Under the pieces are notes generated by a model. It saw only the letters and a program-made list of their open reading frames with translations. It was not told the origin of the DNA and ran no database searches. This document shows, piece by piece, positions 1-64,000 of a DNA stretch of 64,000 bases (position 1 is the stretch's first letter; each line of letters begins with the position of its first letter). Origin of the DNA: Agromyces sp. H66 (GTDB lineage: Bacteria; Actinomycetota; Actinomycetes; Actinomycetales; Microbacteriaceae); the NCBI RefSeq assembly GCF_004959775.1, contig NZ_SJZG01000002.1, positions 372,001-436,000 of the forward strand, given 5' to 3'. The translations under genes and the position numbers were made by a program.

Positions 1-1701
1 CCACTTCTCGGCCTCGGCGGGGTCGAACGCCAGGGTGTCGTCGTTCGGGTTCAGGTAGCGCAGGTAGTACCACGAGCTGTCGACGAACGTGTCCATCGTG
101 TCGGAGTCGCGACGAGCCGCTCCCCCGCAGTTCGGGCACGCGACGTTCACCCAGTCCTCGGCGGCGCCGAGTGGGCTCGTGCCCTTGGGCTTCAGGTCGA
201 GGCCCGCGGCATCCGGAAGCCTGACCGGCAGCTCGCTCTCGGGAACCGGCACCTCGCCGCACTCGGGGCAGTGGATGATCGGGATCGGCGTGCCCCAGTA
301 GCGTTGCCGCGAGATGAGCCAGTCGCGGAGGCGGAAGTTCTTCGCGGCCCGGCCGAGGCCGCGCTGTTCGAGCAGTTCGATCACCCGGCGGATGGCGTTC
401 GACTTGGAGAGGCCGTCGAGCGGCCCGGAGTTGACGAGTCGTCCGTCACCCACGAGGGCGATGCCCGTCGAGGCCGGGTCTTCGAGCTCGGCGCCCTCGG
501 GCATGATCGGGTCGCCGTTGTCGTCGAGCTGGATCACCGGGATGACGCCGGTGACGGGCGCGGTCGTGTCGACGACCACGCGCACGGGGAGTTCGAACGC
601 GCGGGCGAAGTCGAGGTCGCGCTGGTCATGCGCGGGTACGGCCATGATCGCGCCGTGGCCGTAGTCGGCGAGCACGTAGTCGGCCGCCCAGATCGGGAGG
701 CGCTCGCCGTTCACGGGATTGACCGCATACCGTTCGAGGAAGACGCCGGTCTTGGGGCGCTCCGTCGAGAGCCGGTCGATGTCGCTCTCGGCGCGCACCG
801 AGTCGAGGTACCCCTGGAACCGGGCCTGCACCTCGGCGGATGCCCCGGCCGCGAGCTCGGCCGCGAGCTCGGAGTCGGGCGCGACCACCATGAAGGTCGC
901 GCCGTACAGCGTGTCGGGGCGCGTGGTGAACACCGTGACGCGCTCGTCGCGGCCCTCGATCTCGAACTCGACGTCGGCGCCTGCGGAGCGGCCGATCCAG
1001 TTGCGCTGCATCGTGACGACCTTCGAGGGCCACGAGCCCTCGAGCTGGTTCAGGTCGTCGAGCAGGCGGTCGGCGTAGTCCGTGACGCGGAAGTACCACT
1101 GGGTCAGCGCCTTCTTCGTGACGATGAAGCCGCACCGCTCGCAGTGCCCGTCGATGACCTGCTCGTTGGCGAGCACCGTCTGGTCGTTGGGGCACCAGTT
1201 GACCAGCCCGGCCTTGCGGTACGCGATGCCCTTCTCGTAGAGCTTCAGGAACAGCCACTGGTTCCATCGGTAGTACTCGGGGTCGCTCGTGTGGATCTCG
1301 CGCGACCAGTCGAACGACGGCGCGTACTGCCGGAACGAGCGCTTCTGCTGCTCGATGTTGTCGTAGGTCCAGCCGCGCGGGTCGATGCCCCGCTTGATGG
1401 CGGCGTTCTCGGCGGGCAGGCCGAAGGAGTCCCAGCCGACGGGGTGGAGCACGTCGAAGCCCTGGTGCCGCCAGTACCTCGCGACGATGTCGCCGTAGCC
1501 GAACGCCTCGGCGTGGCCCATGTGCAGGTCGCCCGAGGGGTAGGGGAACATGTCGAGGATGTACTTGCGCGGCCTGGTCTCGCCGGGGCGTCCGGCGCGG
1601 AAGGGCTGGAGCTCGTCCCACACGGGGAGCCACTTCGCCTGGATGGAGGCGAAGTCGTACGCGCCGTTGTCGGCGTGGGCCTGGTCCTGATCCTGTGCCA
1701 C
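1..1701 (-). CDS. leuS: leucyl-tRNA synthetase (N-terminal part, gene runs off the window)
   Basis: Attaches leucine to tRNA-Leu in the cytoplasm. The 567 codons present cover the class I catalytic core start, with the HIGH-type motif in [19 protein letters not shown], a zinc-type knuckle ([12 protein letters not shown] followed by CERCG), the CP1 editing domain, and the return to the core with [15 protein letters not shown]. The KMSKS motif and anticodon domain lie before base 1, so roughly a third of the usual 830-850 residues is missing. The start is GTG at 1701, followed by AQDQDQ; a weak GAGAG lies 5-7 nt upstream. Upstream ATG codons in this frame were not found. A TAGGCT box at 1784-1789 is a plausible promoter. 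Confidence 0.97.
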
Positions 1702-1783
1702 GTGACTCTCAATCGTGTGTCGCTGCGCACACGGTGCGCACGTCCTTCGGGCACGCCGAATCACGGCGCGCGCTCGGACATCC

Positions 1784-1789
1784 AGCCTA
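1784..1789 (-). promoter_or_regulatory. candidate -10 box of leuS (TAGGCT)
   Basis: TAGGCT on the minus strand fits the actinobacterial TANNNT -10 pattern and would give a leader of about 75 nt before leuS. No clear -35 hexamer is seen. The same hexamer precedes several other genes in this window. Confidence 0.35.
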
Positions 1790-1790
1790 C

Positions 1791-3245
1791 TCACTCCACG
1801 GGGTCGGATGCCGCGCCGAGCACGGCGAGCAGGGCCCTGGCCTTCACGAAGGTCTCCTCGATCTCCTCGTCGGCGATCGACATCGCGGTGATGCCGCCCC
1901 CCGTGCCGATGCTCGCGCCCGAGGGAGCCAGCACGATGGATCGGATGACCATGGCGAGGTCGGCGCTGCCATCGACGGCGAGGTACCCGAACGCACCCGA
2001 GTAGACGCCCCTCGGCCCCCGCTCGAGCTCGTGCAGGATCGACATGGCGCTGTGCTTGGGTGCGCCCGTCATCGACCCCGCGGGGAACGCGGCCCGTACG
2101 GCGTCGAGTGCCGTGAGCGGATGCCGCAGCCGCGCCTGCACCGTCGAGACGAGCTGGTGCACGTGCGCGTACTCCTCGACGGCGAGGAGACTCGGCACGC
2201 TCACGCTGCCGAGCTCGGCGATGCGGCCCAGATCGTTGCGCATGAGGTCGACGATCATGAGGTTCTCGGCGCGTTCCTTCTCGCTCTCGACGAGCTCGCG
2301 CCTGAGCGCCGCGTCGCTCGCCGGGTCGGCACCGCGCGGGCGGGTGCCCTTCATCGGCTTCGTCGAGACGACGCGGTCGGTGCCGACGTGCAGGAAGAGC
2401 TCGGGTGAGGCGCTGAGGAGTGCGAGGTCGCCGAATCGCAGGTAGCCGCCGTGATGGCTGGGGCTCGATCCGCGAAGCGCGAGATACGTCGCAGCCGGGT
2501 CGGGACGCACGTCGACGTCGACCCGGTTGGTGAGGCACAGCTGGTAGGCGTCGCCCCGCACGATGGCCTCCTGGCAGCGGGCGATGAGCTCGGCGTAGCG
2601 CCCGGGTCCGTGTCGCCAGCGCACGGCCGGGGCGTCCGCCCGCGGCGCGGGTGTCGGGTCGGCGGGCCGAACGGCCGGCGCCTCGTCGAGGGCCGCGAGC
2701 ACCGGTTCGAGCTCGTTCGCCCACGCCGCTCCCGCTGCCGAGTCCCGCCTCGACCCCGGCGCGGCCTCGAGCTCCGGCTCCAGCCACGCGAGCCGCACCG
2801 TGCGCGCGCCGTGATCGAACACGATCGCCCGATCGACGAAGAGGAACGCGGCATCCGGCGTCTCCGCGCGGTCTGCCGGCACGTCGTTCAGCGCCGCGCC
2901 GAGCTCGTAGCCGAACCAGCCGAACCAGCCGAGGGGGCCCGCGTCGGCACCGTCGGTCACGGGGTCGCCGAGCCGCTCGCCGAGCACGTCGAAGACAGAT
3001 GCCTCGAGCGTCACCCGTGTCGCCCCGGCATCGATCTGGGTGCCCCGGGTGACCGTGCCCCGCACCACGTCGGCCGTGACGAACTCGCTGCCGGGATGCG
3101 CGACGGCGAGGACGCTGAGGCCCGACGCGGCATCCGCCCCACCGTCGAGCCAGACCGCGTACGGCGCCTCGGCGCAGCACGCCCGGAAGACGATCTCGGG
3201 GTCGCGCCATGCGGCGAGCGTGCGAGAGCGGATGCGGCGCGGCAT
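1791..3245 (-). CDS. pabB: aminodeoxychorismate synthase component I (anthranilate synthase component I family)
   Basis: Converts chorismate to 4-amino-4-deoxychorismate for folate synthesis, with a glutamine amidotransferase partner that is not encoded here. The 484 residues end in a full chorismate-binding domain: [33 protein letters not shown] and [11 protein letters not shown]. The lysine in KPMKGT is the residue that separates PabB from TrpE (which has alanine there), so PabB is preferred over anthranilate synthase; this uses known family chemistry. The ATG lies exactly 6 nt after a TAGGCT box (3252-3257), so the mRNA is probably leaderless. leuS follows 89 nt downstream on the same strand. 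Confidence 0.85.
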
Positions 3246-3251
3246 CCTCTC

Positions 3252-3257
3252 AGCCTA
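3252..3257 (-). promoter_or_regulatory. leaderless-type -10 box of pabB (TAGGCT-N6-ATG)
   Basis: TAGGCT on the minus strand ends 6 nt before the pabB ATG, placing the expected transcription start at or next to the A of ATG. The intervening GAGAGG would be too close to act as a ribosome-binding site. Confidence 0.5.
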
Positions 3258-3271
3258 GGAGGGCGGCGCGA

Positions 3272-4999
3272 TCACTTGCGCACCGGGTCCAGGTGGGGAA
3301 GGGGGCCGCGAGACGCGATCCGCCCGTCTTCGAGGGTCACGACGCGGTCGACCAGGGCCTCGTCGACCGTCGTGTGCGAGATCAGCACGACCGTGCGACC
3401 GGAGCGGGTCGCGGCCCCCGCGAGATCCCGCAGGAGCGCGTCGGCCCGGTCGGGATCGACGTTCGCGGTCGGCTCGTCGAGCACCAGCACCGGGAAGTCC
3501 GCGAGCATCGCGCGGGCGAGTGCGATGCGCTGCGCCTGGCCGCCCGACACGAGGGCGCCGCGCTCGCCGACCCGGGCGCCGAGGCCGCCGCGCTCCTCCA
3601 CCCAGCCGCGGAGGCCGACCCGCTCCAGCACGTCGAGCAACTCGTCGTCGCTCGCCGTGTCGCGCGCGAAGATCAGGTTCTGCCGGAGGTCCTCGTCGAA
3701 CAGCCACGGACGCTGCTCGACGAGGCCGACACGGCGTCGCACGGCGCGCGGGTCGAGCGTGGATGCCTCGACGCCGCCGAGCCGGTAGGAGCCCTCGTAC
3801 TCGAGGAACCGCACGAGCACGTGCGCGAGCGTCGTCTTTCCGGCACCCGACCCGCCGCGCACCAGCACCCGCTCCCCCGGCGCCAGGTCGAGGTCGAGTC
3901 CGGCGAGCACGGCGGCCGGCGTCTCGGCCCGTTCGTCGGGCTTCGGCCAGTGGGCACGGATGCCGCGGAGGGTGATTGCGGGCGGCGGGATCGTGGGCGG
4001 CGCCTCGGCCGGGGCCGGCGGCACCTGCGGGATGCCGTCGGGGATCCGGGCCGGCACGGCGTGGGCGACGCGTTCGGCGCTCGACCGTGCGATTCGCAGC
4101 GCGCTCGCCGCGAGCGGGATCGCGCCCGCCACCTCCGCGATCGCGAGCGGCACGAGGCAGAGCACCGCGAACGTCGGCCCGTCGATGCGTCCTGCTTCGA
4201 GGATCGGGGCGGCCGCCGCGAGGCTCGCGGCGACGGCGATGCCGCCGACGGCCGTCATGGCGGCGGATGCCGCGCCGGTCGCCGCCGCCCGGGCGCGCGT
4301 CGCCCGCGCGAGCCGCGCGCCGATCGCCTCGATGGCCCGGCGCCCCGCCGCGGCCGAGTCGAACGCGACCAGCACGTCGAGGGCCTGTACGTGCTCCACG
4401 ACCGCCGCCTGGAGCTGTCCGCGCAGCGGCGCGAGCGTGCGTTCCGCCCGGATCGCGGCCCACCGCTGCACGAGCAGGGTGCCGCCGACGCCCAGCACGA
4501 GGCATCCGAGCACCGCCGCCGCCGAAGCCGGTGCGAGCAGTGCCACCCCGGCGACCGAGAGCGCGAGCACGACGAGTGCGCTGACGACCGGCTGCACGAC
4601 CCGGAGCGGCACGTTCTGCAACTCGTCGACGTCGCCGACGAAGCGCGCGAGCAGGTCGCCGCGCCGGCTCGCGGCGAGCCCGTCGGGTGCGACGGGCAGC
4701 ATCCGCTCGAACACGCCCGCCCGGATCTCGGCGAGCTGCCGGAACGACGCGTCGTGCCCCGAGAGGCGTTCGAGGTAGCGGAACACCGCGCGACCGAGCG
4801 CGAACGCCCGCACGCCGACGATTCCGAGCGACAGGTACAGCACCGGCGGCTGCTCGGCGGCGCGCGCGATGAGCCAGGCCGATGCCGCGAGGAGCGCCAC
4901 GGCGGAGCCGCCTGACGCGACGCCGGCGAGCACGGCGGGCAGGAGCCGGACGAAGCGGGGCACGGCCTGTCGCAGTACGGTGCGAGTGGGATCAGGCAT
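3272..4999 (-). CDS. cydC: thiol reductant ABC exporter subunit CydC
   Basis: Half of the CydDC ABC exporter, which exports cysteine or glutathione and is needed for cytochrome bd assembly. It has an N-terminal six-helix membrane domain and a C-terminal ATPase domain with Walker A GGSGAGKTT, signature LVSGGQAQRIALARAML, Walker B VLVLDEPTANVD and the switch histidine in ISHTT; 575 residues, normal for the family. An upstream ATG at 5074 is in frame, but the start at 4999 (MPDPTRTVLRQ) is preferred because it overlaps the cydD stop by 8 nt, typical of translational coupling. It is last of the cydABDC operon. Confidence 0.93.
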   Translation of the reverse strand: MPDPTRTVLRQAVPRFVRLLPAVLAGVASGGSAVALLAASAWLIARAAEQPPVLYLSLGIVGVRAFALGRAVFRYLERLSGHDASFRQLAEIRAGVFERMLPVAPDGLAASRRGDLLARFVGDVDELQNVPLRVVQPVVSALVVLALSVAGVALLAPASAAAVLGCLVLGVGGTLLVQRWAAIRAERTLAPLRGQLQAAVVEHVQALDVLVAFDSAAAGRRAIEAIGARLARATRARAAATGAASAAMTAVGGIAVAASLAAAAPILEAGRIDGPTFAVLCLVPLAIAEVAGAIPLAASALRIARSSAERVAHAVPARIPDGIPQVPPAPAEAPPTIPPPAITLRGIRAHWPKPDERAETPAAVLAGLDLDLAPGERVLVRGGSGAGKTTLAHVLVRFLEYEGSYRLGGVEASTLDPRAVRRRVGLVEQRPWLFDEDLRQNLIFARDTASDDELLDVLERVGLRGWVEERGGLGARVGERGALVSGGQAQRIALARAMLADFPVLVLDEPTANVDPDRADALLRDLAGAATRSGRTVVLISHTTVDEALVDRVVTLEDGRIASRGPLPHLDPVRK

Positions 5000-6656
5000 G
5001 CGCCACCGCCAGGTCGTGCACGACGTCGGCGGTGCCGACGAGATCCGAACGATGCGTCGCCACCACGATGGCACGGCCCTCCGCAGCGAGCTCGCGCAGC
5101 GCGCGCCCGAGGTCGGCCTCGCGACCGGGATCGAGCGCCGAGCTCGGTTCGTCGAGCAGCAGCAGGCGGCCGTCGCGGGCGAGCAGCCGGTGGATCGCCC
5201 GTGCCGTCGCGACCCGCTGGGCCTGTCCGCCCGAGAGCCCGGCGCCGCCGGGACCGAGACGACGCTCGGGGTCGAGCTCGACGCCCGCGAGGCCCAGGGC
5301 GCGACCGACGAGTTCGGGCGGGGCGGACTCGTCGCCGAGCCGCACGTTCTCGGCGATCGATCCGGCGAGGAGGGCTGGGGTCTGACCCGCCCAGGCGATC
5401 GCCGACCGGTCGCCGGGCGTCAGCGGTCGGCCGTCGAGGATCATCCGGCCGTCCGCGTCCGCGAAGCCGAGGATCGCGGCGAACAGGCTCGACTTGCCCG
5501 AGCCGCTCTCGCCCGTGATCGCCGTGATCCGGCCGGCCGGCGCCTCGATGTCGACGCCGTCGAGCACGACGCCCTCGCCGCGCCGCACCCGCACGCCGAC
5601 GAGCCGGAGGCCGGATGAACCGTCGGCATCCGCCACGGCCACCCCGGTGTCATCGTCGCCGGCGTCGCCACGGCGCCCTCCGTCTCGCCGAACCCTGCCC
5701 CCCGACCCCGCCGCGTCCAGCAGGTCGAACGCGTCGGTCGAGGCCGTCACGCCCTCGGCCGACGCGTGGAACGCCGCCCCGACGTTCCGCAGCGGCAGGA
5801 ACACCTCCGGCGCCAGCACCAGCACGAAGAGCCCGGGCGCGAGGGTCATGTCACCCGAGACGAGTCGCAGGCCGATCGAGACCGCGACGAGCGCGACCGA
5901 CAGGCTTGCGGCGAACTCGAGCGTGAATCCCGAGAGGAACGTGATGCGCAGCACCTTCATCGTGCGCGAGCGGTACTCGTCGGTGACCGCGCGGATGCGG
6001 GCGACCTGTCGCTCGGCGCGCCCGAACACCATGAGCGTCGAGAGCCCGCCCACGACCTCGAGGAAGCCCCTCGAGAGCGTCGCCAGGCTGTCCCACTGGC
6101 GCCGCTGCACCGCACCCGTCGCGAGGCCGATGAGCGCCATGAACACCGGGATGAGCGGAAGCACGATCACGAGCACGAGCCCCGACAGCGGATCGGCGAT
6201 CCACGCGGCCGCGATGAGGATCGGCGTGGCGATGACGCTGAGCACGAGCTGGGGCAGGTAGGTGCCGAAGTAGTCGTCGAGCGCATCGAGACCTGGCCCG
6301 AGCAGCGTCGCGATGCGCGCGGTCGGGAACTCGGGAACGCCCGTCGGTCGCGCCTCGAGCGACTCGAGGAGTTCGGCGCGCAGTTCCGCCTTCACGCGCT
6401 GGGCGCCCGAGGAGCCGGCGAGATCCCAGAGCCAGGCCGCGAGGGCCCGACCGGATGCCGCGACGACGAGCACGACGAGGAGCGGCCACGCTCGCGACAT
6501 CCCCTCGCCGTCGATGAGCCCCACGACGAGCGTGGCGAGCGCCCACGCGAACGCGAGCACGGCGGCGGCCTGCACGAGAGCGAGCGCGCCGCCCGCGAGG
6601 AGGAACCAGCGGGCGGCGCGGGAGCGGCGGACCAGTCTCGGATCGAGGGGCTTCAC
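4992..6656 (-). CDS. cydD: thiol reductant ABC exporter subunit CydD
   Basis: Partner of CydC in the inner-membrane thiol exporter. The 554 residues hold an N-terminal transmembrane domain (first helix at FLLAGGALALVQAAAVLAF) and an ATPase domain with Walker A GESGSGKSS, signature GLSGGQAQRVATARAI, Walker B LLLLDEPSSALDP and the histidine in ATHRSDL. A glycine/aspartate-rich linker (about residues 318-345) joins the two parts. The gene starts 1 nt after the cydB stop codon (cydB ends at 6658), so the operon is very compact. Confidence 0.93.
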   Translation of the reverse strand: MKPLDPRLVRRSRAARWFLLAGGALALVQAAAVLAFAWALATLVVGLIDGEGMSRAWPLLVVLVVAASGRALAAWLWDLAGSSGAQRVKAELRAELLESLEARPTGVPEFPTARIATLLGPGLDALDDYFGTYLPQLVLSVIATPILIAAAWIADPLSGLVLVIVLPLIPVFMALIGLATGAVQRRQWDSLATLSRGFLEVVGGLSTLMVFGRAERQVARIRAVTDEYRSRTMKVLRITFLSGFTLEFAASLSVALVAVSIGLRLVSGDMTLAPGLFVLVLAPEVFLPLRNVGAAFHASAEGVTASTDAFDLLDAAGSGGRVRRDGGRRGDAGDDDTGVAVADADGSSGLRLVGVRVRRGEGVVLDGVDIEAPAGRITAITGESGSGKSSLFAAILGFADADGRMILDGRPLTPGDRSAIAWAGQTPALLAGSIAENVRLGDESAPPELVGRALGLAGVELDPERRLGPGGAGLSGGQAQRVATARAIHRLLARDGRLLLLDEPSSALDPGREADLGRALRELAAEGRAIVVATHRSDLVGTADVVHDLAVAHA

Positions 6657-6657
6657 G

Positions 6658-7662
6658 TCAGTGCGCGGAGGCCTCGACCGAGGCTCGGGTGACGCGCTTG
6701 CGGAAGATCCAGTACGTCCACCCCTGGTAGGCGAGGACGAGCGGCATGACGAGCAGCGCCAGCCAGCTCATGACCGTGAGCGTGTACGCCGAGCTCGACG
6801 CGTTCGCGACTGTGAGGCTGTTGGCCGGATCGTTCGACGCGGGCATCACGTCGGGGAACAGTGCCGCGAACAGCGCCGCCACGGCGCTGGCGACCGTGAT
6901 GGCGAGCAGCGTGAACGCGGTCCCCTCGGCGCCGCGGGCGTTGGCCAGCCAGGCGCCGATGAGCGTGAGGGCCGCGATCGCGGCGAGCACCCAGAACCAG
7001 AACGTGCCGTGCGCGAGGCCGGTCCAGGCGAGGAACCCGGCCGCCACGACGACCGTGAGGAGTCCCGATCGCGACGCGAGCCTCCTGGCGCGCTCACGCA
7101 GTCCATCCTCGGTCTTCAACGACACGAACACGGCGCCGTAGGTGAAGAAGAGCAGGAGCGTGGTGAGTCCCCCGAGCAGCGCGTACGGGTTCAGCAGATC
7201 GAAGAGCGTGCCGGTGTAGTTGTGATCCTCGTCGAGCGGCACACCCTGCACGATGTTCGCGAACGCGACGCCCCAGAGGAGCGCGGGCACCGCCGAGCCG
7301 ACGATGATCATGAGGTCGAACCGGCGCTTCCACTGCGACTCGGGCCGCTGGTGCCGGTACTCGAAGGACACGCCGCGCGCGATGAGCGCGAGCAGGATGA
7401 GGAGCAGCGGTAGGTAGAACCCCGAGAAGAGCGTCGCGTACCACTCGGGGAACGCCGCGAACAGCGACGCGCCGGCCACGATCACCCACGTCTCGTTGAG
7501 GTCCCACACGGGGCCGATCGTGTTGATGATGACGCGCCGATCCGTGTCGTCGCGACCGAGGAACGGCATCGACATCCCGACCCCGAAGTCGAACCCGTCG
7601 AGCACGAAGTAGCCGACGAAGAGGAACGCGACGATCCAGAACCAGAGCACCGACAGATCCAT
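6658..7662 (-). CDS. cydB: cytochrome bd ubiquinol oxidase subunit II
   Basis: Membrane subunit of cytochrome bd, a high-affinity terminal oxidase that takes electrons from quinol (in actinobacteria usually menaquinol) to O2. The 334 residues are strongly hydrophobic, begin MDLSVLWFWIVAFLFVGYF and carry the family motif VLDGFDFGVGM. Two ATGs compete: 7668 and 7662. The second is chosen because AGGAGG at 7671-7676 lies 8 nt before it but only 2 nt before the first. That ribosome-binding site overlaps the cydA stop codon, so the two subunits are coupled. Confidence 0.95.
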   Translation of the reverse strand: MDLSVLWFWIVAFLFVGYFVLDGFDFGVGMSMPFLGRDDTDRRVIINTIGPVWDLNETWVIVAGASLFAAFPEWYATLFSGFYLPLLLILLALIARGVSFEYRHQRPESQWKRRFDLMIIVGSAVPALLWGVAFANIVQGVPLDEDHNYTGTLFDLLNPYALLGGLTTLLLFFTYGAVFVSLKTEDGLRERARRLASRSGLLTVVVAAGFLAWTGLAHGTFWFWVLAAIAALTLIGAWLANARGAEGTAFTLLAITVASAVAALFAALFPDVMPASNDPANSLTVANASSSAYTLTVMSWLALLVMPLVLAYQGWTYWIFRKRVTRASVEASAH

Positions 7663-7674
7663 GTGCATTTCCTC

Positions 7675-9087
7675 CTAGTACACCGTGCTGGCAGGTTCGA
7701 CCCGGCCGGTCTCGGGATCGGGCTCGCCGACCTCCGGCGGGCCCTTCTTGATCGCGCGGATCACGAGCCCCACCTCGACGACCGCGAGGGCGCCGTAGAC
7801 GAGCGTGAATGCGACGAGAGAGATGAGCACGTCGAGGCCGGTCACGTTCGGCGACACCGCCGACGCCGTGGGCAGGAGACTGAAGACGATCCAGGGCTGC
7901 CGGCCCATCTCGGTGAAGATCCAGCCGACGCTCATGGCCAGCGTCGACAGCGGGAAGCTCCAGATGGCGACCTTCCACACCCACTGCTGCTTGGGCAGCC
8001 GGCCCTTGCGGGTCAGCCAGAGACCCACGACCGCGACGAGCACGTGCAGCATGCCGAGCCCGATCATCCAGCGGAACGACCAGTACGTCACCCAGATGAT
8101 CGGCGCGTAGTCTCCCGGGCCCCAGAGCTCGGTGTACTGCGCCTGCAGGTCGTTGATGCCCTCGACGCAGCCGTCGAACGTGTGCGTCGACAGGAACGAG
8201 AGCAGGTACGGCACCCGGATCGAGAACAGTTCGGTGCTGCCGTCTGGCGTGCCGAGGGTGAACAGCGAGAACGACGCCGCCGCGCCGCACACCGTGTCGT
8301 AGGTCGCCTCGGCGGCGGCCATCTTCATAGGCTGCGTCGCCACCATCGCGAGGCTCAGCTGGTCGCCGAAGAGTGTGGTCAGGATGCCGGAGATGATCAT
8401 CGTCCACAGCCCGAACTTCAGGGCCGGCCGCATCGTGTCGAGGTGCTGGTTTCGCGCGAGATGCCAGGCAGCCGCGGCGATGACGAGGCCCGCCGTGACC
8501 ATGAAGCTCGCGGCGATGGTGTGCGGGAACGCCGCGAGCACGACCCGGTTGGTGAGCACCTCCCAGATGTCCACCAGCTCGGCGCGGCCCTTCTCGGCGT
8601 TCAGCTCGTACCCGACGGGGTTCTGCATGAACGCGTTCGCCGCGAGGATGAAGTACGCCGACACGACCGTTCCGAAGGCCGTCGCCCAGATGGTGAGCAG
8701 GTGCAGGAAGCGGGGCAGCTTGTCCCAGCCGAAGATCCAGAGACCGATGAAGGTGGCCTCGAAGAAGAAGGCGAGCAGGCCCTCCATGGCCAGCGGCGCC
8801 CCGAACACGTCCCCGACGAAGCGCGAGTACTCCGACCAGTTCATGCCGAACTGGAACTCCTGCACGATGCCGGTGACGACACCCATGGCGAAGTTGATGA
8901 GGAAGACCGTGCCGAAGAACCTGGTGATGCGCAGGTACTCGGCCTTGCCGGTGCGGTACCACGCCGTCTGGAAGATGGCGGCCGTGGTCGCGAGGCCGAT
9001 GGTCAGCGGCACGAACAGGAAGTGGTAGATCGTCGTGATACCGAACTGCCATCGGGCGAGGAGGAGCGGGTCCAGAAGTTCGTTCAC
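7675..9087 (-). CDS. cydA: cytochrome bd ubiquinol oxidase subunit I
   Basis: Haem-bearing subunit of cytochrome bd. The 470 residues contain several transmembrane helices, the early helix RWQFGITTIYHFLFVPLTIG with the conserved haem-ligand histidine, LAAFPHTIAASFM with a second histidine, and the hallmark GWIFTEMGRQPW. GTG at 9087 is taken as start because AAAGGG lies 6 nt before it; an in-frame GTG at 9102 would add five residues (KGTSV...) and would place the Shine-Dalgarno inside the gene. First gene of cydABDC, transcribed away from a BlaI-type regulator gene with a shared palindrome in the 89-bp gap. Confidence 0.96.
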   Translation of the reverse strand: MNELLDPLLLARWQFGITTIYHFLFVPLTIGLATTAAIFQTAWYRTGKAEYLRITRFFGTVFLINFAMGVVTGIVQEFQFGMNWSEYSRFVGDVFGAPLAMEGLLAFFFEATFIGLWIFGWDKLPRFLHLLTIWATAFGTVVSAYFILAANAFMQNPVGYELNAEKGRAELVDIWEVLTNRVVLAAFPHTIAASFMVTAGLVIAAAAWHLARNQHLDTMRPALKFGLWTMIISGILTTLFGDQLSLAMVATQPMKMAAAEATYDTVCGAAASFSLFTLGTPDGSTELFSIRVPYLLSFLSTHTFDGCVEGINDLQAQYTELWGPGDYAPIIWVTYWSFRWMIGLGMLHVLVAVVGLWLTRKGRLPKQQWVWKVAIWSFPLSTLAMSVGWIFTEMGRQPWIVFSLLPTASAVSPNVTGLDVLISLVAFTLVYGALAVVEVGLVIRAIKKGPPEVGEPDPETGRVEPASTVY

Positions 9088-9126
9088 GGATGTCCCTTTC
9101 ACGAGGCCGGTGACGTTCCCGAGTGC

Positions 9127-9149
9127 ATCTTCTACAGAGCGTAGAACAT
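9127..9149. promoter_or_regulatory. 23-bp palindrome between cydA and the BlaI-type gene: candidate repressor operator
   Basis: Two 9-bp arms, ATCTTCTAC and GTAGAACAT, are separated by 5 bp and match as an inverted repeat at 8 of 9 positions. The TAC/GTA arms resemble BlaI/MecI/CopY-type operators. On the minus strand the right part contains TACGCT (9138-9143), a possible -10 of cydA; on the plus strand the site covers the -35 region of the blaI-like promoter (-10 at 9165-9170). A bound dimer could block both promoters. Confidence 0.55.
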
Positions 9150-9164
9150 TCAGGGTCGCGGCGG

Positions 9165-9170
9165 TAGTCT
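9165..9170 (+). promoter_or_regulatory. leaderless-type -10 box of the blaI-like gene (TAGTCT-N6-ATG)
   Basis: TAGTCT ends 6 nt before the ATG at 9177, the spacing expected when transcription starts on the start codon. Confidence 0.5.
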
Positions 9171-9176
9171 GGTGGC

Positions 9177-9548
9177 ATGGCGAGTCTCGGCGAACTCGAG
9201 CGCTCCGTGATGGACGTGCTCTGGACGAACGATGCCGCGCTCACGGCGAACGAGTTGCGCGACACCCTCGCGGTGCGCGACGGATCCGACCGCGTCGTGG
9301 CGACCACGACCATGCTCACGGTGCTCTCCCGACTCGAGCGCAAGGGCTTCGTCTCCCGGTCGCGCGACGTGCGTCCGCATCGGTACCGCGCGCTCCTCAG
9401 CCGTGAAGAGCACACGGCAGAACTCATGCACGAGGTGCTCGCCCAGTCGACCGACCGTGCGGCCGCGCTCGCGCGCTTCGTCGGCACGGTGAGCGAGGGC
9501 GAGGCGAACACCCTGCGTCGACTCCTCGACGAGCTCGCGCCCCGCTGA
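9177..9548 (+). CDS. BlaI/MecI/CopY-family transcriptional repressor
   Basis: A 123-residue winged-helix protein. LGELERSVMDVLW starts the DNA-binding domain and TTTMLTVLSRLERKGFVSR is the recognition helix and wing typical of BlaI/MecI; the C-terminal helices should dimerise. Family members are released from DNA when a partner metallopeptidase cleaves them, and the next gene 2 nt downstream encodes an M56 peptidase, so the pair looks like a BlaI/BlaR-type switch. The 23-bp palindrome upstream is the likely target, which would make cydABDC and its own gene the regulated units. No beta-lactamase gene is nearby. Confidence 0.88.
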   Translation: MASLGELERSVMDVLWTNDAALTANELRDTLAVRDGSDRVVATTTMLTVLSRLERKGFVSRSRDVRPHRYRALLSREEHTAELMHEVLAQSTDRAAALARFVGTVSEGEANTLRRLLDELAPR

Positions 9549-9550
9549 CC

Positions 9551-10516
9551 GTGTTGCTCGTCGCCGGCGTCCTCGGCGCGCTCGCGCTCGCGCTCGCCTG
9601 GCCGGTGCCCGTACTGCTCTCCCGAGCGGCGTGGCCTGCACGGGCGCCGGCGGTCGCGCTCGCCCTCTGGCAGTCCATCGCGCTGGCGGGCGGACTGTCG
9701 ATGATCGGATGCCTCCTCGCGCTCGGTTCGGAGCCGGCCGGCTCGTTGCCCGCCGCCGTCGCCCAGCTCGCTCCCGCGCTGCTCGAGGGGCCCATCCCGC
9801 CCGCGTACGGCGCGCTCGCGATCGCGGCGCTCGCGATCGCCGGTGCCGTGGCCCTGCTGCTCATGTTGAACCTCGCCTTCACGGCCGTGCGCGCCGAGCG
9901 CGAACGGCGGAGGCAGCACCAACTCGTCGACGTGCTGAGTGATCCGCTGCCGGGCGACCCGCGCACCCGCGTGCTCGCGCACCCGGTGCCGCTCGCGTAC
10001 TGCGTCCCCGGAATCCGCACCACGACCGTGCTCACCGACGGGCTCATCGAGGTGCTCGACCGCGATGAGCTCGCGGCGGTCATCGCGCATGAGCGCACGC
10101 ACCTCGACCAGCTGCACCACCTCGTGCGCCTCGCGTTCCGTGCCTGGCACAGCGCGATCCCGTGGTTCCCGATCGCGAATCGCGCCGAGCGCTCGGTCGT
10201 CACGCTCACGGAGATGCTCGCCGATGACGGCGCGCGCCGCCAGGTCGGCACGGATGCGCTCCGACGCGCGCTCCTGCGGGTGGGCGATGCCGGCGAGTCG
10301 GAGGCCTTCCCCGACGCCGCGCCCGGCGCGAGCCCCGACGCGGCCATGCTCGCGGCGCGACTGGAGCGCCTCGACCGCCTCGAGGCCGCGGCGGTCGATC
10401 GGCGGGTCGAGGATGGCCTCGCCCGCACGTTGCCGGGTCTCGTGCTCGCGGCATCCGTCGTCCTCGTCGCCGTGCCCCTGGCGGGGTACGCGGCCGTCCT
10501 CGGAATCCTCCCCTAG
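9551..10516 (+). CDS. M56-family membrane metallopeptidase (BlaR1-like, no sensor domain)
   Basis: A 321-residue membrane protein with about three N-terminal hydrophobic helices, a cytoplasmic zinc-peptidase segment with the HExxH motif in AHERTHLDQLHHL (histidine near residue 180) preceded by AYCVPGIRTTTVLTDGL, and one helix near the C-terminus (LPGLVLAASVVLVAVPLAGYAAVL). It lacks the extracellular penicillin-binding domain of BlaR1, so what it senses is unknown. It starts with GTG 2 nt after the repressor gene and is presumably co-transcribed with it; cleavage of that repressor is the inferred role. Confidence 0.85.
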   Translation: MLLVAGVLGALALALAWPVPVLLSRAAWPARAPAVALALWQSIALAGGLSMIGCLLALGSEPAGSLPAAVAQLAPALLEGPIPPAYGALAIAALAIAGAVALLLMLNLAFTAVRAERERRRQHQLVDVLSDPLPGDPRTRVLAHPVPLAYCVPGIRTTTVLTDGLIEVLDRDELAAVIAHERTHLDQLHHLVRLAFRAWHSAIPWFPIANRAERSVVTLTEMLADDGARRQVGTDALRRALLRVGDAGESEAFPDAAPGASPDAAMLAARLERLDRLEAAAVDRRVEDGLARTLPGLVLAASVVLVAVPLAGYAAVLGILP

Positions 10517-10543
10517 TCCGAGGCGGCGTCCACGGGGGACGGA

Positions 10544-10549
10544 TACGCT
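10544..10549 (+). promoter_or_regulatory. leaderless-type -10 box of the DedA gene (TACGCT-N6-GTG)
   Basis: TACGCT ends 6 nt before the GTG at 10556, matching the leaderless pattern seen at several genes in this window. Confidence 0.5.
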
Positions 10550-10555
10550 CGAACG

Positions 10556-11320
10556 GTGAACGAGCTCCTCGACTGGATCCTCGACACGGTGCAGTCCGTG
10601 GACCCGGTCGCGCGCACGCTGCTCGCCGGTCTCGGCATCATGCTCGAGACGTCGGTGCTGATCGGGCTCGTCGTTCCGGGCGACACCATCGTGCTCGTCG
10701 CCTCGACGGCCGTCGGCGGGTTCGTCGAGTACCTCGCACTCGCCGTCACGGTCATCCTCGGCGCGCTCGTCGGCGAGAGCATCGGCTTCGGGCTCGGGCG
10801 GTGGTTCGGACCGCACATCCAGCACTCGCGACTCGGCCGCAGGCTGGGCGAGGAGAACTGGGCCCGCGCCCAGCGCTACCTCGACCGGAGAGGCGGCCCC
10901 GCGGTCTTCATCTCACGGTTCCTGCCCGTGCTGCACTCCCTGATCCCCCTGACCGTGGGCATGAGCACGATGCGGTACCGCAAGTTCATCGCGTGGACGG
11001 TGCCGGCGTGCGTCATCTGGGCGTTCGCCTACGTCACCGTCGGCTGGCTCACGGCCGACGGGTACCGCGAGCTCAGCCGCGAGCTGCACTGGGCCGGCTA
11101 CGTGTTCGTCGCCGTCATCGTGGCGTTCCTCGTCGTGGTGTGGGGCGTGAAGAAGCTCCTGGTCCGCTCGGAGGCCCGGCACATGGCGCGGATCGAGGAG
11201 TCCGTGACGCCCCCGCTCGGGCCTGACGAGGCGGTTCGCCGGGTCGAGATCAGCCCCGTCGACGACGAGGGGCCGGACGCCGAAGCGCCCGACCCCTCGG
11301 ATCATCGCCCGAAGCGCTAG
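10556..11320 (+). CDS. DedA-family integral membrane protein
   Basis: DedA proteins are membrane transporters linked to recycling of lipid carriers (undecaprenyl phosphate) and phospholipids. The 254 residues show the family features: the re-entrant motif LVVPGDTIVLVASTAVGG, GESIGFGLGRWFG, and FISRFLPVLHSLIPLTVGMSTMRYRKFIAWTVPA with the conserved arginine. A charged, probably unstructured cytoplasmic tail of about 45 residues follows the last helix. The stop codon TAG shares the four bases CTAG with the stop of the convergent gene on the other strand. Confidence 0.9.
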   Translation: MNELLDWILDTVQSVDPVARTLLAGLGIMLETSVLIGLVVPGDTIVLVASTAVGGFVEYLALAVTVILGALVGESIGFGLGRWFGPHIQHSRLGRRLGEENWARAQRYLDRRGGPAVFISRFLPVLHSLIPLTVGMSTMRYRKFIAWTVPACVIWAFAYVTVGWLTADGYRELSRELHWAGYVFVAVIVAFLVVVWGVKKLLVRSEARHMARIEESVTPPLGPDEAVRRVEISPVDDEGPDAEAPDPSDHRPKR

Positions 11321-12243
11321 AACAGCGACTTCTCCGCAAGCCAGTCGGAGGCGATCTGGTCGGCGGACTGCTGCTCGTCGACGCTCAGCGCGTTGAGCGC
11401 GACGAGGTCTTCGGCCGTGAGCGCCGCGCTCACCGTGTCGATGATGTCGGCGATCTCGTCGGTGACCTTCTCGCTCACGAGCGGCACGACGTGCGACGCG
11501 AGGAAGAGGCCCTCGGGGTCCTCGAGGGTCACGAGGTCACTCGTCGCGATCGCGGGGTTGGCGCTGTAGATGTTGACGATCTGGACCTGATCGTCTTGCA
11601 GGGCCTTGATCGTCAGCGGACCGCCACTGTCCTCGATCGGCGTGAACGCCACGTCGACGCCGTACACCGACTTCAGGCCCTCGGGGCCGTACGGCCGGGT
11701 GGCGAGCTCGGAATTGCCGCCGAGCGTGAGCGGCGTCGTGACGTTCTTCAGGTCGGCGAGGCTCGTCACGTTGTTCGCCTCGGAGAAGGCCTTCGTGACG
11801 TTGTACGAGTCCTGGTCGGTCGCGGCCGACTGGTCGAGCACCCGCAGCCCGTCGGGAAGCGAGGTCTCGAGCTCGGCGTACACGTCGTCGCTCGTCGTGG
11901 CCTCGGTGTCGGGCACGTAGTACTGGAGGAGGTTGCCCGTGTACTCGGGGAACACGTCGATCGCGCCGCCCTCGATCTCGGGGATGTAGACCTCGCGTTG
12001 GCCGATCCGGAACTGCCGGTCGACCGTGTAGCCGTTCTCCTCGAGCGCCTGCGCGTAGATCTCGGCGATGATCTCGTTCGAGTAGTAGTCCTGCGAACCG
12101 ACGACGAGGGTCTCGGTCGAGCCGTCGCCGTCACCCGATCCGATGTCCAGCGGATCGCCCGATGCACACCCTGCCAGGGCCACTGTCGCCCCGACCGCGA
12201 CCGCTGCCAGGGCAACGAGCCGGCCTTTTCCTGCTGTGATCAT
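11317..12243 (-). CDS. opuCC: osmoprotectant ABC transporter substrate-binding lipoprotein (OpuAC/ProX type)
   Basis: Binds a quaternary ammonium osmoprotectant (betaine, choline or similar) outside the cell and delivers it to the permeases. The 308 residues start with a lipoprotein signal peptide ending in lipobox LAGC near residue 26, followed by an acidic glycine/serine linker and an OpuAC domain (LVVGSQDYYSNEIIAEIY, GAIDVFPEYTGNLLQYY). It is the last gene of a four-gene operon, with an ATGA overlap to the permease before it. The exact ligand cannot be read from the sequence. Confidence 0.9.
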   Translation of the reverse strand: MITAGKGRLVALAAVAVGATVALAGCASGDPLDIGSGDGDGSTETLVVGSQDYYSNEIIAEIYAQALEENGYTVDRQFRIGQREVYIPEIEGGAIDVFPEYTGNLLQYYVPDTEATTSDDVYAELETSLPDGLRVLDQSAATDQDSYNVTKAFSEANNVTSLADLKNVTTPLTLGGNSELATRPYGPEGLKSVYGVDVAFTPIEDSGGPLTIKALQDDQVQIVNIYSANPAIATSDLVTLEDPEGLFLASHVVPLVSEKVTDEIADIIDTVSAALTAEDLVALNALSVDEQQSADQIASDWLAEKSLF

Positions 12244-12983
12244 TCCTGATTCCCTTCGGTGATGGGTCTCCCCACGGCCGCTCCGAGCCGGACCGGCGCG
12301 GAGCGGGGTTCTGTCGTGCGCGTCGCCCGCACACCGGCCGGCACGACGAGTCGTTGCGTGATCGCGAAGAGCCCGTCGACGAGGAGCGCCAGCAGGATCA
12401 CGAGGATCGAACCGCCGAGCATCTCACCGTAGTCGCGGGTCTTCAGACCCAGGAAGATGAAGCGGCCGAAACCCGCGTCGGCGATGAATGCGGCGAGCGT
12501 CGCGGTCGCGATGATCTGGAGCGTGGCCGAACGGATGCCGCCGACGATGATCGGCATGCCGAGCGGCAGCTCGACCTTGCCTGCGATCTGGCCCTCGCGC
12601 ATGCCCATCGCCCTCGCGGCGTCGACGGTTCCGCGGTCGACCGATTCGAAGCCGGCGTACGCTCCGGCGAGCAGCGGGGGGATCGCGAGGATGACGAGCG
12701 CGAGGACCGGCGCCTGGAGGCCGATGCCCAGCCACAGGCCGAAGAGGGTCAGCACGCCGAGGGTGGGCAGGGCCCGCAGCCCGCCCGTGACCCGCACCGC
12801 GAGCTCGCGGCCGCGGCCGGTGTGGCCGACGGCCGCGCCGACGGGCAGTGCGATCGCGGCCGCGATCACGAGCACCAGGAGTGAGACCCAGAGGTGCTCG
12901 CCGAGGCGTTGCGGGATGCTGCCGGGCCCGCTCCAGTTGGCCGGGTCCACGAGCCAGGCCACGGCGTCGAGGAAGAGGCTCAT
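12240..12983 (-). CDS. opuCD: osmoprotectant ABC transporter permease, second copy
   Basis: Membrane permease of the OpuC/ProW type, 247 residues with five to six hydrophobic helices and the ABC-coupling EAA loop around VDAARAMGMREGQIAGKVELPLGMPIIVGGIRSA. The frame stays open upstream to 13724, but ATG at 12983 (MSLFLDAVAWL) is the real start because it forms an ATGA overlap with the stop of the first permease, and upstream residues are unlike permease sequence. Two different permeases plus one ATPase and one binding protein is the usual OpuC-like set. Confidence 0.88.
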   Translation of the reverse strand: MSLFLDAVAWLVDPANWSGPGSIPQRLGEHLWVSLLVLVIAAAIALPVGAAVGHTGRGRELAVRVTGGLRALPTLGVLTLFGLWLGIGLQAPVLALVILAIPPLLAGAYAGFESVDRGTVDAARAMGMREGQIAGKVELPLGMPIIVGGIRSATLQIIATATLAAFIADAGFGRFIFLGLKTRDYGEMLGGSILVILLALLVDGLFAITQRLVVPAGVRATRTTEPRSAPVRLGAAVGRPITEGNQE

Positions 12984-13669
12984 GCGGCATCCGCCTGCTT
13001 GACGAGCGTCGTGGACGCGGCGCGGGCCGTTTTCGAATCGGGACGCGACCACGGCATGAGCACGCGTCCGAGCGCCACGCTCAGCCAATCGAGCACCAGG
13101 GCGAGCACGATCGTGGCGACGATGCCCGTGATGATCTCGACCTCGATGCCACGCTGGAACCCGTCGGTGAAGAGGCTGCCGAGGCTCTGCACGCCGATCA
13201 CCGCCCCCACGGTCGCGAGGCTCACCGTGCTCACGATGACGACCCGGAGTCCCGACAGGAGCACCGGCCCCGCGAGCGGGAGCTGCACGGCCCAGAACCG
13301 CCCGGCGGCGGAGTAGCCGACCGCCGTGGCGGACTGCATCACCTCGCGTTCGACGGCATCGAACGCGTCGGCCGCCGTTCGCACGATCACGGCGATGCCG
13401 TAGAGGGTCAGCGCGGTGACCAGGTTCAGCGGCGATCGCAGGCTGAGGCCCGTCACCGGGGGCAGCGCGATGAACAACGCGAGCGAGGGGATGGCGTAGA
13501 GGAGCGCGCACAGCGACAGCAGCACGCCGCGCGACCACCGGTATCGGTGGGCGAGCCATCCGATCGGCACAGACACCACGAAGCTCAGTATGATCGCGGG
13601 CACCGACAGTGCCAGGTGCACGAGCATGAGCTCGCCGACCCGGTCGAGGTTCGACCAGAGCCAGTTCAC
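12980..13669 (-). CDS. opuCB: osmoprotectant ABC transporter permease, first copy
   Basis: A 229-residue permease with about six helices and the EAA-type loop FDAVEREVMQSATAVGYSAAGRFWAVQLPLAGPVLLSGLR. It starts at GTG 13669 (VNWLWSNLDRVGELML), overlapping the ATPase stop in GTGA, and ends in an ATGA overlap with the second permease. Probably pairs with that permease to form the heterodimeric channel of the transporter. Confidence 0.88.
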   Translation of the reverse strand: MNWLWSNLDRVGELMLVHLALSVPAIILSFVVSVPIGWLAHRYRWSRGVLLSLCALLYAIPSLALFIALPPVTGLSLRSPLNLVTALTLYGIAVIVRTAADAFDAVEREVMQSATAVGYSAAGRFWAVQLPLAGPVLLSGLRVVIVSTVSLATVGAVIGVQSLGSLFTDGFQRGIEVEIITGIVATIVLALVLDWLSVALGRVLMPWSRPDSKTARAASTTLVKQADAA

Positions 13670-14478
13670 GAGGCGAGGACTCCAGCCGGGCGCCCGTCGG
13701 CATCGACGACGAGCCGCCGACCACCGACGTCCGTGACGTGCAGGGCCCGCTTGCCGCGGTTCGCGCCCACGAAATCGGCGACGAAGTCGTCGGCGGGGTT
13801 CGCGAGGATCTCGGACGGCGACGCGGCCTGCGAGATCTTGCCGCCCTGCTGCATGATCACCACCTGATCGCCGAGGAGGAACGCCTCGTCGATGTCGTGC
13901 GTCACGAACACGACGGTCTTGCCGAGCTGGCCCTGCAGCCGCAGCAGCTCCTGCTGCAGCTCCGCCCGCACGATGGGGTCGACCGCCCCGAAGGGCTCGT
14001 CCATGAGCAGGATGTTCGGGTCCACCGCGAGCCCGCGGGCGACGCCGACGCGCTGCTGCTGACCTCCCGAGAGCTGCGCCGGGTACTTGTCGGCCAACGA
14101 GCGATCGAGCCCGACGGTGTCGAGGAGCTCGAGCGCGTGGGCTCGCGCCTCCCGCTTGCTCGTGCCGCGCAGGAGCGGCACGGTCGCGACGTTGTCGACG
14201 ACCTTGCGGTGCGGCAGCAGCCCCGAGTTCTGCATGACGTAGCCGATGCCGCGTCGCAGGGCCACGGGCTCGAGCGTCGCGACATCCGTGCCGTCGATGA
14301 GCACCTGCCCGGCGGTCGGGTCGACCATGCGGTTGATCATGCGCAGCAGCGTCGTCTTGCCGGAGCCCGATGAGCCGACGAGCACGGTCGTCTTGTGCGG
14401 AGGGATGACGATGTCCACGTCCTCGACGGCGACGGTGCCGTCGGGGAACTGCTTGGTGACGCCGCGGAACTCGATCAT
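13666..14478 (-). CDS. opuCA: osmoprotectant ABC transporter ATP-binding protein
   Basis: Energises the betaine/choline-type importer. The 270 residues show Walker A GSSGSGKTTLL, Q-loop YVMQNSGLLPHRKV, signature LSGGQQQRVGVARGL, Walker B ILLMDEPFGAVD and switch histidine in VTHDIDEAF. The C-terminal tail of about 50 residues is too short for the tandem CBS domains that sense ionic strength in OpuA-type ATPases, so osmotic control here probably acts elsewhere. First gene of the operon; GAGG lies 9 nt before the ATG and an inverted repeat sits further upstream. Confidence 0.92.
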   Translation of the reverse strand: MIEFRGVTKQFPDGTVAVEDVDIVIPPHKTTVLVGSSGSGKTTLLRMINRMVDPTAGQVLIDGTDVATLEPVALRRGIGYVMQNSGLLPHRKVVDNVATVPLLRGTSKREARAHALELLDTVGLDRSLADKYPAQLSGGQQQRVGVARGLAVDPNILLMDEPFGAVDPIVRAELQQELLRLQGQLGKTVVFVTHDIDEAFLLGDQVVIMQQGGKISQAASPSEILANPADDFVADFVGANRGKRALHVTDVGGRRLVVDADGRPAGVLAS

Positions 14479-14515
14479 CTGGCCGCCTCAATCCGGTCTC
14501 GGGTGGTCACCTGAA

Positions 14516-14549
14516 CCAACGGGTTCCAGTTGAGCACCATTCCCGTTGG
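14516..14549. promoter_or_regulatory. inverted repeat CCAACGGG-N18-CCCGTTGG upstream of the osmoprotectant transporter operon
   Basis: Perfect 8-bp arms lie 34 bp apart end to end in the 96-bp gap between the TetR-type gene and the transporter ATPase gene. There is no T-tract, and an 18-nt loop is poor for a terminator, so a DNA-binding site is more likely. The neighbouring TetR-type regulator is the obvious candidate, but this is inference. Confidence 0.4.
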
Positions 14550-14574
14550 GAGGCAACGCGGCCCGCGGGAGGCG

Positions 14575-15237
14575 TCAGGCCGCGGTACTTGCGGTACGGA
14601 GGTCGCCGAGGTGCTCGGCGAGATAGTCGTGCACGAGGCGCTTCGCCTCGGCGAGGTACCGCTCGTCGCCCGCGGCGTCGCGCTGGAACGCGCGGCTGAT
14701 GAGCGCATCGCCGAGTTCGATCGCGACGCCCAGCCGGAAGCGCAGTTCGGCGGCATCCGTCTCGACCTCGAACTCGGCCTCGATCAGCTGCGCCATGCGG
14801 TGCGCGAACTCCGGTTCGACGTCGCCGTCGGCGGTCTCGCGTCGCCCGGCGTGCACCACCGTGAAGCCGGGCTCGTCGCGGTACAGCGCGGCGCACGCGT
14901 CGAGGGCGACGTCGACGACGTCGCGCCAGGTCTCGATCTCGGCGCGCCCCATCTCCTCGGCGACGCGTACGCGGTAGCGGTGGATCGAACGCTCGCGAAG
15001 CGCGTGCACCACGGCGACGCGATCGGGGAAGTACCGGTACACCGTGCCGATCGACGCGCCCGCCCGCTCGGCGACCATCTGCGTCGTCAGGCGCTCGAAC
15101 CCCGTCTCGTCGACGATCTCGGCCGCGGCGTCGAGCAGCGCGTCGAGGCGCTGCGAGCTGCGCCGCTGCGTCGGCTCCGTGCGCACCGCTCGCTTGCGAC
15201 TCGGATCGGCCCCAAGGATCAGGTCGACTTTCGGCAC
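14575..15237 (-). CDS. TetR-family transcriptional regulator
   Basis: 220 residues with an N-terminal helix-turn-helix (RLDALLDAAAEIVDETGFERLTTQMVAERAGASIGTVYRYFPDRVAVVHAL) and a C-terminal ligand/dimer domain with no recognisable ligand. The start is GTG at 15237 (VPKVDLILGADPSRKR), behind AGGGAGG at 4 nt; the frame is open further upstream but that part is not protein-like. A -10-like TAGAGT lies at 15263-15268. It reads toward the osmoprotectant transporter operon and may control it or the divergent phosphatase-like gene. Confidence 0.87.
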   Translation of the reverse strand: MPKVDLILGADPSRKRAVRTEPTQRRSSQRLDALLDAAAEIVDETGFERLTTQMVAERAGASIGTVYRYFPDRVAVVHALRERSIHRYRVRVAEEMGRAEIETWRDVVDVALDACAALYRDEPGFTVVHAGRRETADGDVEPEFAHRMAQLIEAEFEVETDAAELRFRLGVAIELGDALISRAFQRDAAGDERYLAEAKRLVHDYLAEHLGDLRTASTAA

Positions 15238-15262
15238 GGAACCTCCCTCGTTTGCGGGGTCC

Positions 15263-15268
15263 ACTCTA
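15263..15268 (-). promoter_or_regulatory. candidate -10 box of the TetR-type gene (TAGAGT)
   Basis: TAGAGT on the minus strand lies 25 nt before the GTG start, leaving a short leader that carries the AGGGAGG ribosome-binding site. Confidence 0.35.
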
Positions 15269-15336
15269 CCCGGAGCGTCGACCGCGGGCCGACCACGGCG
15301 GTCGTCAGCGTTTCGCGGTCGGCCCGGCGCCCATGC

Positions 15337-15342
15337 CAGACT
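15337..15342 (+). promoter_or_regulatory. possible leaderless -10 box of the App1-like gene (CAGACT-N6-ATG)
   Basis: CAGACT differs from TANNNT only in the first base and ends 6 nt before the ATG at 15349. GAGGGG fills the gap but is too close to the ATG to be a normal ribosome-binding site. Confidence 0.3.
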
Positions 15343-15348
15343 GAGGGG

Positions 15349-16404
15349 ATGCCGGTGAGCTCCCCCACCCCGGCCGGATCCCGAGAGCGTCAGGTCCGGC
15401 ATCGAGCCGCGCGTTTCGAGGACTGGGTCCACGAGATCCGCGAACGGTGGGCCCGACGCCGCGGCCACCTGCCGACCGTCGTGCCCTATACGGGCTACGG
15501 CTCCACGGAGTGGGTTCGGGTGTTCTGCCGCGTCCTGCTCACGCGCCCCCTCCCCGCCGACGCGTCGAAGCGCCGGCGACGGCGTCGTGAGCAGGGAATT
15601 CGCGGGTGGCGGAGCTTCACCAGCGTGCCGGTCGGCGACGTACCCGTCATCATCGAGGTCGGCGACGAGCGCATCGAGGTGCTCGCCGACCGTGGCGGCG
15701 TCGTCGACACCAGGATCCCCGTCGCGCTCGAGCCGGGCTGGCACCAGGTCTCGCTTCGGACGGAGGGCTCGGAGACCGTCGAGGCCCCCGTCTGGATCGT
15801 CGGCCCCGACGTGCGCTTCGGCCTCATCTCCGACGTCGACGACACCGTGATGGTCACGGCGCTCCCGCGGCCGTTCGTGGCGTTCTGGAACACGTTCGTG
15901 CTCGATGAGCACGCGCGCATCCCGACGCCGGGGATGGCCGTGCTCTACGAGCGCCTCATGCGCGCTCATCCCGGCGCACCCGTGATCTACCTCTCGACGG
16001 GCGCCTGGAACGTCGCGCCGACCCTGACGAGGTTCCTCTCGCGGAACCTCTACCCGGCCGGGCCCCTCCTCCTCACCGACTGGGGCCCGACGCACGACCG
16101 CTGGTTCCGCAGCGGCCGCGAGCACAAGGAGGAGAACCTCCGGCGCATCGCCGGCGAGTTCCCCGACATCCGCTGGCTCCTGGTCGGCGACGACGGACAG
16201 CACGACGAGGACCTCTATGCGCGATTCGCCGCCGAGCATCCCGACCGCGTCGCCGCGGTCGCGATCCGCCGCCTCTCCACGGGCGAGGCGGTGCTCGCCG
16301 GCGGTCGCACGAAGGCCGAGCAGCACGGTGCGACCGTGCCGTGGGTGTCAGCCAGCGACGGCTCGAGCCTCGCCGATCAGCTCGCCGACGTCGGCCTGCT
16401 CTGA
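15349..16404 (+). CDS. App1-like phosphatase-domain protein (DUF2183)
   Basis: 351 residues. The C-terminal half carries the DUF2183/App1 catalytic domain, a HAD-related fold: FGLISDVDDTVMVTALPR (nucleophile region near residue 161), VIYLSTGAWN, LLTDWGP and WLLVGDDGQHDEDLY. In yeast, App1 is a phosphatidate phosphatase; the bacterial substrate is not known, so only phosphatase activity is inferred. The N-terminal part (about residues 30-150) is a beta-rich family-specific region and no signal peptide is seen. The gene converges on pyrD and the two coding regions overlap by 28 bp at their 3' ends. Confidence 0.82.
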   Translation: MPVSSPTPAGSRERQVRHRAARFEDWVHEIRERWARRRGHLPTVVPYTGYGSTEWVRVFCRVLLTRPLPADASKRRRRRREQGIRGWRSFTSVPVGDVPVIIEVGDERIEVLADRGGVVDTRIPVALEPGWHQVSLRTEGSETVEAPVWIVGPDVRFGLISDVDDTVMVTALPRPFVAFWNTFVLDEHARIPTPGMAVLYERLMRAHPGAPVIYLSTGAWNVAPTLTRFLSRNLYPAGPLLLTDWGPTHDRWFRSGREHKEENLRRIAGEFPDIRWLLVGDDGQHDEDLYARFAAEHPDRVAAVAIRRLSTGEAVLAGGRTKAEQHGATVPWVSASDGSSLADQLADVGLL

Positions 16405-17441
16405 ACCCCGTGTGAGCGCCGGATGCGCGCCAGCCCGCGATTCACGCTCCTGGCCCACAGCGGCCCCCGGTAGATGAATGCCGTGTACCCCTGCACGAGG
16501 GTCGCGCCCGCTTCGAGGCGCTCCTGCACGTCGTCGGCGGTGTCCACGCCGCCCACGCTGATCACGCACAGCGACGCCGGCACACGGCCGCGGATGAGCC
16601 GGAGCACGTCGAGCGATCGCGCGGCGAGCGGTGCCCCCGACAGTCCGCCCGGGCCGATGTCATCGATGACGGATGTCGCGGTGCGGAGTCCCTCGCGGGA
16701 GATCGTCGTGTTCGTGGCGATGATGCCGTCGAGCCCGAGGCGCACCACGAGGTCGCAGATGCGCAGCACCTCCTCGTCGGCGAGATCGGGCGCGATCTTC
16801 ACGAGGAGCGGCGTCGCCCCGGCGGCGGCGCGCACCGACTCGAGGAGCGGAGCGAGCGCGTCGAGCTCCTGCAGGCCGCGCAGGCCCGGGGTGTTCGGCG
16901 AGCTCACGTTGACGACGAGGTAGTCGGCATACGGGGCGAGCACGCTCGCACTGCGCTCGTAGTCGGCCACCGCATCCTCGACGGGCGTGACGCGGCTCTT
17001 GCCGATATTCACCCCGAGGACCGGGCGGTGGCTCAGGCGTGCCAGCCGGGAGAGGCGCCCGGCCGCGGCATCCGCCCCGCCGTTGTTGAACCCCATGCGA
17101 TTGATGAGCGCGCGGTCGGCGACGAGACGGAAGAGGCGCGGTCGCTCGTTGCCCGGCTGCGCCAGCGCCGTGATCGTGCCCACCTCGACGTGCCCGAAGC
17201 CGAGCTGGCCGAGTCCCCGCACGGCGTGGCCGTCCTTGTCGAAGCCGGCCGCGACGCCGAACGGCGACGGGAAGCGCAGTCCCAATGCCTCGACCGCGAG
17301 CGATGGGTCGGGCGCGGTGAAGCGCTCGACGAGCCGGCCGACGCCCAGGAGCGGAAGCATCCGGATGACCCGGAACGCGAGGTGATGCGCGTCTTCGGGA
17401 TCGAGGCGGGAGAGGACGAGGGAGAAGAGGAGTCGATACAT
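16377..17441 (-). CDS. pyrD: dihydroorotate dehydrogenase (quinone), class 2
   Basis: Oxidises dihydroorotate to orotate in pyrimidine synthesis, passing electrons from FMN to the quinone pool. The 354 residues begin with a short amphipathic membrane-docking segment (MYRLLFSLVLSRLDPEDAHHLAF) that marks class 2 enzymes, followed by GVAAGFDKDG, RMGFNNGG, NVSSPNTPGLR with the catalytic serine, VKIAPDL, NTTISR and ISVGGV. A -10-like TAGCCT (17452-17457) lies 10 nt before the ATG. The last 28 bp overlap the convergent App1-like gene. Confidence 0.96.
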   Translation of the reverse strand: MYRLLFSLVLSRLDPEDAHHLAFRVIRMLPLLGVGRLVERFTAPDPSLAVEALGLRFPSPFGVAAGFDKDGHAVRGLGQLGFGHVEVGTITALAQPGNERPRLFRLVADRALINRMGFNNGGADAAAGRLSRLARLSHRPVLGVNIGKSRVTPVEDAVADYERSASVLAPYADYLVVNVSSPNTPGLRGLQELDALAPLLESVRAAAGATPLLVKIAPDLADEEVLRICDLVVRLGLDGIIATNTTISREGLRTATSVIDDIGPGGLSGAPLAARSLDVLRLIRGRVPASLCVISVGGVDTADDVQERLEAGATLVQGYTAFIYRGPLWARSVNRGLARIRRSHGVQSRPTSAS

Positions 17442-17484
17442 GCCGCCACTCAGGCTATCGGAGGACGCCCGGGCGGCCGTTCGC

Positions 17485-17958
17485 TCACTCGACGGGGCGT
17501 GCGGGGATCCGGCCGTGCTCGGCTCGCAGCTGGCCGATCGCCGACTCGAAGTCGTCGAGCGACTCGAAGGCCTGGTAGACGCTCGCGAACCGCAGGTAGG
17601 CGACCTCGTCGAGCTCGCGCAGCGGCGGCAGGATCGCGAGGCCGATGTCGTTCGCCTCGATCTGGGACGCGCCCGTCGACCGGATCGTCTCCTCGACCTT
17701 CTGCGCCAGCACGGCCAGGTCGGAGTCGGTGACGGGTCGGCCCTGGCACGCCTTCTTCACTCCGGCGACGACCTTCTCGCGGCTGAACGGCTCGATCACG
17801 CCCGACCGCTTGATCACGGCGAGGCTCGCCGTCTCGGTCGTGGAGAACCTCCGGCCGCACTCGGGGCACTGCCGGCGGCGCCGGATCGAGAGGCCGTCGT
17901 CGCTCGTGCGCGAGTCGATGACGCGGGAATCCGGGTGACGGCAGAACGGACAGTGCAT
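17485..17958 (-). CDS. nrdR: transcriptional repressor NrdR
   Basis: ATP/dATP-sensing repressor of ribonucleotide reductase genes. 157 residues: zinc ribbon [15 protein letters not shown]...CPECGRRF (cysteines 3, 6, 31, 34) followed by the ATP-cone domain ([24 protein letters not shown]). Complete and canonical. The ATG lies 9 nt after a TAGGCT box (17968-17973) with GGAGG squeezed between, so the leader is very short. No ribonucleotide reductase genes are in the window, so its targets are elsewhere. Confidence 0.96.
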
Positions 17959-18046
17959 GGTGCCTCCAGCCTAGCGGCGCACCGCCGGGCGTCGCCGGCG
18001 TTCGCCGAGGGCGCGCGGTGGGCGTGCTGCGCCCGGGCGCGCCGCG

Positions 18047-19354
18047 TCAGTCGGCGAAGCGCGCGGCGACCGCCTCGCCGTGCGCGGGCAGGTCCTCCGC
18101 GGCCGAGAGCGCGGCGATCGCGGGCGAGACCTCGCGGAGCGCGTCGGCGTCGTAGCGCACGACCTGCTGCGGCCGAAGGAATGTCGCCGCCGAGAGACCG
18201 GCAGCGTAGCGGGCCTGGCCGCCCGTGGGCAGCACGTGGTTCGACCCCGCCGCGTAATCGCCGAGGCTGACCGGGGCGTAGTCGCCGACGAAGATCGCGC
18301 CGGCGTTCTCGATGCGGGCGAGGGCGGCCTCGGGGTCGCGCACCTGGATCTCGAGGTGCTCGGGGCCGAACGCGTTGGCGAATTCGGTGGCCTGCTCGAG
18401 GTCGTCGACGAGCACGAGCGCCGACTGGGCACCCTCGACGGCGGTGCGAACTCTCGTCGAGTGCTTCGTCGCCGCGACCCTCGCCTCGAGCCGCTCGAGC
18501 ACGCGGGCGGCGAACTCCGGCGAATCGGTGACGAGCACGGCCGCCGCGAGCTCGTCGTGCTCGGCCTGGCTCACGAGGTCGGCGGCCACGAAGTCGGGGT
18601 CGGCGGAGTCGTCGGCGATCACGAGGATGTCGGTGGGGCCTGCCTCGGCGTCGATGCCCGTGACGCCCTGCACGAGCCGCTTGGCGGCCGCGACGAACAC
18701 GTTGCCGGGGCCGGTGACCCGCTGCACCGGCTCGAGCCCGATGCCCGGCACGCCGTACGCGAAGGCGCCGATCGCGCCGGCGCCGCCCATGGCGTAGACC
18801 TCGGTGACGCCGAGCAGCGCGGCCACCCCCGCGACGACGGGGTGCACGCGCCCGCCGAACGCCTCCTGCGGCGGAGAGGCCAGCGCGATGGAGCGCACGC
18901 CCGCGACCTGTGCCGGCACGACGTTCATGACGACGCTCGACGGGTAGACGGCCTTGCCGCCCGGCACGTAGAGTCCCACGCGCGCGACGGGCTGCCAGCG
19001 CTGCTCGACGACCGCGCCGGACGCGAGCACGGTGCGCTGAGGCGCCGGCACCTGGGCACGGCTCGCGGCGCGGACGCGCTCGACGGCGGCCTCGATCGCC
19101 GAGCGGATGTCGGGGTCGAGCGCCTCGAGGGCGGCGTCGAGCTCGGCGGCCGGCACCCGCACGGCCGCGGGCCGCACCCGGTCGAATCGCTCCGCCTGGT
19201 CGAGCAGCGCCGCCTCGCCGCGTTCGCGCACGTCGTCGATGAGCGCCCGCGCGCCGTCGAGCGCCGCCGTGACGTCGGTCGCGGCGCGCGGCACGACGGC
19301 CAGCAGTTCGCTCGGGGTCGGACGGGTTCCGCGGAGGTCGATGGGTCGCAGCAT
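18047..19354 (-). CDS. hisD: histidinol dehydrogenase
   Basis: Zinc enzyme that oxidises L-histidinol to L-histidine with NAD, the last step of histidine synthesis. 435 residues with the expected motifs: GLYVPGGKAVYPSSVVMN, AYGVPGIGLEPVQRVTGPGNVFVAAAKR, DLVSQAEHDELA (zinc ligands near residue 260), AFGPEHLEIQV and GSNHVLPTGGQAR. A TAGGCT box at 19364-19369 ends 9 nt before the ATG. It is a lone his gene here; the next gene downstream is nrdR. Confidence 0.96.
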   Translation of the reverse strand: MLRPIDLRGTRPTPSELLAVVPRAATDVTAALDGARALIDDVRERGEAALLDQAERFDRVRPAAVRVPAAELDAALEALDPDIRSAIEAAVERVRAASRAQVPAPQRTVLASGAVVEQRWQPVARVGLYVPGGKAVYPSSVVMNVVPAQVAGVRSIALASPPQEAFGGRVHPVVAGVAALLGVTEVYAMGGAGAIGAFAYGVPGIGLEPVQRVTGPGNVFVAAAKRLVQGVTGIDAEAGPTDILVIADDSADPDFVAADLVSQAEHDELAAAVLVTDSPEFAARVLERLEARVAATKHSTRVRTAVEGAQSALVLVDDLEQATEFANAFGPEHLEIQVRDPEAALARIENAGAIFVGDYAPVSLGDYAAGSNHVLPTGGQARYAAGLSAATFLRPQQVVRYDADALREVSPAIAALSAAEDLPAHGEAVAARFAD

Positions 19355-19401
19355 GGCCCTGTCAGCCTACCGGCGCAGGCTGGGCGCGACCTCGGCGCGC
19401 G

Positions 19402-22400
19402 TCACACGAGGCAGTTCGGCCCGAGCAGGCTCTTGAGCTCGCCGTAGAGGTCGGCCGTGACCTGCACCGGGTACGGGAGCTCGAACACGCGAGCCGTGCG
19501 GCCCTTCACGAGTTTCAGTCGCACCTCGGTGTCGCCCCGGTGCCGGATGAGCACGTCGCCGAGCGCCGCGATCGTGTCGGTCGTGGCGCGCACGTCAGGC
19601 AGCGAGATGACCACGGGTCCGGATTCGTCGCCCTGGCCGAGCTCGGGGGTGAACACGCTGTACGCGTGCAGGTTCATGCCGTCGTCGCGCATGCTGACCC
19701 GCCCGCGCACCACCACGATCGAGTCGCCCTTCAGGCCGGGGGCGAACTCCTGGTACGCCTTGCCCATGAACATGACGGTGATCTCGCCGGAGAAGTCCTC
19801 CACCTGGATCATGCCGTACTGGTTGCCGCTCTGACGTGCGACGCGGTGCTGCACGCTCGTGACGAGCCCGGCGATCGTGACGGTGTCGCCGTCCTGGGTG
19901 GAATCGGAGCTGACGAGTTCGGTGATGGTCGTCGAGGCGTGCTTCGCGAGCGGGGCCTCGAGGCCGGCGAGGGGGTGGTCGGACACGTACAGGCCGAGCA
20001 TCTCGCGTTCGAACGCGAGCTTGTCGCGCTTGGCCCACTCGGGCCGGTCGGGCACGAGCGACGGCGCGGCCTCTCGCTCGTGATCTTCGAACAGGCTGTC
20101 GAAGTCGAATCCGATGTCGCCGACCTCCTCGGCGCGCTTCTCCTTCACGACCGACTCGACCGCGCCCTCGTGGATCTCGACGAGCGCACGTCGGGTGTGC
20201 CCCAGCGAGTCGAAGGCCCCGGCCTTGACGAGGGATTCGACCGTGCGCTTGTTCGCGACCTGCACGGGCACCTTCTTCAGGAAGTCGTGGAACGACTCGA
20301 AGCGCCCCTTCTCCTCGCGGGCGGCGCGGATCGCGTCCACGACGTTGAAGCCGACGTTGCGCACCGCGCCGAGTCCGAACCGGATGTCGTCGCCGACCGC
20401 GGCGAAGAAGCCGATCGATTCGTTCACGTCGGGCGGCAGCACCTTGATGCCCATGCGCCGGCACTCGTTGAGGTAGAGCGCGAGCTTGTCGCGCGCGTCG
20501 CCGACGCTCGTGAGGAGCGCGGCCATGTACTCGGCCGGGAAGTGCGCCTTGAGGTACGCGGTCCAGTAGCTGAGCACGCCGTAGGCGGCCGAGTGGGCTT
20601 TGTTGAACGCGTAGTCGGAGAAGGGCAGCAGGATGTCCCAGAGGGTCTTGATCGCGGCATCCGAGAACCCGTTGGCCTTCATGCCGGCCGAGAAGCCCTC
20701 GTACTGCTTGTCGAGCTCGGACTTCTTCTTCTTGCCCATCGCGCGGCGCAGGATGTCGGCCTGGCCGAGTGAGAACCCGGCGACGCGCTGGGCGATCGCC
20801 ATCACCTGCTCCTGGTAGATGATGAGGCCGTAGCTCGTGTCGAGGATGTCCTTCAGCGGCTCCTCGAGCTCGGGATGGATGGGCGTGATCGGCTGCAGGC
20901 CGTTCTTGCGCAGCGCGTAGTTGATGTGCGAGTTCGCGCCCATCGGGCCGGGGCGATAGAGCGCGATGACGGCCGAGATGTCCTCGAAGTTGTCGGGCTT
21001 CATCTGGCGGAGGAGCGAGCGCATCGGCCCGCCGTCGAGCTGGAACACGCCGAGGGTGTCGCCGCGCGAGAGGAGTGCGTACGCCTCGGGGTCGTCGAGC
21101 GCGAGGTCTTCGAGCACCGGCCGGAAGCCGCGGTTCGCCTCGATGTTGTCGAGCGCGTCGTCGATGATCGTGAGGTTCCGCAGCCCCAGGAAGTCCATCT
21201 TGATGAGCCCGAGCGACTCGCACGCGGGGTAGTCGAACTGCGTGACGATCTGGCCGTCCTGCTCCCGCTTCATGATCGGGATGATGTCGATGAGCGGGTC
21301 GCTCGACATGATGACGCCCGCGGCGTGCACGCCCCACTGGCGCTTCAGGTTCTCGAGCCCGAGGGCCGTCTCGAAGACCGTCTTGGCCTCGGGGTCGGTC
21401 TCGATGAGGGCCCGGATGTCGCCGGCCTCCTTGTACCGCGGATGCTTCGGATCGACGATGCCCGACAGCGGGATGTCCTTGCCCATGATGGCGGGCGGCA
21501 TCGCCTTCGTGAGCTTCTCCCCCATGCCGAACGGGAAGCCGAGCACTCGCGACGAGTCCTTCAGGGCCTGCTTGGCCTTGATGGTGCCGTACGTCACGAT
21601 CTGGGCGACTCGCTCGTCGCCGTACTTCTCGGTGACGTAGCGGATCACCTCGCCGCGCCGGCGCTCGTCGAAGTCCACGTCGAAGTCGGGCATCGAGACG
21701 CGATCGGGGTTCAGGAACCGCTCGAAGATGAGGCCGTGCTGCAGCGGGTCGAGGTCGGTGATGCGCATGGCGTACGCGGCCATCGAGCCCGCACCGGAGC
21801 CACGGCCCGGGCCGACGCGGATGCCGTTGTTCTTCGACCAGTTGATGAAGTCGGCGACGACGAGGAAGTAGCCGGGGAAGCCCATCTGGGTGATGACGCC
21901 GACCTCGTAGTCCGCCTGACGACGCACGTCGTCGGGGATGCCGTTCGGGTACCGCACGTGCAGGCCCCGCTCGACCTCCTTCACGAACCAGCTCTCCTCG
22001 CTCTCGCCCTCGGGCACGGGGAACCGCGGCATGTAGTTCGCGCTCGTGTTGAACTGCACGTTCACGCGCTCGGCGATGAGGAGGGTGTTGTCGCACGCCT
22101 CGGGGTGGTCGCGGAAGACGTGCCGCATCTCGGCGGCGGTCTTCAGGTAGAAGTCGTCGGCGTCGAACTTGAAGCGGTTCGGGTCGTCGAGCGTGGATCC
22201 GGATTGCACGCACAGGAGCGCCGCGTGGCTCTTCGCGTCGTGCGCGTGCGTGTAGTGCAGGTCGTTCGTCGCGACGAGCGGCAGGTCGAGTTGCCTGGCG
22301 AGCCGCAGCAGATCGTCCATGATGCGGCGCTCGATGCCGAGGCCGTGGTCCATCACCTCGGCGAAGTAGTTCTCACGGCCGAAGATGTCACGGTAGTCGG

Positions 22401-22920
22401 ATGCCGCCTTCAGCGCCTCGTCGTACTGGCCGAGCCGGAGCCTGGTCTGCACCTCCCCCGACGGGCAGCCCGTCGTGGCGATCAGGCCCGTCGCATACGT
22501 CTGCAGCAGCTCGCGGTCCATGCGCGGCTTGAAGTAGTAGCCCTCGATCGACGCGCGGCTCGAGAGCCGGAACAGGTTGTGCATGCCCTCCGTGGTCTCG
22601 GCGAGCAGCGTCATGTGCGTGTAGGCACCGGAGCCCGAGACGTCGTCGCCGCCGCCGTTGCCCCACCGAACCCGGGTCTTGTCGCTGCGGTGCGTGCCCG
22701 GCGTGACATAGGCCTCGGTGCCGATGATCGGCTTGATCCCGGCGTCGGTGGCCTGCTTCCAGAAGTCGTACGCGCCGAACACGTTGCCGTGGTCGGTGAC
22801 GGCCACGGCGGGCATGCCCTCGTCCTTCGCCTTCTGGATGAGCTCCCCGACCCTGGCCGCGCCGTCGAGCATCGAGTACTCGCTGTGCACGTGCAGATGG
22901 ACGAAGGAATCGGCGGCCAC
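19402..22920 (-). CDS. dnaE: DNA polymerase III alpha subunit (DnaE1 type)
   Basis: Replicative polymerase, 1172 residues. The N-terminal PHP domain begins FVHLHVHSEYSMLDGAAR, the C-family catalytic core has GPGRGSGAGSM and the metal-binding acidic motif PDFDVDFDERRRGEVI near residue 410, then YAFNKAHSAAYG, a helix-hairpin-helix and an OB-fold (DTVTIAGLVTSVQHRVARQSGNQ...). The PHP metal-binding HLHVH is intact, consistent with retained proofreading activity as known for actinobacterial DnaE1. GTG start at 22920 behind GAGGAG; the -10 candidate TAGACT lies at 22966-22971. Confidence 0.97.
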   Translation of the reverse strand: MAADSFVHLHVHSEYSMLDGAARVGELIQKAKDEGMPAVAVTDHGNVFGAYDFWKQATDAGIKPIIGTEAYVTPGTHRSDKTRVRWGNGGGDDVSGSGAYTHMTLLAETTEGMHNLFRLSSRASIEGYYFKPRMDRELLQTYATGLIATTGCPSGEVQTRLRLGQYDEALKAASDYRDIFGRENYFAEVMDHGLGIERRIMDDLLRLARQLDLPLVATNDLHYTHAHDAKSHAALLCVQSGSTLDDPNRFKFDADDFYLKTAAEMRHVFRDHPEACDNTLLIAERVNVQFNTSANYMPRFPVPEGESEESWFVKEVERGLHVRYPNGIPDDVRRQADYEVGVITQMGFPGYFLVVADFINWSKNNGIRVGPGRGSGAGSMAAYAMRITDLDPLQHGLIFERFLNPDRVSMPDFDVDFDERRRGEVIRYVTEKYGDERVAQIVTYGTIKAKQALKDSSRVLGFPFGMGEKLTKAMPPAIMGKDIPLSGIVDPKHPRYKEAGDIRALIETDPEAKTVFETALGLENLKRQWGVHAAGVIMSSDPLIDIIPIMKREQDGQIVTQFDYPACESLGLIKMDFLGLRNLTIIDDALDNIEANRGFRPVLEDLALDDPEAYALLSRGDTLGVFQLDGGPMRSLLRQMKPDNFEDISAVIALYRPGPMGANSHINYALRKNGLQPITPIHPELEEPLKDILDTSYGLIIYQEQVMAIAQRVAGFSLGQADILRRAMGKKKKSELDKQYEGFSAGMKANGFSDAAIKTLWDILLPFSDYAFNKAHSAAYGVLSYWTAYLKAHFPAEYMAALLTSVGDARDKLALYLNECRRMGIKVLPPDVNESIGFFAAVGDDIRFGLGAVRNVGFNVVDAIRAAREEKGRFESFHDFLKKVPVQVANKRTVESLVKAGAFDSLGHTRRALVEIHEGAVESVVKEKRAEEVGDIGFDFDSLFEDHEREAAPSLVPDRPEWAKRDKLAFEREMLGLYVSDHPLAGLEAPLAKHASTTITELVSSDSTQDGDTVTIAGLVTSVQHRVARQSGNQYGMIQVEDFSGEITVMFMGKAYQEFAPGLKGDSIVVVRGRVSMRDDGMNLHAYSVFTPELGQGDESGPVVISLPDVRATTDTIAALGDVLIRHRGDTEVRLKLVKGRTARVFELPYPVQVTADLYGELKSLLGPNCLV

Positions 22921-22965
22921 TGGGCTCCTCTTCGGTGTTGCTGCGAGCGGGGTGGGGGGTCTCCC

Positions 22966-22971
22966 AGTCTA
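22966..22971 (-). promoter_or_regulatory. candidate -10 box of dnaE (TAGACT)
   Basis: TAGACT on the minus strand lies 45 nt before the GTG start in the 68-bp gap downstream of the pseudouridine synthase gene, so dnaE may have its own promoter. Confidence 0.35.
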
Positions 22972-22988
22972 GGGTCGACCGCCCACGT

Positions 22989-23909
22989 TCAATCCTGCCG
23001 CAGCACCTCGAGCGCATGGGCGAGATCGGCCGGATAGTCCGATACGAACGTCGTCCATTCGCCGGATCCGGGGTGCGCGAACGACAACCGGTGGGCGTGC
23101 AGCCACTGCCGTTCGAGGCCGAGCCGCGCCGACAGGGTCGGATCTGCGCCGTACATGGCATCACCGGCGCAGGGATGCCGCTGCGCCGCCATGTGCACGC
23201 GGATCTGGTGCGTACGGCCGGTCTCGAGGTGCACCTCGAGGAGGGATGCGTACGGGAACGCCTCGATCGTCTCGTAGTGGGTCACGGCGTGCTTGCCGCC
23301 CGCCACCACGGCGAACTTCCACTCCGAACGCGGATGACGGCCGACCGGCGCATCGATCGTGCCGGACAGCGGATCGGGATGGCCCTGCACCACGGTGTGG
23401 TAGATCTTCTCGACCTCGCGGTCGTGGAACTGCCGCTTCAGGTCGGTGTAGGCGCGTTCCGACTTCGCGACCACCATGAGGCCGCTCGTGCCCTGGTCGA
23501 GCCGGTGCACCACGCCCTGCCGCTCGGGCGCGCCCGAGGTGGAGATGCGGTACCCGGCGGCAGCGAGCGCGCCGACGACGGTCGGGCCCTCCCAGCCGAG
23601 CGAGGGATGCGCCGCGACGCCCGGGGGCTTGTCGACCACGACGAAGTCGTCGTCGTCGTGCACGATGCCGAGGTCGGGCACCGGGATCGCCTCGACCTCG
23701 AGGGCTCGCGGCGGCTCCCAGCTCACCTCGAGCCACGCGCCGCCCCGGAGGCGGTCGGACTTGTCGACGCGTGCCCCGTCGAGCTCGGCGCCGCCGGCCG
23801 ACGCGATGTCGGCCGCCTGCGTGCGGGAGAAGCCGAGGAGCTTCGCGAGGCCCTGGTCGACGCGCACGCCGTCGAGCCCGTCGGGCACGGGGAACGAGCG
23901 GTGCTCCAT
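22989..23909 (-). CDS. RluD-family 23S rRNA pseudouridine synthase
   Basis: Isomerises uridines to pseudouridine in 23S rRNA. 306 residues: an N-terminal S4 RNA-binding domain ([31 protein letters not shown]), then the catalytic domain with [13 protein letters not shown], the active-site motif [17 protein letters not shown] (aspartate nucleophile), and [24 protein letters not shown]. Start is ATG 23909, 2 nt after the lspA stop; the frame is open upstream through lspA but only as an antiphase reading. The lspA-rluD pairing is common in bacteria. Confidence 0.93.
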
Positions 23910-23911
23910 GC

Positions 23912-24580
23912 TCAGGACTCGGCGGCCCGGGGCGTGCCGGAGAGCGGCGTCCGCCCGTCGCCCGAGGCGTCGGCGTCGGGCTCGTCGGTCGTGGTCGGCC
24001 CCGGTGCGTCGGCCGCCGGTGCGGCCTCCGCCGGTGCGGCGTCGGCCGTGGCATCCGCCCGCTTGGACTCGCGGGTGCCGTCGAGCCCGATCCCGCGGAT
24101 CGTGAGCAGCATGAACAGCACCATGCTCGACACGATGGCGATATCGGCCACGTTGTAGATGGCCGGCAGCAGCCACGGCGTCGAGATGAAGTCGATGACG
24201 TGGCCGAGGCCGAAGCTCGGCTCGCGAAGGAGGCGGTCGGTGAGGTTGCCCAGCACGCCGCCGAGCAGGAGGCCGAAGACGAGTGCCCAGGCGACCGAGC
24301 GGATGCGCCGGGCGAACCACGCGATGAACGTGATGACGCCCGCCGCGAGAATGGTGAAGATCCACGTCATGCCGCTCGCGAGCGAGAAGGCCGCGCCGGG
24401 ATTGCGCACGAACTGCCACTGCAGCAGCGTGCCGAGCACCGGCACGACCTCACCCTCGGTGAGGTTCGTGACGACGAGGTACTTGCTCAGCTGATCGAGG
24501 CCGTACACCACGAGGGCGGCGGCCAGCACGATGACGAGTGCGGTTGCGGTGCCGACCTTCGCGGCCCGCTCAGCCGCCAA
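23912..24580 (-). CDS. lspA: prolipoprotein signal peptidase
   Basis: Aspartic membrane protease that cleaves lipoprotein signal peptides. 222 residues: four transmembrane helices with [11 protein letters not shown], the first catalytic aspartate in GNLTDRLL and the second in YNVADIAI. After the last helix comes an alanine/proline/aspartate-rich tail of about 55 residues that is not part of the enzyme fold and should be disordered in the cytoplasm. The proposed start is TTG at 24580, overlapping divIVA by 11 nt; no ATG or GTG precedes helix 1, but the Shine-Dalgarno is weak, so the exact start is uncertain. Confidence 0.9.
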
Positions 24581-25247
24581 AGCCCTGGAAGGTCGGAGCC
24601 GGTGTCTGCTCGTTCACCGGCGCCGAGAAGCCCTGGCTGCCCGAGACCTGCACGGGTGCTGCGGTGTCGAGCTCGCGCAGCTGGCCCTCGATGTAGCTCT
24701 TCAGCTTCTGCCGGTACTCGCGCTCGAAGACGCGGAGCTCGTCGACCCGCTTCTCGAGGGCGATGCGCTCCTGGTCGAGGATGCCCATCTGCGCACGCTG
24801 CTTCGCCTCGGCCTCGGCGACCACGCGCGCGGCCGTCGCGTGACCCTCGGCGATGAGCGCGTCGCGCTTCTCGATGCCCTCGCGCACGTGCTCCTCGTGG
24901 AGACGGCGGGCGAGCTGCAGCAGGTTCGTGGTCGAGGTCTGCTCGTCGAGCTCGGACTGCGGCTGGGCGGGCGCCTGCGTGGGCACGGCCACCGTGGGCG
25001 GCGGCGCGGCCGGCTCGGCGTAGACCGCGGCTGGGGCCGGCGCGGCGGGGGCGCCCTTGCCGGCCTCCGCAGCACGGGCCTCGGCCGCGGCCAGCCGTTG
25101 GCGAAGCTCTTCGTTCTCCTGGTTCAGCCGGCGCAGCTCGACGACCACCTCGTCGAGGAAGTCATCGACCTCGTCCTGGTCGTAGCCCTCCCGGAATTTC
25201 GTCGCCTGGAAGCGCTTGTTGACCACATCTTCCGGAGTTAGCGCCAT
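24570..25247 (-). CDS. divIVA: polar scaffold protein DivIVA (Wag31)
   Basis: Coiled-coil protein that marks poles and septa and organises polar cell-wall growth in actinobacteria. 225 residues: N-terminal DivIVA domain ALTPEDVVNKRFQATKFREGYDQDEVDDFLDEV, a first coiled coil (LRRLNQENEELRQRLAAAEARAAEA), an alanine/proline-rich linker, and a long second coiled coil from about residue 120. ATG 25247 is chosen over an upstream in-frame ATG (25286) because it starts the conserved domain and has GGGA 5 nt before it. It lies directly downstream of the division cluster, as is usual. Confidence 0.95.
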   Translation of the reverse strand: MALTPEDVVNKRFQATKFREGYDQDEVDDFLDEVVVELRRLNQENEELRQRLAAAEARAAEAGKGAPAAPAPAAVYAEPAAPPPTVAVPTQAPAQPQSELDEQTSTTNLLQLARRLHEEHVREGIEKRDALIAEGHATAARVVAEAEAKQRAQMGILDQERIALEKRVDELRVFEREYRQKLKSYIEGQLRELDTAAPVQVSGSQGFSAPVNEQTPAPTFQGFGG

Positions 25248-25363
25248 GGCTTCCCATCCTTTGAATCTGTCGAACTGCTGGATCACGTTCAGCTAACGGT
25301 AGCAAAGACCTCTCGGAGGGCGCAGTGCCGGAGCCGTCGGCATGCCGCCCTCGCAGGAGATCG

Positions 25364-25681
25364 TCAGCCGCTCGACTGCGCGAGTGCCGCCAACCACGAC
25401 ACGACGGTCATCGCGATGATGACCATGAGCATGGCGAGGCTCCACCCGAGGTCGAGTGCGACTTGCCCGATGCGTATCGGCGGCACCAGCCGCCGGAAGA
25501 AGCGCACGGGCGGATCCGTGACGGTGTAGACGGCCTCGACGACCACGAGCCAGGGCCCGCGCGGGCGCCACGACCGGTTGAACGTGCGCACGAGGTCGAG
25601 CACGAATCGCGCCCACATCACGAAGAAGTAGATGAGGAGCAGCGAGTAGAGGATGTTCCAGACGACGGCGAGTGCGCCCAC
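25364..25681 (-). CDS. YggT-family membrane protein
   Basis: A 105-residue protein with two hydrophobic segments (VVWNILYSLLLIYFFVMWARFVLDL and ALDLGWSLAMLMVIIAMTVVSWLAAL) and the family feature DPPVRFFRRLVPPIRIGQVALDLG between them. It starts with GTG 5 nt after the sepF stop. The gene sits between sepF and divIVA as in many Gram-positive bacteria; its role there is unknown, probably at the division site. Confidence 0.9.
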   Translation of the reverse strand: MGALAVVWNILYSLLLIYFFVMWARFVLDLVRTFNRSWRPRGPWLVVVEAVYTVTDPPVRFFRRLVPPIRIGQVALDLGWSLAMLMVIIAMTVVSWLAALAQSSG

Positions 25682-25686
25682 GGCGG

Positions 25687-26172
25687 CTACGCGTGCGTGA
25701 AGAACGACGCGTCGACGTCGCCCTCGGCTTCGCCGGCCTCGCCGGAGACGACCACGTGCGCGGGCGAGAGCAGGAACACCTTGCTCGTCACGCGCTCGAT
25801 CTTGCCGTAGAGGCCCTGGGAGAGGCCGCTCGCGAAGTCGATGAGCCGGCGAGCGTCGCCGTCGGACATCTGCGAGAGGTTGATGATCACGGGCACGCCC
25901 TCGCGGAAGGACTCGGCGATCACCTGGGCGTCACGGTACTGACGCGGGTGCACGGTGAGGATCTCGTTCATCTCCGCCTGCGGTGGGGTCGGTTGGACAG
26001 GGTGCCGTCGCAGCGGCGTGACGGCTGCTCCGGTCTTGGGTGCCGGCGCCGGCGCGGGCGCGGCAGCGTGCACGACGGGTGCCGCGGGCGCGTGCGCCTG
26101 CTGGGGCTCGGTCTCGAACTCCTCGTCGGCGAGTCCGAGATAGACCATGGTCTTCTTGAGCGGGTTCGACAT
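25687..26172 (-). CDS. sepF: cell division protein SepF
   Basis: Membrane anchor of the Z-ring in actinobacteria, which lack FtsA. 161 residues: an N-terminal amphipathic membrane-binding helix ([20 protein letters not shown]), a proline/alanine-rich linker of about 40 residues, and the C-terminal SepF core ([47 protein letters not shown]) that binds the FtsZ C-terminal tail. A TAGCCT box (26204-26209) overlaps the stop codon of the upstream gene and could be its own promoter. Confidence 0.95.
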
Positions 26173-26203
26173 CGCTGCCTCCGTCTGGGTTCCGTCTCGT
26201 TCG

Positions 26204-26209
26204 AGGCTA
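26204..26209 (-). promoter_or_regulatory. candidate -10 box of sepF (TAGCCT) whose first three bases are the yggS stop codon
   Basis: The TAG at 26209-26207 on the minus strand ends the upstream PLP-protein gene and also begins TAGCCT, which fits TANNNT and lies 31 nt before the sepF ATG. Confidence 0.4.
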
Positions 26210-26878
26210 ACCGGCGTCCGGCCGATTCCCGGTGATTGCCGTCCCGATGCGCAGGTGTGTCGCGCCCTCCAGAATCGCCTCGCGAAAATCGTGGGACATC
26301 CCCATGGACAGATCGGTCGCGTCGGGTGCGAGCTCGCGGATGCGCTCGGAGAGGAGCCGTACCCGGGCGAACGCGGGCCGGGCGGGTTCCCCGAGCGGCG
26401 CGACCGCCATGAGGCCGCGCAGATGCAGTCCCGGCGTCTCGAGCACGTGCTCGACCAGCGCGTCGAGGCCCTCGGGGGCGACGCCGCCGCGCCCGGGGTC
26501 GTCGGTGAGGTCGACCTGCACGAAGCAGTCGACGGATGCCTCGTCGGAACGGAGCGCGTCGACCAGCGACGCCCGGTCGACCGAGTGGATGACCGACGCG
26601 TACGCGCGCACCTGGCGGGCCTTCTTGGACTGCAGTTGCCCGACGAAGTGCCAGCGCAGCCCGAGGCCGGCGAGGGCCTCCGCCTTGGCCTTCGCCTCCT
26701 GATGCCGGTTCTCGCCGACGTCGCGCACGCCGAGCGCCGCGAGCTCCTCGATGAGCGACACCGGCTGGAACTTGGTCACGACGATGGTGGTGATCTCGGA
26801 TGGGCTGCGGCCGGCGTCGCGCGCGGCATCCGCGACGCTGCCCTGCACCGCCGAGAGCCGGTCGGCAAGAGCGCTCAC
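26207..26878 (-). CDS. YggS-family pyridoxal-phosphate homeostasis protein (PLPBP)
   Basis: Cytoplasmic PLP carrier involved in vitamin B6 and amino-acid homeostasis. 223 residues with an alanine-racemase-like barrel: [17 protein letters not shown] (the PLP-binding lysine is in VVTKF), [42 protein letters not shown] and the phosphate-binding [29 protein letters not shown] start at 26878 behind GGGAG; the frame is open upstream across ftsZ only as a shadow. Location just after ftsZ is conserved in Gram-positive bacteria. Confidence 0.93.
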
Positions 26879-26909
26879 GGGTGCTCCCGCTCGGCCGTCG
26901 CGCGCCGGT

Positions 26910-28106
26910 TCATTTGAGGAAATCAGGGATGTCGAGATCGTCGCCGTCGTCGTCGAAGGCCGGGTCGGACACGATCTGATCGGCGGCGGCCGTGGGCGCC
27001 TCGCCCCAGTTCGCGGTCTCGACGAGCTCGTCGATGTCGATCTCCCCGATGACGTCGGCGGTCTCGCCGCCGAGCGCCGGGCCGCCGACGCCCGCGCCGA
27101 CCGCGGCCGGCACGAAGCTCGTGCGCCTCGCCTCGGTCGGCTGCGGCTTGGCGTTCGGCTCACCGCCGTCGAAGCCCGCGGCGATGACGGTGACGCGCAC
27201 CTCGTCGCCGAGGGTGTCGTCGATGACGGCCCCGAAGATGATGTTCGCCTCGGGGTGCACGGCCTCCTGCACGAGGCGAGCGGCATCGTTGATCTCGAAG
27301 ATGCCCAGGTTCGAGCCGCCCTGGATCGACAGCAGCACGCCGTGGGCGCCGTCGATGGAGGCCTCGAGCAGCGGACTCGCCACGGCGAGTTCGGCCGCCT
27401 TGATGGCACGGTCGGCACCACGGGAGGAACCGATGCCCATGAGGGCGGAGCCCGCCCCCTGCATGACCGACTTGACGTCGGCGAAGTCGAGGTTGATGAG
27501 ACCGGGCGTCGTGATGAGGTCGGTGATGCCCTGCACACCGGCGAGGAGCACCTGGTCGGCGGTCGCGAACGCCTCGAGCATCGAGATGCCGCGATCGCTG
27601 ATCTCGAGCAGCCGGTCGTTCGGCACGACGATGAGGGTGTCGACCTCTTCCTTCAGCCGCGCCACGCCCTGCTCGGCCTGGGTCTGGCGACGCTTGCCCT
27701 CGAAGCCGAACGGCTTCGTCACGACGCCGATGGTAAGCGCGCCGATCGACTTCGCGATGCGCGCGACGACCGGAGCGCCGCCCGTGCCGGTGCCGCCGCC
27801 CTCGCCGGCCGTCACGAAGACCATGTCGGCGCCGGCCAGCGCCTCCTCGATCTCCTCGGCGTGGTCCTCGGCGGCGCGTCGGCCGACCTCGGGGTCGGCC
27901 CCGGCGCCGAGGCCGCGCGTGAGATCGCGCCCGACATCGAGCTTGACGTCGGCGTCGCTCATGAGCAGCGCCTGCGCGTCGGTGTTGATGGCGATGAACT
28001 CGACTCCGCGAAGGCCGAGTTCGATCATGCGGTTGACGGCGTTGACACCGCCGCCGCCGATGCCGACGACCTTGATGACGGCGAGGTAGTTCTGGTTTGT
28101 CGACAT
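26910..28106 (-). CDS. ftsZ: cell division protein FtsZ
   Basis: Tubulin-like GTPase that forms the division ring. 398 residues: [14 protein letters not shown], the tubulin signature GGGTGTGG (residues 103-110), the synergy-loop region downstream ([24 protein letters not shown]), an acidic linker of about 70 residues, and the C-terminal peptide [10 protein letters not shown] that binds SepF and FtsW. The linker has an Asp-rich stretch but is of normal length. The 160-bp upstream gap is unusually AT-rich for this window and probably holds its promoter. Confidence 0.97.
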
Positions 28107-28200
28107 GACCGGCCTTCCGTGCGAACTCTGAACCTTGAACCTCTAGTCGAAGGTTAAAGTTTTGCTGAGTATGCAATTCCTGTTTCGAAGGTAGGTGTCG
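28107..28200 (-). promoter_or_regulatory. AT-rich ftsZ leader/promoter region with inverted repeat AACCTT...AAGGTT
   Basis: This stretch is clearly AT-richer than the surrounding DNA. It contains an inverted repeat, AACCTT at 28131-28136 and AAGGTT at 28150-28155 with a 13-nt loop, next to a direct repeat TGAACCT TGAACCT. In the mRNA this lies about 25-50 nt before the ftsZ ATG. TAACCT on the minus strand fits TANNNT, but no matching -35 box is clear, so the exact start point is not assigned. Confidence 0.4.
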
Positions 28201-28267
28201 CCCGGCTCGACGGGGTCGAGGTCCGCCCGCGTGTCGCGATCCGCCGGGTGTCCCGGCCGCCGACCGA

Positions 28268-29374
28268 TCACCTCGTGACCGCACTCTCGGGCGAGGACAC
28301 GTCGTAGGTCCCGACCGTGTCGGGCGGCGCGGCGACCATCAGCGCCGCCAGCACGTCGGCCTTCAATGCGGACTCCTCCGCACTCCCCCAGACCACGCTC
28401 GCCCCGCCGGCGAGTTCGAGCCGCACGTCGTCGGCGGTGTCGGCGGTCGCCCTGGTGACCTGCGGGCGCACCTCGGGCGGGAGGCTGCGCACGACCGCCG
28501 CGACCGCGCGGAAGCCCTCGTCGGCGACCCCGCCCTCGACCTCGATGATCGGCTGCCCCTCGGGGCGGTCTTCGGGTCGCTCGATCACGACGCCCGCGGC
28601 GTCGACGAGCTCGAGGCCCGAACCCGTGTCGATGACGCCCACGGGGGTGCGCTCGACGATGCGCACGACGAGCGTGCCGGGTGGGATCGTCTCGGTCGCA
28701 TAGGTCTCGATGAGCGGGAACGTCGCGAGCGCCGCGTGCACCTCACCGGGTTCGATGAGCGGCAGCGGAGTGCCCAGCACGCCGTCGAAGGCCGCCTGGA
28801 TCTCGGCTGCCGGGATGCGCTGCGCACCCTCGACGCGCACCTCGCGGAGCGCCATCAGCGGGGAGTACGCGGCGGCGCCGACCACCGCCGCGAGGGCGAG
28901 GATCGACCCGATGGCGACGGCCCACGTGAGGCGTCGGCGGCGGGAGCGCTTGGTGAAGCGCCGCACCTCCTGCCGCTCGTAGCGTCGCCGCTCCCGCGCC
29001 GCCGCCGCGAGCGCCCGCTTGGCGGCGCGCGCGTCGCTCGGCCGGTCGTCGTGCTGCGGCGTCGGTGATGCCGCGCCGACCGGAATCGGCTCGGTCGCGA
29101 CGCGGTCCGCGGACGCCGTTCCGGACGCGGCCGGCTTCCCGGCCGTTGCCGCCTTCGGCTTCGGCGCAGCGGCCGACCCCGCCGACCTCGCGGACCCCGC
29201 GGACCTCGCGGATCCTGCCGCTTTCGCGGATCCGGCGGACCTCGCGGATCCCGCCGCTTTCGCGGACCCCGCCGGCGCCGCCGGGCGCGACGTCCGCTCG
29301 CTCGCATCCGGCACCTCGGGGCCCGTCCGGGACGCCCGCGGCGTCGGACGATCGAACCCCTGCGGCCGCTTCAC
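28268..29374 (-). CDS. ftsQ: cell division protein FtsQ (DivIB)
   Basis: Single-pass membrane protein of the divisome. 368 residues: a long cytoplasmic N-terminus with six tandem AGSA(K/R)(A/S) hexapeptides (residues 35-70), a basic stretch (RRYERQEVRRFTKRSRRRR), the transmembrane helix LTWAVAIGSILALAAVVGAAAYS, a POTRA domain starting LREVRVEGAQRIPAAEIQAAF, and the beta domain ending SPESAVTR. GTG 29374 (VKRPQGFDRP) is preferred over ATG 29443, which lies inside murC; GAGGG precedes the GTG and the murC stop is 13 nt upstream. Confidence 0.92.
   Translation of the reverse strand: MKRPQGFDRPTPRASRTGPEVPDASERTSRPAAPAGSAKAAGSARSAGSAKAAGSARSAGSARSAGSAAAPKPKAATAGKPAASGTASADRVATEPIPVGAASPTPQHDDRPSDARAAKRALAAAARERRRYERQEVRRFTKRSRRRRLTWAVAIGSILALAAVVGAAAYSPLMALREVRVEGAQRIPAAEIQAAFDGVLGTPLPLIEPGEVHAALATFPLIETYATETIPPGTLVVRIVERTPVGVIDTGSGLELVDAAGVVIERPEDRPEGQPIIEVEGGVADEGFRAVAAVVRSLPPEVRPQVTRATADTADDVRLELAGGASVVWGSAEESALKADVLAALMVAAPPDTVGTYDVSSPESAVTR
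29165..29272. repeat. 18-bp tandem repeat coding for AGSA(K/R)(A/S) in FtsQ
   Basis: Six in-frame units of 18 bp encode AGSAKA, AGSARS, AGSAKA, AGSARS, AGSARS, AGSAAA. The units differ at a few bases but two arrangements recur, as expected from slippage or unequal exchange. They extend the cytoplasmic tail of FtsQ without touching a known domain. Confidence 0.85.
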
Positions 29375-29387
29375 GCCCGACGCACCC

Positions 29388-30791
29388 TCATCCGCGCTCC
29401 CGCTCGAGCGAGCCGAGCAGCTGCGGCACGATCCGGTAGACATCGCCGCAGCCGAGCGTCACCACGAAGTCGCCCTCGCGTGCGATCCGCGCGGTGTGAT
29501 CGGCGGCCTCCTGCCAGTCGGAGATGAACGCCACGTGCGAGGGGTCGCTGAACCGCTCGCTGACGAGCGCACCCGTGACCCCCGGCTCGGGGTCCTCGCG
29601 CGCGCCGTACACGTCGAGCACCACGGTCTCGTCGGCGTAGCGCTCGAGCACCTCGGCGAATTCCTTCGCGAACAGCCGGGTGCGGCTGTACAGGTGCGGC
29701 TGGTGCACGGCGATGATGCGGCCGTCGCCGACGACGGTGCGCGCGGCCGCCAGCGCCGCCGCCACCTCGGTCGGATGGTGCGCGTAGTCGTCGAACACGC
29801 TGACGCCGCCGATCGTGCCATGCAGCTCGAAGCGACGACCGGTGCCGGCGAACCGGGCGATGCCGGCGAGGGATGCCGCGGGGTCGAACCCGAGTCCCAC
29901 GAGCACCGCGAACGCACCGGCCGCGTTGATCGCGTTGTGCCGGCCGGGGATGCGGAGCGTCGCGCGGTACTCGGCGCCCTCGTAGTCGATCGCGAACGAG
30001 ACGGGACCGTCGGTCTCGATGGCATGCACCCGCGCCGTGGCATCCGCCGCCTCGCCGAACGTCAGCACGCGCGGGTGCGACAGTCGCGCGGCGACCCGCT
30101 TCGCCCCGGCGTCGTCGGATGAGATGACGACGAACTCGCGAGCCCGGTCGGCGAAGTCGACGAACGCCTGCTCGAACGCCTCGAGCGAGCCGTAGTGATC
30201 GAGGTGGTCGGGATCGACGTTCGTCACGAGCGCGACCGACGTGTCGTAGAAGAGGAACGAGCCGTCTGACTCGTCGGCCTCGACGACGAAGAGCTCGCCC
30301 TGCCCGGCCGCCGCGCTCGTGCCGAGCTCCTCGATGACCCCGCCGTTCACGAAGCTCGGGTCCTCGCCGAGCGCGAGCAGGCCCGTGATGATCATGCCCG
30401 TCGACGTGGTCTTGCCGTGGGCGCCCGCGACCGATACGAGCCGCCGCCCGCCGATGAGGGCGGCGAGGGCCTGCGACCGGTGCAGCACCGGGAGGCCCCG
30501 CTCGAGCGCGAGCCGGTACTCGGGGTTGTCCTGCCAGAGCGCGCCGGTCACCACGACCGTGTCGACGTCGTCGCGCAGGTTCGCGGCGTCGTGCCCGATC
30601 GCGATCTCGGCACCGAGCGCACGCAGTGCGGTGATGTTGTCGGAGTCGCGCACGTCGGAACCCGTGACCCGGTGCCCGTCGCCGAGGAACAGGCGAGCGA
30701 TGCCGCTCATGCCCGAGCCGCCGATGCCGACGAAGTGCACGTTGCCGAGCTCGGCGGGGATGCTGGCGTTCGGGTCGGGCTTGATGGTCAC
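29388..30791 (-). CDS. murC: UDP-N-acetylmuramate--L-alanine ligase
   Basis: Adds the first amino acid of the peptidoglycan stem to UDP-MurNAc. 467 residues: N-terminal [21 protein letters not shown] loop [14 protein letters not shown] near residue 121, [38 protein letters not shown] and [15 protein letters not shown]. The start is GTG 30791 with GAGGAAG about 13 nt upstream. It lies 82 bp downstream of murG and 13 bp before ftsQ; no D-Ala-D-Ala ligase gene is present between them. Confidence 0.96.
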
Positions 30792-30873
30792 GGTGCGGCG
30801 GCTTCTTCCTCGGGGTGGGGCGGCGATGTTCGGAGTCTGGATGCCGGATGTCGCGGCATCCGCTCACTCAACG

Positions 30874-31974
30874 TTACGCGGTGCTCGCGGCGTCGCCTGT
30901 TCCCCCGCCGAGTGCCGCGTCGATGAGCGCGATCATGCGGTCGGTGCCGTCGCGTCGGCCGACGGATGCCGCGGCCGCCGCCATGCGCTCGAGGCGGGCC
31001 GGGTCGCCGAGGAGCGGCAGCAGCTCGCCCTCGACCCATGCCGGGACGAAGTCGGCGTCGTCGACCAGGATGCCGCCGCCCGCGCCCACGACGTCGGCGG
31101 CGTTGAAGCGCTGCTCGCCGTTGCCGACGGGGTACGGCACGTACACGGCGGGGATGCCGAGGGCGGCCAGCTCGCTCACCGTGGCGGCGCCGGCACGCGA
31201 CACGGCGACGTCGGCGATCGCGAGCGCGAGGTCCATGCGGTCGGCGTACACGACCATGCGGTAGCCGTCGAGGCCCGGGTCGGCGACGTCGGCGGTGCCG
31301 CCGGCCACGTGCAGCACCTGCCAGCCGGCGTCGGTGACCGCCGCCGCGCTCCCCACCATCGCGTGGTTGATGCGCCGGGCCCCGAGCGATCCGCCCGTGG
31401 CGAGCAGCACGCGCCCGCTCGCGTCGAGTCCGAAGAAGCGCGCGGCCTCGTCGCGCAGCGCGGCACGGTCGAGCGTCTCGATCTCGCGCCGGAGCGGCAT
31501 GCCCACGAGTTCGGCGTGCGGCAGGTTCGTGCCGCTGAAGGCCACGCCCACCTTCGCCGCCCACCGCGAGCCGAGCCGGTTGGCGAGCCCGGGCTTCGCG
31601 TTCGCCTCGTGGATCGCGACCGGCACGCGCGCCGATCGCGCCGCCAGGTACGCGGGCGTCGAGACGTAGCCGCCGAAGCCGACGACGACATCGACGCCGC
31701 GGTCGCGGATGATCCGGGCGACGTCGTCGATCGACCGGCGGAACCGCGCCGGGAACGCCAGTGCGGCGCGATTCGGGCGTCGCGGGAACGGCACCTTCGC
31801 GATCGTGAGGAGCTCGTAGCCCCGGGCCGGCACGAGGCGCGACTCCAGGCCCTCGGCGGTGCCGAGCACGAGCACCTCGCACGAGGGGTCGCGCTCGCGG
31901 AGCCGGTCGGCGACGGCGAGCAGCGGGTTCACGTGGCCGGCGGTGCCCCCGCCGGCGAGCAGGTACGTCGTCAT
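30874..31974 (-). CDS. murG: UDP-GlcNAc:lipid I N-acetylglucosaminyltransferase
   Basis: Converts lipid I to lipid II on the inner membrane face. 366 residues in the GT-B fold: LLAGGGTAGHVNPLLAVADRL, VVVGFGGYVSTPAYLAA, IHEANAKPGLANR, ATGGSLGARRIN and SRAGAATVSELAALGIPAVYVPYP. ATG 31974 overlaps the ftsW stop in ATGA; the frame is open upstream but that part is a shadow of ftsW. Confidence 0.96.
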   Translation of the reverse strand: MTTYLLAGGGTAGHVNPLLAVADRLRERDPSCEVLVLGTAEGLESRLVPARGYELLTIAKVPFPRRPNRAALAFPARFRRSIDDVARIIRDRGVDVVVGFGGYVSTPAYLAARSARVPVAIHEANAKPGLANRLGSRWAAKVGVAFSGTNLPHAELVGMPLRREIETLDRAALRDEAARFFGLDASGRVLLATGGSLGARRINHAMVGSAAAVTDAGWQVLHVAGGTADVADPGLDGYRMVVYADRMDLALAIADVAVSRAGAATVSELAALGIPAVYVPYPVGNGEQRFNAADVVGAGGGILVDDADFVPAWVEGELLPLLGDPARLERMAAAAASVGRRDGTDRMIALIDAALGGGTGDAASTA

Positions 31975-33224
31975 CGAGCGGTCCGCCCGGCCGCCCGTGC
32001 CGCGGCACGGGACTCCGCACGCGCGGCGGCGCGGGTCGCAGCCTCGGGATCTCGCGCGACCGACAGCACGACGCCGATCGCGAGGAGCGTGGTGAGCAGC
32101 GCGGTACCGCCCGCCGAGACGAGGGGCAGCGGCACGCCGAGGACGGGGAAGACTCCGAGCACGACACCGATATTGACACATGCCTGGCCGACGACCCACA
32201 CCAGCACGGCGGCGGTGACGGTCTTCGCGAACGGCGTGCGCGCCGAGCGCAGGACGCGCGCGAACGCCACCGCCAGCATCACGAACAGCCCGATGACCAC
32301 GATCGCGCCGATGAGCCCGAGTTCCTCGCCGATGATCGCGAAGATGAAGTCGTTGTCGGCGGCGGGCAGCCACGACCATTTCGCCGTGGAGTTGCCGAGT
32401 CCGACGCCGAAGATGCCGCCGTTCGCGAGCGCGAACCGGCCGTGCTGGATCTGCCAGCAGTCGTTGACGTCGATGGTCGTGCAGTTCTCCTGGAGGAATG
32501 CGGTGATGCGGCGCATCCGGCTCTCGCTCGACGCCGCGACGATCACGAACACCGTGAGCCCCAGGAGCACGGGCGGCAGCAGCAGCCGGAACCGCACGCC
32601 GATGAGGAACAGCGCCCCCATGAGCATTGCGCCCATGATCATGACGGTGCCGAGGTCGCCGCCGAGGAGGACGAGGCCGATCGCGGCGCCGCCGACGAGG
32701 AGGATCGGCAGGATGCCGTGCGTGAAGTCGCCCAGCTTCTCCTGCTTCTTCGTGACGATGAGCCCGAGCCAGATGACGAGCGCGACCTTGATGAGCTCCG
32801 ACGGCTGGAACTGGACCCCGCCGATCGCGAGCCAGTTGGTGTTGCCGCCGACCGTCACACCGAGGTCGGTCGCGACGACGAGCAGCTGCAGGGCGCACGA
32901 GACGATGAGCGCCGGCCACGCCAGACGCATCCAGAAGGTCTCGGGCATACGGCTCGCGATGAGCATGATCGGGATGCCGAACAGCGCGTACAGCCCCTGG
33001 CGCGTCGCCTGCACGAAGAACCCGCCCTCTTCGAGGTTGGATTCGACCGACGACGAGGAGAGCACCATGACGAGGCCGAACACGACGAGGAAGAGCGTCG
33101 TGCCGAGCAGCAGGAAGTAGTCCTTCGACTCGACGCGGAAGACGCGCCCGAGCCGGATGCGGGCGGCGGAGACGCCCGCCGCCTCACCCTTGCGGGGTCG
33201 GGCCGTGCGGGGCGGAGTCGCCAT
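31971..33224 (-). CDS. ftsW: peptidoglycan glycosyltransferase FtsW
   Basis: SEDS-family polymerase of septal peptidoglycan. 417 residues with about ten transmembrane helices and the SEDS motifs IGGVQFQPSELIKVALVIWLG, GGDLGTVMIMGAM, NGGIFGVGLGNSTAKWSWLPAADNDFIFAIIGEELGLIGAI and PLPLVSAGGTALLTTLLAIGVVLSV. An alanine/arginine-rich cytoplasmic tail follows. ATG 33224 is chosen because GGGAGGTGAG sits just upstream; this makes the gene overlap murD by 41 nt. It ends in an ATGA overlap with murG. Confidence 0.95.
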   Translation of the reverse strand: MATPPRTARPRKGEAAGVSAARIRLGRVFRVESKDYFLLLGTTLFLVVFGLVMVLSSSSVESNLEEGGFFVQATRQGLYALFGIPIMLIASRMPETFWMRLAWPALIVSCALQLLVVATDLGVTVGGNTNWLAIGGVQFQPSELIKVALVIWLGLIVTKKQEKLGDFTHGILPILLVGGAAIGLVLLGGDLGTVMIMGAMLMGALFLIGVRFRLLLPPVLLGLTVFVIVAASSESRMRRITAFLQENCTTIDVNDCWQIQHGRFALANGGIFGVGLGNSTAKWSWLPAADNDFIFAIIGEELGLIGAIVVIGLFVMLAVAFARVLRSARTPFAKTVTAAVLVWVVGQACVNIGVVLGVFPVLGVPLPLVSAGGTALLTTLLAIGVVLSVARDPEAATRAAARAESRAAARAAGRTAR

Positions 33225-34728
33225 CCGCCTCACCTCCCAGCCTCGCTCTGACCGCATCGTGGAATCGCCGGCCGCGGTCGGCGTAGTCGGCGAACTGGTC
33301 CATCGACGCCGCCGCCGGCGCGAGGAGCACCGTGTCCCCCGGTTCGGCCGTGGTTGCGGCCAGCGCGACCGCCTCGGGCATCACCTTCTCAGTGTCGGCC
33401 GTGGCGACCTCGAAGAGAGGCAGTTCCGGCGCGTGTCGCCGGAACGCCGCGACCAGGGGCGCACGGTCGACGCCGATCACGATCGCGGCACGCAGGCGTC
33501 CGACGTGCGCGGCCACGAGGGCGTCGGCGTCGACGCCCTTCAGCAGGCCGCCGACGATCCACACGACGTGCGGGAAGGCTCGCAGCGATGCCTCGGCCGC
33601 GTGCGGGTTGGTGGCCTTCGAGTCGTCGATCCAGCGGATGCCGCCGGCGTCGGCGACCTGTTCGATGCGGTGCGCGTCGAGGCGGAAGTCGCCGAGCGCG
33701 TCGTGGATGACGCCGACCGGCACCCCGTACGACCGGGCCAGCGCCGCGGCCGCGAGGATGTTCGCCACGACGTGCGGCGCGGCGAGGCCTCGGGGCTCGA
33801 GTTCGCCCACCGTGATGATCTCGAGCGCCGCCGTGCGCCGCTCGTCGAGGAACGCTCGGTCGCACAGGATGCCCTCGACGACGCCGAAGTCGCTCGGGCC
33901 CGGCACGTCGAGGCCGAAGCCGATCGCCCGGGCGCCCTCCTCGACGTCGGCCTCCTCGACCATGTGCATCGTCGCCTCGTCGGCGCGGTTGTACACGCAG
34001 GCGACCTTCGTGTTCTCGTAGACGGTCGCCTTGGCCGCCCGGTACGCCTCGGCCGAGCCGTGCCAATCGAGGTGGTCGTCGGCGACGTTCAGCACGACGC
34101 TCGCCCAGGGGTGCAGTGCGCCCGGCCCGGTCTTCGGCAGGTGGTGCAGCTGGTAGCTCGACAGCTCGACCACGAGCACGTCGAAGCCGCCCGGATCGCG
34201 CACCGCGTCGAGCACGGGCACGCCGATGTTGCCGCACGGCGCCGCGCGCAGTCCGTTCGCGGCGAGGAACGTCGCGGCGAGCTGCACCGTCGTGGTCTTG
34301 CCGTTGGTGCCGGTGACGAGGATCCATTCGGCGGCGTTCACCTTGTCGCGCACGCGCCAGGCGAGCTCGATGTCGCCCCACACGGCGACGCCGGCGTCGC
34401 CGGCCCATTCGAGCACGGGATGGTCGGGGTGGAACCCGGGCGAGGCCACGACGACCTCGGGTGCGAACGACACGAGCTCGTCGGGCACGCCGTCGAGCGG
34501 ATGCCGCAGCAGCGTCGCCCCGATGACCTCGAGGATCCGCGCCCGGTCGTCGTCGGCCGACGGGGCGATCACCAGCACGTCGGCGCCGAGCTCGGTGAGG
34601 GTGTCGGCCACCGCGAAACCCGTGACGCCGAGCCCGAGGACGGCGACCCGGAGCCCCCGCCAGTCGGCGTTCCAGCTGGTGAGCGTGTCGAGGCGGTCGC
34701 GGGTCGAGGCGGCATCCACCTCGCTCAC
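33184..34728 (-). CDS. murD: UDP-N-acetylmuramoyl-L-alanine--D-glutamate ligase
   Basis: Adds D-glutamate to the stem peptide. 514 residues: [22 protein letters not shown] loop [61 protein letters not shown]. The real start is GTG 34728, forming a GTGA overlap with the mraY stop; the open frame continues upstream through mraY as a shadow. The C-terminal 41 nt overlap ftsW, so the last 13 residues share DNA with the FtsW N-terminus. Confidence 0.96.
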
Positions 34729-35822
34729 CGCTGCAGCCACTCGAAGTAGAAGCTGCCGACGCCGGCCGCCACGAGCAGGCCCCCGATGATCCAGAAGCGC
34801 ACGACGATGGTGACCTCGGCCCAGCCCTTCAATTCGAAGTGGTGATGGATCGGGCTCATCAGGAAGATGCGCTTGCCGCGGGTGAGCTTGAAGTACGCGC
34901 GCTGCACGATGACCGAGCCGGTCTCGATGACGAACAGGCCGCCGACGAGGATGAGGAGCAGCTGCGTGTGGCTGACGATCGCGAGGGCGGCGAGGGCGCC
35001 ACCGAGCGCGAGCGAACCCGTGTCGCCCATGTAGATGTGCGCGGGGTTCGTGTTCCACCAGAGGAAGCCGATGAGGCCGCCCACGATGGCGGTGGCGACG
35101 ATCGCCAGGTCGAGCGGATCGCGCACCTCGTAGCAGCGGTAGGCGTCGCTCGGGTTCAGGTTCTCGCTGAAGCAGGACTGGTTGAACTGCCAAAAGCCGA
35201 TGATGACGAACGAGCCGATGGCCAGGATCGAGGCGCCGCCGGCGAGCCCGTCGAGCCCGTCGGTCACGTTCACGCCGTTGGACGTCGCCACGGTGATGAG
35301 GCAGATCCAGATGACGTAGAGGACGATGCCGACGACGGTGCCGAACACCATGAAGTCGAGCGGCAGGTCGCGGATGAACGAGATGCTGGTGTTCGCCGGC
35401 GTCACGCTCTGCTCGTTGGGGAACTGCAGCGCGAGCAGTGCGAACGCGGCCGCCACGATGACCTGGCCCGTGACCTTCGCCCAGCCGCCGAGGCCGAGAC
35501 TCTGGCGCTTCCGCGTCTTCAGGAAGTCGTCGATGAAGCCGACGGCGCCGAGGCCCACCATCATGAGGAGCACGAGCAAGCCCGACGCGGTCGGCGGCTC
35601 ATTGCTCACGACCAGGGTGGCGACGAAGTAGCCGAACAGGCTGCCGAGGATGAACACGATGCCGCCCATGGTGGGCGTGCCGCGCTTGACGTGGTGGCTC
35701 TTCGGACCGTCGTCGCGGATGAACTGGCCCCAGCCGATCCGGCGGAAGAGGCGGATGAAGAGCGGGGTCAGGAACAGCGTGAAGGCGAGCGACAACGCCC
35801 CGGCGGTCAGCAGTGCTCTCAC
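34725..35822 (-). CDS. mraY: phospho-N-acetylmuramoyl-pentapeptide transferase
   Basis: Transfers phospho-MurNAc-pentapeptide to undecaprenyl phosphate, making lipid I. 365 residues, about ten helices: [18 protein letters not shown], the acidic site [50 protein letters not shown] and the histidine motif [14 protein letters not shown]. The start is set at GTG 35822 because it overlaps the stop of the last mini-ORF in GTGA and has GGGAG 10 nt upstream. ATG 35831 (MVRV...) is in frame three codons earlier, but GGGAG would be only 1 nt away. Upstream lies the 62-bp repeat array. Confidence 0.95.
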
Positions 35823-35884
35823 GCGAACCATTCTCCCAGTCGGTGACCGGGCAGGCCGATCATCAGTGCTGCCCCGCCGCTCAT
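35819..35884 (-). CDS. mini-ORF 4 of the murF-mraY repeat (21 residues, diverged)
   Basis: The copy next to mraY. Its middle has changed to [14 protein letters not shown] while start, end and length are kept. Its stop TGA overlaps the mraY GTG in GTGA, so the coupling chain reaches mraY. Being the most diverged, it may be the oldest unit. Confidence 0.5.
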
Positions 35885-35946
35885 GCGAACCATTCTCCCA
35901 GTCGGTCGCCGAGGTGGCGGATCATCAGTGCAGCCCCGCCGCTCAT
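35881..35946 (-). CDS. mini-ORF 3 of the murF-mraY repeat (21 residues)
   Basis: Encodes the same peptide as mini-ORFs 1 and 2, again with 4-nt overlaps at both ends. Confidence 0.5.
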
Positions 35947-36008
35947 GCGAACCATTCTCCCAGTCGGTCGCCGAGGTGGCGGATCATCAGTGCAGCCCCG
36001 CCGCTCAT
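35943..36008 (-). CDS. mini-ORF 2 of the murF-mraY repeat (21 residues)
   Basis: Identical in DNA and peptide to mini-ORF 1. It overlaps both neighbours by 4 nt in ATGA, so a ribosome ending one could restart on the next. Confidence 0.5.
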   Translation of the reverse strand: MSGGAALMIRHLGDRLGEWFA

Positions 36009-36070
36009 GCGAACCATTCTCCCAGTCGGTCGCCGAGGTGGCGGATCATCAGTGCAGCCCCGCCGCTCAT
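36005..36070 (-). CDS. mini-ORF 1 of the murF-mraY repeat (21 residues)
   Basis: Begins with ATG overlapping the murF stop in ATGA and ends in TGA that overlaps the next mini-ORF. The peptide starts MSGGAALMI and ends [12 protein letters not shown], the same 12 residues that end MurF. GGGAG about 10 nt before the ATG could serve as a ribosome-binding site. Whether it is translated or has any function as a peptide is unknown; the reading-frame chain is what the sequence shows. Confidence 0.5.
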   Translation of the reverse strand: MSGGAALMIRHLGDRLGEWFA

Positions 36071-37479
36071 GCGAACCATTCTCCCAGTCGGTCGCCGAGG
36101 TGGCGGAGACCCGCCGAGTTCGACGATTTCACGAGCACCGTGTCACCGGGGCGCGCGATCGCGGCGACGAGGTCGAACGCCTCGTCGGCGGTCTCGACGA
36201 AGGTGGACTCGCCGTCCCACGAACCCTCGTTGATGGCCGAGATGTGCAGGCGACGCGCGCCCTGCCCGACGACGACGAGCTGCGAGATGCCGAGGCGCAC
36301 CGCGAGCAGGCCGATGCGGTCGTGCTCCTCCCCCGAGAACTCGCCCAGCTCGCTCATCTCGCCGAGCACCGCGATCGTGCGCGTGCCCGGCGACTGCACC
36401 TGCGCGAGCGTCTTGAGCGCGGCCGACATCGAGTCGGGGCTCGCGTTGTAGGCGTCGTTGATGACCGTGATGCCGTCGCGGCCGCCCATGACCTGCATGC
36501 GCCACCGCTCGGCGAGGGTCATCGATTCGAGGGCCTCGACGATCGCGGGCAGCGGCACGCCGAGCTCGAGGGATGCCGCGATCGCCGCGAGCGCGTTCAT
36601 GACGTGGTGTTCGCCCAGCACGCCGAAGTGCACGCGGGCGGACTCGCCGCCCGGGATCGTCACCGTGAAGTCGGTGCCGCGGGCGTGCACGGCGAGGTGC
36701 GTGGCACGCACGTCGACGTGTCCGCCGAGCCCGAACCACACGACGCGGGCCCTCGTGCGGTCGGCCATCGATGCGACGCGCGGATCGTCGGCGTTCAGCA
36801 CCGCGACATCCGTCTCGAGGAGGTCGGTGACCATCTCGCTCTTCGCGCGCACGGTCTGCTCGATGCCGCCGAACTCGCCCGCGTGGGCGAGGCCGACCTT
36901 GAGCACGATGCCCACGTCGGGTCGGGCCATTCGCACGAGCCTCGCGATCTCGCCGACGGCCGAGGCGCCCATCTCGGCCACGAGGAACTGCGTGTCGTGC
37001 GTGAGCTCGAGCATCGTGATGGGCGCGCCGACCTCGTTGTTGAACGACTTGCGGGCCGCGACCGTCGGGCCGACTCGTTCGAGCACGGCTCGCAGCAGGT
37101 TCTTCGTCGTGGTCTTGCCGTTCGAGCCCGTGACGCCGACGATGCGCAACGCGCCGTGCGCCCGAACCCGCCCGACCACCTCGGTCGCGAGCGCACCGAG
37201 GGCGTCGACGGTGTCGGCCACCACGACCTGCGGCACCGCGAGCTCGAGCGGGTGCTCCACGACGAGGAGCGCCGCTCCCCGCTCGGCCGCGGCGGGCGCG
37301 AACCGGTGCCCGTCGTCGAACTCGCCGCGCTTGGCGAAGAAGACGCCGCCGGGGCCGATCTCGCGGGAATCGGTCGTGACCTCGCCCTCGACGACCGTCT
37401 CGGGCGTGGCATCCGTGCCGTCGAGGCGCAGCGCGCCGCCGACCGCCGAGGCGACCTCGGCGAGGGTGAGGGCGATCAT
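36067..37479 (-). CDS. murF: UDP-N-acetylmuramoyl-tripeptide--D-alanyl-D-alanine ligase
   Basis: Adds D-Ala-D-Ala to the stem tripeptide. 470 residues: GEVTTDSREIGPGGVFFAKRG, ATP loop VGVTGSNGKTTTKNLL, ARKSFNNEVGAPITML, EMGASAVGEIARL, FGVLGEHHVMNALAA and VINDAYNASPDSMSAAL. It starts in an ATGA overlap with murE. Its last 12 codons ([12 protein letters not shown]) are the source of the 62-bp repeats that follow, and its stop overlaps the first mini-ORF start. Confidence 0.96.
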   Translation of the reverse strand: MIALTLAEVASAVGGALRLDGTDATPETVVEGEVTTDSREIGPGGVFFAKRGEFDDGHRFAPAAAERGAALLVVEHPLELAVPQVVVADTVDALGALATEVVGRVRAHGALRIVGVTGSNGKTTTKNLLRAVLERVGPTVAARKSFNNEVGAPITMLELTHDTQFLVAEMGASAVGEIARLVRMARPDVGIVLKVGLAHAGEFGGIEQTVRAKSEMVTDLLETDVAVLNADDPRVASMADRTRARVVWFGLGGHVDVRATHLAVHARGTDFTVTIPGGESARVHFGVLGEHHVMNALAAIAASLELGVPLPAIVEALESMTLAERWRMQVMGGRDGITVINDAYNASPDSMSAALKTLAQVQSPGTRTIAVLGEMSELGEFSGEEHDRIGLLAVRLGISQLVVVGQGARRLHISAINEGSWDGESTFVETADEAFDLVAAIARPGDTVLVKSSNSAGLRHLGDRLGEWFA

Positions 37480-39023
37480 GCGGGCCAGCCCGCCTCGCGC
37501 AGGGCCTGCCTGGCGTCGTCTCTGGCCGAGTAGGGGATCTTCACGCCCTTCACCTCGTGGTACTCCTCGTGTCCGGGGCCGGCGTACAGGATGGCGTCAC
37601 CCTCGCCTGCCAGCGCGAGCGCGGTGCGGAAGGCCTCGCGCGGGTCGGCGACCTCGTGGATCTCGCGATCGGGGACGGCGGCCCGCGCGCCCGCGATGAG
37701 CGCCGCACGGATCGCGGCGGGATCCTCGAACCGCGGGTGGAAGTCGGTGATCACCACGACGTCGGCGCCACGGGCGGCGATCGCGCCCATCTCGGCGCGC
37801 TTGGTGGTGTCGCGGTCGCCGTCGGCGCCGAACAGCATGATGAGCCGGCCGGTCGTGAACCGGCGGATGGCGCCGAGCGTCTGCAGGAACGCGTCGGGGC
37901 TGTGGCCGTAGTCGATGTAGACGAGCGGGCCCTTCTCGCCCGAGATGCGCTCGGCCCGACCGGGGATGTACGCGTCGATGCCGCCGTCGCGCTCGAGCAC
38001 CTGCGCGATGCGCTCGAGGTCGTATCCGGCCTCGACGAGCATCACGATCGCGAGCGCGGCGTTGGCGGCCATGTACCAGCCGAGCAGGGGCACGCGCGAA
38101 TCGAGTCGGCGTCCGTCGGGGCCGGCGAGCACGAACGTCGTGTGCGTCGCCGTCTCCTCGCCGACGGCCAGTCGCCAGTCGGCCTCGACGTCGGGGCGCG
38201 TGGTGAGCGTGGTCACGGGGATGCGCGACTCGGCGACGAGACGGCGACCCCATTCGGAGTCGACCGTGACGACGCCGCGCCGTGAGCGCTCGGGCTGGAA
38301 CAGGTCGCGCTTGGCCTCGAAGTACTCGTCCATCGACGCGTAGTCGTCGAGGTGGTCGTGCGTGAGGTTCGTGAAGCCGACGACGTCGAAGACGAGCCCG
38401 TCGACGCGATGCCGCGAGAGCGCCTGCGCCGACACCTCGATGCCGACCGCGCGTACGTCGACCTCGCGCATGCGGGCGAGCAGGGCGTGCAACTCGCTCG
38501 CCTCGGGCGTGGTGAGCGAGCTCGTGACGGCCTCGTCGCCGATGCGACGCTCGGCGGTCGACGTGAGGCCGGCCACGACGCCGAGCTGGCGGAGGATGCC
38601 GTAGAGGAGGTACACGACGCTCGTCTTGCCGTTCGTGCCGGTGATGCCGAACAGGGTCGCCGGGTTGTCGGCCGTGCGGTGGATCCACGCGGCCACCTCG
38701 CCGAGCGCGGCTCGGGCATCGGGCGTCACGAGGACGGGGAGCTCCGCGCCGGCGGCGAGTTCGGCTCCGGCGGGGTCGGTGAGGATCGCCACCGCTCCCG
38801 CGTCGCGCGCCGCCGTGGCGTACTGGGCGCCGTGCGCGTTCCGCCCGGGGACGCCGACGTACAGGTCGCCGGGGCGCACCGCCTTCGACGAGAGCACCAC
38901 GCCCGTCACCTCGAGGGCGTCCACGTCGCCGCGCACCTCGAAGCCGAACGTCTCGGCGAGGCCGTGCAGGGAGCGTGGATTCGGATGCTGCGGCCGGAGG
39001 GCCGTGGAAGGCGATCCGGTCAC
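37476..39023 (-). CDS. murE: MurE ligase (third amino acid of the peptidoglycan stem), atypical substrate motif
   Basis: Adds the third residue to UDP-MurNAc-L-Ala-D-Glu. 515 residues: SSKAVRPGDLYVGVPG, ATP loop FGITGTNGKTSVVYLL, STAERRIGDE, LTTPEASELHALLARM, NLTHDHLDDYASMDEYF and IDYGHSPDAF. The motif that contacts the added amino acid is DFHPR, where meso-diaminopimelate enzymes have DNPR, and the preceding loop reads GADGDRDTTKR rather than GCGGDRD. The substrate is therefore probably not meso-DAP; a diamino acid such as L-diaminobutyrate, ornithine or lysine would fit Microbacteriaceae walls. GTG start at 39023. Confidence 0.93.
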   Translation of the reverse strand: MTGSPSTALRPQHPNPRSLHGLAETFGFEVRGDVDALEVTGVVLSSKAVRPGDLYVGVPGRNAHGAQYATAARDAGAVAILTDPAGAELAAGAELPVLVTPDARAALGEVAAWIHRTADNPATLFGITGTNGKTSVVYLLYGILRQLGVVAGLTSTAERRIGDEAVTSSLTTPEASELHALLARMREVDVRAVGIEVSAQALSRHRVDGLVFDVVGFTNLTHDHLDDYASMDEYFEAKRDLFQPERSRRGVVTVDSEWGRRLVAESRIPVTTLTTRPDVEADWRLAVGEETATHTTFVLAGPDGRRLDSRVPLLGWYMAANAALAIVMLVEAGYDLERIAQVLERDGGIDAYIPGRAERISGEKGPLVYIDYGHSPDAFLQTLGAIRRFTTGRLIMLFGADGDRDTTKRAEMGAIAARGADVVVITDFHPRFEDPAAIRAALIAGARAAVPDREIHEVADPREAFRTALALAGEGDAILYAGPGHEEYHEVKGVKIPYSARDDARQALREAGWPA

Positions 39024-39036
39024 GAACCCAACTTTC

Positions 39037-40836
39037 TCACCAGGTGGCTGGCAGCTCGGGCGCCGGAGCGCCGGATGGAAGCGTCCGATACTTCTTCAGC
39101 ACCTGGCTCATCACCTGTTGGAAGACGGGAGCGGATGCGGCGGACGAGTTCATCTTAACGGGATTCATGATGCTCACCGAAACGACGAACTGCGGATCGT
39201 CGGCCGGGGCGAATCCCGAGACCGACACGAGGTAGCCGGAGAGGTAGCCGCCGTTGCCGTCGGGAACCTGCGCGGTTCCGGTCTTCGCCGCGACGCGGTA
39301 ACCGGGGATGTGCCACTCGTCGGCGAGCCAGCCGTCGAGGTAGACGCGCTCGAGCATCTGGCTGGTCTGGTTCGCCGCGGTCTCGGAGACCACGCGCGTG
39401 CCCTCCACCTCGGGAGCGTCGAGCTCGCCGTCCTCGCCGATGCAGCCGTCGACGAGGCGCACGGGCATGCGCACGCCGTCGTTCGCGATCGTCTGGTAGG
39501 CGCTCGCGATCTGCACCGCCGTGGTGGTGAGGCCCTGGCCGAACATCGTCGCGTACTTCGTCTGGTTGTCCCACGCGTCGGGGCCGCCGTGCAGGTCGCC
39601 GGGCTCCTCGCCCGCGAACCCGACCTCGGTCTGCTCCCCGAGCCCGAAGTCGAGCATGTACTCGTAGCGTTCCTCGTCGGTGAGGCGTTCGCCGAACAGC
39701 GACATGCCCGTGTTCGACGAGTCGATGAGCACGCCGGTGAGCGTGTACCGGGTGTCGTCGTGGTAGAAGCTGTCGTTGATGTCGGCGCCGTTCGGCGGCA
39801 GGTACCGGTAGCCCGCGACGACCTGGCTGAGCGGGTCGGCCTCGCCGGCGTCGATGACGGATGCCGCGGTCAGCGCCTTGAACGTCGAGCCCGGCTCGAA
39901 CGGGGCCGTGAAGGCCCGAGAGCCGCGGTGCTCCTTCGCGATCGCCGTCGGGGCGTTGGGATCGATGGTGGGCACGTCGGCGACGGCGAGGAGGCGCCCC
40001 GTCTTCGCCTCCATGACCGTGACCGTGGCCCAGTCGGCGCCCACGGCCCGCACCTGCGCCTCGGCGATGCGCTGCACCATCCACTGCAGGTCGGAGTCGA
40101 TCGTGAGCTGCAGCGTGCCGCCGTCGCGGGCCTCTTCGTGCACCACCTTGGTGCCCGGGATCTCGACCCAGTCCGAGAGGCTGTGCTGGTAGGAGTACTC
40201 GCCGTCCTCCCCGGCCAGGCATGCGTCCTCGGAGTACTCGACTCCCGCGAACGGATCCCCGTCGTCGCCCACGAAGCCGATGAGGTTGCCGGCGACCGCG
40301 CCGTTCGGATACGTACGGCTCGGGTGCTCCCACGGCACCACCCAGGGGATGCGCAGCGCCTTGACGCGCTCGTAGGTCGCCGTGTCGACGAGCTTCGCCA
40401 CGTACTCGAAGTCGTCGTCGGGGTTCTCCGCGAGCGCCGCGTCGATGATGCCCTGCACCTGGTCGCCGGTGAGGCCGACCACCTCGCCCAGCTCCGCGGT
40501 GAGCTGCGCGAGTGGCACCTCGACGGGCGTCGTCTTCGACGGATCGGCCGGGTCGGGCACCTCGCGGTCGACGGGTCCGGCGTACTTCGGCGACAGCGCG
40601 ATGTCGTAGCGCATGACGCTGTCGGCGAGCACGATGCCCGCCGCGTCGACGATGTCGCCGCGTGCGCCGTACTCCGTCACCGTCTGGGACCTGCGCCCCT
40701 GCGCCTCCTCGCTGAGCTCGGCCGCGCGAACGACCTGGATGTCGACGAGTCGCACGACGAACACGCCGACGAAGACGACGAGGACGACCGCCGCGAGCAC
40801 GATCCGTCGCGCGGGATGGCGGCTGATGCGGTTCAT
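39037..40836 (-). CDS. ftsI: septal peptidoglycan transpeptidase FtsI (class B penicillin-binding protein)
   Basis: Cross-links septal peptidoglycan. 599 residues: short cytoplasmic tail, one helix (IVLAAVVLVVFVGVFVVRLVDIQVV), the pedestal domain starting RGDIVDAAGIVLADS, and the transpeptidase domain with nucleophile EPGSTFKALT (serine near residue 314), SSNTG near 371 and KTGTAQ near 518. No PASTA domains follow. Two cysteines in the extracytoplasmic part (EDACLAG and DGCIGED) could form a disulfide. It follows the FtsL-like gene by 23 bp. Confidence 0.96.
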   Translation of the reverse strand: MNRISRHPARRIVLAAVVLVVFVGVFVVRLVDIQVVRAAELSEEAQGRRSQTVTEYGARGDIVDAAGIVLADSVMRYDIALSPKYAGPVDREVPDPADPSKTTPVEVPLAQLTAELGEVVGLTGDQVQGIIDAALAENPDDDFEYVAKLVDTATYERVKALRIPWVVPWEHPSRTYPNGAVAGNLIGFVGDDGDPFAGVEYSEDACLAGEDGEYSYQHSLSDWVEIPGTKVVHEEARDGGTLQLTIDSDLQWMVQRIAEAQVRAVGADWATVTVMEAKTGRLLAVADVPTIDPNAPTAIAKEHRGSRAFTAPFEPGSTFKALTAASVIDAGEADPLSQVVAGYRYLPPNGADINDSFYHDDTRYTLTGVLIDSSNTGMSLFGERLTDEERYEYMLDFGLGEQTEVGFAGEEPGDLHGGPDAWDNQTKYATMFGQGLTTTAVQIASAYQTIANDGVRMPVRLVDGCIGEDGELDAPEVEGTRVVSETAANQTSQMLERVYLDGWLADEWHIPGYRVAAKTGTAQVPDGNGGYLSGYLVSVSGFAPADDPQFVVSVSIMNPVKMNSSAASAPVFQQVMSQVLKKYRTLPSGAPAPELPATW

Positions 40837-40859
40837 CTCGTCCTCTCGGGTCGGGGCGG

Positions 40860-41447
40860 TCAGTGCGTGGCGGGCGTCGGCAGACCGTCGCTCACGGGCG
40901 GTGGTGCGACCTGTGCGCCGGCGCCGTCGGCCGGCGTGCCGCCGCCCGCTCCCCCGTTCGGAGTCTCCCCCGCCTGCTGCGCCGTCACCGGCGGCACGCC
41001 GTCGATGAGGGCATTCGGCACGAGCCCGCCCGACGCCGCCGCGCCTGCGCTCGCGGCGGTCGGCTCACCGAGCACCGCCCCGTCGGACAGCCGCAGGTAC
41101 ACCGGCGCGGTGTTCGGCACCATGCCGAGCGCCTCCGCGTTCATGGCGAGGTACTGCGGCGACTCGAGTCGGTCGAGTTCCTCGGCGAGCTTCTGCTCCT
41201 CGCGCGCGAGCTCGGCCTGGCGGAGTTGGTGGGCATCGATCTCGTAGGCGCCCTGTGCGAGCGCGATCGAGAGCAGCAGCTGGGCGACGACGATGACGGC
41301 CACCGCCCCGACGGCGATGATCGCGTACGCGAGTCGCGGTCTGCTGAGCCCCGCGCTCGGCTCGGGGGCCGGGCGGAGACGACGCTGCGGCGCGGACCCG
41401 GGGGCCCGGCGCGGCGCGGGAGCGGACTGGGCCGGCAGTGCGGTCAC
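40860..41447 (-). CDS. FtsL-like small divisome protein with a long C-terminal tail
   Basis: Position between rsmH and ftsI, and topology, identify it rather than sequence. 195 residues: basic/proline-rich cytoplasmic N-terminus, one helix (AYAIIAVGAVAVIVVAQLLLSIAL), a coiled-coil region (YEIDAHQLRQAELAREEQKLAEELDRLESPQYL) as in FtsL, then the motif AEALGMVPNTAPVYLRL, and a proline/glycine/alanine tail of about 75 residues that normal FtsL lacks. GTG 41447 overlaps the rsmH stop in GTGA, with GAGGAGG upstream. Probably the FtsL partner of FtsQ and FtsI. Confidence 0.82.
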   Translation of the reverse strand: MTALPAQSAPAPRRAPGSAPQRRLRPAPEPSAGLSRPRLAYAIIAVGAVAVIVVAQLLLSIALAQGAYEIDAHQLRQAELAREEQKLAEELDRLESPQYLAMNAEALGMVPNTAPVYLRLSDGAVLGEPTAASAGAAASGGLVPNALIDGVPPVTAQQAGETPNGGAGGGTPADGAGAQVAPPPVSDGLPTPATH

Positions 41448-42397
41448 GACGGCCTCCTCACTCGTTCGGCGGCGCGCAGTCGCACCGGCTTGGCACGCGG
41501 GTTCTCCGCCTGCTCGGCTTCGCTCGCGAGCTCTGCGCCCCGCACCAGGAGGCGGAACTGCGGACGGTGTTCGGGCAGCTCCATGGGAAGACCGGCCGGC
41601 GCCGTGGAGCTCGCGGCGGCCTGCAGCGCGCGCTTGACGATGCGGTCCTCGAGGGACTGGTAGGCGAGCACGACGATGCGTCCCTCGACCGCGACGAGGT
41701 CGAGGGCCGCCGGGATCGCGCGTTCGAGTACCGCGAGCTCCTCGTTCACCTCGATGCGCAGCGCCTGGAAGACGCGCTTGGCCGGGTGCCCCTGTCGCTG
41801 CACCGCGACGGGGGTCGCCTTGGTGATGATGTCGACGAGCTCGCCGGATCGCGTGATCGGGGCATCCGCTCGTGCCCGCACGATGGCCCTGGCATACCGC
41901 GCCGCGAGCTTCTCCTCGCCGTACTCCGAGAACAGTCGGCGAAGCTCGTCCTCGCTCGACTCCGCGATGACGTCGGCGGCGGTACGGCCGGCGGTCGAGT
42001 CCATGCGCATGTCGAGCGGGGCATCCTTCGAATACGCGAAGCCGCGCTCGGCACGATCGAGCTGCAGCGACGAGACGCCGAGGTCGAAGAGCACGCCCTG
42101 CACCTCGTCGAATCCCTCGGCGCGCACGGCGTCGGCGATACCGTCGTACACGGTGTGCACGAACCGGGCGCGGTCGCCGAATGCGGCCAGCCGCTCCCGC
42201 GCGATGGCGAGGGCGTCGGTGTCTCGGTCGAGGCCGATCACGGTGAGCTTCGGGAACCGCTCGAGGAAGGCCCGGCTGTGGCCGCCCATGCCCAGCGTGG
42301 CATCGACGAGCACGGCTCCGTCGGCCTCGAGGGAGGGAGCGAGCAGCTGGATCGTGCGCTCGAGCATGACCGGGGTGTGAATGCGTTCGATGTCCAT
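41444..42397 (-). CDS. rsmH: 16S rRNA (cytosine1402-N4)-methyltransferase
   Basis: Methylates C1402 in the 16S rRNA decoding centre. 317 residues: IHTPVMLERTIQLL, SAM-binding VDATLGMGGHSRAFL, GLDRDTDALAIA, LFDLGVSSLQLDRAERGFAYSKDAPLDMRM, and FQALRIEVNEEL. ATG 42397 begins the conserved start (MDIERIHTPVM) with GAAGGA just upstream; the longer in-frame ATG at 42463 adds unconserved sequence. It ends in a GTGA overlap with the FtsL-like gene. Confidence 0.95.
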   Translation of the reverse strand: MDIERIHTPVMLERTIQLLAPSLEADGAVLVDATLGMGGHSRAFLERFPKLTVIGLDRDTDALAIARERLAAFGDRARFVHTVYDGIADAVRAEGFDEVQGVLFDLGVSSLQLDRAERGFAYSKDAPLDMRMDSTAGRTAADVIAESSEDELRRLFSEYGEEKLAARYARAIVRARADAPITRSGELVDIITKATPVAVQRQGHPAKRVFQALRIEVNEELAVLERAIPAALDLVAVEGRIVVLAYQSLEDRIVKRALQAAASSTAPAGLPMELPEHRPQFRLLVRGAELASEAEQAENPRAKPVRLRAAERVRRPS

Positions 42398-42496
42398 GAT
42401 TCCTTCGACTCCTGTTCCCGGGTTCCGATCCCCATCCGTTCGTCCTGGTGCGGGGAAGTGCATCAGGCGCGCACGGCTGGGAGTCGCAACCCGGGG

Positions 42497-42928
42497 CTAG
42501 AAGAGCCCGGGGATCACCTCCTCCGCCGTCTCCGCGAAGGCCGCCTCCTGCTCGGCGAGGTACGTCTGCCACGCCGTCGCATCCCAGATCTCCACCCGGC
42601 TGCCCGCACCGATGACCGCGAGGTCTCGGTCGAGCCCCGCGTAGCCGCGGAGCGTGGCGGGGATGGTGACCCGATGCTGTTTGTCGGGGGTCTCCGCGGA
42701 TGCCCCCGAGAGGAACACGCGCATGTAATCGCGTGCCTGCTTGCTCGTGACCGGGGCCTGGCGGATCTTGTCGCTCATGCTCTCGAACTCGCGGACGCTG
42801 AACACGTAGATGCAGCGCTCCTGCCCGCGCGTGAGCACGAGCCCGTTCGACAGCTCCTCCCGGAACTTCGCCGGAAGAATGACGCGGCCCTTCTCGTCGA
42901 GCTTCGGCTCGTAGGTCCCGAGGAACAC
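42497..42928 (-). CDS. mraZ: transcriptional regulator / cell-division protein MraZ
   Basis: DNA-binding regulator at the head of the dcw cluster, made of two AbrB-like SpoVT domains. 143 residues, the usual length: [23 protein letters not shown] and [40 protein letters not shown] 42928 (VFLGTYEPK) is preferred over an in-frame ATG at 42991, which would place the MraZ binding repeats inside the gene. GGGGG lies about 8 nt upstream. It should repress its own operon by binding the GTGG repeats at 42968-42991. Confidence 0.95.
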
Positions 42929-42967
42929 CGCACCACCCCCTTTCCTCCGGCCAGGATCCAGGTGACC

Positions 42968-42991
42968 CCACTTTACTCCACTCCCATCCAC
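42968..42991 (-). promoter_or_regulatory. MraZ binding repeats: three GTGG at exact 10-bp spacing
   Basis: On the minus strand GTGG occurs at 42991-42988, 42981-42978 and 42971-42968, i.e. GTGG-N6 three times, 40-63 nt before the mraZ start. MraZ octamers are known to bind short G-rich repeats with a 10-bp period at their own promoter, which fits. Two further GTGG spaced 10 bp lie on the opposite strand at 43064-43077. The rest of 42992-43207 shows nothing recognisable apart from this. Confidence 0.65.
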
Positions 42992-43207
42992 CGACCAACG
43001 ACATTCGCTCGTTTTCCCCGTTCTGGGGGTGTGAGTTCCCTGTGAACATGCGGGCGAGCGCAGGTGGAGGAACGTGGAGGCCGAGACGCTCGAACCGGCG
43101 CGGCGAACCGGCTGCGGACCGCGTCCAGCGGCGGATTCCCGGTCAGCGGGCCCCCGGGCGGCGCGGAATCAGCGCCCGATCAGCGCGTCGCCGCCGCGCG
43201 GACAGAC

Positions 43208-43237
43208 GAAAACGGGCCGATCCGAAGATCGACCCGT
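43208..43237 (-). terminator. rho-independent terminator downstream of the DUF3040 gene
   Basis: On the minus strand an 11-bp stem (one mismatch) closes on a TTCG tetraloop at 43223-43226 and is followed by TTTTC. It starts 24 nt after the DUF3040 stop codon and would separate that gene from the mraZ promoter. Confidence 0.75.
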
Positions 43238-43260
43238 CGTGGTGGTGCGAAGTGGAGGGG

Positions 43261-43644
43261 CTAGTCGCGGCCCTCCTGGCGACGATCCCATCGCTCGTTC
43301 AGGCGGTCCATGAAGCTCCCGCTCGACTGGCGCGCCCCCGAAGATGCCGTGGGGTCGGCGGGAGCGGCGGAGATGCCGCCTCGCTTGGATGGGGTGATGG
43401 CGACGAGGACGCCGGCGAACATGAGGGCGAAGCCGATCACGCCCACGATGAGCAGCTGGAGGGCGACGCCCGCGATCAGGGCGCCGACGCCGGCGACCGC
43501 GAGCAGCACGCCGAGCACGATGGCTCGGTAGTTGGGGCGACGACCGCGGACCCCACCGACCGCATGGACGAAGTCGGCGTCGTTGCGGTAGAGGTTCCGC
43601 TCCATCTCCTCGAGAAGACGTTGCTCCTGCTCTGAAAGCGGCAT
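43261..43644 (-). CDS. DUF3040 small membrane protein
   Basis: 127 residues: the conserved N-terminus MPLSEQEQRLLEEMERNLYRND, a predicted double helix in the membrane (AIVLGVLLAVAGVGALIAGVALQ and LLIVGVIGFALMFAGVLVAI), and a polar tail. DUF3040 genes lie next to mraZ in many actinobacteria, so a link to division is plausible but the function is unknown. It has its own terminator downstream, so it is not part of the mraZ transcript. Confidence 0.9.
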   Translation of the reverse strand: MPLSEQEQRLLEEMERNLYRNDADFVHAVGGVRGRRPNYRAIVLGVLLAVAGVGALIAGVALQLLIVGVIGFALMFAGVLVAITPSKRGGISAAPADPTASSGARQSSGSFMDRLNERWDRRQEGRD

Positions 43645-43706
43645 CTCATTCCCCTCAGGCTCGGGATCGACGCATCCGGGTCCATTCTAGCCCCGCCTCG
43701 CCTCGC

Positions 43707-43712
43707 TAGGCT
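43707..43712 (+). promoter_or_regulatory. leaderless-type -10 box of the polyprenyl synthase gene (TAGGCT-N6-GTG)
   Basis: TAGGCT ends 6 nt before the GTG at 43719, so transcription probably starts on the initiation codon. Confidence 0.5.
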
Positions 43713-43718
43713 AGGCGA

Positions 43719-44828
43719 GTGGCTCACGGTTCCCGGCTCGTCGATCTGGTGCATGCGCGCATCGAGGAATTCCTCGCCGAACGCACTTCCATTCTCCGCT
43801 CGATCAGCCCCGATCTGGACCCCTTGACATCGTTCTCTGGGCGCTTTCTCAGCGGCGGCAAGCGGTTTCGCGCCCTGTTCTGCTATTGGGGCTGGGAGGC
43901 CGTCGGCGCGCGCGGATTCGACCCGTTCGAGACGGGCGGACGCGACCTCTTCCCCGTCGTCTCCGCCGCGTCGGCCCTGGAGGTCTTCCACGCCGCCGCA
44001 CTCGTGCACGACGACATCATCGACAACTCCGACACCCGCCGCGGTGCGCCGTCCGCGCACCGGCTGTTCGAGACGCTGCACGCCGACGCCGGGTGGGCCG
44101 GCAGCGGCGCGGACTTCGGCCGGGCCTCGGGGATCCTCCTCGGCGATCTCCTCCTCGGATGGAGCGACGAACTGCTCGACGAGGGCCTCGGCGCGCTCTC
44201 CGATCCGCAGGCCGCACGCGCGGCGCGCGCGGAGTTCATCCGCATGCGCACGGAGGTGACCGCCGGCCAGTACCTCGACATCCTCGAGGAACGCGCCTGG
44301 CTCACCCAGCCCGAGTCGGAGCAGCGCACCCGCGCCGAGCGCGTCATCGTCTACAAGGCGGCGAAGTACTCGGTCGAGGCGCCGCTCACCATCGGCGGCG
44401 CGATCGCCGGGGCCTCCGCCACGCAACTCGCGGCGCTGCGCGACTTCGGCCTGCCCCTCGGCATCGCCTACCAGCTCCGCGACGACCTCCTCGGCGTCTA
44501 CGGCGACCCCGACGTGACCGGCAAGCCGAGCGGCGACGACCTGCGCGAGGGCAAGCGCACGATGCTCGTGGCCATCGCCCGGGAACGCCTCGCCCCCGGA
44601 CAGCGTCGGCTCCTCGACGAGCTCCTCGGCGACCCCGGCCTCGGCAGCGACCAGGTGCGGATGCTCCAGCGCACCCTCAGCGAGTGCGGCGCCGTCGACG
44701 AGGTCGAGCGGATCATCGCCGACAACGTCGCACGCGCGACGGCCGTGCTCGCCGACGCCCCGCTCGGCCGCGAGGCGCGCTCGGAGCTCGGTTCGCTCGC
44801 CAAGGCCGTCAGCCGCCGCACGAGCTGA
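43719..44828 (+). CDS. polyprenyl diphosphate synthase (trans-type)
   Basis: Condenses isopentenyl diphosphate onto allylic diphosphates. 369 residues: GGKRFRALFCYWGWEA, first aspartate-rich motif ALVHDDIIDNSDTRRG, GILLGDLLLGWSDELL, VEAPLTIGGAIAG, and second motif YQLRDDLLGVYGDPDVTGKP. The residues before DDIID are small (HAAALVH), which suits a medium or long product such as the menaquinone side chain, but chain length cannot be fixed from sequence. It reads into the Rv2175c-like gene end to end. Confidence 0.92.
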   Translation: MAHGSRLVDLVHARIEEFLAERTSILRSISPDLDPLTSFSGRFLSGGKRFRALFCYWGWEAVGARGFDPFETGGRDLFPVVSAASALEVFHAAALVHDDIIDNSDTRRGAPSAHRLFETLHADAGWAGSGADFGRASGILLGDLLLGWSDELLDEGLGALSDPQAARAARAEFIRMRTEVTAGQYLDILEERAWLTQPESEQRTRAERVIVYKAAKYSVEAPLTIGGAIAGASATQLAALRDFGLPLGIAYQLRDDLLGVYGDPDVTGKPSGDDLREGKRTMLVAIARERLAPGQRRLLDELLGDPGLGSDQVRMLQRTLSECGAVDEVERIIADNVARATAVLADAPLGREARSELGSLAKAVSRRTS

Positions 44829-44851
44829 CCCGAGCGGGCGCCTCGGCCGGC

Positions 44852-45190
44852 CTACGCCAGCGCCTGCGCGACCCGGCGCACCTCGGACTTGCGGCCCGCG
44901 CGCAGCGCGGCGATGGGCGTGGTGCCGAGGCTGTCCTCCTCGGCGAGCAGCCACTCCAACGCCTCGGCGTCGCTGAAGCCCGCATCGGCGAGCACCATGG
45001 CGGTGCCGTGCAGCTCCGAGAGCGGGGCGCCGTCGCGGAGGAAGAGCGCGGGCACCCTCAACACGCCGTCGACGCGCGCCGCGAGCAGGTGTCGATCGTC
45101 GATGAGGCGGCGGACGCGGCTCGGGGTCAGCCCGAGCAGGTCGACGAGGTCGGGAACGGTCAGCCAGTCGGTCTGGTCGGCGTCGGTCAC
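44852..45190 (-). CDS. Rv2175c-family DNA-binding protein
   Basis: 112 residues. The N-terminal helix-turn-helix WLTVPDLVDLLGLTPSRVRRLIDDRHLLAARVDGVLRVPA and the C-terminal domain (LHGTAMVLADAGFSDAEALEWLL) match the Rv2175c family. In Mycobacterium tuberculosis the homologue binds DNA and is phosphorylated by the kinase PknL encoded beside it; here a PASTA kinase gene lies 1.5 kb away. The start GTG 45190 is supported mainly by domain position, as the Shine-Dalgarno is weak. Confidence 0.85.
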   Translation of the reverse strand: MTDADQTDWLTVPDLVDLLGLTPSRVRRLIDDRHLLAARVDGVLRVPALFLRDGAPLSELHGTAMVLADAGFSDAEALEWLLAEEDSLGTTPIAALRAGRKSEVRRVAQALA

Positions 45191-45358
45191 GAATCCAAGC
45201 CTGCCAGACACGCGCCCGGGTTCGGAAGGGCGCGCCGGAGCCGCCACCCCCGTCCGGGGACGGAGTCGGCGGACTCGCGGCGAGGTCGTTGACTCGGTCA
45301 TCCGGCTGTGCGACGGTGGCCGCGACGTCGATGAACCAGGTCGGCGCGAGGGGGCACC

Positions 45359-46627
45359 ATGGCGGACGAGTCCGAGTCGACCGGCGCCGGCGGGGGTCGG
45401 CGGGCGGATGCCGCGAGGGCACGACGTCCGCGGACCCGCGGCATCCGTGCGGTCCTCGGCGTGCCGCTCGCCGTCGTGAGCACCGTGGCCGTCACCCTCG
45501 GCATCGTGCAACCGGCCGAGGCGACGCCGCAGACCGTGAAGCGACCCGCGAAGTCGAAGGGGAACGACGCGGACGGCGCGCGCACGATGCGCACGACGGT
45601 CGCGGCGATCCCTCCCTCCGAGTACGTCGTCGTCGAGGGCGACACCGTGAACGGCATCGCCGAGCGGTTCGGGCTGGCGACGGCCGAGGTGCTCGCGCTC
45701 AACGGCCTGGGCTGGTCGAGCCTCATCTTCCCCGGCCAGCGCCTCGCCCTGCCGGGCGGAACCGCAGCGCAGGCGCCGGCTCCCCCGGCCGCGCCCGAGA
45801 TCCGGAAGCACGTCGTGGTCGAGGGCGACACCGTGAGCGGCATCGCCGCCGCCTACGGCCTCGACGTCGGCAGCGTGCTCAGCGCCAACGGACTCGGCCC
45901 GTCCAGCCTCATCTTCCCGGGCGAGTCCATCGTGCTGCCGCCGACCGGCTCCGCGGCGCCCGGGCCGGACGCGCCGCCCGCGCCCGTCGCGGCACCCGAG
46001 CCCGCGGCATCCGACCCCGCGGCATCCGACCCCGCAGCCGCCGAGACGCACGTCGTCGTCACGGGCGACACCCTGTACGGCATCGCGGACGCCTACGGGC
46101 TCACGGTCGCCGACCTCGACCGGGTCAACGGGCTCGGCGGGTCGACCCTCATCGTGCCGGGACAGGTGCTCGTCGTCCGCCGCCCCGAACCCGTCGCGAT
46201 CGTCGCCTCGGTCGACCTGCCGCTCACCGAGGAGATGCGCGGAAACGCGCGCATCATCATCGAGATGGGACGCGCCATCGGCGTGCCCGACCAGGGCATC
46301 GTCATCGCCCTTGCGGCCGCGGCGCAGGAGTCGGGACTCCGCAACCTGCACCACGGCGACCGGGACTCGCTCGGCCTCTTCCAGCAGCGGCCGAGCCAGG
46401 GCTGGGGGACGGTCGAGGAGGTGCTCGACCCCGTGCGCGCGGCCGCCGCGTTCTACGGCGGCGCGGCCAACCCGAATCCCGGCCGCACGAGGGGCCTGCT
46501 CGACATCCCGGGCTGGGAGACGATGACCGTCACCCAGGCCGCGCAGGCGGTGCAGCTCTCGGACTTCCCCGACCACTACGCGAAGTGGGAGGCGTCGGCC
46601 CGCGCCTGGCTGTCCGAACTGGGCTGA
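45359..46627 (+). CDS. LysM-repeat lytic transglycosylase-like cell-wall protein
   Basis: 422 residues: arginine-rich N-terminus and one export helix (AVLGVPLAVVSTVAVTLGIVQPAEA), then three LysM peptidoglycan-binding domains (starting YVVVEGDTVNGIAERFGL, HVVVEGDTVSGIAAAYGL, HVVVTGDTLYGIADAYGL) joined by proline/alanine linkers, and a C-terminal SLT-like domain (IALAAAAQESGLRNL...GDRDSLGLFQQRPSQGWG) whose glutamate in QESGL is the likely catalytic acid. It should cut or remodel wall glycan outside the cell. AGGGGG lies 5 nt before the ATG. It lies 104 bp upstream of the PASTA kinase gene. Confidence 0.88.
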   Translation: MADESESTGAGGGRRADAARARRPRTRGIRAVLGVPLAVVSTVAVTLGIVQPAEATPQTVKRPAKSKGNDADGARTMRTTVAAIPPSEYVVVEGDTVNGIAERFGLATAEVLALNGLGWSSLIFPGQRLALPGGTAAQAPAPPAAPEIRKHVVVEGDTVSGIAAAYGLDVGSVLSANGLGPSSLIFPGESIVLPPTGSAAPGPDAPPAPVAAPEPAASDPAASDPAAAETHVVVTGDTLYGIADAYGLTVADLDRVNGLGGSTLIVPGQVLVVRRPEPVAIVASVDLPLTEEMRGNARIIIEMGRAIGVPDQGIVIALAAAAQESGLRNLHHGDRDSLGLFQQRPSQGWGTVEEVLDPVRAAAAFYGGAANPNPGRTRGLLDIPGWETMTVTQAAQAVQLSDFPDHYAKWEASARAWLSELG

Positions 46628-46719
46628 TCGAACACCTGCCGAGGCATCCGTCGATCACGAACCCGTTGCGATTCCGCGACTGACCGGCGTCGAGTCGCCG
46701 TCGGGCATACACCACTTCG

Positions 46720-46725
46720 TACACT
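46720..46725 (+). promoter_or_regulatory. leaderless-type -10 box of the PASTA kinase gene (TACACT-N6-GTG)
   Basis: TACACT ends 6 nt before the GTG at 46732. No ribosome-binding site is present, in line with a leaderless transcript. Confidence 0.55.
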
Positions 46726-46731
46726 CGTACG

Positions 46732-48645
<1,914 letters not shown>

Positions 48646-48653
48646 CCCGCCAC

Positions 48654-48679
48654 CGGGGCATCCGTCGCCGGACGCCCCG
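48654..48679. terminator. hairpin between the convergent kinase and DAHP synthase genes
   Basis: CGGGGC and GCCCCG flank an inner TCCG/CGGA stem with a TCGC loop and one internal mismatch. It sits in the 42-bp gap between two convergent stops and could end transcription from both sides, although no T-tract follows. Confidence 0.6.
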
Positions 48680-48687
48680 CGACGGGA

Positions 48688-50058
48688 TCAGCGTGCGGTG
48701 AGCTCCTCGGCGACGAGGAACGCGAGTTCGAGCGACTGCATGTGATTCAGGCGCGGGTCGCACAGCGACTCGTACCGCGTCTCGAGCGTGATCTCGTCGA
48801 TGTACTCGGAACCGCCCAGGCACTCGGTGACGTCGTCGCCCGTGAGCTCGACGTGGATGCCGCCCGGGAAGGTGCCGGCGGCCCGGTGCGCCTCGAAGAA
48901 GCCCCGGACCTCGTCGACCACGTCGTCGAAGCGACGCGTCTTGTAGCCCGTCGACGTCGTGATGCCGTTGCCGTGCATCGGGTCGGTGACCCACAGGGGG
49001 TTCGCGTCGGACGCCTTGATCGCCTCGAGCAGCGGCGGCAGCGCGTCGCGGATCTTCCCGGCGCCCATGCGCGTGATGAACGTCAGTCGGCCGGGCTCGC
49101 GCTCGGGGTCGAGCTTGTCGACCAGCTGGAGCATGGTCTCGGGCGTGGTGTTCGGCCCGAGCTTGACGCCGATGGGGTTGCGCACCCGGGAGAGGAAGTC
49201 GACGTGCGCACCGTCGAGATCGCGCGTGCGCTCGCCGATCCAGATGAAGTGCGCCGACGTGTCGTACGGCGTGCCCGTGCGCGAGTCGATGCGGGTCATC
49301 GGCCGCTCGTAGTCCATGAGCAGGCCCTCGTGGCCGGTGTAGAACTCGGTGTGCCGGAGCGCCTCGAAGTCGGCGCCGCACGCGTCCATGAACTTGATGG
49401 CCCGGTCGATCTCGCGGGCCAGCGACTCGTAGCGGGCGTTCGCCGGGTTCGCCGCGAAGCCCTGGTTCCACGAGTGCACCTGCCGCAGGTCGGCGAACCC
49501 GCCCTGCGTGAACGCGCGGATGAGGTTCAGCGTCGACGCGGCCGTGTGGTAGCCGCGCACCAGGCGCGACGGGTCGGCCGCGCGAGACTCGGGCGTGAAG
49601 TCGTAGCCGTTCACGATGTCGCCGCGGTAGGCGGGCAGCGTGACGCCGCCACGCGTCTCGGTGTCGCTGGAGCGGGGCTTCGCGAACTGCCCGGCCATGC
49701 GACCCATCTTCACCACCGGCATCGAGGCGCCGTAGGTGAGCACGACCGCCATCTGCAGCACGGTCTTCACCCGGTTGCGGATCTGGTCGGCCGTCGCGCC
49801 CGCGAAGGTCTCGGCGCAGTCGCCGCCCTGCAGCAGGAACGCCTTGCCCACGGATGCGGCGGCGAGCCGCTCGCGCAGGATGTCGACCTCGCCCGCGAAG
49901 ACGAGCGGCGGCAGGGTCGCCAGCTCGGCGGATGCCGCATGCGCCGCCTCGGGGTCGAGCCACGTGGGCTGCTGCTTGATCGGCAGCGTGCGCCAATAGT
50001 CGAGGCCGTCGATCACGGAGGGATCTGCGAAGACGACGGGCTCGACGAGCTGTACCAC
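48688..50058 (-). CDS. aroG: 3-deoxy-7-phosphoheptulonate synthase, class II
   Basis: First enzyme of the shikimate pathway, joining PEP and erythrose 4-phosphate. 456 residues in the plant-like class II family: LPPLVFAGEVDILRERLAAA, FLLQGGDCAETFAG, MAGQFAKPRSSDTE, NPIGVKLGPNTTPE, RMGAGKIRDALPPL, DPMHGNGITTSTGYKTRRF and GGIHVELTGDDVTECLGGS. It starts with GTG 50058 after a leader of about 70 nt from a TAGGCT box that overlaps the plsC stop. Confidence 0.95.
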   Translation of the reverse strand: MVQLVEPVVFADPSVIDGLDYWRTLPIKQQPTWLDPEAAHAASAELATLPPLVFAGEVDILRERLAAASVGKAFLLQGGDCAETFAGATADQIRNRVKTVLQMAVVLTYGASMPVVKMGRMAGQFAKPRSSDTETRGGVTLPAYRGDIVNGYDFTPESRAADPSRLVRGYHTAASTLNLIRAFTQGGFADLRQVHSWNQGFAANPANARYESLAREIDRAIKFMDACGADFEALRHTEFYTGHEGLLMDYERPMTRIDSRTGTPYDTSAHFIWIGERTRDLDGAHVDFLSRVRNPIGVKLGPNTTPETMLQLVDKLDPEREPGRLTFITRMGAGKIRDALPPLLEAIKASDANPLWVTDPMHGNGITTSTGYKTRRFDDVVDEVRGFFEAHRAAGTFPGGIHVELTGDDVTECLGGSEYIDEITLETRYESLCDPRLNHMQSLELAFLVAEELTAR

Positions 50059-50134
50059 GGGGCTGTCCTGAAGGGTCGGGCGCGAGGCGCCATGAACGGG
50101 AAACGGCCCCGCACGTCGCGACGCCGCCGTGTCG

Positions 50135-50140
50135 AGCCTA
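50135..50140 (-). promoter_or_regulatory. candidate -10 box of the DAHP synthase gene (TAGGCT) overlapping the acyltransferase stop codon
   Basis: The TAG at 50140-50138 on the minus strand both ends the acyltransferase gene and starts TAGGCT, a TANNNT -10 match. Confidence 0.4.
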
Positions 50141-50827
50141 CCTCGATTGCGCAGCCCGTTGCTCCCGCACCGAGCTGGCGTACACGTCGACGTAGTCCTG
50201 CCCGCTCAGTGCGCGGAGCTCGTAGACGAGCTCGTCGGTCACGGAACGCAACACGAAGCGGTCGCCCTCGAGTCCGTGGAAGCGCGAGAAGTCGAGCGGC
50301 TCGCCGATGATGATGCCGATGCGACGCACCTTCGGGATGCGGGTGCCGATGGGCATGACCTTCTCGGTGTCGATCATCGCGACCGGGATGACGGGGACGC
50401 CGGCCTCCAGCACCATCCGCGCGACGCCCGTGCGGCCACGGTAGAGGCGCGCGTCGGGACTGCGGGTGCCCTCGGGGTAGATGCCGAGCACGCCGCCGTC
50501 GCGCAGGACGCGGAGACCCGTGTTGAGCGATGCCTCGGACGCCTTGCCGCCCGACCGATCGATCGGCAGCTGGCCCGACGCCTGGAAGAAGACGCGCGTG
50601 GCCCAGCCCTTCAGGCCCTTGCCCGTGAAGTACTCGCTCTTGGCGAGGAACACCACGCGGCGGTCGACGACGAGCGGAAGGAAGATGGAGTCGATGAAGG
50701 AGAGGTGGTTCGAGGCGAGCACGACCGCACCCTCCCTGGGGACGTTCTCGAGGCCGACGACCCACGGCCGGAAGATCGCCAGCAGGATGGGGCCGACGAC
50801 GATGTGCTTCATGATCCAGTAGAACAC
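50138..50827 (-). CDS. plsC: 1-acyl-sn-glycerol-3-phosphate acyltransferase-type protein
   Basis: Acylates lysophosphatidate in phospholipid synthesis on the inner membrane face. 229 residues: a hydrophobic start (FYWIMKHIVVGPILLAIF), the acyltransferase block I VLASNHLSFIDSIFLP (His and Asp), block II GWATRVFFQASGQLPIDR, block III IYPEGTRSPDARLYRGRTGVARM and block IV VPVIPVAMI. GTG start at 50827 after AAGGGGG; a TAGGCT box lies at 50861-50866. The acceptor is inferred from family only. Confidence 0.88.
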   Translation of the reverse strand: MFYWIMKHIVVGPILLAIFRPWVVGLENVPREGAVVLASNHLSFIDSIFLPLVVDRRVVFLAKSEYFTGKGLKGWATRVFFQASGQLPIDRSGGKASEASLNTGLRVLRDGGVLGIYPEGTRSPDARLYRGRTGVARMVLEAGVPVIPVAMIDTEKVMPIGTRIPKVRRIGIIIGEPLDFSRFHGLEGDRFVLRSVTDELVYELRALSGQDYVDVYASSVREQRAAQSR

Positions 50828-50860
50828 CGCGTGCCCCCTTCCGTTCGCGAGCGACGATCC

Positions 50861-50866
50861 AGCCTA
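50861..50866 (-). promoter_or_regulatory. candidate -10 box of the acyltransferase gene (TAGGCT)
   Basis: TAGGCT on the minus strand in the 51-bp gap between the glucokinase stop and the acyltransferase start, leaving a leader of about 27 nt with AAGGGGG. Confidence 0.35.
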
Positions 50867-50878
50867 TCGCCGGGCGGC

Positions 50879-51826
50879 TCAGGCGTGCTCGGCGACCCAG
50901 ACCCGGGCGAGGTCCGCCGCGCCCACGACGCCGGCGTCGTTCACGAGTTCGGCGATGACGAAGTCGGGCTCCGGATGGTAGCCGCGGGCCGGCAGATGCT
51001 CGAGGAACGCCTCGCGGACGGGGTCGAGCAGCAGGTCGCCCGCGGCGGCGACGCCGCCGCCGAACACGAAGCGCTGCGGGTCGAGCACCGCCGCGAGCGA
51101 CGCCGACGCCTCGCCGAGCCAGTGCCCGAGCTGGCGCAGCGCCGCCGTGGCGCCCGGGTCCTCCGCGGCGATGAGATCGCCGACGATGCGGCCGTCGAGC
51201 GCCCCGTGCTCCTCGCGGGCGCGCGCGAGCGCCTGCCCGATGCCGCCGGCGTCGGCGATCTCCCCGGCCATGCGGAGCAGCGCCCGACCCGAACCGTACT
51301 GCTCGAGGCATCCGTGCTGGCCGCAGCCGCAGGCGATGCCGTTCGGCACCAGGCGCATGTGCCCGAGTTCCGCACCCGCGCCGAAGCCGCCGCGGAACAG
51401 CCGGTCGCTCGCGACGATCGCCCCGCCGACGCCGGTGCCGATCGTGAGCATGACCATGTCGCTCACGAGCCGGCCCGCACCGAACCGGAATTCGGCCCAG
51501 CCCGCGGCGTTCGCGTCGTTGTCGACGACGACCGTGGTGCCGACGCGGGCCTCGAGCTTCGCGCGGAACGGCTCGTTGCGCCAGCGGATGTTGGGGGCGT
51601 AGTACACGGTCGACTGGGCCGCGTCGATGAACCCCGCGGCCGCCACGCCGACCGCCGCGGTCGGCTCTCCGGCCGAGAGCGACCGGATCATCGCCACGAC
51701 CGCGTCCTCGAGCCGCGCGGGATCGGCCGGGGTCGGCACGCGCTCGCTGCGCACGATCGTTCCCGATTCGTCGACGACCGCGCCCGCGATCTTCGTCCCG
51801 CCGATGTCGATACCGATCGCGTGCAC
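50879..51826 (-). CDS. glk: ROK-family glucokinase
   Basis: Phosphorylates glucose. 315 residues: ATP loop GIDIGGTKIAGAVVD (residues 5-19), VDNDANAAGWAEFRFGAG, TIGTGVGGAIV, the ROK signature with zinc ligands GHMRLVPNGIACGCGQHGCLEQYGSG, and FVFGGGVAAAGDLLLDPV. No DNA-binding domain is present, so it is an enzyme, not a ROK repressor. Other sugar specificities in the family cannot be excluded. GTG start at 51826. Confidence 0.88.
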   Translation of the reverse strand: MHAIGIDIGGTKIAGAVVDESGTIVRSERVPTPADPARLEDAVVAMIRSLSAGEPTAAVGVAAAGFIDAAQSTVYYAPNIRWRNEPFRAKLEARVGTTVVVDNDANAAGWAEFRFGAGRLVSDMVMLTIGTGVGGAIVASDRLFRGGFGAGAELGHMRLVPNGIACGCGQHGCLEQYGSGRALLRMAGEIADAGGIGQALARAREEHGALDGRIVGDLIAAEDPGATAALRQLGHWLGEASASLAAVLDPQRFVFGGGVAAAGDLLLDPVREAFLEHLPARGYHPEPDFVIAELVNDAGVVGAADLARVWVAEHA

Positions 51827-51897
51827 GAGCAGGCTGCCTTTCGAAGAGGGATGAGGCCGAATGGTCCCGGGGCCTCTCTGGCCGCGCGAGCAACGAC

Positions 51898-51903
51898 TAG
51901 AGT
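51898..51903 (+). promoter_or_regulatory. candidate -10 box of the acyl-CoA ligase gene (TAGAGT)
   Basis: TAGAGT in the 149-bp gap between the divergent glucokinase and ligase genes; it would give a leader of about 65 nt ending in GAAGGAG. Confidence 0.35.
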
Positions 51904-51975
51904 GTAATCGACCCCAACGCCGAGGTTCGCACGCGCTCAGCCGCGCGACCCTCCCCGGTTGCCGAAGGAGCTACC

Positions 51976-53811
51976 GTGATCGAATTCGAGACTCCCGCCG
52001 TCGTTCCAGCAGACCCCGACGCGAACACGACCGACCTCCTGGTCCAGCGCGTCGCCGCCACGCCCGACTCGGTGCTGTTCTCGCTGCCGACCGTCGACGG
52101 CGGCTGGACGCCCGTCACCACGCGGGAGTTCCACGACCAGGTGGTCGCGCTCGCGAAGGGCCTCGTGGCGTCGGGCATCCAGCCGGGCGACAAGATCGGC
52201 CTGATGGCCAAGACGAGGTACGAGTGGACGCTGATCGACTTCGCCACGTGGTTCGCCGGAGCCGTGCTCGTGCCCATCTACGAGACGAGCTCGCCCGCGC
52301 AGGTGAAGTGGAACCTCGGCGACTCGGGCTCGATCGCCGTGATCCTCGAGACGCCCGACCACTTCGCGCGTTTCGACGAGGTGCACCCCGACCTCCCCGC
52401 GATCCGCAACGTCTGGCAGATCGACCTCGGCGACCTCGACAAGCTCGTCGCCGCGGGCGCCGACGTGCCCGACGAGGAGATCGAACGCCGCCGCAATCTC
52501 GCGGTCGGCTCCGACATCGCCACACTCATCTACACCTCGGGGTCGACCGGCAAGCCGAAGGGGTGCGTGCTGACGCACTCGAACTTCGTCGAGCTCTCAC
52601 GCAACTCGGCCGTCGCGCTCAAGGAGGTCGTGCTCGACCCGAACGGCGCGTCGACGCTGCTCTTCATCACGACGGCGCACGTCTTCGCGCGGTTCATCTC
52701 CGTGCTGTGCGTGCACGCCGGGGTCCGCGTCGGCCACCAGCCCGACACCAAGCAGCTCCTCCCCTCGCTCGGGAGCTTCAAGCCGACGTTCCTCCTCGCG
52801 GTGCCGCGCGTGTTCGAGAAGGTCTACAACGTGTCGGAGCAGAAGGCCGAGGCGGGCGGCAAGGGCAAGATCTTCCGCGCCGCCGCCGAGACCGCCGTCG
52901 CGCACTCGACGGCCAAGGAGACGGGCGCGAAGATCCCGTTCGGGCTGAAGGTCAAGTTCGCGCTGTTCGACCGGCTCGTGTACGGCAAGCTGCGGGCGGC
53001 CATGGGCGGCAACGTGAAGTACGCCGTCTCGGGCTCGGCGCCGCTGGGGCCGCGCCTCGGTCACTTCTACCACTCGCTCGGCATCACGATCCTCGAGGGC
53101 TACGGCCTCACCGAGACCACGGCTCCAGCCACGGTGAACCTCGTGACCAAGTCCAAGATCGGCACCGTCGGTCCGGCGCTTCCGGGCGTCGGCGTGCGCC
53201 TCGCCGACGACGGCGAGATCCAGGTCAAGGGCATCAACGTCTTCAAGGAGTACTGGAAGAACCCCGACGCCACGGCCGAGTCCTTCGACGGCGAGTGGTT
53301 CAAGACGGGCGACATCGGATCGTTCGACGGCGATGGCTTCCTCTCGATCACGGGCCGCAAGAAGGAGATCATCGTCACCGCGGGCGGCAAGAACGTCGCC
53401 CCGGCCGCCCTCGAGGATCCCATCCGGGCGAACCCGCTGGTCGGGCAGGTCGTCGTGGTCGGCGACAAGAAGCCGTTCATCTCGGCCCTGGTGACGCTCG
53501 ACCCCGAGATGCTCCCGGTGTGGTTGAACAACAACGACGAGGACGCGGGCATGAGCCTCGAGGACGCCGCCAAGAACGCCGCGGTCCTCGCCGAGGTGCA
53601 GCGGGCGATCGACGCCGCCAACGAGAACGTCTCGCGCGCCGAGTCGATCCGCAAGTTCACGATCCTGCCGACCGAGCTCACCGAGGCGAGCGGTCACCTC
53701 ACGCCGAAGATGAGCATCAAGCGCAACGTGATCCTCGAGGACTTCGCCGCCGAGATCGAGACGATGTACTCGGGCGCGCCCGCGACCGAGGGTCACTCGA
53801 TCGTGCACTGA
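51976..53811 (+). CDS. long-chain fatty acyl-CoA/AMP ligase
   Basis: Activates fatty acids as adenylates and joins them to CoA. 611 residues: AMP-binding P-loop LIYTSGSTGKPKGCVLTHSN near residue 186, ILEGYGLTETTAPATVN, WFKTGDIGSFDGDGFLSITGRKKEIIVTAGGKNVAPAALED and the C-terminal lysine region HLTPKMSIKRNVILEDF. This is the FadD15-like group with an inserted helical region after residue 280. GTG start at 51976 follows GAAGGAG at 5 nt, one of the clearest ribosome-binding sites in the window. A strong terminator follows the stop. Confidence 0.92.
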   Translation: MIEFETPAVVPADPDANTTDLLVQRVAATPDSVLFSLPTVDGGWTPVTTREFHDQVVALAKGLVASGIQPGDKIGLMAKTRYEWTLIDFATWFAGAVLVPIYETSSPAQVKWNLGDSGSIAVILETPDHFARFDEVHPDLPAIRNVWQIDLGDLDKLVAAGADVPDEEIERRRNLAVGSDIATLIYTSGSTGKPKGCVLTHSNFVELSRNSAVALKEVVLDPNGASTLLFITTAHVFARFISVLCVHAGVRVGHQPDTKQLLPSLGSFKPTFLLAVPRVFEKVYNVSEQKAEAGGKGKIFRAAAETAVAHSTAKETGAKIPFGLKVKFALFDRLVYGKLRAAMGGNVKYAVSGSAPLGPRLGHFYHSLGITILEGYGLTETTAPATVNLVTKSKIGTVGPALPGVGVRLADDGEIQVKGINVFKEYWKNPDATAESFDGEWFKTGDIGSFDGDGFLSITGRKKEIIVTAGGKNVAPAALEDPIRANPLVGQVVVVGDKKPFISALVTLDPEMLPVWLNNNDEDAGMSLEDAAKNAAVLAEVQRAIDAANENVSRAESIRKFTILPTELTEASGHLTPKMSIKRNVILEDFAAEIETMYSGAPATEGHSIVH

Positions 53812-53826
53812 GTCCCGAACGGCACG

Positions 53827-53863
53827 GAAGGGCCTCGCGGGCGATTCGCCCGCGAGGCCCTTC
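53827..53863. terminator. strong hairpin downstream of the acyl-CoA ligase gene
   Basis: A perfect 17-bp stem (53827-53843 with 53847-53863) closes on a 3-nt loop ATT, 16 nt after the ligase stop, followed by TCTCGT. Between convergent genes, so it may also act on the deformylase transcript. Confidence 0.8.
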
Positions 53864-53908
53864 TCGTCGCGGCGGGGGCGCCGCCGCTGCGCCACGTGCG
53901 CATCCGCT

Positions 53909-53927
53909 GCGCCACCGGCGGTGGCGC
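53909..53927. terminator. second hairpin between the ligase and deformylase genes
   Basis: GCGCCACCG and CGGTGGCGC form 9-bp inverted arms about a single G in a very GC-rich spacer, 43 bp downstream of the deformylase stop. No T-tract, so its role is tentative. Confidence 0.35.
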
Positions 53928-53969
53928 GGCCGGCGCCGAACCGGCGCAGAGCCGGCGGACCGGCCGCGG

Positions 53970-54461
53970 TCAGAACCAGTCCGACTCGCGGACGGCCTTC
54001 ATGGCCGCCCGCCGTTCGTCCTTCTCGAGGCGGTCGAGGTACAGGAGCCCGTCGAGGTGATCGGTCTCGTGCTGGAGGGCCTGTGCCATGATCCCGGTGC
54101 CCGAGAGCTCGATCTCGTTGCCGTCGAGGTCGATGCCGCGTACCCGGGCGAACGGATACCGTTTCGTCTTGTGCCACAGCCCGGGCACCGAGAGACATCC
54201 CTCATCGAGGAGCTCGGGCTCGCCCGAGACCTCGACGAGGACCGGATTCAGGATGTAGCCGACGCGGCCGTCGACGTTGTAGCTGAACGCGCGAAGGTTC
54301 ACCCCGATCTGGGAGGCGGCCACGCCGGCGCGCCCGGGCAGCTTCACGCTGTCGAGGAGGTCGTCGACGAGTGCGCGGACGCCGTCATCGATCTGTTCGA
54401 CGGGGGCGGAGACGGTCTTCAGGACAGGGTCGCCGAACAGGCGAATGGGACGTTCCGGCAA
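53970..54461 (-). CDS. def: peptide deformylase
   Basis: Removes the formyl group from nascent proteins. 163 residues with all three metal/catalytic motifs: [10 protein letters not shown] (motif 1; G-V-A-A instead of the usual G-L-A-A), [10 protein letters not shown] (cysteine ligand) and [18 protein letters not shown] (HExxH). The start is TTG at 54461 ([15 protein letters not shown]), chosen because GGAG lies 5 nt upstream and the ATPase gene stop is 11 nt upstream; no ATG or GTG fits before the conserved start. It is probably co-transcribed with the EspI-like gene. Confidence 0.94.
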
Positions 54462-54472
54462 TTGTTCTCCGA

Positions 54473-55870
54473 TCAGTGCCCGCGCTCTGCGGGCAGGCCT
54501 TCCACGACGAGCGCGGCGAGTTCGCGCGCCGCGTGCTGGGTCACCGGCCGCAGCTCGTGCCAGTTCACGACGGAACCGGCCGCGAGCTGCGGGTCGTACG
54601 GGATGCGGACGATCTCCCGCACGCGAGACTGGAAGTGCGCCTCGATCTCGTCGACCTTGACGAGATGCGTGCCCTGCGTCGCGAGGTTGATCGCGACCAC
54701 CGCATTGCGGACGAGTTCGCCGTACCCGTTGGCCTCGAGCCACGTGAGCGTCTCGGACGCGAGCCGTGCCTCGTCGACGCTGCCGCCCGAGACGATGACG
54801 ACGGAGTCGGCGCGCTGCAGCGTCGCCCGCATCACCGAGTGCACGATGCCCGTGCCGCAGTCGGTGATCACGAGCGAGTAGTAGCGGGCGGCGAGGCCGG
54901 CGACGACGTTGTAGTCGTTGTCGTCGAAGGCCTCGGAGAGCGTCGGGTCGGTGTCGGAGGCGAGGATGTCGAGCCGGGTCTCGTCGCGGGAGACGAATCT
55001 CGAGAAGTCGGTGTACCCGCCGATGGAGGACGCCTTGGTGACCACGTCCCGCACCGTCTCGCGCGTCTGCCGGTCGACCCGCTCCGCCAGCGTGCCCCGG
55101 TCGGGGTTGGCGTCGATCGCGATGATGCGATCGTCGCGAGCGTCGGCCAGCGCCATGCCGAGGAGCGTGGTGATGGTCGTCTTCCCGACGCCGCCCTTGC
55201 GGGTGAGCACCGGCACGAACCTGGCCCCGCCCTCGAACCGCTTCTGGATGCGAGCGTTCATCGCCTTGTGCGCGCGCACCTTCGCGGAGTCGCCGAGGTT
55301 GACCAGGTGGAGCGACGCCTCGTAGAGGAAGCGGTTGAAGCCGCCCTGCGGCGCCGGACGGGTCGTGCGATTGAGGTCGATCAACCGGTCGGCGGTGAGC
55401 GACTCGGATGTCTCGGGCACCTCGAGCTCGGTGGAGACCGCCGTCTCCCCCGGCACGTCGACGATGGCCACGTGGCTGCCCGTGTCGGTGGTCACCCGCT
55501 CACGGCGCGTCCTCGTCACGTCGGCGGCCAGCAGGGCGCTGTACGGCGACGGGTCGCGTCGCGACCCGCCACGATGACCGGCGCCCGCGAGCCCCGGCGT
55601 GACGACCTCCACCGACGTCGTGCCGGACGCCGCTCCCACGACCGTCCCCGGGCTCACGGCGACGTCGTCGATGGCGACCGCCACCTCGTCCTCCGGCATC
55701 TCGGGTCGGGGCGCGGGCGGGAGGTCCACGCGGATGTTCAGGCTCTCGGGGAGCGCGTCGGCGGCGTGCGCACCGCTCGACGGCTCGAGCTCGCCATGTT
55801 CGAGCGACGCGGTATGAACGCCGGTCGCCCGGCGCCTCGTGATCTCTTCTCCACCCCTGTTGTCAGACAC
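54473..55870 (-). CDS. EspI-like MinD/ParA-family P-loop ATPase with a disordered N-terminus
   Basis: 465 residues. About 210 N-terminal residues are acidic/proline-rich and probably unstructured; then comes an ATPase domain with [24 protein letters not shown] (deviant Walker A near residue 224), [17 protein letters not shown] and [15 protein letters not shown]. The C-terminal [15 protein letters not shown]...AARELAALV resembles EspI-type proteins linked to type VII secretion, but no ESX genes are near. A role in positioning or secretion is inference. GTG start at 55870 with GAGGAGGGG upstream; its TAGGCT promoter box overlaps the pyc stop. Confidence 0.8.
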
Positions 55871-55903
55871 CGATACCCCTCCTCATCAGTGCAACACAGG
55901 GAC

Positions 55904-55909
55904 AGCCTA
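55904..55909 (-). promoter_or_regulatory. candidate -10 box of the EspI-like gene (TAGGCT) overlapping the pyc stop codon
   Basis: TAG at 55909-55907 on the minus strand ends pyc and begins TAGGCT. The resulting leader of about 27 nt carries GAGGAGGGG. Confidence 0.45.
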
Positions 55910-58900
55910 GCGTGGGCGCACCACCACGAGCAGGTCGCCCGCCTCGACCTGCTGCGTCTTGGGGATCGCGACGCGCTCCACGACGCCGGCGATCGGAGAG
56001 GTGATCGCCGCTTCCATCTTCATCGCCTCGATGGACGCGACGGCCTGTCCGGCGGTCACCTCGGCGCCGGCCTCGACCTGCAGGGTGACCACGCCCGAGA
56101 ACGGCGCGGCGATCTGGCCGGGCTGCGAGGCATCCGCCTTCTCGGCGGCGCGGGTCTCGACGACGATGCTGCGGTCGCGCACGAACACGGGCCGCAGCTG
56201 GCCGTTGAGGATCGTCATGACGGTGCGCATGCCCTTGTCGTCCGCCTCGCCGATGGCCTCGAGGCCGGCGTACAGGCGGACGCCCTTGTCGATCTCGACG
56301 ACGTGCTCGGAGCCCTGCCGGAGCCCGTACAGGTAGTCGCAGGTGTCGACGGCGGAGAGGTCGCCGAACAGCTCGCGGATCTGCTCGAACTGCCGCGTCG
56401 GCGCCGGGAACAGCAGCGCGTTGAGGGTGGCGCGCCGGGTGACGCTGTCGGCCTCGAGCGCGTCGCGCTGCTCGGGCTCGAGCTCGGTGACGCCGATCCG
56501 GACGTCCTTGCCGGCCAGCACCTTGGAGCGGAACGGCTCGGGCCAGCCGCCGGGCAGGTCGCCCAGCTCGCCGGCCATGAATCCGATGACGGAGTCGGGG
56601 ACGTCGTACTTGTCGGGGTTCGCCGCGAAGTCGGCGGGGTCGGCCTTCACCGCGGCCAGGTGCAGCGCCAGGTCGCCGACCACCTTCGACGAGGGGGTCA
56701 CCTTCGGCACACGGCCGAGGATGTCGTTCGCCGCGGCGTACATGTCCTCGATGAGCTCGAAGTCGTCGGCGAGGCCGAGCGCGATCGCCTGCTGGCGCAG
56801 GTTCGACAGCTGTCCGCCCGGGATCTCGTGGTGGTATACCCGACCGGTGGGGCCGGGCAGGCCGGACTCGAACGGCTTGTAGATGCGGCGCACCGCCTCC
56901 CAGTACGGCTCGAGGTCGGCGACCGCCTGCAGCGAGATGCCGGTGTCGCGCTCGGTGTGCGCGAGCGCCGCGACGAGCGACGACGCCGAGGGCTGGCTCG
57001 TCGTGCCCGCCATCGGCGCGCTCGCCACGTCGACCGCGTCGACGCCGGCGCGGCTGGCCGCGAGGAGGGTCGCGAGCTGGCCGCCCGCGGTGTCGTGGGT
57101 GTGCAGGTGCACGGGCAGGTCGAACCGTTCGCGCAGCGCGCCGACGAGCTTCTCGGCCGCGGCCGGGCGGAGGAGCCCGGCCATGTCCTTGATCGCGATG
57201 ATGTGCGCGCCCGCCTCGACGATCTGGTCGGCGAGGCGCAGGTAGTAGTCGAGGGTGTACAGGTTCTCGGCAGGGTCGAGCAGGTCGCCCGTGTAGCAGA
57301 CCGCCACTTCGGCGACCGTGTGACCGGTGGCGAGCACCGAGTCGATCGCGGGACGCATCTGCGAGACGTCGTTCAGGGCGTCGAAGATCCGGAAGATGTC
57401 GACGCCGGTCGCGGCGGCCTCGCGCACGAACGCGTCGGTGACCTCGGTCGGGTACGGCGTGTAGCCGACCGTGTTGCGCCCGCGGAGCAGCATCTGGATG
57501 TTGATGTTCGGCAGCACCTCGCGGAGCGCCGCGAGCCGCTCCCAGGGGTCCTCGCCGAGGAACCGCAGCGCCACGTCGTAGGTCGCCCCGCCCCACGCCT
57601 CGACCGAGAGCAGCTCGGGCGTCGTCCGGGCGACGTAAGGCGCCACGGCCACGAGGTCGCGAGTGCGCACCCGGGTGGCGAGCAGCGACTGGTGCGCGTC
57701 GCGGAACGTCGTCTCGGTGACGGCCAGCGGGGTCTGCGCCCGGAGCGCGGCCGCGAACCCTGCCGGACCGAGCTCGAGCAGCCGCTGCCGTGCTCCCTCG
57801 GGCGCCGGGGCGCCGAGATCGATCGGCGGCAGCTTCTCGACCGGGTTCACGGTCGTGGGCGCCGGTCCGTTCGGCTGGTTGACCGTGACATCCGCGAGCC
57901 AGTTCAGGATCTTCGTGCCGCGGTCCTTCGACACGCGACCGCGCACCAGGCTCGGGCGCTCGTCGATGAACGAGGTACTGAGGTCGCCCGCGATGAACGC
58001 CTGGTCGTCGAGCACGGCCTGCAGGAACGGGATGTTCGTCGAGACGCCGCGGATGCGGAACTCGGCCAGGGCCCGCCGCGCCCGCGCCACGGCCGCCGGG
58101 TAGTCGCGGCCACGGCAGGTGAGCTTGGCCAGCATGGAGTCGAAGTGGGGGCTGATCTGCGCGCCGGGATTGATCGTGCCGCCGTCGAGGCGGATGCCCG
58201 CACCGCCCGGCGAACGGTACGTCGTGATCTTTCCCGTGTCAGGGCGGAAACCGGCCGTCGGGTCCTCGGTCGTGATGCGGCACTGGAGCGCCGCGCCGCG
58301 AAGCCGGATGGAATCCTGCAGGAGTCCGAGATCGGCGAGCGACTCCCCCGCCGCGATGCGGATCTGCGATTGCACGAGGTCGACGTCGGTGACCTCCTCG
58401 GTCACGGTGTGCTCGACCTGGATGCGCGGGTTCATCTCGATGAACACGTGCTGGCCGGCACGCTCGCCCGCCGTGTCGAGCAGGAACTCCACGGTGCCGG
58501 CATTGACGTAGCCGATCGAGCGCGCGAACGCGACCGCGTCCCGGTAGAGCCGCTCACGGACGTCGTCGGACAGGTTCGGGGCGGGCGCGATCTCGATCAC
58601 CTTCTGGTGACGACGCTGCACCGAGCAGTCGCGCTCGAACAGGTGCACCGTCTCGCCCGAGGCATCCGCGAGCACCTGCACCTCGATGTGCCGCGGACGC
58701 AGCACCGCCTGCTCGAGGAACATCGTCGGGTCGCCGAACGCACTGTCGGCCTCGCGCATCGCCTCCTCGAGCGCCGAGCGCAGCTCGTCCCCGGAGTTCA
58801 CCCGACGCATGCCGCGACCGCCACCGCCGGCGACCGCCTTCGCGAACAGCGGGAAGCCGATCTCGTCGGCCTGCGCCACGAGCGCCTCGACGTCGCGCGA

Positions 58901-59311
58901 CGGCGGCGTCGACTTCAGCACGGGCACGCCCGCGGCGATCGCGTGCTCCTTGGCGGTGACCTTGTTGCCGGCCATCTCGAGCACGCCCTTCGACGGCCCG
59001 ATGAACGTGATCCCCGCCTCGGCGGCGGCCTGCGCCAGCTCGGGGTTCTCGGACAGGAACCCGTACCCCGGATAGATGGCGTCGGCGCCCGACTCCTTCG
59101 CGACCCGGATGATCTCGGACACGTCGAGGTAGGCACGCACGGGATGCCCCGGCTCACCGATCTGGTAGGCCTCGTCCGCCTTCAGGCGGTGCAACGAGTT
59201 GCGGTCCTCGACCGGGTACACGGCGACGGTCTTCGCACCGAGTTCGACGGCCGCGCGAAACGCCCGAATGGCGATCTCCCCGCGATTGGCTACCAGGATC
59301 TTCGTGAACAT
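55907..59311 (-). CDS. pyc: pyruvate carboxylase
   Basis: Biotin enzyme making oxaloacetate from pyruvate to refill the TCA cycle. 1134 residues in one chain: biotin carboxylase domain (FTKILVANRGEIAIRAFRAA, AGGGGRGMRR near residue 165, FIEMNPRIQVEHTVTE), carboxyltransferase domain (VTETTFRDAHQSLLATR, FRIFDALNDVSQM, IAIKDMAGLL, HLHTHDTAGGQ), tetramer region, and the biotinyl domain with EAMKME near residue 1097. ATG 59311 with GAAAGG 8 nt upstream. It diverges from parA across a 75-bp AT-richer gap. Confidence 0.97.
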   Translation of the reverse strand: MFTKILVANRGEIAIRAFRAAVELGAKTVAVYPVEDRNSLHRLKADEAYQIGEPGHPVRAYLDVSEIIRVAKESGADAIYPGYGFLSENPELAQAAAEAGITFIGPSKGVLEMAGNKVTAKEHAIAAGVPVLKSTPPSRDVEALVAQADEIGFPLFAKAVAGGGGRGMRRVNSGDELRSALEEAMREADSAFGDPTMFLEQAVLRPRHIEVQVLADASGETVHLFERDCSVQRRHQKVIEIAPAPNLSDDVRERLYRDAVAFARSIGYVNAGTVEFLLDTAGERAGQHVFIEMNPRIQVEHTVTEEVTDVDLVQSQIRIAAGESLADLGLLQDSIRLRGAALQCRITTEDPTAGFRPDTGKITTYRSPGGAGIRLDGGTINPGAQISPHFDSMLAKLTCRGRDYPAAVARARRALAEFRIRGVSTNIPFLQAVLDDQAFIAGDLSTSFIDERPSLVRGRVSKDRGTKILNWLADVTVNQPNGPAPTTVNPVEKLPPIDLGAPAPEGARQRLLELGPAGFAAALRAQTPLAVTETTFRDAHQSLLATRVRTRDLVAVAPYVARTTPELLSVEAWGGATYDVALRFLGEDPWERLAALREVLPNINIQMLLRGRNTVGYTPYPTEVTDAFVREAAATGVDIFRIFDALNDVSQMRPAIDSVLATGHTVAEVAVCYTGDLLDPAENLYTLDYYLRLADQIVEAGAHIIAIKDMAGLLRPAAAEKLVGALRERFDLPVHLHTHDTAGGQLATLLAASRAGVDAVDVASAPMAGTTSQPSASSLVAALAHTERDTGISLQAVADLEPYWEAVRRIYKPFESGLPGPTGRVYHHEIPGGQLSNLRQQAIALGLADDFELIEDMYAAANDILGRVPKVTPSSKVVGDLALHLAAVKADPADFAANPDKYDVPDSVIGFMAGELGDLPGGWPEPFRSKVLAGKDVRIGVTELEPEQRDALEADSVTRRATLNALLFPAPTRQFEQIRELFGDLSAVDTCDYLYGLRQGSEHVVEIDKGVRLYAGLEAIGEADDKGMRTVMTILNGQLRPVFVRDRSIVVETRAAEKADASQPGQIAAPFSGVVTLQVEAGAEVTAGQAVASIEAMKMEAAITSPIAGVVERVAIPKTQQVEAGDLLVVVRPR

Positions 59312-59372
59312 GCAGGCCTTTCAGACGGGTTTCCGCACAGCGAACATTTAGGTATCGCCCGAGTAGTAAAGG

Positions 59373-59378
59373 TAACGT
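59373..59378 (+). promoter_or_regulatory. candidate -10 box of parA (TAACGT), leaderless or nearly so
   Basis: TAACGT fits TANNNT and ends 8 nt before the GTG at 59387 in the divergent pyc/parA gap. No ribosome-binding site is seen before the GTG. Confidence 0.4.
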
Positions 59379-59386
59379 ATCTGTTC

Positions 59387-60220
59387 GTGCACGTACTCAG
59401 CGTCAGCTCCCTCAAGGGCGGTGTCGGCAAGACGACCGTGACGCTCGGGTTGGCGTCGGCGGCCTTCGCGCGCGGCGTCCGGACCCTCGTCGTCGACCTC
59501 GACCCCCAGTCCGATGTCTCGACCGGCATGGACATCCAGATGTCCGGCCATCTCAACGTGGCCGACGTCCTCGCCTCGCCGAAGGAGAAGATCGTCCGAT
59601 CGGCGATCGCGCCCAGTGGCTGGGCGCGATCGAACCCGCAGTCGACCATCGACGTCATGATCGGCAGCCCGTCGGCGATCAACTTCGACGGTCCCCATCC
59701 GTCGATCCGCGACATCTGGAAGCTCGAGGAGGCGCTCGCCAACGTCGAGGCCGACTACGAGCTCGTGCTCATCGACTGCGCCCCCTCGCTCAACGCCCTC
59801 ACGCGCACCGCATGGGCCGCGAGCGACCGCGTCGCCGTGGTGACCGAGCCGGGCCTGTTCTCCGTCGCGGCCGCCGACCGCGCGCTGCGGGCGATCGAGG
59901 AGATCCGCCGTGGCCTCTCCCCCCGCCTTCAGCCGCTCGGCATCATCGTGAACCGGGCGCGCGTGCAGTCGCTCGAGCACCAGTTCCGCATCAAGGAGCT
60001 GCGCGACATGTTCGGGCCGCTCGTGCTGAGCCCCCAGCTGCCCGAGCGCACCTCGCTGCAGCAGGCGCAGGGCGCCGCGAAGCCGTTGCACATGTGGCCC
60101 GGCGAGAGCGCCGAGGAGATGTCACGGCACTTCGACCAACTGCTCGACCGCGTGCTGCGCACCGCCCGAATCGGCGAGTACGCGGCCACCCCGTTCGAGC
60201 TCGAGTCGCCCGTCATCTGA
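59387..60220 (+). CDS. ParA-family ATPase
   Basis: 277 residues: Walker [19 protein letters not shown] (residues 9-26), VDLDPQSDVSTGMD, LVLIDCAPSLNALTRTAWAASDRVAVVTEPGLFSVAAADRAL and PLGIIVNRARVQSLEHQFR. It binds ATP and probably DNA to position cargo, but no parB or parS is near and it lies in a regulator cluster, so it is more likely an orphan positioning ATPase than the chromosomal Soj. GTG 59387 begins the conserved start HVLSVSSLKGG; the open frame upstream is a long shadow of pyc and its neighbour. Confidence 0.9.
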   Translation: MHVLSVSSLKGGVGKTTVTLGLASAAFARGVRTLVVDLDPQSDVSTGMDIQMSGHLNVADVLASPKEKIVRSAIAPSGWARSNPQSTIDVMIGSPSAINFDGPHPSIRDIWKLEEALANVEADYELVLIDCAPSLNALTRTAWAASDRVAVVTEPGLFSVAAADRALRAIEEIRRGLSPRLQPLGIIVNRARVQSLEHQFRIKELRDMFGPLVLSPQLPERTSLQQAQGAAKPLHMWPGESAEEMSRHFDQLLDRVLRTARIGEYAATPFELESPVI

Positions 60221-60229
60221 CGTCACAAT

Positions 60230-60252
60230 CGGCCGCTCCCCGAGGGCGGCCG
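60230..60252. terminator. hairpin between convergent parA and the MerR-type gene
   Basis: CGGCCGC and GCGGCCG (7-bp arms, 9-nt loop) fill the 34-bp gap between two convergent stops. No T-tract; a bidirectional terminator is plausible. Confidence 0.5.
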
Positions 60253-60254
60253 GG

Positions 60255-60809
60255 TCAGGAGATCTTGCGCGACCGCGCGCCGCGGCGGGCGGCCAGCTCG
60301 TCCATGGCGTGGGCGGGTTCGGTGTCGAGTTCGACGAGGGTGGACTCCACCTCGCGGAGCACCTTTCCGACCGCGATGCCGAACACGCCCTGGCCACGAT
60401 TCACGAGGTCGATGACCTCGTCGTCGGACGTGCACAGGTAGACGCTGGCCCCGTCGCTCATGAGCGTCGTCTGGGCGAGATCCTCGATGCCGGCCTCGCG
60501 GAGCTGCATGACCGCCGTGCGGATCTGCTGCAGCGAGATGCCGGTGTCGAGCAGGCGCTTGACGAGCTTCAGCACGAGGATGTCGCGGAACCCGTAGAGC
60601 CGCTGCGAACCCGACCCGGCCGCTCCGCGGACGGTGGGTTCGACGAGCTGCGTGCGAGCCCAGTAGTCGAGCTGGCGGTAGCTGATGCCGGCCGCGCGCG
60701 CCGCGACCGCGCCGCGGTAGCCGGTGCCGTCGTCGTGCTCGGGCATGCCGTCGGTGAAGAGCAGTTCGAGGTCGTAACGAGCCCGTTCAGTCCGGTCGAG
60801 CTCACTCAT
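60255..60809 (-). CDS. MerR-family regulator of the Rv1830 (McdR) type
   Basis: 184 residues: MerR DNA-binding domain GYRGAVAARAAGISYRQLDYWARTQLVEPTVR...RLYGFRDILVLKLVKRLLDTGISLQQIRTAV, then a short effector domain with no metal-binding cysteine pair. Together with the FHA and FtsR-like genes it matches the conserved garA-Rv1828-Rv1830 block of actinobacteria, where the homologue affects cell division genes. The DUF151 gene usually found between the two MerR genes is absent here. ATG 60809 follows GAGGGGC at 7 nt. Confidence 0.85.
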   Translation of the reverse strand: MSELDRTERARYDLELLFTDGMPEHDDGTGYRGAVAARAAGISYRQLDYWARTQLVEPTVRGAAGSGSQRLYGFRDILVLKLVKRLLDTGISLQQIRTAVMQLREAGIEDLAQTTLMSDGASVYLCTSDDEVIDLVNRGQGVFGIAVGKVLREVESTLVELDTEPAHAMDELAARRGARSRKIS

Positions 60810-60919
60810 TCGATCGCCCCTCACTCTCACGCCTGCACCCAGACGGCGCGAATCCCACGCTACCCACGGGGCGGGGTTGCGCCAAACACATCGGGCCGAA
60901 CGTCACGGCGTGTCGCGGA

Positions 60920-61612
60920 TCATCGTGCGAGGCGCGCGACGGCCGACCGCACGACGCTCGCGTGCACGGCCTCGAGATGCCCGGCGAGCTCGAGTGCGCG
61001 CTCGGCCGCACGGGCCTTGTCGGCGGCATCCGAACGCCTCGACGGCGCGATCGCACGCTCGACGAGCGCCGCCTCGCGCTCGGCCGCCGCGCGGAGGCCG
61101 CGGAGGTGGCGCGGTTCGATGCCGACGCCGCGAAGGGCCACGAGCGAGCGCAGCACGCCCACCGCGTCCTCGCCGTAGGTCTCGGCGGCGGGGAGGAGCG
61201 ACGCCGACACGGCATCGTCGAGGAGCGCTCTGGTCGCACCGGCCGCCTCGATGAGCTCGTCGCGGCGGAACCGGCGCGCCCCGGCGAGGAACGTCGCCGC
61301 GTCGGTCGCGCCGGGCAGCGCGGGCGTCTCCCCCGCGTCGATCGCTTCGAGGTGCGCGCGGATGACCTTGAGCGGGAGGTAGTGGTCGCGTTGCATCGAG
61401 AGCACGACCGTGATGCGGTCGACGTCGGCCTGCGAGAACTTGCGGTACCCGGCGGCCGTGCGGGCCGGCGATACGAGGCGCTGTTCCTCGAGGAAGCGCA
61501 GCTTCGACGGGGTGAGCTCGGGGAACTCGGGCTGGAGGAGCGCGAGCACCTGGCCGATCCCGAGCAGTTGGGCCTGGCCGCTCGCGTGGGAGGAGACGGC
61601 GGTGCCGGGCAC
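60920..61612 (-). CDS. MerR-family regulator FtsR-like (Rv1828 type)
   Basis: 230 residues: N-terminal winged-helix LLGIGQVLALLQPEFPELTPSKLRFLEEQRLVSPARTAAGYRKFSQADVDRITVVLSMQRDHYLPLKVIRAHLE, and a C-terminal helical domain. In Corynebacterium the orthologue FtsR activates ftsZ; here ftsZ is 33 kb away, so the regulation would act in trans. GTG 61612 shares its G with the FHA gene stop (TAGTG), so the two are coupled; the longer open frame upstream is a shadow of the FHA gene. Confidence 0.85.
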   Translation of the reverse strand: MPGTAVSSHASGQAQLLGIGQVLALLQPEFPELTPSKLRFLEEQRLVSPARTAAGYRKFSQADVDRITVVLSMQRDHYLPLKVIRAHLEAIDAGETPALPGATDAATFLAGARRFRRDELIEAAGATRALLDDAVSASLLPAAETYGEDAVGVLRSLVALRGVGIEPRHLRGLRAAAEREAALVERAIAPSRRSDAADKARAAERALELAGHLEAVHASVVRSAVARLAR

Positions 61613-62124
61613 TATCCGGTCGCCAGTGGCGCCAGGTCGCGTCGGGAGGCGTAGAAGGTGAGCCGGTACTTGCCGATCTGCACCTCGGCGCCGTCGCTGA
61701 GCAGCGCCGTGTCGATGCGCACGCCGTCGAAGTACGTGCCGTTCAGGGAGGAGAGGTCCTTCACCTCGAACGCCGTGCGATGGCGGAGGAACTCCGCGTG
61801 GCGGCGGGAGACCGTGACGTCGTCGAGGAAGATGTCGGCGTCGGGGTGACGTCCGACCGTCGTCACGTCGGTGTCGAGGAGGAACCGCGCACCCGAATTG
61901 GGACCCCTGCGGACGATGAGCAGCGCCGACCCCGAGGGCAGCGCGTTGATCGCCTCCTGCTCCTCGGCGGAGATGTCGCTGTCGAGTGCCGCCAACTGGG
62001 CGGCAGCCTCGCGACTGAACCCGATGGTGGTGTCGCCCATACCGTCGCCACCGGCTCTCGCCGGTGTCGTCTGGGGCTCGCCCTCGGCATCGCCACCGGG
62101 CTGAGTGATGTCGGTTTCCGCCAC
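61612..62124 (-). CDS. garA: FHA-domain metabolic regulator GarA/OdhI
   Basis: Small phospho-switch that in relatives inhibits 2-oxoglutarate dehydrogenase and adjusts glutamate metabolism. 170 residues: acidic N-terminus with the phospho-threonine motif GDTTIGF (Thr32/Thr33), where mycobacteria have ETTS, and a C-terminal FHA domain with VGRHPDADIFLDDVTVSRRHAEF and DLSSLNGTYFDG. Kinase-phosphorylated Thr would bind the FHA domain and shut the protein off. GTG start at 62124, after AAGGAGG that spans the upstream gene's stop. Confidence 0.88.
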   Translation of the reverse strand: MAETDITQPGGDAEGEPQTTPARAGGDGMGDTTIGFSREAAAQLAALDSDISAEEQEAINALPSGSALLIVRRGPNSGARFLLDTDVTTVGRHPDADIFLDDVTVSRRHAEFLRHRTAFEVKDLSSLNGTYFDGVRIDTALLSDGAEVQIGKYRLTFYASRRDLAPLATG

Positions 62125-62126
62125 GA

Positions 62127-62750
62127 CTAACCTCCTTCCTCAAGCGTATCGGATCGGGAGTCGTCCGCCACACGCGGCAACCGGCTGACGCGGGCCGTCT
62201 CGATCGCGTAGATGATGCCCGCCCACCAGTACAGGAACGCACCCCACAGGGTGATGGCCCAGCCGACCGGCTCGCTCACCGGCTGCGTCGACGGGAATGC
62301 GAGGCCGAGCATGATGACCGGCACGCCGAAGAACAGGGCGAACGTCGCGACCTTGCCGAGCTGGTGCACGGGCAGCGGGCCGTAGCCGTGGTTGGCGAGC
62401 ACGACCGCGAGCACGAGCAGGAAGACGTCGCGGGCGACGATCACCACGACGATCCACCAGGGCACGAGTCCGTTCGCGGCGAGTCCGACGAGCGCCGCGA
62501 AGATGTAGAGGCGGTCGGCGGCCGGGTCGAGCAACTGCCCGAGGCGGGTGACCTGACCGAGCCGCCGCGCGAGGAAGCCGTCGAGGAGGTCGGTGAGGCT
62601 CGCGACCACGAGCACGACGAGCGCCGCGACGTAGCCGCCCACCACGATGAGGACGAGGAACACGGGCACGAGGGCGAGCCGCAGCATGCTGAGGACGTTC
62701 GGGATCGTCCAGATCCGCGAACCCACCGCCCCCGTGCTCTCCCCAGCCAC
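62127..62750 (-). CDS. CDP-alcohol phosphatidyltransferase (PgsA-like)
   Basis: Makes a phospholipid headgroup from CDP-diacylglycerol, most likely phosphatidylglycerol phosphate or cardiolipin. 207 residues with six helices and the family motif DLLDGFLARRLGQVTRLGQLLDPAADR (three of the aspartates bind metals). The acceptor alcohol cannot be told from sequence. The gene starts with GTG 6 nt after TAGGAT (62757-62762), so it is probably leaderless, and its mRNA continues into garA with a 2-bp gap. Confidence 0.9.
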   Translation of the reverse strand: MAGESTGAVGSRIWTIPNVLSMLRLALVPVFLVLIVVGGYVAALVVLVVASLTDLLDGFLARRLGQVTRLGQLLDPAADRLYIFAALVGLAANGLVPWWIVVVIVARDVFLLVLAVVLANHGYGPLPVHQLGKVATFALFFGVPVIMLGLAFPSTQPVSEPVGWAITLWGAFLYWWAGIIYAIETARVSRLPRVADDSRSDTLEEGG

Positions 62751-62756
62751 GATGCG

Positions 62757-62776
62757 ATCCTATCGACCCATAGAAT
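62757..62776. promoter_or_regulatory. back-to-back leaderless promoters for the pgsA-like and DUF1295 genes
   Basis: Within a 32-bp gap the minus strand has TAGGAT (62757-62762) 6 nt before the GTG of the pgsA-like gene, and the plus strand has TAGAAT (62771-62776) 6 nt before the ATG of the DUF1295 gene. The -10 boxes are 8 bp apart, so both polymerases cannot sit there at once and the -35 regions must lie in the opposite genes. Confidence 0.6.
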
Positions 62777-62782
62777 GCCGCC

Positions 62783-63610
62783 ATGGCTCCCCTCGTCGTG
62801 TGTCTCATCATCTGCGGCGCGATCACGGCGGCGACCTGGCTCGCCTCGATCCTGACGCGGGAGTACTCGTGGGTCGACCGCATCTGGTCGGTCGCGCCGA
62901 TCGCGTACGTGTGGGTGTTCGCGGCGGCGAGCGCGTTCGACCCCCGTCTCGTGCTGATGGCGGTGCTGGTGACGGCCTGGGGCATCCGGCTCACCTTCAA
63001 CTACGCACGCAAGGGCGGCTATCGGCCGGGCGGCGAGGACTACCGCTGGGCGGTCGTGCGCGGCCGGATGTCGCCGCCGGCGTTCCAGGCGTTCAACCTG
63101 CTCTTCATCTCGATCTACCAGAACGCGCTCATCCTGTTGTTCTCGCTCCCGGCGCTCACCGCGTTCGAGGCGGCGGGCGAACCGCTCGGCGCGTGGGACC
63201 TCGTGCTCGCGACGCTCTTCGCGGCCTTCCTGGCGGGCGAGACCGTGGCCGACCAGCAGCAGTGGGCGTTCCACCGTCGGAAGGCCGCGGAGGCGGCGGC
63301 GGGCCGCTCCCCCGAGCCGGGATTCCTGCAGACGGGCCTGTTCCGGTACTCGAGGCATCCGAACTTCTTCTTCGAACAGGCGCAGTGGTGGGTGTTCTAC
63401 GGGTTCGCCGTCGCCGCCACCGGGGTGTGGCTGCACTGGACCATCGCGGGCGCCGTGCTGCTCTCGCTCCTGTTCGTCGGATCGACGGCCCTGACGGAGT
63501 CGATCTCGCGCGCGAAGTACCCCGGCTACGACGCGTACCGAGCTCGCACGTCGGCCGTCGTGCCGTGGTTCCCCCGAACGGATCGACGGCCGGTCAGAGC
63601 CTCGACCTGA
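62783..63610 (+). CDS. DUF1295 membrane protein (steroid 5-alpha-reductase-like fold)
   Basis: 275 residues, about seven helices, in the DUF1295/ICMT-related superfamily: REYSWVDRIWSVAPIAYVW, WGIRLTFNYARKGGYRPGGEDYRW, FLAGETVADQQQW and the cofactor motif LFRYSRHPNFFFEQAQWW, with LTESISRAKYPGYDAYRARTSAVVPWFP at the end. Family members are reductases or methyltransferases of lipid-like substrates; the substrate here is unknown. The last 17 bp overlap the convergent Nudix gene. Confidence 0.88.
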   Translation: MAPLVVCLIICGAITAATWLASILTREYSWVDRIWSVAPIAYVWVFAAASAFDPRLVLMAVLVTAWGIRLTFNYARKGGYRPGGEDYRWAVVRGRMSPPAFQAFNLLFISIYQNALILLFSLPALTAFEAAGEPLGAWDLVLATLFAAFLAGETVADQQQWAFHRRKAAEAAAGRSPEPGFLQTGLFRYSRHPNFFFEQAQWWVFYGFAVAATGVWLHWTIAGAVLLSLLFVGSTALTESISRAKYPGYDAYRARTSAVVPWFPRTDRRPVRAST

Positions 63611-64000
63611 GCACCGGCCACGCCTCCGCGAACCTCGGATGCAGCGGCAGCTCGTCGACGGCGTCGAAGCCGACCCAGCGCAGCTCGATGCTCTCGGGGT
63701 CGCTCACGACGGGTGCGAACCGCTCGACGGCATCCGCGACGACCGTCGTGTACGACCAGTAGCCGAGGTCGAGCACCGACGTGAACCGCACCGCGAGCAG
63801 GCGCGCCGGAACGCCCGCCTCCTCCGCGGCCTCGCGCACGGCGGCCTGCACGGCATCCTCGTGCTCGTGCCGGGCGCCACCGGGCATGCCCCAGGTTCCG
63901 CCGAAATGGCTCCAGGCGGCGCGGTGCTGCAGCAGCACCTCCGAGGCGGGACTGACGACGAGCAGGCCGGCGGCGCCGAACCTGCCCCAGTACCGCGTGC
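63594..64000 (-). CDS. Nudix hydrolase (5' end outside the window)
   Basis: The last 134 codons of a Nudix hydrolase, which cleaves nucleoside diphosphate derivatives. The Nudix box is complete (glycine of GARHEHEDAVQ through REAAEEAGV), preceded by AAGLLVVSP and LQHRAAWSHFGGTWGMPGG. The frame stays open to base 64000, so the start is beyond the window; an internal GTG at 63938 is not the start because the conserved strand before it is present. The substrate cannot be assigned. Confidence 0.88.
   Translation of the reverse strand, partial: TRYWGRFGAAGLLVVSPASEVLLQHRAAWSHFGGTWGMPGGARHEHEDAVQAAVREAAEEAGVPARLLAVRFTSVLDLGYWSYTTVVADAVERFAPVVSDPESIELRWVGFDAVDELPLHPRFAEAWPVLRSRL

Follow-up and report, generated by a model that had tools for sequence, protein, structure and literature searches.

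We analyzed a stretch of 64,000 nt from Agromyces sp. H66 (genome G000 in our comparisons), called the window hereafter. On its minus strand lie murF and mraY, which are essential genes of the cell-wall pathway, and the gap between them is filled by four 62-bp units, three of which are identical and one of which is diverged. The features of this junction are as follows.

36067..37479, minus strand: murF, 470 aa (Pfam Mur_ligase_M, Mur_ligase_C and Mur_ligase; codon analysis)
36081..36084, minus strand: GGAG, 10 nt ahead of the start of mini-ORF 1
36005..36070, minus strand: mini-ORF 1, 21 codons, copy 1 of the three identical 62-nt units, with an ATGA overlap with the murF stop
35943..36008, minus strand: mini-ORF 2, identical to mini-ORF 1
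35881..35946, minus strand: mini-ORF 3, identical to mini-ORF 1
36019-36022, 35957-35960 and 35895-35898, minus strand: equivalent GGAG sites of mini-ORFs 2-4
35819..35884, minus strand: mini-ORF 4, the diverged unit, with its TGA overlapping the GTG of mraY
35833-35836, minus strand: GGAG serving mraY
34725..35822, minus strand: mraY, 365 aa from the GTG at 35822 (Pfam Glycos_transf_4 and MraY_sig1; chain offset)
35818..36107, minus strand: entire tandem array, including the copy in the murF tail (TRF)

Tandem Repeats Finder (TRF) reports one array at 35818-36107, with a period of 62, 4.7 copies, 96% matches and a score of 524. This is the top score among the 35 TRF rows of the window, and the runner-up scores 149. 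The repeats are spaced by 62, 62 and 62 nt, and the 248 nt between the start of mini-ORF 1 and the GTG of mraY amount to four 62-nt units. A fifth copy of the tail is the end of murF itself, as the 37 nt of murF that precede the ATGA correspond to the 3' part of the unit. Each mini-ORF is 66 nt (21 codons) long, with starts at 36070, 36008, 35946 and 35884 on the minus strand. They form a chain: the TGA of murF shares an ATGA with the first ATG, further ATGA overlaps join one 21-codon ORF to the following one, and the stop of mini-ORF 4 lies in the GTGA that contains the mraY start. An earlier note, made from the letters of the window, had described four contiguous units, three of them identical, with a partial fifth in the 3' end of murF, as well as mini-ORFs of 66 bp that overlap by ATGA and whose last stop falls in the GTGA of mraY. 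The TRF result and the ORF coordinates confirm both descriptions.

The array was found at one place in the 4.23-Mb genome, with all 39 candidates scored. Other arrays with a period of at least 40 in the same genome are only low-complexity stretches, in L262 and L275, among 464,000 bases scanned (the window plus 400,000 fetched bases, 8,000 of which overlap it). These two stretches (L262:18534-18796 and L275:3187-3495), both outside the window, are tandem repeats that appear to resemble protein repeats.

The copy number of four was read from an assembly in 33 contigs, and an array of about 290 bp in such an assembly raises the question of whether the number is an assembly error. We consider this extremely improbable, given that inserts are also present at the same junction in the single-contig genomes G019, G023, G034, G072, G074 and G077. 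Because these six single-contig assemblies carry inserts, the array is not a lone assembly oddity; it is a real, recurrent feature of Agromyces.

The extent of this recurrence was established with 60 Agromyces genomes, including G000, at one genome per species. Inserts are carried by 15 of them, and murF and mraY overlap directly through RTGA in the other 45. Junction chains were parsed in 59 genomes; in the remaining one, G003, contig ends interrupt the junction, but a direct overlap is visible on contig C7. The count of 59 chains leaves out four rows, which are the second mraY copies G031b and G025a and the contig-broken G003a and G003b. The earlier note had proposed a comparison of copy number with close genomes, and the outcome is that species differ, with zero to four separate mini-ORFs. 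There are four in G000, two in each of G033, G072 and G074, and one in each of the other 11 carriers. In two of these 11, the one ORF is a fusion that reads in frame through two 78-nt units (G081) or three 78-nt units (G077). Altogether, the carriers have 21 mini-ORFs, with lengths of 13, 21, 22, 23, 26, 35, 52 and 78 codons.

Outside the genus, we sampled 60 of the 106 genomes from the family's other genera that had a match, with one junction each. Inspection by eye and with a script showed no insert in any of the 60, with murF and mraY either overlapping or directly adjacent. Likewise, none of the 22 named other-genus loci among the matches listed has an insert within the 60 nt before the match. 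As a control, the murE/murF junction is a plain RTGA overlap in 36 of 41 analyzable Agromyces genomes; 5 were left unresolved by the script, and 18 of 59 genomes ran off the fetched stretch.

Three Agromyces genomes have a second mraY, namely G031 (L144), G025 (L147) and G003 (L176, at the end of contig C8), where only its start is seen. The second mraY follows an ORF that by eye resembles a putative nitronate monooxygenase, and a murF-tail segment, GACTGGGAG, precedes this mraY too. Over 1090 nt, identity between the two mraY copies is 99.7% in G031 and 95.6% in G025. A genome from a different genus of the family has an additional mraY-like stretch, containing a single in-frame TAG, at G139:C1:277645-278736.

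On a tree of murF and mraY from which the junction was excluded, and in which 34 of 62 inner branches are well supported and 12 are drawn open, at least nine changes between presence and absence of the insert are needed. If an insert were lost by recombination between tails, the result would be exactly the direct junction. The nearest relative of G000 is G012 (MraY 95% identical), whose single unit is identical over 66 nt to mini-ORF 4 of G000, although the dS of mraY between the two is 0.32; this identity may reflect recent exchange or conversion. Since G012 has only one unit and this unit is identical to mini-ORF 4, the three identical copies in G000 are probably the newer part of the array.

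The earlier note had also proposed that the unit arose by duplication of the junction. For the 3' part of the unit, which is the murF tail, this proposal holds. For the 5' part, it holds for one class of units. In G000, the 5' part aligns with the mraY start as GCACTGATGATCCGCC against GCACTGCTGA-CCGCC, with a shuffle p value of 0.0055. Among the five units of the ATGA class, four resemble codons 2-7 of mraY in this way (p = 0.021, 0.0055 and 0.040, and 0 of 2000 shuffles for G074), and the fifth, in G072, has p = 0.29. These p values come from simple base shuffles of 16 tested units and are uncorrected. Of the 11 other units, only that of G013 reaches p < 0.05, and its match falls elsewhere in mraY. 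It is thus likely that the class of units in the window arose by a duplication spanning the murF/mraY junction, a conclusion limited to this class.

A different origin would be insertion of a mobile repeat of the MIRU kind at the stop/start overlap. Such repeats have the same -4 nt overlap, and between the genes of an operon they can stand in tandem as identical short ORFs (PMC12548453, PMC4213456). However, the array of the window matches only one place in G000, and the unit of G018 occurs elsewhere in the 60 genus genomes only as fragments of 25-35 nt, among at most 15 scored candidates per genome. In several carriers the diverged unit was matched in part or escaped this search, so that the result covers G018-like units. 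The 3' part of the unit, moreover, is the local murF tail. A mobile insertion therefore seems a most improbable explanation.

The chain of ORFs is unbroken in all 15 carriers, in that the first in-frame stop of each of the 21 mini-ORFs sits in the RTGA start of the next ORF. Overlap of stop and start is found at all junctions in the 59 parsed chains. In-frame fusion of the 78-nt units of G081 and G077 is a second route to an intact chain; here the internal stop was apparently lost through one additional base, and the resulting shift leads into the reading frame of the unit that follows. That the ORF lengths are divisible by 3 was rejected as evidence, because this is true of any ORF from start to stop.

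The bodies of the mini-ORFs change fast, with 8 of 51 nt differing between G018 and G021 and 12 of 51 between G013 and G029. Their pooled pN/pS over five pairs is 0.61, and the dN/dS of MraY is about 0.08 to 0.2 for the four between-species pairs of this pool; values of mraY dN for G033 with G013 and G029 were excluded, as they look like an alignment-frame artefact. These rates bear on whether the mini-ORFs encode functional small peptides that are selected as proteins. The peptides do have common starts (MSGG or MSAV-like) and a common end, DRLGEWFA, but this end is the murF tail with its GGAG, and a pN/pS of 0.61 is far from the constraint on MraY. Furthermore, near relatives have no insert, some peptides are fused or cut to 13 codons, and the two peptides tested had no Pfam match. 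The coding signature is also weak: GC3 is 0.77 in the mini-ORF bodies versus 0.94 in murF, which fits by-product peptides better than selected ones. Overall, selection on the peptides as proteins is very unlikely, and they are probably by-products.

The main rival of the reading that we develop below is a neutral minisatellite, that is, repeats made by slippage and kept in frame by their recency or by a period of 2 mod 3, with no function and no selection on the chain. Units that are identical or nearly so within a species (G000, G077, G081 and G074), the repeated presence changes on the tree and the low GC3 of the mini-ORF bodies all fit this explanation. In addition, homologous slippage would preserve the frame without selection, and young arrays would have had little time to break. 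For this reason, the argument of the earlier note from the frame being kept in all copies of G000 is weak. Three of the copies are identical, and slippage between identical tails preserves the frame, so G000 by itself proves little. Across species, however, the single units of related carriers have diverged in body and in length, yet none of the 15 chains is broken.

We used a neutral simulation to gauge how surprising this is. The probability that all 15 chains would be intact ranges, depending on assumptions, from 4.1e-3 (slow rate, no indels) down to 7.4e-9, but these values overstate the case, because every array was aged over its full terminal branch and carriers were treated as independent. 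The 15 carriers are related and represent fewer than 15 independent cases. When only the nine carriers with a single unfused ORF are considered, the probabilities for rate factors of 1.5 and 2.7 are 0.19 and 0.066 without indels, 0.022 and 0.0023 at 0.05 indels per substitution, and 0.0047 and 0.0002 at 0.1 indels per substitution. The nine single-ORF carriers alone are thus not decisive, and the simulation argument hinges on the indel rate. Without indels and at the slow rate, the value of 0.19 leaves room for a minisatellite, whereas the values for all 15 carriers, at 4.1e-3 or less, do not favor it.

A further line of evidence is the putative ribosome-binding site. The last murF codons CGA CTG GGA GAA contain the GGAG of the next ORF (36079-36090 in the window). 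A GGAG lies ahead of 80 of 80 starts, with 10 nt between them in 78 cases and 7 nt in 2, although many of these sites are homologous or copies of one another, so that they represent fewer than 80 independent cases. In the background, GGAG or GAGG is found before 278 of 3327 RTG triplets (8.4%). The murF tails of the carriers keep GGA in 15 of 15 cases, GAA in 15 of 15, and CGA or AGA in 15 of 15; elsewhere in murF, GGA makes up 5.6% of Gly codons, GAA 10% of Glu codons and CGA 6.7% of Arg codons. At the other invariant G, E or R positions of murF in carriers, the codon is invariant at only 3 of 32. In a carrier, the murF tail no longer touches mraY, and the only visible start left for it to serve is that of the first mini-ORF. 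In all 15 carriers the terminal unit before mraY has GGA followed by G, whereas the codons next to it vary; this pattern indicates a signal in the nucleotides rather than in a peptide. Gene conversion among tails could be a further help in keeping them alike. The fused units of G077 need no internal start, and there the usual place no longer has a GGAG, with a GAGG at 14 nt from the former start; the fused unit of G081 retains its GGAG, at a distance of 12 nt.

Across Agromyces as a whole, murF codons -7 to -4 (with the A-ending CGA, GGA and GAA) are nearly invariant. A segment nearly identical to the Agromyces murF tail is also found at the murF/mraY junction of 14 loci from other genera of the family.

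The retained GGAG and rare murF codons argue against a minisatellite free of selection, as do the intact chains, and we judge that explanation unlikely. The earlier note had suggested selection for unbroken coupling between the two genes, and this suggestion is supported by the 15 intact chains, by the kept GGAG and rare codons, and by the divergence of the bodies between them.

An RNA element was considered as well. The array shows no unusual RNA folding (z = +1.29), no Rfam match reaches the gathering score in 35300-36700, and a simple scan for sigma-70 promoters and terminators found no such site in 35600-36300. With no Rfam match, a fold within chance and no promoter- or terminator-like site, this reading was rejected.

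We think it likely, from the sequence comparisons above, that the array is a translational relay that arose by junction duplication, and that selection guards the chain so that the insert keeps mraY coupled to murF. As a rule, murF and mraY share a few bases in this family, and in Agromyces the GGAG of mraY lies within the last murF codons. Duplication of this junction in Agromyces would have placed a short hybrid ORF between the two genes, and in the species of the window slippage between identical murF-like tails would have amplified it to four. A ribosome that finishes MurF would restart on the overlapping ATG, read 21 codons, terminate, restart, and so eventually reach mraY. Ribosomes are thus predicted to use the starts of the mini-ORFs. 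Because a long untranslated insert would uncouple mraY, only inserts that tile through RTGA or are fused in frame would be retained. We infer that what is selected is the coupling itself or an escape from Rho polarity, which would impose the same constraint. mraY has its own GGAG, and de novo initiation could be sufficient for it.

Published work on coupled genes bears on such a relay. Reinitiation is described as strongly distance dependent in gene pairs of E. coli and Haloferax; with a gap of 38 nt, two E. coli pairs lost 80-90% of it and a third lost all of it, and the last 15 nt of the upstream gene were enough for coupling in two E. coli pairs (PMC10666635). According to a review, coupling is most efficient at distances of -4 to +3 nt, and some E. 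coli studies found coupling across larger gaps (PMC12548453). Given this distance dependence, mraY would be expected to be less well coupled behind an insert of at least 62 nt that is not translated, and an open chain would avoid this.

The relay might also make copy number an evolvable rheostat, in which each slippage event adds or removes one GGAG relay and so steps the ratio of MraY to MurF. Copy number may influence MraY dosage, and the earlier note had suggested that it could set how many ribosomes reach mraY, but we regard the rheostat as a doubtful, tentative extension; under it, the chain rule (RTGA tiling or in-frame fusion) may be the sole constraint.

The closest known kind of element is the mycobacterial MIRU, above all the senX3-regX3 array, where three identical 77-bp MIRU lie between senX3 and regX3 in H37Rv (PMC4213456). 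In both cases a short ORF overlaps its neighbor at -4 nt within an operon, and at the murF/mraY junction an RTGA is found at every boundary, with coupling predicted. Both also have tandem copies between operon genes, here three identical 62-nt units and one diverged unit. Coupling by MIRU has been proposed to limit the impact of an insertion (PMC12548453). In contrast to MIRU, which are interspersed and thought to be mobile, the murF/mraY unit was matched at a single junction, with a 3' part taken from the end of the flanking gene. The two systems occur in different bacteria, the gene pair here is essential, and the likeness described here is one of architecture. The array thus looks to be built like a MIRU array but to lack one defining feature, interspersion.

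Two other comparisons are useful. Like known termination-reinitiation pairs, the junction has an RTGA overlap and, within the last codons of the upstream ORF, a GGAG, here before each of the 80 starts; unlike them, it places the coupling site in series, so that as many as four additional relays separate the two full-length genes. As in short upstream ORFs and bicistronic designs, a short ORF is proposed to bring the ribosome to the next gene (PMC12548453), but here the short ORFs are inside an operon, in tandem and seemingly born from the junction itself. In the open-licence literature, judged by titles and the openings of abstracts, we found no earlier report of a murF-mraY array.

Agromyces offers a natural series of coupling junctions: the two genes belong to a single essential pathway, and the number of relays between them ranges from zero to four among related species. 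The series allows the cost or gain of each termination-reinitiation step, and the need for murF-mraY coupling, to be asked about directly. It also brings into view the question of what lets a tandem repeat expand within an operon while the genes stay coupled, and it suggests that a MIRU-like architecture does not require a mobile repeat and can develop from a local junction.
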